A stretch of 33,228 bases of DNA from Thermosynechococcaceae cyanobacterium MS004 (GTDB taxonomy: Bacteria; Cyanobacteriota; Cyanobacteriia; Thermosynechococcales; Thermosynechococcaceae): contig JAKRSB010000022.1 in the NCBI GenBank assembly GCA_022402525.1, positions 1-33,228 on the forward strand. The letters run 5' to 3'. The translations under genes and the position numbers were made by a program. Below are positions 1 to 33,228 of this stretch, piece after piece. The notes below the pieces were generated by a model. The model was given only the letters and a program-made list of their open reading frames with translations. It did no database searches and had not been told where the DNA came from. How positions within the stretch are numbered: position 1 is the stretch's first letter; the number at the start of each line of letters is the position of its first letter.

Positions 1-181
1 TTCAGCATTCTACGCCGTCCCAACCCTGCACTCAATCTTTTGTCAGTCAATCAGCATCTGCACAGAAAGCAAAGGAAAATGACTGTTGGAAGAAGGTCGC
101 GATCGCTTTAATCTTAGGATACAGACCCCACAGTCTCCCAGACCCAATTAAACCAAAACCAAAATATAAAGTTCTTCCTCC
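1..181. other. leader region without a recognisable gene
   Basis: No convincing open frame or RNA gene is visible on either strand before the first gene. The stretch holds one HIP1 octamer near position 107 and becomes A-rich just before the start codon of the CysQ-like gene, as an upstream untranslated region might. No clear Shine-Dalgarno motif precedes that start. Confidence 0.5.
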
Positions 182-1030
182 ATGCTAAAGTCACTGCTTC
201 AGTTAGCCCGTCAAGTTGGTTGGGGGTCTGCGGATATTCTGCACCGCTACTATCGCGGAGACTATGAGCTCGATATTCAGAAAGCCAGCACAGACCCCGT
301 GACCGCCGCTGATTTAGCCGTCAATCGCTACATTCTCGATACCCTTCAGCGTGAGCTAGGGACAGAGCAGTTTGGCTATCTGAGCGAAGAGTCCTACGTT
401 CCTGACATCATGCCTTATCCCCAACCCTACCTTTGGGTGATTGACCCCCTCGATGGCACCCGTGACTTTATTGGCAGAACAGGTGAATATGCCGTCCATA
501 TTGCTCTTGTAGAGGCAGGACGACCGATTTTATCCGTAGTGGTTTGGCCTGAAGCCCAGACCCTTTACTACGCCACCCTAGGGGGCGGAGCCTATGCAGA
601 AACCCGTGGTGCCGAAGCGCGTAGACTTTCAGTTACGCCGGCTCCAAGTTTTGAGGAAATGCGGATTGTAATCAGCCGTAGTCATCGAGATCAGCGGTTT
701 GATGCCCTGCTGAAGCGGCTACCGCAAACCCAGCAAACTTACGTGGGCAGCGTGGGCTGTAAAGTAGCGACAATCCTAGAGCATCGGGCGGAGCTGTATT
801 TGTCTCTCACCACGCATTCTGCCCCCAAAGACTGGGACTTAGCCGCACCGGAGTTGATTTTGACTGAAGCGGGCGGACAATTTACCCATTTTGACCTCAC
901 GCCTCTTAAATACAATGGCGCAGATGTCTCACAATGGGGCGGATTTTTGGCCAGTAATGGGCAAAATCATACGGAGCTCTGCCAAAGAGTATCTCAAATT
1001 CTCAAAGAATTTGATTCAATTGACACCTGA
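182..1030 (+). CDS. cysQ: 3'(2'),5'-bisphosphate nucleotidase / inositol monophosphatase family (CysQ-like)
   Basis: This 282-residue protein has the full metal-site signature of the lithium-sensitive phosphatase superfamily. LSEES at residues 67-71 gives the first acidic ligands, WVIDPLDGTRDF at 85-96 is the core metal-binding and catalytic motif, and KDWDLAAPELILTEAGG at 216-232 holds the last aspartate ligand and the closing helix. CysQ members hydrolyse 3'-phosphoadenosine 5'-phosphate to AMP in sulfate assimilation; others in the superfamily act on inositol phosphates or fructose bisphosphate. The length is normal and no signal peptide is seen, so it is probably cytoplasmic. Sequence alone does not decide between PAP and inositol phosphate as substrate; CysQ is my preferred reading. 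It is transcribed alone, 178 bases before the Uma2-like gene. Confidence 0.85.
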   Translation: MLKSLLQLARQVGWGSADILHRYYRGDYELDIQKASTDPVTAADLAVNRYILDTLQRELGTEQFGYLSEESYVPDIMPYPQPYLWVIDPLDGTRDFIGRTGEYAVHIALVEAGRPILSVVVWPEAQTLYYATLGGGAYAETRGAEARRLSVTPAPSFEEMRIVISRSHRDQRFDALLKRLPQTQQTYVGSVGCKVATILEHRAELYLSLTTHSAPKDWDLAAPELILTEAGGQFTHFDLTPLKYNGADVSQWGGFLASNGQNHTELCQRVSQILKEFDSIDT

Positions 1031-1208
1031 TGTTTGATGACAGGCAAGAGGATCTATTGCGGCATCGACCAAAGACCACAGGTTAGGATAAAACAGCCCG
1101 TAATCTTTAGGCATCATTAACTTGAGAGATCACAGTCCTCGTGGCTGTGGTGGTTTAGATTCATACAGAATAGCCCTTAATTTTATACTGGGTTACAGGA
1201 GTCTTAAG

Positions 1209-1934
1209 ATGACAACTTCCCTTAAGTATTCAATTTTTGATATTACTTATCCTGACAGTGATGGATTGCCAATGGCTGAAAGCGATGCGGCCAGAGACTA
1301 CTTAATTTATGGAGTCGAAGCCTTAGACCGCTACTTTCAAGACCGTCCAGATGTTTATGTCTCAGGAAACCTGTTTCTCTACTACGAACAAGGAAACCCC
1401 AAGGCGGTGGTGTCTCCTGATGTCTTTGTCGTGTTGGGCGTAGAAAAGAAAAAGCGCCCTTCCTATAAAGTTTGGGAAGAGCAAAATAAGATTCCAGATT
1501 TTGTCTTAGAAGTCACGTCCAAAAGTACAGCCAGTGAAGATCGAGGCATCAAGAAAGGCCTATATGCTTATCTAGGGATCAAAGAATACTTTCAGTATGA
1601 TCCGACAGCGGAGTATCTTAAACCCTCTCTACAAGGCTTCCGGCTTCTGGAGGGAAACTACCTTTCGATCCCTGGACGTGCAGAGCAGGATTGCCTTGTG
1701 GTGCCTTCAGAAACGTTAGGGTTAGAGGTATGGCTAGAGGCGGATGGCGCAATGCGCTTTTACGCACCGTCTACAGGAGAAAAGCTCCTGAGTCCTAAGG
1801 AAATGGCGCAAGCAAGAAGCGCGGCAGAACAAGCAAGAAGCGCAGCAGAACAAGCAAGATATGAAGCTGAGCAGAGGGCGAATCGGATGGCCGAGAAGCT
1901 CCGTGAGTTGGGGATTGACCCAGATAGCCTATAG
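1209..1934 (+). CDS. Uma2 family (DUF820) putative restriction-endonuclease-like protein
   Basis: The protein is 241 residues long from the chosen ATG, which sits seven bases after an AGGAG ribosome-binding site. A longer in-frame reading from a TTG at 1122 lacks such support. The core shows the PD-(D/E)XK arrangement typical of the Uma2 family, which is greatly expanded in cyanobacteria: VVSPDVFVV supplies the aspartate and DFVLEVTSKST the E-x-x-S strand. The C-terminus (from about residue 196) is a charged heptad tail built on A-E-Q-A-R repeats, probably a coiled coil. The biological role of Uma2 proteins is unsettled; endonuclease activity is inferred from fold only. It converges on ileS, with 87 bases between the stop codons. 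Confidence 0.85.
   Translation: MTTSLKYSIFDITYPDSDGLPMAESDAARDYLIYGVEALDRYFQDRPDVYVSGNLFLYYEQGNPKAVVSPDVFVVLGVEKKKRPSYKVWEEQNKIPDFVLEVTSKSTASEDRGIKKGLYAYLGIKEYFQYDPTAEYLKPSLQGFRLLEGNYLSIPGRAEQDCLVVPSETLGLEVWLEADGAMRFYAPSTGEKLLSPKEMAQARSAAEQARSAAEQARYEAEQRANRMAEKLRELGIDPDSL
1809..1871 (+). repeat. 21-bp tandem repeat inside the Uma2-like gene
   Basis: Two nearly identical 21-base units (1809-1829 and 1830-1850, one mismatch) are followed by a decayed third copy. In frame they encode seven-residue steps of the A-R-S-A-A-E-Q type, which is one coiled-coil heptad per unit. Such heptad-encoding repeats can change copy number without breaking the frame. Confidence 0.8.
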
Positions 1935-1977
1935 GTTTTGGCGATGGGAGGTTCTGGCAATGGGAGCTTCTGGCAAT
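1930..1977. repeat. 16-bp degenerate tandem repeat over the uma2 stop codon
   Basis: Units at 1946-1961 and 1962-1977 differ at one base (GGGAGSTTCTGGCAAT). A more divergent unit at 1930-1945 contains the TAG stop of the Uma2-like gene. The octamers GCGATGGG at 1941-1948 and CCCATCGC at 1986-1993 are inverted copies and could form a weak hairpin in this convergent spacer. Confidence 0.7.
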
Positions 1978-2021
1978 GGCTTTGACCCATCGCACCCCAG
2001 AAAATGCGCTTGCTGGGATGG

Positions 2022-4988
2022 CTACGCATCAACTGGCTGCCAGTTTCCCTCTTCATCTTGCCTGAACGGGCCAGATTCGATGACGGTTTCACAGCGATCG
2101 CACAGTAGCGGATGCTTTTGTGACTGCCCCACAGTCGTTGAGTAATTCCAGCAGCGATCGCACTTATGCCCCTCGGCTTTGTCTACGGTGATGATAAATT
2201 CTGGAATCGAAGCTAGGGGAACACTCTCCGGTTTTTCCGCAACTTCGCGGATCTCAACCTGCGATACCAAAAACAGATACCTTAGCTCATCTACACCCTG
2301 AGCAATGTCGCTAGACACAGGATTTAATTGAGTTAAAAGGGTTTTGAGCTTGTCGTCCTCAACGGTAATGGTGACTTTAGCCTCTAAAGAAGCACCAATT
2401 TCCTTACTGCTGCGTTTGGCTTCAAGCTGTAGGTTAACCGCCTGACGGATCTCTCGGAGTTTGTCCCACGTCACGCCTAGATCGGGCTTTGTCCATTCTG
2501 ACTCCAGCTTGATCCAACCCGCCTCAAAGACAGACTTGTAGGGAGTGGCGTAGGGCAAAAATTGCCAGATGTCTTCGGCCATGTGGGAGAGGACAGGAGC
2601 GATCGCCCGTACCAAATTCTCCAAAGCAATCCACAGCACCGTCTGACAGCTCCGACGACGGGGTGCGTCGGGGGCGCTGATATAGAGGCGGTCTTTAGCA
2701 ATATCGAGGTAGAAGTTAGAAAGATCAACCACGCAGAAGTTTTGGACGGTCTGGAAGACGCGGAAAAATTCGTACTTTTCGTAGGCATCCGTTACCTCGG
2801 TAAACACCTCGCTGATGCGGTGCAGCATATAGCGATCGAGTTCCGGCAGGTCTGCGTAGGGTACTTCATGCTGAGTGGGGTCAAAGTCCGAAAGACTGCC
2901 CAGCAAAAACCGCGCCGTGTTGCGGATCTTGCGGTACACATCCGACATTTGCTTGAGGATATTTTTGCCTAGGGGCACATCAGAAGAATAGTCCACCGAA
3001 GACACCCACAGCCGCAGCACGTCGGCTCCGTAGGGAGGGTCTTCTTTTTGGTTTTTGCCCCCCTCAATCACGATTGCCGGATCTACAACATTTCCGATGG
3101 ATTTACTCATCTTGCGACCCTGCTCATCTAGTACAAAGCCGTGGGTCAATACCGTTTTGTAAGGGGCAATGCCCTGAGCCGCCACGCTGGTGAGCAAACT
3201 GGACTGGAACCAGCCCCGGTGCTGATCCGAGCCTTCCAGGTATAAATCTGCGGGGTAGCGTAAATTCTCGCGCTGCTCGACCACCGCCGCCCAGGAGGAG
3301 CCGGAGTCAAACCACACATCCATCGTGTCGGTGCCTTTACGGTAGGTGCGTCCGTTGTTGCGGTACGCCTCAGGCAGCAAGTCTTCGATCGATAGCTCCC
3401 ACCAGGCATCGGAACCTTTTTCAGCAATAATCGCCTTCACATGGGCGATGGTGTCCGCGTTCAGGAGTGGCTCGTTGGTTTCTTCGTCATAAAACACAGG
3501 GATGGGCACCCCCCAACTGCGCTGGCGCGAAATACACCAGTCCGAGCGCTCGGATACCATGGCGGTGATCCGATTTTCCCCCTGGGCTGGAATCCAGGTA
3601 ACGGAGGCGATCGCCTTCAATGCTTCTTCCCGAAAGCCTTCCACCGAAGCAAACCACTGCTCTGTGGCGCGAAAAATGGTGGGCTGCTTGGTGCGCCAAT
3701 CGTAGGGATACTTGTGGCTGTAGGCTTCTTGGTGCAGTAGGGAACCCACTTCATTGAGGGCATCGATGATGGCCTGGTTCCCTTCGCTCACCTCTAACTT
3801 GAGCTTGTCGTTGTCGTTTTTGGCCTTGTCTACCACCTTCAGTCCGGCAAAGCGTCCCGCTTCTTCCGTAAAGACCCCGCGATCATCCACGGGGGAGACA
3901 ATGGGCAAGCCGTAGCGGAGTCCCACCTGGTAGTCTTCCTGTCCGTGGCCGGGGGCAGTATGCACCAGTCCCGTCCCCGACTCGGTGGTGATATAGTCGC
4001 CGCCAATCACCACCTCACTCTCCCGCTCAAAGAGGGGATGGCGGTAGGTGGTATGTTCTAGCGCCTTGCCCATCACCGTAGCTTCCACCATGAGGGGCGT
4101 TTCAAACTTCGCCTCTAGGGTTTCAACTAAATCCTTTGCCACGAGCAGGTACCTGAACCGTCCAGGGGCACCATCATCCACGGCATGAACCACGGCGTAA
4201 ACAAGGTCTGGATTCACAGCGATCGCCAAGTTCCCTGGCAGCGTCCAAGGGGTCGTCGTCCAGATCGCCACCCCCAACTCACCCAGGTAGGGATGAAGGG
4301 GGCCTTGGAGTGCCTTGGGGAAAGACGTGACCTCAAAGGCCGCGTAAAGGGAGGGTGAAGTATGGCCTTCGGGATATTCCAACTCCGCTTCTGCCAGGGC
4401 AGTCTGGGAACTCGGACTCCAGTGGACAGGCTTTAGACCGCGATAGATATGGCCCTTCAGCACCATTTGCCCAAAGACCCCAATCTGTGCCGCTTCGTAC
4501 GCTGGCTGAAGCGTGAGGTAGGGTGTTTCCCACTCGCCCCAGATACCGTAGCGCTGAAAGCCCTTGCGCTGGCTATCTACGGTTTTGAGGGCAAAATCTC
4601 TGGCTTTCCAGCGCAGCTTGAGCGGAGTCAGTTCCGCCCGCTGCTCAGCCTTGAGATTTTGCAGCACCTTTAGCTCAATGGGCAGACCGTGGCAATCCCA
4701 GCCAGGGACGTAGCGCACCTTGCGCCCCTGAAGGATCTGAAACTTATTAATCGTATCCTTCAAGATTTTATTAAGGGCATGGCCGATGTGGAGGTCGCCA
4801 TTGGCGTAGGGTGGGCCATCGTGCAAAATAAACGGCTCGCCTGGGTTGTGCTGCGATCGCTGTTCGTAAATTTGGTGCTGCGCCCAGAATGACTGAAGCT
4901 CCGGCTCCCGCTTCACAGCGTTGGCGCGCATCTCAAACTTCGTTTGGGGCAGGTTAACAGTCGTTTTGTAGCTTCCAGCTTCTGTCAC
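2022..4988 (-). CDS. ileS: isoleucyl-tRNA synthetase
   Basis: This class I aminoacyl-tRNA synthetase of 988 residues charges tRNA-Ile. The HIGH signature is at residues 67-70 (GDLHIGHALNK), the catalytic loop KMSKS at 626-630, and an inserted editing domain lies between them (roughly 200-400). The C-terminal zinc finger has cysteine pairs at 943/946 and 963/966. The start is GTG: the residues that follow (TVNLPQTKFEMRAN) match the usual cyanobacterial IleS N-terminus, and the size suits the family. The gene is divergent from the diguanylate cyclase gene and appears monocistronic. Nothing is missing. Confidence 0.97.
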   Translation of the reverse strand: MTEAGSYKTTVNLPQTKFEMRANAVKREPELQSFWAQHQIYEQRSQHNPGEPFILHDGPPYANGDLHIGHALNKILKDTINKFQILQGRKVRYVPGWDCHGLPIELKVLQNLKAEQRAELTPLKLRWKARDFALKTVDSQRKGFQRYGIWGEWETPYLTLQPAYEAAQIGVFGQMVLKGHIYRGLKPVHWSPSSQTALAEAELEYPEGHTSPSLYAAFEVTSFPKALQGPLHPYLGELGVAIWTTTPWTLPGNLAIAVNPDLVYAVVHAVDDGAPGRFRYLLVAKDLVETLEAKFETPLMVEATVMGKALEHTTYRHPLFERESEVVIGGDYITTESGTGLVHTAPGHGQEDYQVGLRYGLPIVSPVDDRGVFTEEAGRFAGLKVVDKAKNDNDKLKLEVSEGNQAIIDALNEVGSLLHQEAYSHKYPYDWRTKQPTIFRATEQWFASVEGFREEALKAIASVTWIPAQGENRITAMVSERSDWCISRQRSWGVPIPVFYDEETNEPLLNADTIAHVKAIIAEKGSDAWWELSIEDLLPEAYRNNGRTYRKGTDTMDVWFDSGSSWAAVVEQRENLRYPADLYLEGSDQHRGWFQSSLLTSVAAQGIAPYKTVLTHGFVLDEQGRKMSKSIGNVVDPAIVIEGGKNQKEDPPYGADVLRLWVSSVDYSSDVPLGKNILKQMSDVYRKIRNTARFLLGSLSDFDPTQHEVPYADLPELDRYMLHRISEVFTEVTDAYEKYEFFRVFQTVQNFCVVDLSNFYLDIAKDRLYISAPDAPRRRSCQTVLWIALENLVRAIAPVLSHMAEDIWQFLPYATPYKSVFEAGWIKLESEWTKPDLGVTWDKLREIRQAVNLQLEAKRSSKEIGASLEAKVTITVEDDKLKTLLTQLNPVSSDIAQGVDELRYLFLVSQVEIREVAEKPESVPLASIPEFIITVDKAEGHKCDRCWNYSTTVGQSQKHPLLCDRCETVIESGPFRQDEEGNWQPVDA

Positions 4989-4993
4989 GGGTT

Positions 4994-5023
4994 TAATGGC
5001 GAGAGTTCTAATGGCGAGTGAGC
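4994..5023. repeat. 15-bp tandem pair upstream of ileS
   Basis: TAATGGCGAGAGTTC at 4994-5008 is followed by a near copy at 5009-5023 that differs in the last few bases. It lies immediately upstream of the ileS start on the minus strand, in the divergent spacer. Confidence 0.6.
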
Positions 5024-5162
5024 TTTGATCATACCAAGAGTCACTATCGATGGGATCTTTGAAATCCTGTTACCAATAATCTCTAGCAGAATAAAAATGC
5101 GATGTCGGCCTATCGAGTTGGGAACAATAGAAGCGAGTTTCCATTGTCAATATGTGTCAAAC

Positions 5163-6506
5163 ATGCAGCGAAAGGCCAACACTCACACGTCCCTTCGCAG
5201 TCGCCTAGTCGCGGGTGTGGGTGCAATGCTGGTGCCGCTGGCTGCCTTGGCAGGTGCCGCGTACTTTTCTTTTGAAAACGCCATTGGCAAGTTTGAGCAG
5301 ACCGAAAATAAGCGGCTTGAAGAACTGTTTCCCTTGGCCCAGCTTGATGTGCTGCTGTCCGAAAGCAATAACTTGGTTGAGGGTCAGCTGAGCGGCAGCA
5401 CCATGAGTGCGCGGCCTCGGTTTGAGTCGGTCAGCGCAAATATCCACGCGACGCTCTCCGGCATGCTGGAATCGCCTTCTCAACTGCCAGAGAAGCGCAC
5501 CCTGATTCTACGCATTCAAAAGCAGTGGCTCGCGGCCCACAACGATGCAGGACAGCTTTTTTCTTCAGCGCCTGAGTTGCCCCCAACAGCCAAACTCCAA
5601 GCACAAGCCTCCTACGAGGAGCATGTTACTGAGGCGCTTGGCAGTCTGCAGCAGCTCAACTATTTACTCTCCCACCTGCAAACCACGGAGAATCTGGAGC
5701 AAGCCAAGCAGGATCGACAGTATGTTCGTCAGGTGATTGCCCTGGTTTTTTTGGTAGCGATCGCCTTAATGGTGGTGTCAGCCAAAATCTTATCGCAACA
5801 TATCCTCGTCCCCATTCAGCGACTGAAGGATGGGGCTGCACGATTTGGGGAAGGCGACCTGTCTCACCGGATTGAGGTAGAAACTCAAGATGAGCTATCG
5901 GCACTGGCCCATGCCTTTAACCACATGGCCAAAACCCTGGAGCAAAGCCAGTCTGACCTCGTGCGACTGGCCACTCTAGATGGTCTGACAGGGGTCTACA
6001 ACCGCCGCGAGTTTAATCGATGGCTGTCCGCCGAAATTGAGCGATCGCAGCGGGAGTACCTGCCCGTTTCTTTACTGATGGTGGATATTGACCATTTCAA
6101 AAAGCTCAACGACACCTACGGCCACCAAGCGGGGGATGAAGCCTTACGCCATGTAGGGCGATTACTGCAGCGAGAAGTACGCCCTGGCGATCATGTGGCG
6201 CGGTACGGCGGCGAAGAATTTGCCATTATTTTGCCCAACGCATCGGAGGCAGAGGCCTATGTTGTGGCAGAGCGCATTAGAGCCGCCATAGAGGCCCAGT
6301 CTATTCCACTCTCTACGGAGCAAAGCCTGAGGTTTACTGCAAGTCTAGGCTTTTCAACCTTTGCCGTTGATCAAGAAACCGAGGAATCCTTTGCCCAACG
6401 GGCAGACCAAGCCCTCTACCACGCAAAGCACAGCGGTAGAAATCGAGTCTCCTCCGCAGCTCAGGTCGCACTGCAAACGGCTGAGGCCCAAGCTGCCCAT
6501 AACTAA
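5163..6506 (+). CDS. membrane-bound HAMP-GGDEF diguanylate cyclase
   Basis: From the ATG at 5163 this is 447 residues. A first membrane segment spans about 15-37 and a periplasmic helical sensor region about 38-188. The second membrane segment is at 190-210, followed by a HAMP linker to about 263. The GGDEF domain begins at LATLDGLTGVYNRREF and carries the active-site loop GGEEF at 349-353. R340-P-G-D343 lies exactly five residues before that loop, which is the RxxD inhibitory site of product-feedback-controlled cyclases. It should make cyclic di-GMP from two GTP in response to an unknown extracytoplasmic cue. The frame is open further upstream (another ATG at 5097), but no ribosome-binding site favours it. 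No EAL or HD-GYP phosphodiesterase domain is attached. Confidence 0.92.
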   Translation: MQRKANTHTSLRSRLVAGVGAMLVPLAALAGAAYFSFENAIGKFEQTENKRLEELFPLAQLDVLLSESNNLVEGQLSGSTMSARPRFESVSANIHATLSGMLESPSQLPEKRTLILRIQKQWLAAHNDAGQLFSSAPELPPTAKLQAQASYEEHVTEALGSLQQLNYLLSHLQTTENLEQAKQDRQYVRQVIALVFLVAIALMVVSAKILSQHILVPIQRLKDGAARFGEGDLSHRIEVETQDELSALAHAFNHMAKTLEQSQSDLVRLATLDGLTGVYNRREFNRWLSAEIERSQREYLPVSLLMVDIDHFKKLNDTYGHQAGDEALRHVGRLLQREVRPGDHVARYGGEEFAIILPNASEAEAYVVAERIRAAIEAQSIPLSTEQSLRFTASLGFSTFAVDQETEESFAQRADQALYHAKHSGRNRVSSAAQVALQTAEAQAAHN

Positions 6507-6517
6507 GCTGCGAGAAA

Positions 6518-6757
6518 ATGCCACAAGAGATAAACCCCATGAGACGGCTCGCGAGACAATCTAGGCGCTCCTTCCATTCCAAAATTCGCAGTAAAGCAAT
6601 TGGCCGTAAGGTGAATTCTGGCGTCCCTTCCCTGGGTCAGCCTTCAGCGCAGCAAGGTTTTGCCCTCTCCTTTGCGATCGCCATTGGACTAGTCGTCACC
6701 GCCATTGGCATTACCACCTTGTTTGTCGCGCAAAGCGATCGCCTCCACCACGACTGA
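6518..6757 (+). CDS. short prepilin-like N-terminal fragment, possibly truncated
   Basis: This is a 79-residue ORF with a basic N-terminal part and then QQGFALSFAIAIGLVV at 45-60, continuing hydrophobic to about 70 and ending shortly after with AQSDRLHHD. The G-F junction at 47/48 followed by a hydrophobic helix resembles the prepilin-peptidase site of PilX/HpsA-like minor pilins, which also often lack the usual Glu+5. Such proteins normally carry a long globular part after the helix; here a stop follows directly, so this is either a remnant or a small membrane peptide. Starts at 6518 or 6542 are both possible. It follows the diguanylate cyclase by 11 bases and converges on putA. Confidence 0.45.
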   Translation: MPQEINPMRRLARQSRRSFHSKIRSKAIGRKVNSGVPSLGQPSAQQGFALSFAIAIGLVVTAIGITTLFVAQSDRLHHD

Positions 6758-6802
6758 AGTCCTGCCCTACGCCATTCTGCGCTGTCCTTGAGGGCGGCTC
6801 AT

Positions 6803-9800
6803 CTAGGACTCCACACCCTCAATGGGGGCAAACCCCTGGCGCTGAATATTTTCGGTGACCGTGCGCGGGTCGAGGAACTGAAGGAGATAATCTGGCCCCC
6901 CCGCCTTAGAGCCCACCCCCGATAGCTTAAACCCGCCAAAGGGCTGTCTCGCCACGATCGCCCCCGTAATCGTGCGGTTGATGTAGAGATTCCCCACTTC
7001 AAATTCGGCTTTGGCCTGCTCAATATGGGACGGGGTACGGGAATAGAGTCCCCCCGTGAGGGCGTAGTTGGTGCCGTTGGCGATCGCCAGCGCCTCCCCA
7101 AAGGTCTGGGCTTTGATTACCGACAGGACAGGGCCGAAAATTTCTTGCTGGGCAAGGACAGACTGAGGATCCACATCAGCAAAAATCACAGGGCCAACGA
7201 AGTAGCCTGGTTCTGGGGAGGGCAGTTCTAGGGCAAGGGTGGATTCCTGTTTGCCCTGGGCGATCGCTGCATGAATGCGCTGTTGGGCTGCAAGATCAAT
7301 CACAGGCCCCACCTTGGTGCTAGGGTCGGCGGCATCTCCCACATTCAGCGATTTAGTCGCTTCTACCAGCCGTGCCACAAAGCTATCGTATACGGGTGCC
7401 AGCACCACCACGCGGGAGCAGGCCGAGCATTTTTGACCGCTATAGCCAAAAGCAGAATAGACCACACCCTGAACGGCTTGGTCAAGGTCAGCACTCTCAT
7501 CAATGATGATGGCGTTTTTGCCCCCCATCTCTGCCACGACACGCTTCAGGTGCTTTTGTCCGGGCTGTAAAATCGCGGCACTCGCATAAATCTGACAGCC
7601 CACTTCCTGGGAACCCGTAAACACAATCATCTGCACGTCGGGATGCTTCACGAGATGGTTGCCCACGGTCGCACCGCTGCCCGGAACATACTGGAATACC
7701 CCCTTAGGAATGCCTGCTTCCACTAAAATCTCGCTTAGCTTGGCGGCAATCACCGATGTCACCGCAGCGGGCTTGAGTAAGACACAGTTTCCCGTCACCA
7801 GGGCGGCAACGGTCATTCCCGTGGGAATGGCAAGGGGGAAGTTCCAGGGAGAAATGACCAGCACAATCCCCTTGGGACGGTAAAAATAGCGATCGCTCTC
7901 TCCGGCCACATCGTAGATAATTTCTGGATCGAGGCGCTCCATTTCCGCTGCATAGTAGCGACAGAAATCTGCGGCTTCTGAGACTTCAACATCCGCCTGA
8001 TGGAGCGGTTTCCCCGCCTCAAGCACCATCCAGGCGTTGAGTTCATGGCGACGGGCTTCCAGTAAGTCTGCCGCTCGCCGCAGGATAGCGGCGCGTTCCT
8101 GGGCTGGGGTTTGTTTCCAGGTTAAGAAGGCTGCTTTGGCAGCGGCGATCGCCTGTTCGGCCTGGTCAAGATTAATTTGGCCGACAGTGCCCACCACTTC
8201 TGTGGGGTTGGATGGATTCACAGATTGAATGGTCTTGTCCGTTGCCGCCCGTACCCCATCGATGAGGGGCAAATAGTGCTGACCCAACTGCTGCCGTACT
8301 GTGCTTAGGGCAGTAGCCGCCGCTGAGCGCAATGGGGCGATCACATAGTCTGTATCCGCAGAGGGATTGATGCGGGTGACGGTCGAAGTCGAGGCCACAA
8401 TCGGCGTGGGCTGGACGACGGTTCCATCCGCGTCGCCTTCGCCCCAAGTGGGTGCAGCCAGCAGCCCCTCTAGGGATTGCCCCGTCACGCTTTGGCGCAG
8501 GAAGGAGCTATTGGCGGTATTTTCCAGTAGCCGCCGGATCAAGTAGGCCATGCCCGGAATCAGCGGCCCGTAGGGGCAGTACACCCGCACCCGATGCCCC
8601 CGTTTTGCTAGGGCGACCGCGAGGGTATCCGCCATGCCGTAGAGGACTTGGAATTCGAGGTGCCCTTGAGGAATCTTCAGGGCTTGGGCGATCGCAATGG
8701 CGTGAGCCTGGGAGCGCACATTATGGCTGCCAATGGCGGCATGGAGATGCTCATGGTTGGCCAGCAGCAGCGCCGTCATGCGCTCAAAATTGGCATCCGT
8801 GGAGGATTTATGGTTATAGACGGGGGTGGGCCAGTGATTTTGGCGGGCGATGATGGTTTCTTGGTCCCAGTAGGCCCCTTTGATTAAGCGCACGGTGACA
8901 GGCTTCCCTCGCTGTTTGGCCCAGGCAATCAACCCCTGTAAGTCTTGGTAGCTATCCCGTAGATAGGCTTGCAGGGTGAGGCCAATATCGGTGCGATCGC
9001 GGAATTCCTCCTCCATCAAAAGCTGCTTGAGGGTGGCCAAAGTCGCGTTCTTATAGCGGTACTGCTCCATATCAAAATGCACCGCTGCGCCGACGGTCTG
9101 GGCTTGGCGGAGCAGAATTCGGATGCGATCGCTCACCTTGCGCTGGGAACCCTCAACATCCAGCGGATCAAACTGGGAGTAAAACGCCGTCAGCTTCACC
9201 GAAACCTGAACCGGAGTCAAAGCCACCCCATCGGCAGCATCCACCTGGGGGACGGGCGACCAGCGCTGAGAGGCTTCCGTGAGCTGGGTCATCAACGTCA
9301 GGTATTGGTCGAGGTAGGCTTGGGCTTCAGCTTCTGTGACCACAGCTTCTCCCAATACGTCCACGGTGAAGGCCATAGACTGTTTGCGAAGCTGTTCAAT
9401 GGTCTGGAGCGTCTGCTTCAGGGTTTCCCCAGAGATATACTTGCGCGCCAGGGTTTCGACGGCAGTAGAGAGGGTGGTGGCTGCAACCTGCCCCGGCATG
9501 GAATCGTTCGCCGTAAAGTTGAGCAGTCCCTTGAGGGCCTGGGGCAGTTCCACTTCAGGGTCGCTGAGATATTCCTGAAGGTGACGGGCAATTTCGGCCT
9601 TGGTGGTGAGGGAGGGCAGACAGTCAATGAGTCGAAAAAGCTGCACCCGCAGGGCAGGGTTATCCATCGTCCAGCTCAGCAGCTTATCGTCCCAGCGGAA
9701 CTGATCCCGCACCTTAGCAAAGAGCGATCGCTTTTCCGTGGCTTCTGCTAGAAGCTGACGGGCAATATCCTGAGTCTTTTCCTCGTAGTCAGTCTGGATG

Positions 9801-9838
9801 AAGCTATCGGAATATGCACGAGATGAATTCACAATCAT
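6803..9838 (-). CDS. putA: bifunctional proline dehydrogenase / L-glutamate gamma-semialdehyde dehydrogenase
   Basis: The chosen ATG lies seven bases after a perfect AGGAGG and gives 1011 residues. An ATG ten codons earlier has no such site. The N-terminal half is a FAD-dependent proline dehydrogenase barrel, with VSVKLTAFYSQF, VTVRLIKGAYWD and a C-terminal YLIRRLLENTANSSF motif. The second half (about 510-1000) is an aldehyde dehydrogenase of the P5C type with SPWNFPLAIPTG, the EMGGKN glutamate motif and catalytic Cys804 in GQKCSACS. Together the domains oxidise proline to glutamate. No DNA-binding ribbon-helix-helix domain precedes the enzyme, so it is not an autoregulating PutA. It lies downstream of cphA and cphB on the same strand, which fits use of arginine/proline carbon and nitrogen from cyanophycin. 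Confidence 0.95.
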   Translation of the reverse strand: MIVNSSRAYSDSFIQTDYEEKTQDIARQLLAEATEKRSLFAKVRDQFRWDDKLLSWTMDNPALRVQLFRLIDCLPSLTTKAEIARHLQEYLSDPEVELPQALKGLLNFTANDSMPGQVAATTLSTAVETLARKYISGETLKQTLQTIEQLRKQSMAFTVDVLGEAVVTEAEAQAYLDQYLTLMTQLTEASQRWSPVPQVDAADGVALTPVQVSVKLTAFYSQFDPLDVEGSQRKVSDRIRILLRQAQTVGAAVHFDMEQYRYKNATLATLKQLLMEEEFRDRTDIGLTLQAYLRDSYQDLQGLIAWAKQRGKPVTVRLIKGAYWDQETIIARQNHWPTPVYNHKSSTDANFERMTALLLANHEHLHAAIGSHNVRSQAHAIAIAQALKIPQGHLEFQVLYGMADTLAVALAKRGHRVRVYCPYGPLIPGMAYLIRRLLENTANSSFLRQSVTGQSLEGLLAAPTWGEGDADGTVVQPTPIVASTSTVTRINPSADTDYVIAPLRSAAATALSTVRQQLGQHYLPLIDGVRAATDKTIQSVNPSNPTEVVGTVGQINLDQAEQAIAAAKAAFLTWKQTPAQERAAILRRAADLLEARRHELNAWMVLEAGKPLHQADVEVSEAADFCRYYAAEMERLDPEIIYDVAGESDRYFYRPKGIVLVISPWNFPLAIPTGMTVAALVTGNCVLLKPAAVTSVIAAKLSEILVEAGIPKGVFQYVPGSGATVGNHLVKHPDVQMIVFTGSQEVGCQIYASAAILQPGQKHLKRVVAEMGGKNAIIIDESADLDQAVQGVVYSAFGYSGQKCSACSRVVVLAPVYDSFVARLVEATKSLNVGDAADPSTKVGPVIDLAAQQRIHAAIAQGKQESTLALELPSPEPGYFVGPVIFADVDPQSVLAQQEIFGPVLSVIKAQTFGEALAIANGTNYALTGGLYSRTPSHIEQAKAEFEVGNLYINRTITGAIVARQPFGGFKLSGVGSKAGGPDYLLQFLDPRTVTENIQRQGFAPIEGVES

Positions 9839-9927
9839 CAAATAGCCTCCTGAGGCATGAAGATTCAACTCACCTCTAAATGTCCGAGGAATCTCAGAGC
9901 GTTTTAGTCTTAGAAGCCAGCGGCCTA

Positions 9928-10011
9928 ATAAAATCTACAAAATCTACAGCACTGCTAATGCACAGCACTGTTAAATCTACAGCACAACACTATTCACCCA
10001 CAGCACTATTA
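9928..10011. repeat. degenerate short repeats between putA and cphA
   Basis: Variants of AAATCTACAGCAC and CACAGCACTRTT recur four to five times with irregular spacing. The unit is specific to this spacer. No reading frame or hairpin explains it. Confidence 0.6.
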
Positions 10012-10037
10012 TCTGTCGAACGATATCCAGTTTGCCA

Positions 10038-10121
10038 AGATTGGATGAACAGAGTTGAGTGGGCAAGGTTGAATGGGCAAAGTTGAATGGGCAAAGTTGA
10101 ATGAGCAAAATTGAGTGAACA
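10038..10121. repeat. six-copy 14-bp degenerate tandem repeat
   Basis: Six contiguous 14-base units start at 10038, 10052, 10066, 10080, 10094 and 10108, with a consensus near ARRTTGARTGGGCA. A decayed seventh runs into the cphA stop region. Units three to five differ by only one or two bases. The array has no dyad symmetry like an operator and no spacers like a CRISPR, and its 14-base period does not preserve a reading frame. Confidence 0.85.
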
Positions 10122-10132
10122 AGATTGGGGCA

Positions 10133-12919
10133 CTAGATGCCAGCAGTCCCGTTACCGCCCACAGAAACTGGATTGAGGACAGAGTCTTGTGTCAGCCGTG
10201 AATCTGGGGCTGGCTCTGGGACTGGCTCTGGGGCTGGCTCCGGGGCTGATTCGGTCGCCACAGACGCCTCAGAAGACACTCCCTCCAGCGCATCGGCCAC
10301 TGGATTGCGGGACATAATGAGCGAAATGGCCCGACTCACGCTATCGGGGAAAATCACCACCAAGGACTTTTCCGGAGCATGATCTAGCGCCCAAGCGATC
10401 GCCTCTGCTTCATCTAGCTGCACCGAATAGGACACGGGCTTAGCAGGGTCTGTCTTAGTCTGAGAAATACCCTGCACAATCAGCTCCGCCGCATTTCCCC
10501 GTGGGCGGCCCCGATTGTCATCATCTTCTTTCACAATAATCTGGTCAAAAAACGTCGCCGAAAGCTGACCCAGCTCCGCCAAGTCTTCATCTCGGCGATC
10601 GCCAGGCCCCCCCACCACACCAATCCTCGGCCCCGGCCAATTTTTGACAAAGCTGCCCACCGCTTCATAGCCTGCGGGATTGTGGGCATAGTCCACCAGG
10701 GCATGAAAGTGACCCAGGTTAAACAAATTCATGCGCCCTGGGGTCTGCTGCGCGGATGCCTTGAAACTACGCAGCCCTGCTCGGATCTGCTCCACCCCCA
10801 CTCCCTGAACAAAAGCCGCCAAGCTGGCCGCTAAGGCATTGGCAATCATAAAGGGTGCCCGCCCCCCTAAGGTGAGCGGCACCTGCTCGATTTTCTCAAT
10901 GCGATGGATCCAATCCTGCTGCAAAATGACGATATATCCATCTTTCAGGACAGCCGCAATGCCGCCCCGCTGAACCTGCGATCGCACCCGTGGATTGTCA
11001 GGGTCCATCGAAAAATAAGCAACCTTCCCGCGCACTAAGTCAGCCATCGCTGCAACACGATCATCCTCGGCATTGAGTACGGCATAACCATCCGCATGTA
11101 CCGCCTCCGCAATCACACCCTTCACCCTGGCCATCTGGTCAATGGTGTTGATATCGCCGAGTCCAAGGTGATCCGCCGCCACATTCAGCACCACCCCCAC
11201 ATCGCAGGATTCAAAGGCCAGACCAGACCGCAAAATACCACCCCGAGCTGTTTCTAAGACCGCAATATCCACCGTCGGATCCTGCAAAATAAGCTGGGCG
11301 CTCTGAGGGCCAGTGGTGTCTCCCTTCTCAATGAGGTGACCCCCAATATAGATCCCGTCCGTCGTTGTAAAGCCGACCGACTCATGCACCTGGCTAAAAA
11401 TATGAGCAATGAGGCGAGTCGTCGTCGTCTTGCCGTTGGTTCCCGTCACCGCCACAATCGGGACACGAGTCGGTGTCCCCGGAGGGAACAGCATCCGCAG
11501 AATGGGTGCCGCCACATTGCGCCCGACCCCTTGACTCGGCGAGATGTGCATCCGCAACCCAGGAGCCGCATTGACCTCCACAATGACCCCATCCGCTTCA
11601 GCCAACGTCTTGGTAATGTCCGTCGTGATCACGTCAATCCCCGCCACATCCAGGTCAATAATGCGCGAAACCCGCTCAGCCAGCCACAAGGTTTCTGGAT
11701 GGATATCGTCCGTGCGGTCAATGGCAATGCCGCCCGTACTCAGGTTGGCCGTTGCCCGAAGGTAGCAAACCTGGCCGACCTCCAGAACCGTCTCAAGGAT
11801 AAAACCCTGATTCCTTAGCAGCTCATCCGTGGCGTCATCTAGCTCAATATGGGTGAGCATGTTGTCGTGACCCGCCCCACGCCGCTCATCTTGGTTTTCC
11901 TGCGCCACCAGCTCGGCAATTGTCGCAACCCCATCCCCAATCACATGAGCCGGAACGCGCTCTGCCACGGCCACGACCTTATGATTGACCACCAAAATGC
12001 GGTGATCGCGCCCCTGGTAGAAATGCTCAACAATCACTCCCTTGGAGACATCGCGCGCGCGGTCATAGGCTACTTCTGCCTGCTCTGCGGACTGAATATT
12101 AATCGTAATGCCTCGCCCGTGGTTGCCATCCAGAGGCTTAATGACAATGGGATAGCCACCCAAGCTGCTAATGGCTTCTTCTAGTTCGCTAAAGGAAAAA
12201 ACAACTTTTCCCAGGGGCACAGGAATGCCCATACTGGACAAAATATTTTTAGTTCTCTCCTTATCGCAGGCCAACTCAACCCCCAGCACATTGCTGTGGG
12301 AGGTCAGCGCAGCCTGAATCCGCTTTTGATATTTACCGTAGCCAAACTGAAAGAGATCGCAAGTCTCTAGCTGCATCCAGGGAATGCCCAAGGCCTCTGC
12401 CTCACGTACCAGAGCCTCCGTACTTGCGCCCAGGGTAGCGTCCACCCGCAGTCCTTTCAGATCCTCCAAGTCCTGAGCTAACTCAGCGGTAGGATAGCTG
12501 CCCGTCTGCACAATGCTTTGGCAGAGGCGCAGTGCCGCCCTTGCCGCGTATCTTCCAGCCGCTTCATCTTGATACTCAAAGACGACTTGGTAAATTCCCG
12601 GCGTCGCTGTCTCACGGGTGCGACCAAACCCGACGGGCATATCGGCCAAGGTTTGCAGTTCTAGCGCCACATGCTCCAAAATATGGCCCATCATGGTGCC
12701 CTCTCGCACCCGACTTAGAAACCCACCTCGGCATCCTGGTGAGCAAAAGTGTTCTTCCAGGCTAGGCAGGGCTGCGATGAGTCCTTCATAAAATCCAGGA
12801 ATAGTATTTGAGGGGCGATCAGCCAGCTCCTCCAAATCCAGCCGAACAACAATCAGCTTTGATCGACGAATGCTCCAGTAGTTTGGGCCGCGAAGCGTTT
12901 GGGTTTGGAGAATTTTCAT
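10133..12919 (-). CDS. cphA: cyanophycin synthetase
   Basis: The 928-residue enzyme polymerises aspartate and arginine into multi-L-arginyl-poly-L-aspartate using ATP. The N-terminal domain has the typical MKILQTQTLRGPNYWSIRR opening. An ATP-grasp domain holds PIVIKPLDGNHGRGI near residue 220. The Mur-ligase-like domain begins with the P-loop GTNGKTTT at 493-500 and continues through the C-terminal ligase part (VDYAHNPAGY, GGPGDRRDEDL). The far C-terminus extends past the usual end with a P-E-P-A/V-rich tail of about 50 residues. Cyanophycin is a cytoplasmic nitrogen reserve; cphB lies upstream on the same strand, 529 bases away. I did not find a convincing NtcA site (GTA-N8-TAC) in front of it. 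Confidence 0.97.
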   Translation of the reverse strand: MKILQTQTLRGPNYWSIRRSKLIVVRLDLEELADRPSNTIPGFYEGLIAALPSLEEHFCSPGCRGGFLSRVREGTMMGHILEHVALELQTLADMPVGFGRTRETATPGIYQVVFEYQDEAAGRYAARAALRLCQSIVQTGSYPTAELAQDLEDLKGLRVDATLGASTEALVREAEALGIPWMQLETCDLFQFGYGKYQKRIQAALTSHSNVLGVELACDKERTKNILSSMGIPVPLGKVVFSFSELEEAISSLGGYPIVIKPLDGNHGRGITINIQSAEQAEVAYDRARDVSKGVIVEHFYQGRDHRILVVNHKVVAVAERVPAHVIGDGVATIAELVAQENQDERRGAGHDNMLTHIELDDATDELLRNQGFILETVLEVGQVCYLRATANLSTGGIAIDRTDDIHPETLWLAERVSRIIDLDVAGIDVITTDITKTLAEADGVIVEVNAAPGLRMHISPSQGVGRNVAAPILRMLFPPGTPTRVPIVAVTGTNGKTTTTRLIAHIFSQVHESVGFTTTDGIYIGGHLIEKGDTTGPQSAQLILQDPTVDIAVLETARGGILRSGLAFESCDVGVVLNVAADHLGLGDINTIDQMARVKGVIAEAVHADGYAVLNAEDDRVAAMADLVRGKVAYFSMDPDNPRVRSQVQRGGIAAVLKDGYIVILQQDWIHRIEKIEQVPLTLGGRAPFMIANALAASLAAFVQGVGVEQIRAGLRSFKASAQQTPGRMNLFNLGHFHALVDYAHNPAGYEAVGSFVKNWPGPRIGVVGGPGDRRDEDLAELGQLSATFFDQIIVKEDDDNRGRPRGNAAELIVQGISQTKTDPAKPVSYSVQLDEAEAIAWALDHAPEKSLVVIFPDSVSRAISLIMSRNPVADALEGVSSEASVATESAPEPAPEPVPEPAPDSRLTQDSVLNPVSVGGNGTAGI
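10206..10253 (-). repeat. 12-bp tandem repeat encoding the PEPA tail of CphA
   Basis: Four 12-base units (10206, 10218, 10230, 10242; plus-strand consensus GGGGCTGGCTCT) encode the P-E-P-A/V steps at the end of cyanophycin synthetase. The period is a multiple of three, so expansion stays in frame. It probably forms a flexible acidic tail outside the catalytic core. Confidence 0.8.
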
Positions 12920-13036
12920 AAAAATAGGGTCGCTTGAGCTGAACTCGAAGGGTTGAATGCAGCCTTGACTTTTATGGGTGCTATTGGACGAAGGGTTTTA
13001 GGCAGATGACTTGCACCGATGGCGTTGAAGTCGGAG

Positions 13037-13134
13037 GCAGCAATACTGGAGCAGAAATATTGGGGCAGCAATATTGAGGCAAAGAACAAACTTCAAAGAG
13101 ACAAGTTTAAGCAAGGAACAAGTTTAAGCAAGGG
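13037..13134. repeat. 14-bp and 17-bp tandem repeats upstream of cphA
   Basis: Three 14-base units start at 13037, 13051 and 13065 (consensus GCAGMAATAYTGRG). They are followed by a second, unrelated array of two 17-base units, ACAAGTTTAAGCAAGGR, at 13101-13117 and 13118-13134. Both are private to this spacer. Confidence 0.8.
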
Positions 13135-13250
13135 ATAGGTTCTAAAAATTAGCTCAAAGAACCAGCCATCAAATGCTTTGACCCTGGAGTCATGCATTTG
13201 AGCCACACACTTAACCCCGTGCCTGGGCTACAATCCTGATCTACATCATG

Positions 13251-13270
13251 AATCACGCGACTGCGTGATT
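13251..13270. promoter_or_regulatory. perfect 8-bp inverted repeat, operator candidate
   Basis: AATCACGC (13251-13258) and GCGTGATT (13263-13270) are exact inverted copies around the tetramer GACT. No T-run follows on either strand, so a transcription-factor site is likelier than a terminator. It lies about 55 bases before the strong ribosome-binding site of the 33-codon ORF. Its regulator is unknown. Confidence 0.4.
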
Positions 13271-13326
13271 TAAAACATGGACAAAACTATAAACTAGGCA
13301 CTCTTCATTAATTTCCAAGGAGATCA

Positions 13327-13428
13327 ATGATTCTGTGTTTATTGATACCAAACATTAATCAAAGCTGGATTGATTTCTCTAATCTCTCTAGGCAGGCTGT
13401 GGGTTCTGGGAGTAGCCTAACACACTGA
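13327..13428 (+). CDS. possible 33-residue leader or small peptide
   Basis: An ATG stands four bases after AAGGAG, one of the best ribosome-binding sites in the window, and opens 33 codons (starting MILCLLIPNINQSW) before TGA. A TATAAA hexamer at 13288-13293 and an 8-bp inverted repeat at 13251-13270 lie just upstream. It is on the opposite strand to cphA and cphB and matches no family I recognise. The short length means it could be chance. Confidence 0.25.
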   Translation: MILCLLIPNINQSWIDFSNLSRQAVGSGSSLTH

Positions 13429-13448
13429 AAATACCCGATAGAAACGGC

Positions 13449-14315
13449 CTAGGATGGCAGCACTATTCGCTGTTGATAATTGTAGCGATCGCCCTGACTC
13501 AGTACGTGAACCGTCAGATTATGCAGGCTAATCGGCGTAGTTTCGCCTACGTGGGCATAGTTGGTGTGGGTTAATTCAAAGGGGTCAATAATCGTAATGG
13601 TGCCTTTGCCAATCACCTGAAATGTGCCGTCCCCAATAAATGCGGCACAGGTGTCTTCATCAATCCCAACGCCTAGCTTGTCAGGATGCGCCGCGATCGC
13701 GCTCATCAAGCGAGCCATCCGATTTCGGTTATGGAAATGCTGATCGACCAATAGCTCCGGAAAAATTCCCAGCCCATCCGTCAAGTCCACTAAAAGCTGA
13801 TTTGGAGATTCGCCACTGCTTCCCCCTGAAATCATCTTTTCGCCCATAATAGCGGCACCTGCACTGGTACCAGCCAAGGCCAAGGTGCCAGCGTGAACCC
13901 TTTCCTTAATGGATTTAATAAATTGACTGCCCCCAATCAAATCACAAATGCGGAGCTGATCCCCACCGGTCACAAAAATACCTGTACAGGCTTCTAAAAT
14001 ATCCAGCCAGCGCGCTTCGTCGCATTCCTGGGGCTGACGAATATCCAGCACCTCTATATTCAGTGCGCCCATGCCTTGAAAAATCTGGAGGTAGCGATCG
14101 CCCACGGCACTGGGCTCCTGAGAGGCGCAGGGCAAAACACCAATGGTTGCTAGCTTGCCACCTGCACTTTCAAAGAAAGCCGTTAATATGCTGCAACCAT
14201 TTACCTTGTCTTCTGCTCCGCCAATAACCATGATTGGGTACTGGGTTGGAATGGCCATAGACTCTTGCGTTAAAGTAGGTTGCCCTGGAGCATAAAACGA
14301 TTCCAAGTATTGCAT
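13449..14315 (-). CDS. cphB: cyanophycinase (peptidase family S51)
   Basis: The 288-residue exopeptidase hydrolyses cyanophycin to beta-Asp-Arg dipeptides. The nucleophile is Ser151 in LAGTSAGAAIMG. Other family motifs are the VIGGAEDK opening near 30-37, TGGDQLR at 116-122, DQHFHNRNRMARL at 191-203 and GIDEDTCAAF. The first ATG gives an N-terminus (MQYLES) like other filamentous cyanobacterial CphB proteins; an internal Met20 is less likely. It lies upstream of cphA on the same strand, but the 529-base gap implies separate or additional promoters. Confidence 0.96.
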   Translation of the reverse strand: MQYLESFYAPGQPTLTQESMAIPTQYPIMVIGGAEDKVNGCSILTAFFESAGGKLATIGVLPCASQEPSAVGDRYLQIFQGMGALNIEVLDIRQPQECDEARWLDILEACTGIFVTGGDQLRICDLIGGSQFIKSIKERVHAGTLALAGTSAGAAIMGEKMISGGSSGESPNQLLVDLTDGLGIFPELLVDQHFHNRNRMARLMSAIAAHPDKLGVGIDEDTCAAFIGDGTFQVIGKGTITIIDPFELTHTNYAHVGETTPISLHNLTVHVLSQGDRYNYQQRIVLPS

Positions 14316-14626
14316 TGTATAACCGTGGGTGTAGCAATCTAAAGTTTATCGGAAAAGCTCCCTCTGCATTTAGATTTTTATAAAGTTTTGAAATGCAAAG
14401 TCTTGAACTGCAAAGTTTTAATCGCAGCCTAAAGGCTAGCAAATAACGCTAGCAACCTACATACTAGCAACCCAATCCCAACGAGTAGGCTGCTGGCTGA
14501 GCACCTGAAGTCATCAAGCCTGCGGACTGCAATAAAGTGCGTCCTAAGAGGTGCGCTCTAGGAGGTACTTTTGGGACGGTATTTTTAGGAAGAGGTTTTC
14601 TACCGTCCCTACAGCAAACCAATTCT
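14316..14626. other. 311-bp spacer between hemH and cphB
   Basis: No gene is visible. It contains an inverted repeat at 14573-14609, a duplicated 12-mer at 14609-14638 that includes the hemH stop codon, and loosely repeated CTAGCAA and TGCAAAG words between about 14388 and 14470. The cphB promoter must be here, but no standard hexamer pair is convincing. Confidence 0.5.
14573..14609. repeat. 9-bp perfect inverted repeat downstream of hemH
   Basis: GGGACGGTA (14573-14581) and TACCGTCCC (14601-14609) can pair around a 19-base loop. It lies about 20 bases past the hemH stop on the minus strand, where a terminator is expected, but no T-run follows, so intrinsic termination is uncertain. Confidence 0.45.
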
Positions 14627-14638
14627 CTACAGCAAGCC
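14609..14638. repeat. duplicated 12-mer containing the hemH stop codon
   Basis: CTACAGCAARCC occurs at 14627-14638, where its first three bases are the complement of the hemH TAG stop, and again at 14609-14620. There is one mismatch and the spacing is 18 bases. The outer copy looks like a duplicate of the gene end. Confidence 0.6.
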
Positions 14639-15790
14639 CACATAGTGCAGGGGGCCTTGACCACTAATAAGCTCTACAAGAAGCGCCAAGAAGCCCAGCA
14701 TGGCCAAACGTCCATTCCAGCGCTCGGCAGCGGAGGTCAGCCCCCACTCCCAGTTTTCTTGAGGGTACATCTTGACCTGCTTGCCAGGACGAATCACCTC
14801 CGCGAACTGAACCGCAGGGGCATTCAGCGCTTCGACGACCAAATTGCCTAAGTCATCAATAAATTTGGGGTAGGTATTGAGGGCAGGAACCCGTCGAAAA
14901 TGCTGAATTCCTGACTCTAGGGCAACCTCGCGGTACTCCATGTCAATTTCTTGTAGCGTCTCGATATGCTCCGATATAAAGCTCACGGGAACAACCACCA
15001 GTTCCTGAGTACCCTTTTCGCCTAGGGCAACCAGCTCATCTTCGGTATAGGGCTGAAGCCACTCGATGGGGCCAACCCGGCTCTGATAAGCCAAGACATG
15101 GGGGTTAGGACGATTCAGCGCCTTCATAATGAGCGCGGTGCAGTTTTCAATTTCGGCCTGATAGGGGTCACCTGCTTCGGTCACGTAGCTGACCGGCACA
15201 CCGTGGGCGCTAAAGAAAACCGTGGCCTCTTGAGGACTGGTGCAGTGGTCTAGCTCTTGTCGCACCAAGTCCGCCATCGATTCAATGTAGCCAGGACGTT
15301 CGTACCAGGACGGAATAACGGTGTAGTTGATTTTTTGGAGTTCAGGGTCTGATTTCCAGAGATCTTCAAGAATCCGAAAGCTTGAGCCGCTGGTGCTAAT
15401 GGAAAACTGCGGGTAAAGGGGGAGAATAATCAGATCTTGGACGCCATCTCGCTTAATTTGTGCGATCGCCTCTTCGGTAAAGGGATGCCAGTAGCGCATC
15501 CCAATATAAACCGTGGCGTCTAGCCCTTTAGCGCGCAGATCTTGCTGTAGGGCGCTGGCCTGCTCCTCCGTAATGCGGCGCAGGGGAGAGCCACCCCCAA
15601 TCTGCCGATAGTTTTCTTGGGACTTTTGGGCGCGAGACGTTGAGATAAACCAGGCCAAAGGCTTTTGGAGCCAGCGAAAGGGGAGCCGAATAATTTCAGG
15701 GTCTGAAAAGAGATTGTATAAAAAGGGTCTGACATCGCTGAGCTGCTCTGGCCCACCTAAATTCAGAAGCAAGACTCCAACGCGACCCAT
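14627..15790 (-). CDS. hemH: ferrochelatase with C-terminal chlorophyll-binding-type domain
   Basis: The 387-residue enzyme inserts Fe(II) into protoporphyrin IX, the last step of heme synthesis. Class signatures are [19 protein letters not shown] at 6-24, His196 in [11 protein letters not shown] and the glutamate motif [11 protein letters not shown] near 273-283. After a short linker, residues 345-380 form the cyanobacterial/plastid CAB extension with the [19 protein letters not shown] helix, which resembles Hlip/light-harvesting proteins and can bind pigment. The enzyme is therefore probably membrane-associated. AGGA stands 11 bases before the ATG. It is transcribed toward cphB but is probably a separate unit. 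Confidence 0.96.
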
Positions 15791-15954
15791 ATAAACAGTT
15801 TCCTAAGATGACATCATATTTGTTACCGATTTTAACAACATATCTCTTCATAGATCGGCAAACGGTAAGAGATTACACATCTTAATCCCTTGCAAGTGAT
15901 TCTCATCTAGTTTCTCCGGCCACGTTTGCACCCAGGGAGCAATTGCCCAGATCC

Positions 15955-17460
15955 CTAGACCCAAGACGGCAGCCAGATTCTAAGCTGCCAAGCTTCGGGA
16001 GAGATCGGCAGCCCCAAAAAGAGCGGTAGCCAGAACACAAAGCCCGCAATACTCGCCAGCACAAGCACCACAGCCAAAATCTTAAAGCTCAGAAACTGGC
16101 TGCTCAGCCAACTGTCTATCAGCCACGCCAGCGCCATGCTCGCAAAGAGGTAGGCCGGCATGTAGTGATACAAAAAGGCACATCGACTAATGCTGAGCCA
16201 GGGCAAGAGGTTTGCGATATAGCTCGTTGCGACATAGATCAGCAGCGGCTGATCCTGTAAATAAAGGCTCAAGGCAGAAGACTCACCTCGCGGACTGCGG
16301 CGGGACATCCGCTGGCCAGCTTGCCCAACAGTTTGTCCAAAAACTTGCAAAAGACATAGCCCCAGCACAAGGGCGATCGCAATCGTCGTGCCCCACCACA
16401 GCGGCGGATTACCCGTCGCGTAGACGCTGTAGACATACTGAGCCTTTTCAGCGGGTAGCGGTGGCCCCATCATTGGCATAGGTTCAGCCAAGGAGGTAGC
16501 ACGCTGATAGAAATAGCTCACGGGACGCAGCAGCAGCGGCCAACTCATCCAGTTTGAGCAGTAGGGATGGATATCCGCACCGCTGCCCACGCGCTGATGG
16601 TAGCCAAACATTTGCGGATGCACCTGCACAAAGTCAAACTCTGGATTCTGCAAAAGATGGGGAATCCAGGCCAGTCGATACAAGAGCGCTCCCACCAAGG
16701 GAATAAAGAAAAAGAGCTTAAAAATTGAGAGCCGTTCTAGGCTCTGCCCTGGATTCCGCTCTAAATCGTTTAGCGGTCTCTCCTCAGCCTGACGGGATTT
16801 ACCCCACTGGCTTAAGCGGAAGTTACTTAAGCTTAAATTGCTTAAACGAAAAATTCCCCAACAAAGGTATAGTCCCAGTAAGAAGCCCAGAGAATTCCAC
16901 TTGGTGGCCGCAGCTGCACCAAAGCTGAGCCCCGCACAGGTTAGCCAGAGCCAGTGCGTCCAGCCTCTTCGCTGAGCGCTGCTGAGTAGCACAAACCACT
17001 GTCCCAGTAGCCCAAAGGTGAGGACATAAATATTAATGAGGCCGTAGCGCGACTCCACCAGCAAGAGTCCATCCAGGACAGCCAACGCCCCCGCCAATAA
17101 GGCAAAACGACAGCGATGGGTTAACTGATAGCCAATTCCAACAATCAGGAGCGGAATAGAGGAGCCAAACAGCGCATTCATCCACCGATAGCCCCAAGGG
17201 TTATAGCCCTTTAGCCAAATGCCTAGAGCAATGAGGTACTTGCCCAAGGGGGGATGGGCATCAAAAAAAGGGGTGTGGGTGAGGTAATTTTGCCCAAATT
17301 TTGCAAAGTAAATTTCGTCAAACACCAGGGTATTGAAGCGCTCTAAGCCCCAAAATCTAAGCCCTAGGGCAATGCCCCACAGTCCAAGGAGGGCAACCCA
17401 AAACCAGACAGGAATCACAGGGGGAAAAGAAACTGATGGAGATGCTTTGGACTGCGTCAT
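15955..17460 (-). CDS. protein O-mannosyltransferase-like GT39 family membrane protein
   Basis: The ATG at 17460 gives 501 residues; a GTG 13 codons earlier is possible but without support. The polytopic protein begins with a membrane helix at about 18-37, then VFDEIYFAKFG with the acidic pair D48-E49, and FDAHPPLGKYLIALG at 66-80. The D-E and H-P-P motifs are characteristic of dolichyl-phosphate-mannose--protein mannosyltransferases and their bacterial homologues. About ten further hydrophobic segments follow. The donor would be a polyprenyl-phosphate-linked sugar, acting on the periplasmic face. The acceptor is unknown. It may be translated after no other gene: hisC diverges from it upstream. 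Confidence 0.88.
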   Translation of the reverse strand: MTQSKASPSVSFPPVIPVWFWVALLGLWGIALGLRFWGLERFNTLVFDEIYFAKFGQNYLTHTPFFDAHPPLGKYLIALGIWLKGYNPWGYRWMNALFGSSIPLLIVGIGYQLTHRCRFALLAGALAVLDGLLLVESRYGLINIYVLTFGLLGQWFVLLSSAQRRGWTHWLWLTCAGLSFGAAAATKWNSLGFLLGLYLCWGIFRLSNLSLSNFRLSQWGKSRQAEERPLNDLERNPGQSLERLSIFKLFFFIPLVGALLYRLAWIPHLLQNPEFDFVQVHPQMFGYHQRVGSGADIHPYCSNWMSWPLLLRPVSYFYQRATSLAEPMPMMGPPLPAEKAQYVYSVYATGNPPLWWGTTIAIALVLGLCLLQVFGQTVGQAGQRMSRRSPRGESSALSLYLQDQPLLIYVATSYIANLLPWLSISRCAFLYHYMPAYLFASMALAWLIDSWLSSQFLSFKILAVVLVLASIAGFVFWLPLFLGLPISPEAWQLRIWLPSWV

Positions 17461-17606
17461 GGGCCTGGGTGTGTCGCTATAGAATGGGCAGAATATCACA
17501 CCCAGCGATCAATTCATCGGTGCGGGATTCGTGGTCGGGCTACAATCAAGAAGCGTTTCGTACAGCATGCAGCAGCATGAATTCGACAAAAATGATCGCC
17601 TTCTGA

Positions 17607-17689
17607 AGCAGAGATTCAGGAGCAGAGATCCAGAAGAAAAGATTCAGCAACAGAGATTCAGGAGAAAAGATTCAGGAGAAAAATTCAAG
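17607..17689. repeat. six-copy 14-bp tandem repeat upstream of hisC
   Basis: Units start at 17607, 17621, 17635, 17649, 17663 and 17677 (the last has 13 bases), with a consensus near AGMARAGATTCAGG. The array fills most of the spacer between the divergent mannosyltransferase gene and hisC. A purine-rich strand bias is obvious. It encodes no plausible protein. Confidence 0.85.
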
Positions 17690-17738
17690 ACCACCATCGC
17701 ACACACCAGTAGGCTTTCATTGAGTTTTCCAAACCACT

Positions 17739-18926
17739 ATGCTGCCATTTTTGAGGACGGATCTGACCCAGCTTAACGCCTACACCCCTCACCCTGAAGC
17801 CCCTGCGGATGCCCCTCAAACTCCTATAGTTCCTATAGATCGACTCGACACCAACGAATGCCCCTACGATTTACCAGAGGATCTGAAGCAAAAGCTGGCT
17901 TGGATTTATCAGCACCAGACTGAGGCCAATCGCTATCCTGACGGGTCTTATGCTGCGCTGAAGGCAGCGATCGCCGCCTACGTCACGGAGTCTTCGCAAG
18001 TCCCTGTTCAGGTGGGTGCAGCCCAAATTTCAGTTGGCAACGGGTCAGACGAACTCATTCGATCGCTCCTGATCGCCACCTGTCTTGGGGGACAAGGCTC
18101 CATTTTGGTCGCCAACCCCACGTTCTCGATGTACGGCATTTTAGCCCAGACCCTCGGTATTCCCGTGGTCAGCATTCCCCGTACAGAGTCCTTTGCCCTC
18201 AACTTAACTGCGGCCCAAGCCGCCTTGAATTCCGATGCTGATTCACCCTCCGTTCGCGCTGTGTTTGTGGTGCATCCCAACTCCCCCACCGGCAATGCCC
18301 TAACAGAAGCGGAGCTTCACTGGCTGCGCCAGCTACCGGACGCTGTGATGGTGGTCATTGATGAAGCCTACTTTGAATTTAGTCAGCACACCTTGGTCAG
18401 CGAACTTGCCGCCCACCCGAACTGGGTCATCCTGCGGACATTTTCCAAGGCGTTTCGACTGGCAGCCCATCGTGTGGGCTATGCGATCGCCCATCCTGCA
18501 CTGATTCAAGTGCTGGAAAAAGTGCGACTCCCTTACAACCTGCCCGCCTTTTCCCAAGCCGCCGCCCAGCTTGCCCTGACCCACCGCCACACCCTACTAC
18601 AAAGCGTACCGGAGCTTTTACAAGAGCGATCGCGCCTGTATGACGCCCTAAGGCAGCTAGAGGAACTCACTTTCTGGCCAAGCCAAGCCAACTTTATCTA
18701 TGGTCGCATGAGCAATCATCAGACCGCCTCTCAAAGTGAACTAGACAGCGCCCATGCTGCCCTAGGGCAGGGCCTAAAAAACCTGGGTACCTCCATCCGC
18801 ACAACGGGCGGCGGGCTGCGGATTACCGTCGGCTCTCCTGCCGAGAATGATCGAACGCTCCAGCGGCTCCAGCAGTATCTCAGCAGAGCTTTGCCTTCAG
18901 CTAGCAGCTTGTCCCGCAACCCATGA
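17739..18926 (+). CDS. hisC: histidinol-phosphate aminotransferase
   Basis: This 395-residue fold-type I PLP enzyme transfers the amino group from glutamate to imidazole acetol phosphate in histidine biosynthesis. The visible motifs are [11 protein letters not shown] (substrate region), [32 protein letters not shown] with the cofactor aspartate, and the PLP-binding Lys237 in [17 protein letters not shown]. The C-terminal [18 protein letters not shown] is typical of HisC. No other his gene is nearby, which is normal in cyanobacteria. Its stop codon lies inside a 15-bp tandem repeat. The final SSLSRNP residues may derive from that repeat. Confidence 0.94.
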
Positions 18927-18960
18927 TGAGGCAACCCATGATGAGGCAACCCATTACGCA
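18916..18960. repeat. 15-bp tandem repeat spanning the hisC stop codon
   Basis: GCAACCCATGATGAG at 18916-18930 and 18931-18945 are identical, and 18946-18960 starts with the same nine bases. The first unit contains the hisC TGA stop, and the third overlaps the stop of the convergent acetyltransferase gene (18954-18956). Confidence 0.9.
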
Positions 18961-19544
18961 GAAGACGAACCATTCTGCAACCCCTGCACCTTGAGCGCGC
19001 TCTGCATTAGAGGTTTACGGAGCAGCAGCTCTTGGGGAGAACCCAAAAGCCTAGCCCAGATGGGGACATCATTGCGGTACGGATGATAGCCAACCCGCTT
19101 GTACAGCCGACGGGCCGACCGATTTTCTTCCTTGACGTGCAAATAAATTTCGTTGAATCCCCAGGTATTTGCCACCTGTTCGCAGGCAAGCAGCAGATGC
19201 TGTCCCACCCCCTGACGCCGAAAGGCCTTGGCCACCGCCAAGTTAGACACATAGGGAACCGTAGGATCTAGCAAGGACCAAGCCGTGAGGGGCTTGGCCG
19301 TCACTTCGACAGTGCCAACAAGAGTTGTCTCACCCTGCGCGCTGGACTGGAAGCCAACGAGGCAGGTATGTCGGGGCGTTTGGGTAAGGGCGCGGGTTTT
19401 GAGGTCTTGGTAGATTCCCATCCGAAAAATGGGCACAGCCCACCCTAGCCAGCTATCGTTGGCATAAAAGGAGTCGCTCAGCAGAGTTGCCACTCTTGCA
19501 ACATCGTCAATCTGGAGCCGACGCACAACAATCCGCTTTTCCAT
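18954..19544 (-). CDS. GNAT family N-acetyltransferase
   Basis: The protein has 196 residues from the ATG at 19544; the frame is open three codons further to a TTG. It has the Gcn5-related fold: VSNLAVAKAFRRQGVGQHLLLAC is the acetyl-CoA pyrophosphate-binding motif A (R-R-Q-G-V-G), and EIYLHVKEENRSARRLYKRVGY is motif B with the usual asparagine and tyrosine. This layout resembles RimI-like or chloroplast NSI-like acetyltransferases, but the substrate cannot be told. It lies 30 bases after the TPR gene on the same strand, so the two are probably cotranscribed. Confidence 0.85.
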   Translation of the reverse strand: MEKRIVVRRLQIDDVARVATLLSDSFYANDSWLGWAVPIFRMGIYQDLKTRALTQTPRHTCLVGFQSSAQGETTLVGTVEVTAKPLTAWSLLDPTVPYVSNLAVAKAFRRQGVGQHLLLACEQVANTWGFNEIYLHVKEENRSARRLYKRVGYHPYRNDVPIWARLLGSPQELLLRKPLMQSALKVQGLQNGSSSA

Positions 19545-19574
19545 CCATCGCAAGAGTTAGGGTGAGCGTAAACC

Positions 19575-20501
19575 TTAAGGCGCGGTAGGGCCTGGTCTAT
19601 TAGGACTAGGCGCTGGGTTGGGCGGGGATGCGATCGCGGGAGCCATATCTGCGGACTGTGCCAGGGTATCTCGAACCTTGGGCGTTGCCAGAATGACTTT
19701 GGTATCGGCAATGAGCCGATCACCCCACAGGTTTTCTTGTAAAAATGCAACTTCACCATAGCGCCGATCTGCGGTCAAAGCCGAGGCTGCCAACTCAAGC
19801 CCCTGTTCTTTTTGACCCTGGGTATAAAGCGCTACTGCCATGGCTAGCTTAGCTTCTGTGGCCGCCTTTTCATCAACAGCGATCGCTGCCTTCCAGTTTT
19901 GGATAGCGTCATTCACCTTGCCCTGCTCGTAATGCACTAGTCCAATATTGTTCAGCGCGGGCCAAAACTTTTGGTCTTTTGCTACAGCCTTCCGGTAGGC
20001 CGCGATCGCCTCATTAAAGCGATTGAGTTTTAAGTAGGTATTCCCCAGATCAAACAGCGCTTCCGTCACGTCCGGCTTCAGTTTCAGACCAGCCAGTAGA
20101 ACCCGCTCTGCTGCCGTATAGTTTGCCTTCCGAAAATAGGCAGAACCCAAGCTAAAGTGCACCCCTGGATTTTTAGGGTTAATGGTCAAGGCCCTTTCTA
20201 AAGCTTGGATGCCCAAGTCCAGCTTGTCAGTGCTGAGATAAAGCCCCCCCAACAGCGCCCAAGCTTCTTCTGTCTTGGGGACAAGCTGAGTCGCCAGCTT
20301 TGCGCGAGCCAAGGCTGGCTCAAACTGCTGAAACTGGGCAAGCTGAAGGGCTTCTCGCAAAAGCGCCAAACCCGTCTGCTGTAGCTGCTTTGCATCGGGG
20401 GCAACCGTATGGGGGACAAGAACTTGACCTTGCGCCAAGGGAGCCACACCCACTACGCCGCAAAGCATACAGAGAGAGAGCAGGGTTAAACGATGAAGCA
20501 C
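19575..20501 (-). CDS. secreted or periplasmic TPR-repeat protein
   Basis: The protein has 308 residues from a GTG start preceded by AAGG. Residues 1-25 form a signal peptide ending near GVAPLAQGQ. Residues about 40-230 contain five to six tetratricopeptide repeats, with the W/L/G/Y/A/F/A/P pattern visible in AWALLGGLYLSTDKLDLGIQ and ALFDLGNTYLKLNRFNEAIA. The C-terminus is a proline-rich tail (SPPNPAPSPNRPGPTAP). TPR proteins act as assembly scaffolds; the partner is unknown. It is probably in an operon with the acetyltransferase. Confidence 0.88.
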   Translation of the reverse strand: MLHRLTLLSLCMLCGVVGVAPLAQGQVLVPHTVAPDAKQLQQTGLALLREALQLAQFQQFEPALARAKLATQLVPKTEEAWALLGGLYLSTDKLDLGIQALERALTINPKNPGVHFSLGSAYFRKANYTAAERVLLAGLKLKPDVTEALFDLGNTYLKLNRFNEAIAAYRKAVAKDQKFWPALNNIGLVHYEQGKVNDAIQNWKAAIAVDEKAATEAKLAMAVALYTQGQKEQGLELAASALTADRRYGEVAFLQENLWGDRLIADTKVILATPKVRDTLAQSADMAPAIASPPNPAPSPNRPGPTAP

Positions 20502-20550
20502 AATACTTGCCTTAAAAAGATTAAAGAGCTTACTAGCTAGCTTAGCTTAG

Positions 20551-20584
20551 ATTCCCGATGCCGCATTATTCCCGATGCTGCATT
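20551..20584. repeat. 17-bp tandem pair
   Basis: ATTCCCGATGCYGCATT is present at 20551-20567 and 20568-20584 with one mismatch. Confidence 0.85.
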
Positions 20585-20778
20585 ATGCTGTCCCTAGCAT
20601 TATCCAGCGCATAGTCTACGGAAACCGTTCAATCAGTGTTCAGTCAGCCCGTGCAGTCAATCCATTCGGTCAATCTGCAAAGACTCAACGATCTGTATGG
20701 ACAATCTATATGGAATATAGACATGGAGTATAGACAACGACTTACGGAACTACGGTGTACGTGACGCGGCTCAGGAAA

Positions 20779-20866
20779 TCTTCTAAGCCAAGTCTTCTAA
20801 GCCAAGATGAAGCGCTAGGGGAATAAACTCCTAGGCGATTCTCCTAGACAATTTTTCCAGACGATT
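20779..20866. repeat. 14-bp perfect pair and decayed 13-14-bp series
   Basis: TCTTCTAAGCCAAG is perfectly duplicated at 20779-20792 and 20793-20806. A separate series of CTCCTAGRCRATT variants occupies 20828-20866 in three units. Confidence 0.75.
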
Positions 20867-21000
20867 CCACCCCAAAATAGGTTTCACGAAACGGCAAGGT
20901 TGCTACAGTAGAAGCTGGGTTTAGACCAAACCATCTGCCCCTACCTTTAGTTTCAAGTCATTCAGCTCCAAAACATCCACTTCACTTAGGCAACAGCACC

Positions 21001-21186
21001 ATGGATCGACAAACGGCACAAACTTGGCTGACGACCCTTGAAACCAAGCGTGACCTCTTGGTTCGCTTACTCGAACAGCCCGATCTCGGTACACTCAGAA
21101 TTGACGTCAACCAGGCGCTGGAAGAATTAGATGACCTCATTGTGGAGTTTCAGCGGACGTTCCCCCCTGAACCCTTATTTTCTTGA
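21001..21186 (+). CDS. small hypothetical protein, 61 residues
   Basis: The protein is mostly helical and acidic, beginning MDRQTAQTWLTTLETKRD and ending in QALEELDDLIVEFQRTFPPEPLFS. Codon use looks like that of its neighbours, and the composition (an amphipathic helix pair with an E-E-L-D-D-L core) resembles small conserved cyanobacterial proteins of unknown function, from memory and not from a search. No domain name can be given. The last codons and the stop are part of a 16-bp tandem array that continues past the gene. Confidence 0.65.
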   Translation: MDRQTAQTWLTTLETKRDLLVRLLEQPDLGTLRIDVNQALEELDDLIVEFQRTFPPEPLFS

Positions 21187-21261
21187 ACCCCTATTTTCTT
21201 GAAGCCCTATTTGCTTGAACCCCTCTTATCCTGAAACCCTATTGCCCTGAAGCCTTATTTT
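21166..21261. repeat. six-copy 16-bp tandem repeat starting inside the 61-residue ORF
   Basis: Units begin at 21166, 21182, 21198, 21214, 21230 and 21246, with a consensus near CYTGAACCCCTATTTT. The first unit encodes the last residues of the ORF, and its TGA stop lies at the start of unit two, so the array appears to have grown outward from the gene end. Confidence 0.9.
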
Positions 21262-21313
21262 GCAGCCTCATTTCAAGCGCTCTTAAAGTTTGGGAACAGC
21301 TTTCAAGCGTAAT

Positions 21314-21352
21314 CTTCAAGGGCGCGCTTCAAGAGCAAGCTTCAAGGGCAAG
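21314..21352. repeat. 13-bp triple repeat over the DUF815 ATPase stop codon
   Basis: Units CTTCAAGGGCGCG, CTTCAAGAGCAAG and CTTCAAGGGCAAG occupy 21314-21326, 21327-21339 and 21340-21352. The ATPase stop (complement of 21329-21331) is in the middle unit. Confidence 0.88.
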
Positions 21353-22696
21353 CTGCGCCCTGAGATGGTCGATAAACTGGCGAGCGGTACGACCTGAGCG
21401 CACATTATGTCGAACGGCCCACTGTAGAGCTTGGTAAGTCAAGTCTTCGTCAGAAACCTTGATCGCAAAGCGCTGGGCATACCCTCGCACAATCTGAAGG
21501 TAGGTATCTTGGTTCGCAGGCTCAAAGGTCAGGGTAAGGCCAAAGCGATCGCTCAGGGAAAGTTTTTCCTGCACCGTATCCCAGGAATGCACCTCATCAG
21601 CCTCACTCATGGAAGGGCGATCGCCAAAAAATTCACGAATCAGGTGCCGACGGTTTGACGTTGCATAGACAACCACGTTCTGAGGCCGAGCCGCTAGGGT
21701 GCCTTCTAGCACCACCTTGAGCGCTTTATAGTTTTCCTCATCTTCCTCAAAGGACAGGTCATCCACAAAAATCACAAACTTAAGGGATGAATGCCTCAGC
21801 GACTCAACCACTTGGGGCAGGTGAATCATGTCGGCTTTGCTCAGTTCAATCAAACGCAACCCGCGATCGCCATATTCCGTCAGGAGCGACTTCACTAGAG
21901 CAGATTTGCCAGACCCTCGACTGCCGTAAAGCAGAATATTAAGTGCGGCATGGCCAGCCAGCAGCGCTTCTGTATTCATCTGAAGGGTCGTCCGCTGCGC
22001 TTCATAGCCGATTAAATCCGCCATCTGAATCGACTCAGGATGCTCAATGCCCTCTAGCGTGTTCCCGCGCCACCGCAGGGCAAGGTACCGAGAAAACAGC
22101 CCCACACCCCGCTGCCGATAGTGAATCGCCAAGTCGGGTAGTGCTGCTGACCACTCCGCAAATGGGGAGAAGTCAAACCCCACCAAAGACGGTTCTCTAT
22201 TTGACCGCTGGGGAGACGATAGGATCTGTCGCCCAGCCTCTAGGGGCAGCGGCAAATTTAGGCTGGCTTGCTCAGCGAGCGCTGCTTGGATTACGGTTAT
22301 GCCCTCTGTCGCCCACTGCTGCAATATCCTCAAATCATGCTGTGCAGCAGCCATGAGCGTGGGTGAGACTGCATCCAGCTCTGTCCTTTGCAGGGCCTGC
22401 GTTAAAGGATTATCTGCCGCCAGAATGCGCTGCTCAATCCAGGCTTGCCAGCTTGGACTCGGCGCGATCGCCGCAAACCATGCCCCATAAGCGTTCAGCA
22501 AGTCACCTTCGCTGCGGCTAGATTCTGTACTGACCGGGCTACCTGCTTCGGACTCAAGCTGCCCCATGACCTTGAGCAAAGCTAAAAAGGCTTGGCTAGC
22601 TTCTTCATCTAGAATGGCGCGGTACACCAGCAAGGAACGCGCCCACTTAATAAGCTGCTTAAGCTGAATAGACCAGGAAAAAGAAGATTTGCTCAT
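21329..22696 (-). CDS. DUF815 family AAA-type ATPase
   Basis: The protein has 455 residues. A long helical N-terminal half of uncertain role precedes an AAA+ core with Walker A YGSRGSGKS ending at residue 265 and Walker B KFVIFVDDLSFEEDE at 306-320. A sensor-like VVYATSNRRHLI, and RFGLTLTFEPANQDTYLQIV near the C-terminus, are both typical of DUF815 proteins. The family is widespread and its physiological role is poorly defined. It is divergent from crtD, with a 172-base shared upstream region. Confidence 0.88.
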   Translation of the reverse strand: MSKSSFSWSIQLKQLIKWARSLLVYRAILDEEASQAFLALLKVMGQLESEAGSPVSTESSRSEGDLLNAYGAWFAAIAPSPSWQAWIEQRILAADNPLTQALQRTELDAVSPTLMAAAQHDLRILQQWATEGITVIQAALAEQASLNLPLPLEAGRQILSSPQRSNREPSLVGFDFSPFAEWSAALPDLAIHYRQRGVGLFSRYLALRWRGNTLEGIEHPESIQMADLIGYEAQRTTLQMNTEALLAGHAALNILLYGSRGSGKSALVKSLLTEYGDRGLRLIELSKADMIHLPQVVESLRHSSLKFVIFVDDLSFEEDEENYKALKVVLEGTLAARPQNVVVYATSNRRHLIREFFGDRPSMSEADEVHSWDTVQEKLSLSDRFGLTLTFEPANQDTYLQIVRGYAQRFAIKVSDEDLTYQALQWAVRHNVRSGRTARQFIDHLRAQLALEACS

Positions 22697-22725
22697 GGGC
22701 TGGGCTTATCAAGATCAATGTTTTG

Positions 22726-22770
22726 AATTGGATGCCACTAAATTGGATGGCTCTGAATTGGATAGCTCTG
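22726..22770. repeat. 15-bp triple repeat between the ATPase gene and crtD
   Basis: AATTGGATGCCACTA, AATTGGATGGCTCTG and AATTGGATAGCTCTG follow one another at 22726-22740, 22741-22755 and 22756-22770, in the divergent promoter region. A further decayed copy may follow. Confidence 0.85.
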
Positions 22771-22868
22771 ATATAGATCGTGCCGAGCTTTCCACCCCAC
22801 TGGGCTGAAGTCGCCTCGCAGCAGCTCATCTGCTAGACTAAAGAATATTAAGTTATGTAACAAAGCCC

Positions 22869-24416
22869 GTGTCGTCCCTCTCATCTTTGCCTTTGAATAT
22901 CGAGCAAGTCGCCGGAAAGCGCATTGCGGTCATTGGCGGCGGGATTGGCGGATTGACAGCGGCGGCCCTACTAGCGCGGCAGGGACACTCGGTCACATTG
23001 TACGAGCAAGCGTCGGTCTTGGGTGGATGTGCCTCAACCTTTCAGCGACGGGGGTTTATCTTTGACGTGGGGGCAACCCAGGTTGCAGGACTAGAGCCAG
23101 GCGGTATCCACCACCGTATTTTTCAGTTTCTCGACCTAGAGCTTCCAGAGGCAACGCCCTGTGATCCTTCCTGTGCGGTTTTTCTGCCCAGAGAAACGAT
23201 GCCTATTAACGTCTGGAGGGATCCGATCCGGTGGCAGCAGGAGCGTCAGGCTCAATTCCCCGGCAGCGAACCCTTTTGGCAATTTCTCCAGCAGCTTTTT
23301 CAGGCGAACTGGGCGTTTCAGGCCAGAGATCCAATTATTCCACCCCGCAACCTCTGGGATGCTTGGCAAGCGGTTCAGGCGCTGCGTCCTGGAACCCTGG
23401 TTACGGCACCCCATATTTTTTCAACGGTGAATGATGCGCTTCGAGTCTATGGGCTAGACAGCGATCGCCGTCTCAAAACTTTTTTAGATCTTCAGCTTAA
23501 GCTGTATTCCCAGGTGGATGCGACGGAAACCGCCCTGCTCTACGCGGCAACAGCGTTGGGCGTCTCTCAAGCGCCCCAGGGGCTATCTCACCTGCACGGC
23601 AGTATGCAAAGCCTAAGCGATCGCCTCGTGAGCGCATTCCAGCGGGATGGCGGAGTGCTGCGGATGCGCCATCGCGTTACTCGTATTCAGGTAAAGGAGG
23701 GCAAGCGGCGCTACGGGACAGCCACAGGCGTCACCGTCACAAACCTCAAAACAGGCGACGCCCAGTTTGACCCAGCAGATCACGTCGTTGCGAACGTCAC
23801 GGTGCAGGATCTGGTCAATCTCCTGGGGAAAGATGCACCCGCAGGCTACGCTCGACGGGTTGAAAAACTGCCCCCTGGATCGGGTGCTTTTGTCGTGTAC
23901 CTGGGGGTTGAAGCCGAGGCACTACCCTCCGACTGTCCCCCCCACCTCCAGTTTTTGTACGACTATGACGGCCCGATTGGGGAAAACAACTCGCTGTTTG
24001 TTTCCGTCAGCCGACCCGGAGACGGGCGCGCCCCAGTAGACAAGGCAACCATTATTGCCTCATCCTTTACCGATCTTCAGCCCTGGAACCGCCCTGAAGG
24101 CTATGCAACTCTCAAAGCAGCCTATACCCAAAGCGCGATCGCCCGTCTAGGCCAGTACTTTACTCTAAATGACCGCACCCTCATACACCAAGAAAGCGCC
24201 ACCCCAAAAACCTTTGCGCACTTTACAGGACGCGACCTCGGTAGAGTAGGCGGTATTGGACAGCGCATCCAAACCTTTGGCCCCTTTGGACTGGCAACCC
24301 GCACCCCCCTTGCCGGACTCTGGCTCGTGGGAGATTCCGTGCATCCTGGAGAAGGTACGGCAGGGGTGAGCTATTCAGCCCTGGCCATTGCTCAACAAAT
24401 TCAGGCCCAGAGCTAG
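22869..24416 (+). CDS. crtD: carotenoid C-3',4' desaturase / phytoene-desaturase-family FAD protein
   Basis: The 515-residue protein has the dinucleotide-binding motif VIGGGIGGLTAA at 21-32 with the ribose-binding Glu46, followed by LGGCAS and FDVGATQ, and the C-terminal FAD motif LWLVGDSVHPGEGTAGVSYS. This pattern and the VAGLEPGG...DPSCAVFLPRE segment resemble cyanobacterial CrtD, which desaturates the myxol end on the way to myxoxanthophyll-type glycosides, more than CrtH/CrtP/CrtQ. The start is a GTG without a clear ribosome-binding site; a TTG a few codons later is also possible. It is a probable thylakoid or cytoplasmic membrane peripheral enzyme. The assignment to CrtD over other family members is moderate. 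Confidence 0.82.
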   Translation: MSSLSSLPLNIEQVAGKRIAVIGGGIGGLTAAALLARQGHSVTLYEQASVLGGCASTFQRRGFIFDVGATQVAGLEPGGIHHRIFQFLDLELPEATPCDPSCAVFLPRETMPINVWRDPIRWQQERQAQFPGSEPFWQFLQQLFQANWAFQARDPIIPPRNLWDAWQAVQALRPGTLVTAPHIFSTVNDALRVYGLDSDRRLKTFLDLQLKLYSQVDATETALLYAATALGVSQAPQGLSHLHGSMQSLSDRLVSAFQRDGGVLRMRHRVTRIQVKEGKRRYGTATGVTVTNLKTGDAQFDPADHVVANVTVQDLVNLLGKDAPAGYARRVEKLPPGSGAFVVYLGVEAEALPSDCPPHLQFLYDYDGPIGENNSLFVSVSRPGDGRAPVDKATIIASSFTDLQPWNRPEGYATLKAAYTQSAIARLGQYFTLNDRTLIHQESATPKTFAHFTGRDLGRVGGIGQRIQTFGPFGLATRTPLAGLWLVGDSVHPGEGTAGVSYSALAIAQQIQAQS

Positions 24417-24777
24417 CGCTCCTAACTCTGTTTCTCTTTAATCTGTCTCTCTTTAACCTGTCTCTCTATTAATGTCTCTCTATTAATTTGTTTCTTTAAA
24501 AAGTTCTCTATTCAGTCTGGAAATCAGCTCATACTGTAAACCAGCTAAATCAGCTCACACAGATGCCAAATAAAGATGCCAAAAACCTGCAATGATTCAA
24601 GCAACCAGCGATACAATGCATTGCGGTAGTTTAGGCGAGTCTGAATTTTAGGCGAACCGGATAAAACCTATCAGGTTAAGCAAAAAGCTGGGGGCTAGAC
24701 AATGCATCAGGGCCGTTGATTCAGGGTGATCGGTTCAGGGCTGTAGGTGAAGAGTTGTAGGTGAAGGGTTGTAGAGC
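24417..24777. other. 361-bp spacer between crtD and ftsQ
   Basis: No gene is seen. It contains the pyrimidine-rich 15-bp array at 24428-24486, repeated words CAGCTAAATCAGCTCA and GATGCCAAA near 24540-24590, TTTTAGGCGA twice near 24645, and a 14-bp series at 24740-24780 that runs into the ftsQ start codon. There is no clear terminator. Confidence 0.55.
24428..24486. repeat. 15-bp CT-rich tandem repeat after crtD
   Basis: Units at 24428-24442, 24443-24457 and 24458-24472 follow CTGTYTCTCTWTWAN, then a 14-base unit at 24473-24486 and a decayed TTTGTTTCTTTAAA. The top strand is almost free of G apart from one per unit. Confidence 0.85.
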
Positions 24778-24780
24778 ATG
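24740..24780. repeat. 14-bp repeat running into the ftsQ start codon
   Basis: GCTGTAGGTGAAGA (24740-24753) and GTTGTAGGTGAAGG (24754-24767) are followed by GTTGTAGAGCATG, which includes the ATG of ftsQ at 24778. GGTGAAGG may also act as a distant ribosome-binding site. Confidence 0.75.
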
Positions 24781-25734
24781 GCGGATACCTACTCAGATAC
24801 CAACGTTGTTTCGATTTTAGATCGCCGCAAACAGCTCAAGCAGCAGCGGCGATCGCAGTTTCTACAGTCCTTCTGGCGCACCTTTGCCATTCTCAGCGGT
24901 GCCATCAGCCTAGGATGGCTTTTCAGTCGACCCGAATGGAAAATTCAGCAGGCCAACCAGGTTCAAATTGTTGGCAACCGCCAGATTTCTGCCCAAGCCC
25001 TAGAGACTTTTCTGCCCCTATCCTTTCCCACCTCCTTGCTGCGCATTAACCCGACCGCTCTGCGGACAGCCCTAGAGCAGCACACCCACGTCGATCAGGT
25101 GTGGGTCACGCGACAGCTCTTCCCACCCCGTGTCGTCATTAAGGTCAAAGAGCGTCCCCCGGTTGCCCTCACACCCTGTCCGGGCTGCGTCTTTGTCGCC
25201 CAGGGAGCTAGCCAGAAAAATGCCCAGCTCATTACCCTCGGCCCCGCCGACCTTTGGCTGTTGGATAGTCAAGGTATTCCGCTCCCCTACACAAGCTATC
25301 CAAGCCGTCAGCAAGGAAGTAAGATGCCTAAACTCTCAGTGGCAAGCTACCTCAAGCCGCTTTCGGCAGAAACCGTTAAACAGCTTCAGGCGAAGCTTCC
25401 CAAGGGGCAAAGCAATTTTGTCGAAATAGACCCCGCAATTCAGGCCCATTGGAAAAGCCTCTACAGTATCGTGAGTCAGAGCCCCGTCAAAATTCAAGAA
25501 GTCAGCTGGCAAAACCCAGAAAATTTGCAGCTTAAAACTGAGTTTGGACTCGTTCGCCTCGGCCCCTATAGCCCTAAATTTGCAGAACAGCTCCAGGCCC
25601 TCGACCAAATGCGATCGCTCCCGCAGCGCCTAAATTTACAAAAGATCAGGTCTATCGATCTTCTAGAGCCTAAAAAACCCGTAATCGAGCTAAATCAGCC
25701 CATTCAGCAGCCAACGCCCACAGCATCTCCCTAG
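24778..25734 (+). CDS. ftsQ: cell division protein FtsQ/DivIB (POTRA domain)
   Basis: The 318-residue bitopic membrane protein has a basic cytoplasmic N-terminus (DRRKQLKQQRRSQ), one membrane helix at about 33-50 and a POTRA domain at about 60-127 (VQIVGNRQISAQALETFL...VVIKVKERPPVA). The FtsQ beta domain follows, with the family's VDQVWVTRQLFPPRVVIKV signature. A short proline/threonine-rich C-terminus ends the protein. It joins early and late divisome proteins. Its place directly before ftsZ is the usual cyanobacterial division-gene arrangement. Confidence 0.93.
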   Translation: MADTYSDTNVVSILDRRKQLKQQRRSQFLQSFWRTFAILSGAISLGWLFSRPEWKIQQANQVQIVGNRQISAQALETFLPLSFPTSLLRINPTALRTALEQHTHVDQVWVTRQLFPPRVVIKVKERPPVALTPCPGCVFVAQGASQKNAQLITLGPADLWLLDSQGIPLPYTSYPSRQQGSKMPKLSVASYLKPLSAETVKQLQAKLPKGQSNFVEIDPAIQAHWKSLYSIVSQSPVKIQEVSWQNPENLQLKTEFGLVRLGPYSPKFAEQLQALDQMRSLPQRLNLQKIRSIDLLEPKKPVIELNQPIQQPTPTASP

Positions 25735-25839
25735 AGATAGGGGTTTACTCAACGTTTTAAGCTGTTTTTTCTCATAAGCTAAACCTTAAGCCCCTCTCCA
25801 CAAATTTACATCTTTTGATCAATGGCTCAGAACGATTAA

Positions 25840-25868
25840 TTGGTTTTCACCCAAACTTGCCCTATAGT
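25840..25868 (+). promoter_or_regulatory. candidate sigma-70-type promoter for ftsZ
   Basis: TTGGTT at 25840-25845 and TATAGT at 25863-25868 are separated by 17 bases, about 140 bases before the ftsZ start. The -10 box matches five of six consensus positions, the -35 box only partly. It fits a separate ftsZ promoter after ftsQ. Confidence 0.35.
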
Positions 25869-25977
25869 TGAGTTACCGAAATGGCTTAAATCTAAATAGC
25901 CTAGATTTAGGAGAATCTGAATCTGGATTTTATTGAACTTCAATAAATCTCTCCGGCTACCCCGCCTAAAACGCCTG

Positions 25978-26019
25978 AATCTTACGCCACTCAATTCTTA
26001 CGCCAGCCAATGACGCCAG
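25978..26019. repeat. 15-16-bp repeat running into the ftsZ start codon
   Basis: AATCTTACGCCACTC (25978-25992) and AATTCTTACGCCAGCC (25993-26008) are followed by AATGACGCCAG, which contains the ftsZ ATG at 26010. No separate ribosome-binding site is visible. Confidence 0.7.
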
Positions 26020-27332
26020 AAGATCCAAACTCCCTCGATCAGCTAGAGTCCCTTTTTGGGCCTCGAAATGCTGCTTCAGACAATTCCCAGTCCGTTCCTG
26101 GTGGGGAAGCGGGTTCTCCAAGCCCTAGTCGCTACGACAATAGCGGTGGTTCTGAAGCTCGACAAAGCGAGCGATACGGGAGTGGCACCCCTTCCAGAGA
26201 AAGAAAAACAGAGAGCATCCTAGCGCAGGGCGCGGCCAATATTAAGGTTGTGGGCGTGGGCGGTGGCGGTGGTAACGCGGTCAATCGCATGATTGCCAGC
26301 AACGTAGCAGGCGTTGAATTTTGGTCTATTAATACAGATTCTCAGGCACTCCAGCAGTCTGCCCAACAGTCCTCCGCCAACAACCAACTTCAGGTCGGCC
26401 AAAAGCTGACGCGGGGGTTGGGTGCGGGGGGAAACCCTGCCATTGGCCAGAAGGCCGCCGAAGAGTCGCGGGATGAGCTGGCTGCCGCCTTGGCTGGGGC
26501 AGATCTGGTTTTTATTACCTGCGGGATGGGTGGCGGTACGGGGACAGGCGCAGCACCCATCGTGGCAGAAATCGCCAAGGAAATGGGTGCGCTAACCGTG
26601 GGCGTCATCACGCGGCCCTTTAAGTTTGAGGGCCGACGGCGGATGCATCAGGCAGAAGAGGGCCTGGCCGCACTCCAAAGCCGCGTGGATACGCTCATCG
26701 TGATCCCCAACGATAAAATTTTGTCCGTCATTTCTGAGCAAACCCCTGTCCAAGAAGCGTTTCGAGTGGCAGATGACATTCTGCGCCAGGGGGTTCAGGG
26801 CATTTCAGATATTATTAATATTCCAGGATTGGTCAACGTTGACTTTGCCGACGTGCGCGCGGTAATGGCCGATGCGGGGTCTGCTTTGATGGGTGTGGGC
26901 ATTGCCTCCGGCAAGTCTCGTGCCAAGGAAGCTGCGATCGCGGCCATTGATTCACCCCTGCTGGAGTCCTCCATTCGTGGGGCAAAGGGTGTTGTTTTCA
27001 ACATTACTGGTGGCCCTGACCTCACCCTTCACGAAGTCAGCACAGCCGCAGACACCATCTATGACGTGGTTGATCCCAACGCCAATATTATTTTTGGAGC
27101 TGTCATCGACGAAGCTCGTCAGGGGGAAATTCAAATCACCGTGATCGCCACTGGCTTTACGGGAGATAGTCACGCTATTCCACTACCGAGTCGCTCTGCT
27201 CAACCCCCCAAAAGTTCATCCACGGAAGAGACGCAATTGCAGAGTCCGGGTGCATCTCCGGAGAGCAGCAAAAAGAATCCTGCAATTCTAGACATTCCTG
27301 AATTTTTGCAACGCCGTCGTCCCACGAAGTAG
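26010..27332 (+). CDS. ftsZ: cell division GTPase FtsZ
   Basis: The 440-residue tubulin homologue forms the Z ring. A disordered Ser/Gly/Arg-rich N-terminal extension (about 1-65), common in cyanobacteria, precedes the GTPase core starting at [17 protein letters not shown]. The tubulin signature GGGTGTG is at 174-180, and the T7 synergy loop NVDFAD at 276-281 supplies catalytic acidic residues. After a Ser/Pro linker, the protein ends with the conserved C-terminal peptide [16 protein letters not shown], the docking site for membrane tethers. All key residues are present. It is 275 bases after ftsQ with its own likely promoter. Confidence 0.98.
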
Positions 27333-27482
27333 GCTCAAGACAGTGAACTGACTAATCCCTTCACAGAAATGATCCCAGGCCCAGAGGTCATCTTGAGCGC
27401 AAATTTTTAGAGAATTATTCCTGAAGTTTCTTAGGAGAAATTCACCAATCTCTGGTTTTGGGATGTTAAGATTGCCTAGAAA

Positions 27483-28493
27483 GTGCTTGGGGAACCTGTT
27501 GTGATCCGTACTGCAACGCTGCCTCTGCCGTCTGCTTTGCCCGTCATCCCAGAAAATAACCGTCTCAAAGTCTTTTCTGGATCTTCCAATCTTGCTCTCT
27601 CCCAGGAAGTTGCGCGCTACCTAGGGGTCGATTTAGGGCCAATGGTGCGGAAAAGCTTTGCTGATGGTGAACTCTACGTTCAGATTCAAGAGTCTATTCG
27701 CGGCTGCGATGTGTACCTGATTCAGCCCACCTGTAAGCCCGTCAACGACAACTTGATGGAGCTGCTGATTATGATTGATGCGTGCCGACGCGCATCAGCA
27801 CGGCAAATTACAGCAGTTATTCCCTACTACGGCTACGCACGAGCAGATCGCAAGACCGCAGGGCGTGAGTCCATTACGGCAAAGCTTGCGGCCAACCTCA
27901 TTACTCAGGCTGGGGCGAGTCGAATTCTGGCGATGGATCTGCACTCGGCCCAAATTCAGGGATACTTTGATATTCCGGTTGACCATGTGTATGGCTCCCC
28001 TTGCCTGCTGAAATACCTGAAGCAAAAGAATCTGCCGGACTTGGTGGTTGTTTCTCCAGACGTGGGCGGCGTGGCGCGAGCCAGAGCCTTTGCAAACAAG
28101 CTAAACGATGCGCCCCTTGCCATCATCGATAAGCGTCGTCAGGCCCACAACGTCGCTGAAGTGATGAACGTTGTGGGGGATGTGGCGGGCAAAACGGCCG
28201 TGCTGGTGGACGACATGATCGATACGGGCGGCACAATCTCCGAAGCAGCGCGCCTGCTGAAAAAAGAAGGCGCTAAAGGTGTCTATGCCTGTGCAACCCA
28301 CGCTGTCTTTTCACCCCCTGCTGTTGAGCGCCTTTCCAGCGGTGTGTTTGAAGAAGTGATTGTTACCAATACGGTTCCAGTGCCTGAAGATCGACGGTTT
28401 CCGCAGTTGACGGTACTCTCAGTGGCAGACATATTGGGTGAAACCATCTGGCGAGTCCATGAAGATAGCTCGGTCAGCATCATGTTTCGGTAG
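27483..28493 (+). CDS. prs: ribose-phosphate pyrophosphokinase
   Basis: The 336-residue enzyme makes PRPP from ribose 5-phosphate and ATP for nucleotide, histidine, tryptophan and NAD synthesis. The class I motifs are present: RKSFADGELYVQIQESIRG, YARADRK, DLHSAQIQGYFDIPVDHVYG with the catalytic-flap histidine His154, VVSPDVGGVARARAFA and the PRPP loop VLVDDMIDTGGT at 240-251. The start is a GTG; a second GTG at 27501, eight bases after GGGGA, may be the true start and would remove six residues. The gene is followed by the Wadjet relic, 98 bases downstream. Confidence 0.95.
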   Translation: MLGEPVVIRTATLPLPSALPVIPENNRLKVFSGSSNLALSQEVARYLGVDLGPMVRKSFADGELYVQIQESIRGCDVYLIQPTCKPVNDNLMELLIMIDACRRASARQITAVIPYYGYARADRKTAGRESITAKLAANLITQAGASRILAMDLHSAQIQGYFDIPVDHVYGSPCLLKYLKQKNLPDLVVVSPDVGGVARARAFANKLNDAPLAIIDKRRQAHNVAEVMNVVGDVAGKTAVLVDDMIDTGGTISEAARLLKKEGAKGVYACATHAVFSPPAVERLSSGVFEEVIVTNTVPVPEDRRFPQLTVLSVADILGETIWRVHEDSSVSIMFR

Positions 28494-28591
28494 TCGATTA
28501 GCCTCTGCCCTAAGCCAGTGGTATAGAGCAGCGTAAGATTGGCACATGAACTTTTATGCAGGCTATCCAGACTTGCTGACTCAAGTGTCTT

Positions 28592-29497
28592 ATGGAATAT
28601 GAGCTACTGAAGTATGAGTTAAAAACATCCCATACACTCAAGCTGTTACGAAGCCCAAATGCAGCCTTCGTGATCAGCTTTTTATATCGGCAGTTTAAGG
28701 CCACACAGCAGGTTTCTGTGGCTCAGTCTGACCTAGAGACAAAACTAGGTGACTACCTCGAAGAACTGCAAGAGGTTTACCCCGAAACTTACCCGCGATC
28801 GCCGAAGGAGTACCTGAGCGAGTGGTGCGATAGCCAACTGTTAAGAAAAACCTTTGACAGTAGTGATGAGCCCGTCTTTACGCTCACTTCCGATGCAGAA
28901 AAAGCAATCATCTGGCTAGAGGATCTGCAAAAGCGAGATGAGTTTGTCGGGACAGAATCGCGCTTTTTGCAAATTTTCGATCTTTTAAAAGAAATCCAAG
29001 ATCGCAGCACAACGGATATTGCGACGCGAATTGCGCAACTAGAGCGCGATCGCGATCAAATTCAGGAAGAAATTGATCAAATCCAGCAGACTGGCGTCGT
29101 TCAGTCCTTCAACCCGATCCAGCTTCAAGAGCGATTCTTACTCGCCAACCAAGTCACGCGCCAATTAATTGCCGACTTCAAGGAAATTGTGCAAAACTTT
29201 CGGAATCTAACTCGGAAAGTTCAGGAAGCGCAGTTCGAAAAAGATAGCCGGAAAGGGATGGTGCTCAGCCGGGTGCTAGACGCAGATCAGGAATTAAAGG
29301 ACTCTGACCAAGGACAAAGCTTCTATGCCTTCTGGAATTTTCTCATGTCAACCAGCAAGCGACAGGAGAAAAAATCTATGATTCAGAAACGATTGCCCAG
29401 GGTGAGGCAAAGCTGCGAAGTCAATTTCAAGATCAGCTCCGCCAAAAAGAGCGGCAGCAAGAAAGCTCGCGTAGCTCCCTCACGATACAAATGCTGA
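28592..29497 (+). pseudogene. truncated JetA (DUF3375), Wadjet defence remnant
   Basis: The 301-codon ORF matches the N-terminal part of DUF3375/JetA, the kleisin-like subunit of Wadjet condensin systems. Visible family features are the opening with HTLKLLRSPNAAFVISFLYR, PRSPKEYLSEWCDSQ, the FVGTESRFLQIFDLLKEI helix, a coiled-coil stretch, LIADFKEIVQNFRNL and finally DADQELKDSDQGQSFYAFWNFLMS. That similarity stops near residue 252 (about 29350), where intact proteins run on to about 480-490. The remaining codons translate a different frame of what looks like jetC. The gene is therefore 3'-truncated and the complex cannot form. It starts 98 bases after prs on the same strand. Confidence 0.8.
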
Positions 29498-29565
29498 ATT
29501 TCAAGAATGCTTTTCCAGAATCTACGCTAGATCTCGGCACACCCTTTAAAGGTTGTGGAATATAG
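29353..29565 (+). pseudogene. short JetC (SMC/MukB-like ATPase) coiled-coil fragment
   Basis: In the frame of base 29341, out of frame with JetA, about 70 codons stay open to a TAG at 29563. They read as a charged coiled coil (EAKLRSQFQDQLRQKERQQE) followed by IQMLNFKNAFPESTLDL, which resembles the M-x-x-F-x-x-x-F-P-x-x-x-x-D-L motif late in the coiled-coil part of JetC ATPases. No Walker A or B region remains. The identification is from memory of the family pattern, so it is moderate. The fragment sits exactly between JetA and JetD, the order expected if jetB and most of jetC were deleted. Confidence 0.6.
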
Positions 29566-30316
29566 CGATCGTTGGAACGATCTGCTCAAGGTCTGCCTAT
29601 ATTTTCAGCGAAATCCAAAGCCCAATCTTTATATTCGGGAGCTTCCTATTCAGGTTCACACAAAATTTATTGAGCAAAACCAGGGTATAATTCGCAGCCT
29701 TCTAGATGAAATTATTCCAAAAGAACAATTGAATCCCATCAAGGGAGAAAAGGAATATATTTTTGAAAAATATTTTTCCTTGAAATACCGTGAGCCGCTG
29801 ATTAGAATTCGAATTTTAGATCCGCTGGTTAAGACAAACTATAATTTCCCTGCAACAGATATTAGTATTCCAGTCTCTGAATTTAGAAGCTTAAGTCTAG
29901 GAAACTGTAACTGCTTTATTACAGAGAATCTTATGAATTTTCTTACCCTGCCTCTTTTGAAGAATAGCTTTGCAATTTTTGGCAGCGGCTATGCTGTTCA
30001 GGCTTTAAAGACAGTTTCCTGGCTGTCACAACATTCTATTTTCTATTGGGGAGACCTAGATCTGGATGGATTCAAAATCTTATCTCAACTGAGATCTTAT
30101 TTTCCCCATGCTGCTTCCATCATGATGGACAGTAAAACCTTTGAAGCATTTCATGAGTTTGCAGTTCCGGTTGCAGGCGCGATCGCTGAGATTTTACCTC
30201 ATCTAACTGAAGAAGAAAATAGGCTTTATCAGTATCTTGCTTTTCATCAAAAGCGTTTGGAACAGGAACGCATCAGTCAAGAGTACGTTAACAAGTTTCT
30301 ACAGAATTTATCATAA
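29555..30316 (+). CDS. N-terminally truncated JetD (DUF3322/DUF2220) topoisomerase-like nuclease remnant
   Basis: The 253-residue reading starts at a GTG and enters the family in mid-domain: RWNDLLKVCLYF...PNLYIRELPIQVHTKFIEQNQG is the end of DUF3322. The C-terminal DUF2220 Toprim-type module is complete, with Glu124 in CFITENLMNFL and the acidic triad DLDLD at 167-171 in YWGDLDLDGF. JetD cleaves plasmid DNA in Wadjet systems; intact proteins are near 390 residues, so about 130-150 are missing. There is no ribosome-binding site before the GTG. The sequence is visibly more AT-rich than the flanking housekeeping genes. It may be a pseudogene or, less likely, a stand-alone nuclease domain. Confidence 0.8.
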   Translation: MEYSDRWNDLLKVCLYFQRNPKPNLYIRELPIQVHTKFIEQNQGIIRSLLDEIIPKEQLNPIKGEKEYIFEKYFSLKYREPLIRIRILDPLVKTNYNFPATDISIPVSEFRSLSLGNCNCFITENLMNFLTLPLLKNSFAIFGSGYAVQALKTVSWLSQHSIFYWGDLDLDGFKILSQLRSYFPHAASIMMDSKTFEAFHEFAVPVAGAIAEILPHLTEEENRLYQYLAFHQKRLEQERISQEYVNKFLQNLS

Positions 30317-30450
30317 AATTTATTACAAAAATAAATTAAACTTTTATCTCAACTCCAATTGAATTTATAGAATGAGACAAAGAGAAGAAACTTCGCTCGA
30401 TATTATTTCGCTCTAGGTTAGAGTAATATCCGATCTTGAGATAGAAATAA

Positions 30451-30482
30451 ACTGTAAAACATATAGACTGTAAAATATAAAA
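30451..30482. repeat. 16-bp tandem pair before cobO
   Basis: ACTGTAAAACATATAG (30451-30466) is followed by ACTGTAAAATATAAAA (30467-30482). The 206-base AT-rich spacer 30317-30522 shows no B12-box-like motif or cobalamin riboswitch structure that I can recognise. Confidence 0.65.
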
Positions 30483-30522
30483 ATTTAACTCAAAATTTGT
30501 AGTTTGAAATCTATAGGGTGTT

Positions 30523-31185
30523 ATGACGTTTACAGAAGATGCCACAGGATCTCTTAATACGCTAGAGGCTCAGCAGTATGAAGGGCTCAGCGAAGCGCAG
30601 TATCGGAAAAAAATGCAGCGCCGGAAGGAAGTCCAGGAGCAACGCCTTGCTGAGCGATCGCAAACGAAGGGCCTCATCATTGTCCACACCGGAAATGGGA
30701 AGGGCAAAACAACAGCGGCCTTAGGCATGGTGTTACGCACTCTGGGGCACGGGCATAAAGCTGCCATCATTCAGTTTATTAAAGGAGCCTGGGAGCCTGC
30801 TGAAAAGGCGGTCTTTGGGCGCTGGGAAGATCAGCTTGCCTTTCATGCGATGGGTGAAGGCTTTACCTGGGAAACCCAAGATCGCGATCGCGATATTGCT
30901 AAGGCAAAAGAGGCTTGGCAAACTGCGCTGGACTACATCAAAGACCCAAACTATAAGCTTGTCCTGCTGGATGAGATCAATATTGCCCTAAAGCTGACCT
31001 ATCTTCAGCCAGAGGAAATTTTGGCAGGTCTGGAGGAAAAGCCAGAGGACTCCCACATTATTTTGACGGGTCGTAGTGCCCCCCAATCGTTGATTGACGC
31101 AGCGGATTTAGTCACTGAAATGACCTTGGTTAAGCATCCCTTCCGAGAACAGGGTATTAAAGCCCAGGCTGGCATTGAGTTTTAA
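30523..31185 (+). CDS. cobO: cob(I)yrinic acid a,c-diamide adenosyltransferase
   Basis: This 220-residue CobA/CobO/BtuR-type enzyme transfers the adenosyl group of ATP to the cobalt of corrinoids. The modified P-loop GNGKGKTT is at 57-64 in VHTGNGKGKTTAALGMVLR. FIKGAWEPAEK, FTWETQDRDRD, VLLDEINIAL and ILTGRSAP are all family signatures. The helical N-terminal extension (1-47) is a little longer than in enterobacteria and normal in cyanobacteria. It lies downstream of the Wadjet remnant but is unrelated to it. Confidence 0.95.
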   Translation: MTFTEDATGSLNTLEAQQYEGLSEAQYRKKMQRRKEVQEQRLAERSQTKGLIIVHTGNGKGKTTAALGMVLRTLGHGHKAAIIQFIKGAWEPAEKAVFGRWEDQLAFHAMGEGFTWETQDRDRDIAKAKEAWQTALDYIKDPNYKLVLLDEINIALKLTYLQPEEILAGLEEKPEDSHIILTGRSAPQSLIDAADLVTEMTLVKHPFREQGIKAQAGIEF

Positions 31186-31214
31186 CGTGATGTTTGGGGC
31201 TGATTGGGAAGAAG

Positions 31215-31238
31215 CCCTATAAAATACCCTGTAAAATA
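31215..31238. repeat. 12-bp tandem pair after cobO
   Basis: CCCTATAAAATA (31215-31226) and CCCTGTAAAATA (31227-31238) differ at one base and lie in the short spacer before the DUF2085 gene. Confidence 0.7.
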
Positions 31239-31262
31239 AGGGTATGCTCCAACCTTGCCTTA

Positions 31263-31835
31263 ATGCCCATGACGACTTCCTTGAAAAACCGCACCCAAAC
31301 GAGCCGCACTCGCACCAAATCACGCAATAGCGGTAGATTAAACCGCAGCCTTTGGGCAGATGTGGTGCTGGCGGCTCTAGTCGGCGGGCCTCTGGCAGCT
31401 CCCTTTCTGGCTTCAGCTTCCGTGCCTGTCTTGTCGCCGTTATTTCATCTCATTTCAAATATTATTTACACCATGGGCAGCTATGTGTGTCCGCAGCCAG
31501 ATATGGGGCTGATGTTGTCTCCTCCTCACATCATGGCCGTTTGTATGCGCTGCTATGGAACGCTTCTGGGCCTAGTGTTCATGCGCTGGCTTGTGCATCA
31601 GACGCAAGGGAAAGGCACATACTGGCTTCATCAATACGGCATTGCAGGCGTTTTGACGACGATCGCTCTTTGTCTTGTCTATCCTGCAGAGTTGTGGGCG
31701 CAGTATTGGGGGTGGTGGGGCTTTAACAACTGGGTGGTGACGGCCTTTGGTCTTGTTTCGGGGCTAGGGTTAGGGGCCTATCTGATGCCTTTACTGTACC
31801 CGGCTCAAGCCCTATCGCCTGAGTCACTTTCGTAG
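31263..31835 (+). CDS. DUF2085 family membrane protein
   Basis: From the ATG at 31263 the protein has 190 residues; a TTG at 31194 extends the frame without support. A basic N-terminus (RTKSRNSGRLNRSL) is followed by four or so hydrophobic segments. The family motif is seen in YVCPQPDMGLMLSPPHIMAVCMRCYGTLLGL: a first cysteine, then C-x-R-C-x-G, possibly a metal or redox site. DUF2085 proteins are small integral membrane proteins of unknown function. It is 77 bases after cobO on the same strand and converges on the FAD enzyme gene. Confidence 0.85.
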   Translation: MPMTTSLKNRTQTSRTRTKSRNSGRLNRSLWADVVLAALVGGPLAAPFLASASVPVLSPLFHLISNIIYTMGSYVCPQPDMGLMLSPPHIMAVCMRCYGTLLGLVFMRWLVHQTQGKGTYWLHQYGIAGVLTTIALCLVYPAELWAQYWGWWGFNNWVVTAFGLVSGLGLGAYLMPLLYPAQALSPESLS

Positions 31836-31859
31836 AGGCTACCGCGAGGCTAAGGACGG

Positions 31860-31906
31860 ATTTTACACACTAAGATTTCACACAGTTTCACACACTAAGC
31901 TGATGA
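31860..31906. repeat. short repeats over the stop codon of the FAD enzyme gene
   Basis: Variants of TTTYACACACTAAG occur at 31862-31875 and 31887-31900 with a shorter TTTCACACAG between. The outer member near 31888 includes the complement of the TGA stop. Confidence 0.65.
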
Positions 31907-32976
31907 TGAATCCGCTGTGCCACGTCTAGCCCAACCTCAAAAGCATCTTGAATCTTGTTTCCCGTACACCAGTCGCCGCAAATCCAAAGGGGAAGGCTCA
32001 TGTTAGCCGAGAGCGGATCGCCCGGATAGCCACCACTAGCGATCGCATAGCGCCAACGATGTACCTGGAAGGCAAAAGGCTGCGCCATCCAGGGGCGATA
32101 GACCTGACCCAAGTGCTCTAGGATCTGCTGTCCTAGGGCAGTGAGGTCTGACTCGTGAAAGTGCTGTGCAGCAAAGACTGGCGTACTGTGGATAACAAAC
32201 CACGTCTCTCCATGCTCCACTTCAGGGATAGGGCGCTTGTGGCGATCGCAGAGAATCCGCTGAATGATGGGGTCATCCTGGCAGCACAGCTCTGACCAAA
32301 ATGGGTTTTCTCCAGAGCGATAGCCAGCCATTGTTGTGATGCAGGGGTCAAAGCGTACGTTCTTGAGTGCCGCGATCGCAGAAGGATCGATTCCCGCTTC
32401 TAACAGCGGAGTACAGAGATCAAGAGCTTGGGGCGCAGGCATGGCTAATACTAGCGCTCTGGCTCTGAGCGTTATGGGGAGATCTTTAGCCGTTGCCTCT
32501 GTGGCAATTTGCCAGTAGGACTGTTGCGAATCAAGCTGGACTTTAGTCACCCGCTGCGCCCGACAAATATCGAGGTTGTCCGTTAGGGCTTTAGCGATCG
32601 CGGTCATGCCTGCGGGTGCAGCATAGTCCTGGATGGTGCCGCTGTCCTGGATGGTGCCGCTGGCTTCGCACTTATCTAGATGCCATCGCCCCTGGTGAAC
32701 CGCAGCCCGATAAATTTGTGCGGCAGGCCAAGGCTGGATGAGCGATTTTTCCAGCAGTGTGGTGACATAGGTACCATACTGAGCTTCGTCTTCAAGGTTG
32801 CGGGAGAGGGTCGGTGCCCCATGATCAACCCAAGTGTGCTCTAGACGGCGAGTTGCGGCTCGCCCCCCAACACCTTTGGATTTATCAACCACTATCACCC
32901 GATAGCCGGCCTCCTGGAGCGCTAGGGCACAGGTGAGTCCGCTAATCCCTGCCCCTGCGATCGCAACATCCCACAT
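31888..32976 (-). CDS. FAD-dependent amine-oxidase/renalase-like oxidoreductase
   Basis: The ATG at 32976 follows AAGGGA by seven bases and gives 362 residues; a TTG seven codons earlier is less likely. The N-terminus VAIAGAGISGLTCALALQEAGYRVIVVDKSKGVGGRAATRR holds the FAD-binding G-x-G-x-x-G and the GGR-x-x-T-R motif of the flavin amine oxidase/renalase group. WVDHGAPTLS and the C-terminal LWICGDWCTGNKIQDAFEVG complete the flavin site. The substrate is unknown. An 18-bp perfect duplication in the middle adds the residues SGTIQD a second time. The psbA terminator insulates it from psbA upstream. Confidence 0.88.
   Translation of the reverse strand: MWDVAIAGAGISGLTCALALQEAGYRVIVVDKSKGVGGRAATRRLEHTWVDHGAPTLSRNLEDEAQYGTYVTTLLEKSLIQPWPAAQIYRAAVHQGRWHLDKCEASGTIQDSGTIQDYAAPAGMTAIAKALTDNLDICRAQRVTKVQLDSQQSYWQIATEATAKDLPITLRARALVLAMPAPQALDLCTPLLEAGIDPSAIAALKNVRFDPCITTMAGYRSGENPFWSELCCQDDPIIQRILCDRHKRPIPEVEHGETWFVIHSTPVFAAQHFHESDLTALGQQILEHLGQVYRPWMAQPFAFQVHRWRYAIASGGYPGDPLSANMSLPLWICGDWCTGNKIQDAFEVGLDVAQRIHHQLSV
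32626..32661 (-). repeat. perfect 18-bp in-frame tandem duplication in the FAD enzyme gene
   Basis: GTCCTGGATGGTGCCGCT is identical at 32626-32643 and 32644-32661 and encodes S-G-T-I-Q-D twice. It lies in a loop between the FAD half and the substrate half, so activity is probably kept. Confidence 0.95.
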
Positions 32977-33087
32977 TTCATCATCCCTTGTCTGCAAAAC
33001 TCACAGGCTTTCCAAAAAAAGCTTTTTAGAAGCTATTTTCGCGCTTTCTTTCACACTTATGCCATCCAGGCTAATCAAATTGCCACA

Positions 33088-33116
33088 CAAAAGCCCCCTC
33101 AATGAGGGGGCTTTTG
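33088..33116. terminator. strong intrinsic terminator after psbA
   Basis: A 13-bp stem pairs 33088-33100 (CAAAAGCCCCCTC) with 33104-33116 (GAGGGGGCTTTTG) around the loop AAT. T-runs lie at the stem base on both strands, so it can stop psbA on the minus strand; on the plus strand no gene needs it. Confidence 0.9.
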
Positions 33117-33125
33117 CTAGTTCTG

Positions 33126-33175
33126 TAGTCTAACGATTAAACTATCTGATTCTCACAAAGTGAGCGTTTAGACTA
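33126..33175 (-). other. structured psbA 3' untranslated region
   Basis: Between the psbA stop and its terminator, TAGTCTAACG (33126-33135) pairs with CGTTTAGACTA (33165-33175) with one bulged base. It encloses a CTCAC/GTGAG hairpin at 33152-33164. The outer stem includes the stop codon itself. It might protect the highly expressed mRNA from 3' exonucleases; this is inference. Confidence 0.5.
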
Positions 33176-33228
33176 GCCGTTGATGACAGGAGCGGTCAGT
33201 GCCACAGGTGCAGACTCACCAGCTGCCA
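33173..33228 (-). CDS. psbA: photosystem II D1 protein, 3' end only
   Basis: The last 18 codons and TAG read A-A-G-E-S-A-P-V-A-L-T-A-P-V-I-N-G at the C-terminus, which is the D1 precursor's terminal Ala344 of the mature protein followed by the 16-residue extension removed by CtpA. Removal of that extension is needed to assemble the oxygen-evolving manganese cluster. The gene continues beyond the window. Which psbA copy (D1 isoform) it is cannot be told from this part. Confidence 0.93.
   Translation of the reverse strand, partial: AAGESAPVALTAPVING

What the first reader, a model, noticed from the sequence alone, without database searches (positions are those of the whole stretch)
28592..30316. 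Collapsed type I Wadjet (JetABCD) operon: JetA' - JetC' - JetD' joined by internal deletions
Seen: a DUF3375/JetA N-terminal part ends abruptly after FYAFWNFLMS. An out-of-frame coiled-coil piece with the late-JetC M-x-x-F-x-x-x-F-P motif follows. A JetD lacking its first 130-150 residues then runs to a normal stop. JetA and JetD are in the same frame, with JetC' in another. Known: Wadjet operons are jetA-jetB-jetC-jetD, encoding a plasmid-cleaving condensin. Inference: at least two deletions removed jetB, nearly all of jetC and the start of jetD, leaving a fossil between prs and cobO. The JetD part is more AT-rich than its neighbours, as expected for acquired DNA. Loss of a plasmid-restricting system suggests the lineage may now tolerate plasmids.
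Basis: partly seen in the sequence, partly recalled or inferred. Interest (0 to 1): 0.72.

Follow-up and report, generated by a model that had tools for sequence, protein, structure and literature searches.

The report
Collapsed anti-plasmid Wadjet operon fossil
A cyanobacterium carries the recently broken remains of a known anti-plasmid defence operon (Wadjet type I): two internal deletions removed about 4.8 kb, and similar wrecks turn up in several other cyanobacteria.

Summary
The finding is confirmed. Window 28592-30316 holds three pieces of one type I Wadjet (jetABCD) operon: JetA codons 1-265 of about 482, 52 codons of JetC (residues 784-835 of about 1118, in another frame), and JetD from residue about 128 to its normal end. 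Intact relatives (L003, L004, L005, L059) show that about 3.57 kb was lost between JetA' and JetC' and about 1.23 kb between JetC' and JetD'. jetB and the other missing parts are nowhere else in this genome. Both joints share only 1-2 certain bases with the relatives, so an assembly collapse at a repeat is unlikely.

All three pieces look like recently functional genes: no stops and purifying selection along this lineage, even in the out-of-frame JetC piece. The deletions are therefore young.

The suggested prs-cobO comparison is impossible (unlinked in the relatives examined). Plasmid tolerance remains untested.

New context: among 390 cyanobacterial genomes, 15 have type I jet genes. Five loci are intact, three contig-limited, six or seven broken. 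In one other genus the same site is empty, intact or fossil. This is an ordinary fossil of a known system, with a hint of recurrent loss.

The parts
28592..29386 (+). JetA' : first 265 of about 482 codons of jetA (kleisin, DUF3375)
   Evidence: PADLOC PDLC00457 E 6.9e-90; Pfam PF11855 E 3e-71; 77% identity to intact JetA of L003 and L004; no internal stop
29386..29386 (+). deletion joint 1: jetA codon 265 joined to jetC codon 784; about 3.57 kb lost (jetA 3' end, all of jetB, most of jetC)
   Evidence: 3564-3577 bp between the same codons in seven operons without an insert there; one base (G) read by both frames
29386..29541 (+). JetC' : 52 codons of jetC (residues 784-835 of 1118, coiled coil with MLNFKNAFP), in a different frame from JetA' and JetD'
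   Evidence: 63% identity to Kastovskya JetC; E 5e-13 in the whole-genome search
29540..29541 (+). deletion joint 2: jetC codon 835 joined to jetD codon 128/129; about 1.23 kb lost (jetC 3' end and jetD 5' end)
   Evidence: 1224-1228 bp between the same points in six operons without a lesion between them; 1-2 shared bases
29543..30316 (+). JetD' : about 257 codons of jetD (end of DUF3322 plus Toprim/JetD_C), normal stop; conserved acidic residues kept (E at 29924, D at 30053 and 30059)
   Evidence: PADLOC PDLC00522 E 5.9e-105; PF09983 E 1.4e-45; invariant residues
27483..28493 (+). prs (ribose-phosphate pyrophosphokinase), upstream flank
   Evidence: Pfam PF13793/PF14572
30523..31185 (+). cobO (cob(I)alamin adenosyltransferase), downstream flank
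   Evidence: Pfam PF02572

Best explanation
This is the decaying remnant of a horizontally acquired type I Wadjet operon. When intact, JetA, JetB and JetC would have formed a loop-extruding SMC complex that recognises small circular DNA, and JetD would have cut it. Two separate illegitimate deletions (about 3.57 kb and about 1.23 kb) left JetA 1-265, JetC 784-835 and JetD 128-end. Shown: family identity, order, deletion endpoints, absence of the rest of the system from the assembly, intact frames, and purifying selection along the lineage. Inferred: the locus no longer restricts plasmids, because the JetC ATPase, JetB and half of the kleisin are gone; the deletions are recent; the joints arose by short-microhomology repair or replication slippage.
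For: Profile matches for JetA and JetD. Colinearity of all three pieces with intact operons in L003, L004, L005 and L059. Near-constant deletion spans across relatives and joints sharing only 1-2 certain bases. Own-genome searches find only these fragments of JetA, JetC and JetD and no JetB. No jetD in 57 relatives. Along this lineage dN/dS is 0.06 for A+D (0.12 elsewhere) and 0.09 for the now out-of-frame JetC piece; a neutral branch is rejected by 97 and 8 log-likelihood units. No stop in 574 codons, which limits neutral change since collapse to roughly 0.04 substitutions per site. Parallel fossils and interrupted operons in other cyanobacteria, one of them (G160) at a site that holds an intact operon in congeneric G148 and no jet genes in ten other genomes.
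Against: The assembly is a draft (150 contigs) and reads were not available, so a real 4.8 kb could in principle be missing. No genome of the same species, or of the genus with an intact operon, was found, so the pre-deletion state of this exact site is inferred from more distant genera. Retained frames could also mean that JetA' or JetD' is still used.
Confidence: 0.93

Rival explanations
1. Assembly collapse or chimera: the strain has an intact jetABCD operon and the assembler skipped 4.8 kb in two places.
For: Draft assembly of 150 contigs; fragments without stops.
Against: An assembler needs a shared k-mer to join two points, but at both joints the relatives share only 1-2 certain bases. 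The skipped parts would then normally appear on other contigs of a 100%-complete assembly, and they do not. Two separate collapses in one operon are needed.
Confidence: 0.04
2. JetD' is an exapted stand-alone Toprim nuclease (or JetA' a truncated kleisin-like protein) kept by selection after the collapse.
For: JetD' keeps 69 of 71 residues invariant in relatives, including the acidic active-site residues, and has an open frame of 253 codons with a possible GTG start at 29555. dN/dS on the branch is low.
Against: The 52-codon JetC piece, which has no plausible use, is equally open and similarly conserved, so recency explains everything. JetD' lacks the first ~127 residues of its N-terminal region, which holds the DNA-binding/autoinhibitory CAP domain. 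AAAGG lies only about 3 bases before the GTG, so the start site is poor (by eye). JetD alone cuts DNA only at artificially high concentration (PMC10586767).
Confidence: 0.04
3. A naturally compact Wadjet variant that never had jetB or a full jetC.
For: Three Jet pieces in the right order.
Against: JetC' is out of frame and consists of 52 internal coiled-coil codons without the ATPase heads. The breakpoints fall inside conserved domains at single codons, with near-constant spans against intact operons. No second genome in the samples has this arrangement.
Confidence: 0.005

Closest known systems
Wadjet type I (JetABCD / MksBEFG / EptABCD), as in Kastovskya adunca L003, Cyanosarcina radialis L004 and Nostoc sp. 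MG11 L005
   Same: Same gene order, same families; 73-77% protein identity over JetA' and JetD' to L003 and L004
   Different: jetB absent; jetC reduced to 52 of 1118 codons; jetA and jetD truncated; cannot form the complex
Spontaneous 23 kb deletion containing jetABCD in Clostridium cellulovorans (PMC12287153)
   Same: Spontaneous loss of a chromosomal Wadjet system by deletion
   Different: There the whole operon was lost in the laboratory in one large deletion; here two small internal deletions left a scar in a natural genome
Collapsed Wadjet locus in cyanobacterium G160 (L113 8326-8436), between a pyridoxal-dependent decarboxylase gene and nrdR
   Same: Fossil of a type I operon, a short JetC scrap in chromosomal context
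   Different: Only 37 JetC codons remain; a congeneric genome (G148) has the intact operon at the same site and ten others have no jet genes there

Membership tests
Wadjet type I (as ancestry of the fragments) | JetA (DUF3375) kleisin | tested here: met
   N-terminal 265 residues only; PADLOC JetA1 E 6.9e-90
Wadjet type I (as ancestry of the fragments) | JetD with type I JetD (DUF3322/JetD_C) profile | tested here: met
   JetD1 E 5.9e-105, residues 134-379 of 382
Wadjet type I (as a working system) | JetB (KITE subunit) | tested here: not met
   No JetB match in the whole genome up to E 1
Wadjet type I (as a working system) | JetC SMC ATPase with head domains (Walker A/B) and full coiled coil | tested here: not met
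   Only residues 784-835 of 1118 remain, in a frame not joined to JetA' or JetD'
Wadjet type I (as a working system) | Full JetA including the C-terminal part, and full JetD including the N-terminal region | tested here: not met
   JetA C-terminal 217 and JetD N-terminal ~127 residues absent from the genome
Wadjet type I (as a working system) | jetA-jetB-jetC-jetD order | tested here: met
   Fragments colinear with intact operons, minus the deleted parts
Wadjet type I (as a working system) | Restriction of small circular plasmids | not testable with these tools
   Needs a plasmid transformation or conjugation assay

The most novel reading that the evidence does not exclude
Type I Wadjet is a transient, repeatedly purged passenger in cyanobacteria: acquired sporadically, then broken by deletions and transposons within a short time, perhaps because it conflicts with resident small plasmids or polyploid chromosomes. 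This window is a freshly made example.
Probability: 0.35. Interest if true: 0.5.

Novelty: new member of a known kind. Interest (0 to 1): 0.3.

Why it matters
Wadjet is one of few defences aimed at plasmids, and deleting it raised conjugative plasmid uptake about 100,000-fold in C. cellulovorans (PMC12287153). A young natural loss, and several parallel wrecks in one bacterial class, give material to ask why such a system is lost and whether loss is followed by plasmid gain. It also warns annotators: JetA and JetD profile hits side by side here do not mean a working system.

Tried and rejected
prs-cobO interval in sister genomes: not informative, because the two genes are unlinked in the relatives checked (for example G006: 1,612,017 against 248,450; different contigs in G002, G003 and G007). 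AT-richness of JetD as a sign of foreign origin: intact JetD is equally AT-rich. Finding the missing parts on other contigs: none. Other JetD_C proteins in the genome, such as other Wadjet types: none. Extending the broken-operon survey to the order of G169 found no new carriers. Literature on Wadjet decay in cyanobacteria: nothing specific found. The mechanical output 'open frame 1661 aa' for G169 jetC suggested an intein, but translation shows 19 stops and an ORF of 510 aa on the opposite strand flanked by inverted ends, so it is a transposon-like insert.

Full report
What is there. The window is a complete 33,228-base contig (C65) of a 4.93 Mb, 150-contig cyanobacterial genome, G000. Between prs (27483-28493) and cobO (30523-31185) lie three pieces of a jetABCD operon. 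JetA' (28592-29386) matches the PADLOC JetA1 model at E 6.9e-90 over model positions 1-268 of 480 and DUF3375 at E 3e-71. JetD' (about 29540-30316) matches JetD1 at E 5.9e-105 from model position 134 to 379 of 382 and the JetD_C domain at E 1.4e-45. The middle piece (29386-29541), in another frame, is 63% identical over 52 residues to JetC residues 784-835 of Kastovskya adunca; a whole-genome search with full JetC finds it at E 5e-13. Chance is excluded.

Anatomy of the collapse. Intact operons were found in Kastovskya (L003), Cyanosarcina (L004), Nostoc sp. MG11 (L005) and G148 (L059). JetA' and JetD' are 77% and 73% identical to those of Kastovskya. In the seven operons without an insert between the first pair of breakpoint codons the distance is 3564-3577 bp; for the second pair it is 1224-1228 bp in the six operons without a lesion there. 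At joint 1 the last base of JetA codon 265 is the first base of JetC codon 784. At joint 2 one or two bases (CA) fit both sides. The true ancestor is unknown, so the microhomology could be somewhat longer. In total about 4.8 kb was lost: 217 JetA codons, all of JetB, 1,066 JetC codons and about 127 JetD codons.

Not an assembly artefact, most likely. The missing parts are absent elsewhere in the genome: full JetA finds only JetA', JetB finds nothing up to E 1, full JetC and full JetD find only these fragments, and the JetD_C family finds only JetD'. Joining two points without a shared k-mer is not what assemblers do. Reads were not available, so this step is an inference.

Age. In a codon model over eight cyanobacterial operons, dN/dS on the branch to this genome is 0.064 for JetA'+JetD' against 0.116 elsewhere. 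For the JetC piece, which is out of frame today, it is 0.09. Forcing neutrality on the branch costs 97 and 8 log-likelihood units respectively. The 574 codons contain no stop; simulated neutral change of about 0.04 substitutions per site would already leave a stop-free set in only about 5% of runs. The branch itself is about 3.3-4.7 neutral substitutions per codon, that is roughly 1.1-1.6 per site. So almost all divergence happened while the operon was intact, and the collapse is young. JetD' keeps 69 of 71 residues that are invariant in the relatives, including the acidic residues of the Toprim centre. The glutamate at 29924 corresponds by position to E248, the residue mutated in the solved JetD(E248A) structure 8q72 (offset inferred).

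Origin. No jetD match was found in 57 relatives, including two genomes of the same genus and 26 more of the family; full-length JetA was likewise absent from the six same-genus and same-family genomes tested with it. This points to acquisition by this lineage.

Parallel cases. In 390 genomes of the class, 15 have type I jet genes. Five loci look intact (G142, G148, G183, G315, G343). Three are cut by contig ends (G095, G228, G284). Six are clearly broken: this one; G143 (only JetA 1-127); G160 (only JetC 1022-1058); G167 (JetB 97-190 plus JetC 1-373); G169 (a 1.6 kb transposon-like insert in jetC and a 2.4 kb insert in jetD); G376 (an IS605-OrfB/TnpB-type insert near the end of jetD). G329 has a frameshift near JetC residue 1070 next to a run of C, which could be a sequencing error. 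In the genus of G148 and G160 the site is seen in three states: decarboxylase and nrdR adjacent with no jet genes in ten genomes (in one of them, G315, the operon sits on another contig), an intact operon between them in G148, and a 1.5 kb interval with a 37-codon JetC scrap in G160. This is independent evidence that such operons enter a site and collapse there. The sample is small and no control operon was counted, so 'excess loss' is a hypothesis.

Function. In working systems JetABC is the DNA sensor and motor and JetD the nuclease, and all four subunits are required (PMC10586767). With no JetB and no JetC ATPase, this locus should not restrict plasmids. That the lineage now takes plasmids more easily is reasonable by analogy with C. 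[quoted passage not shown]

Verdict. It is an ordinary fossil of a known defence system; the recurrent decay across cyanobacteria is the part worth following.

Noticed in passing
L113 8326-8436 (G160), L059 4047-10580 (G148), loci L153-L178: The same chromosomal site (decarboxylase gene to nrdR) is without jet genes in ten genomes of one genus, holds an intact jetABCD in G148 and a 37-codon JetC fossil in G160.
   Followed up: yes
L115 (G169) 9277-10893 and 4274-6719; L116 (G376) 3546-4951: Other cyanobacterial Wadjet operons are interrupted by insertion elements: a 510-aa ORF with transposase-like look in G169 jetC, a 2.4 kb insert in G169 jetD, and an OrfB_IS605/TnpB-type gene in G376 jetD.
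   Followed up: partly
L114 (G167) 6287-7673; L112 (G143) 5418-5801: Two further remnants in contig interiors: a JetB-C-terminus plus JetC 1-373 slab, and JetA 1-127 alone, with no other jet genes found in those genomes.
   Followed up: partly
L057 3600-3800 (G329): jetC is frameshifted near residue 1070 beside a run of six C; could be a real lesion or a long-read homopolymer error.
   Followed up: no
28494-28591 and 30317-30522: The spacers around the fossil have no DNA match in the neighbourhoods of prs or cobO in relatives; the downstream spacer is very AT-rich (25% GC). prs and cobO are unlinked elsewhere, so a genome rearrangement boundary lies here.
   Followed up: partly
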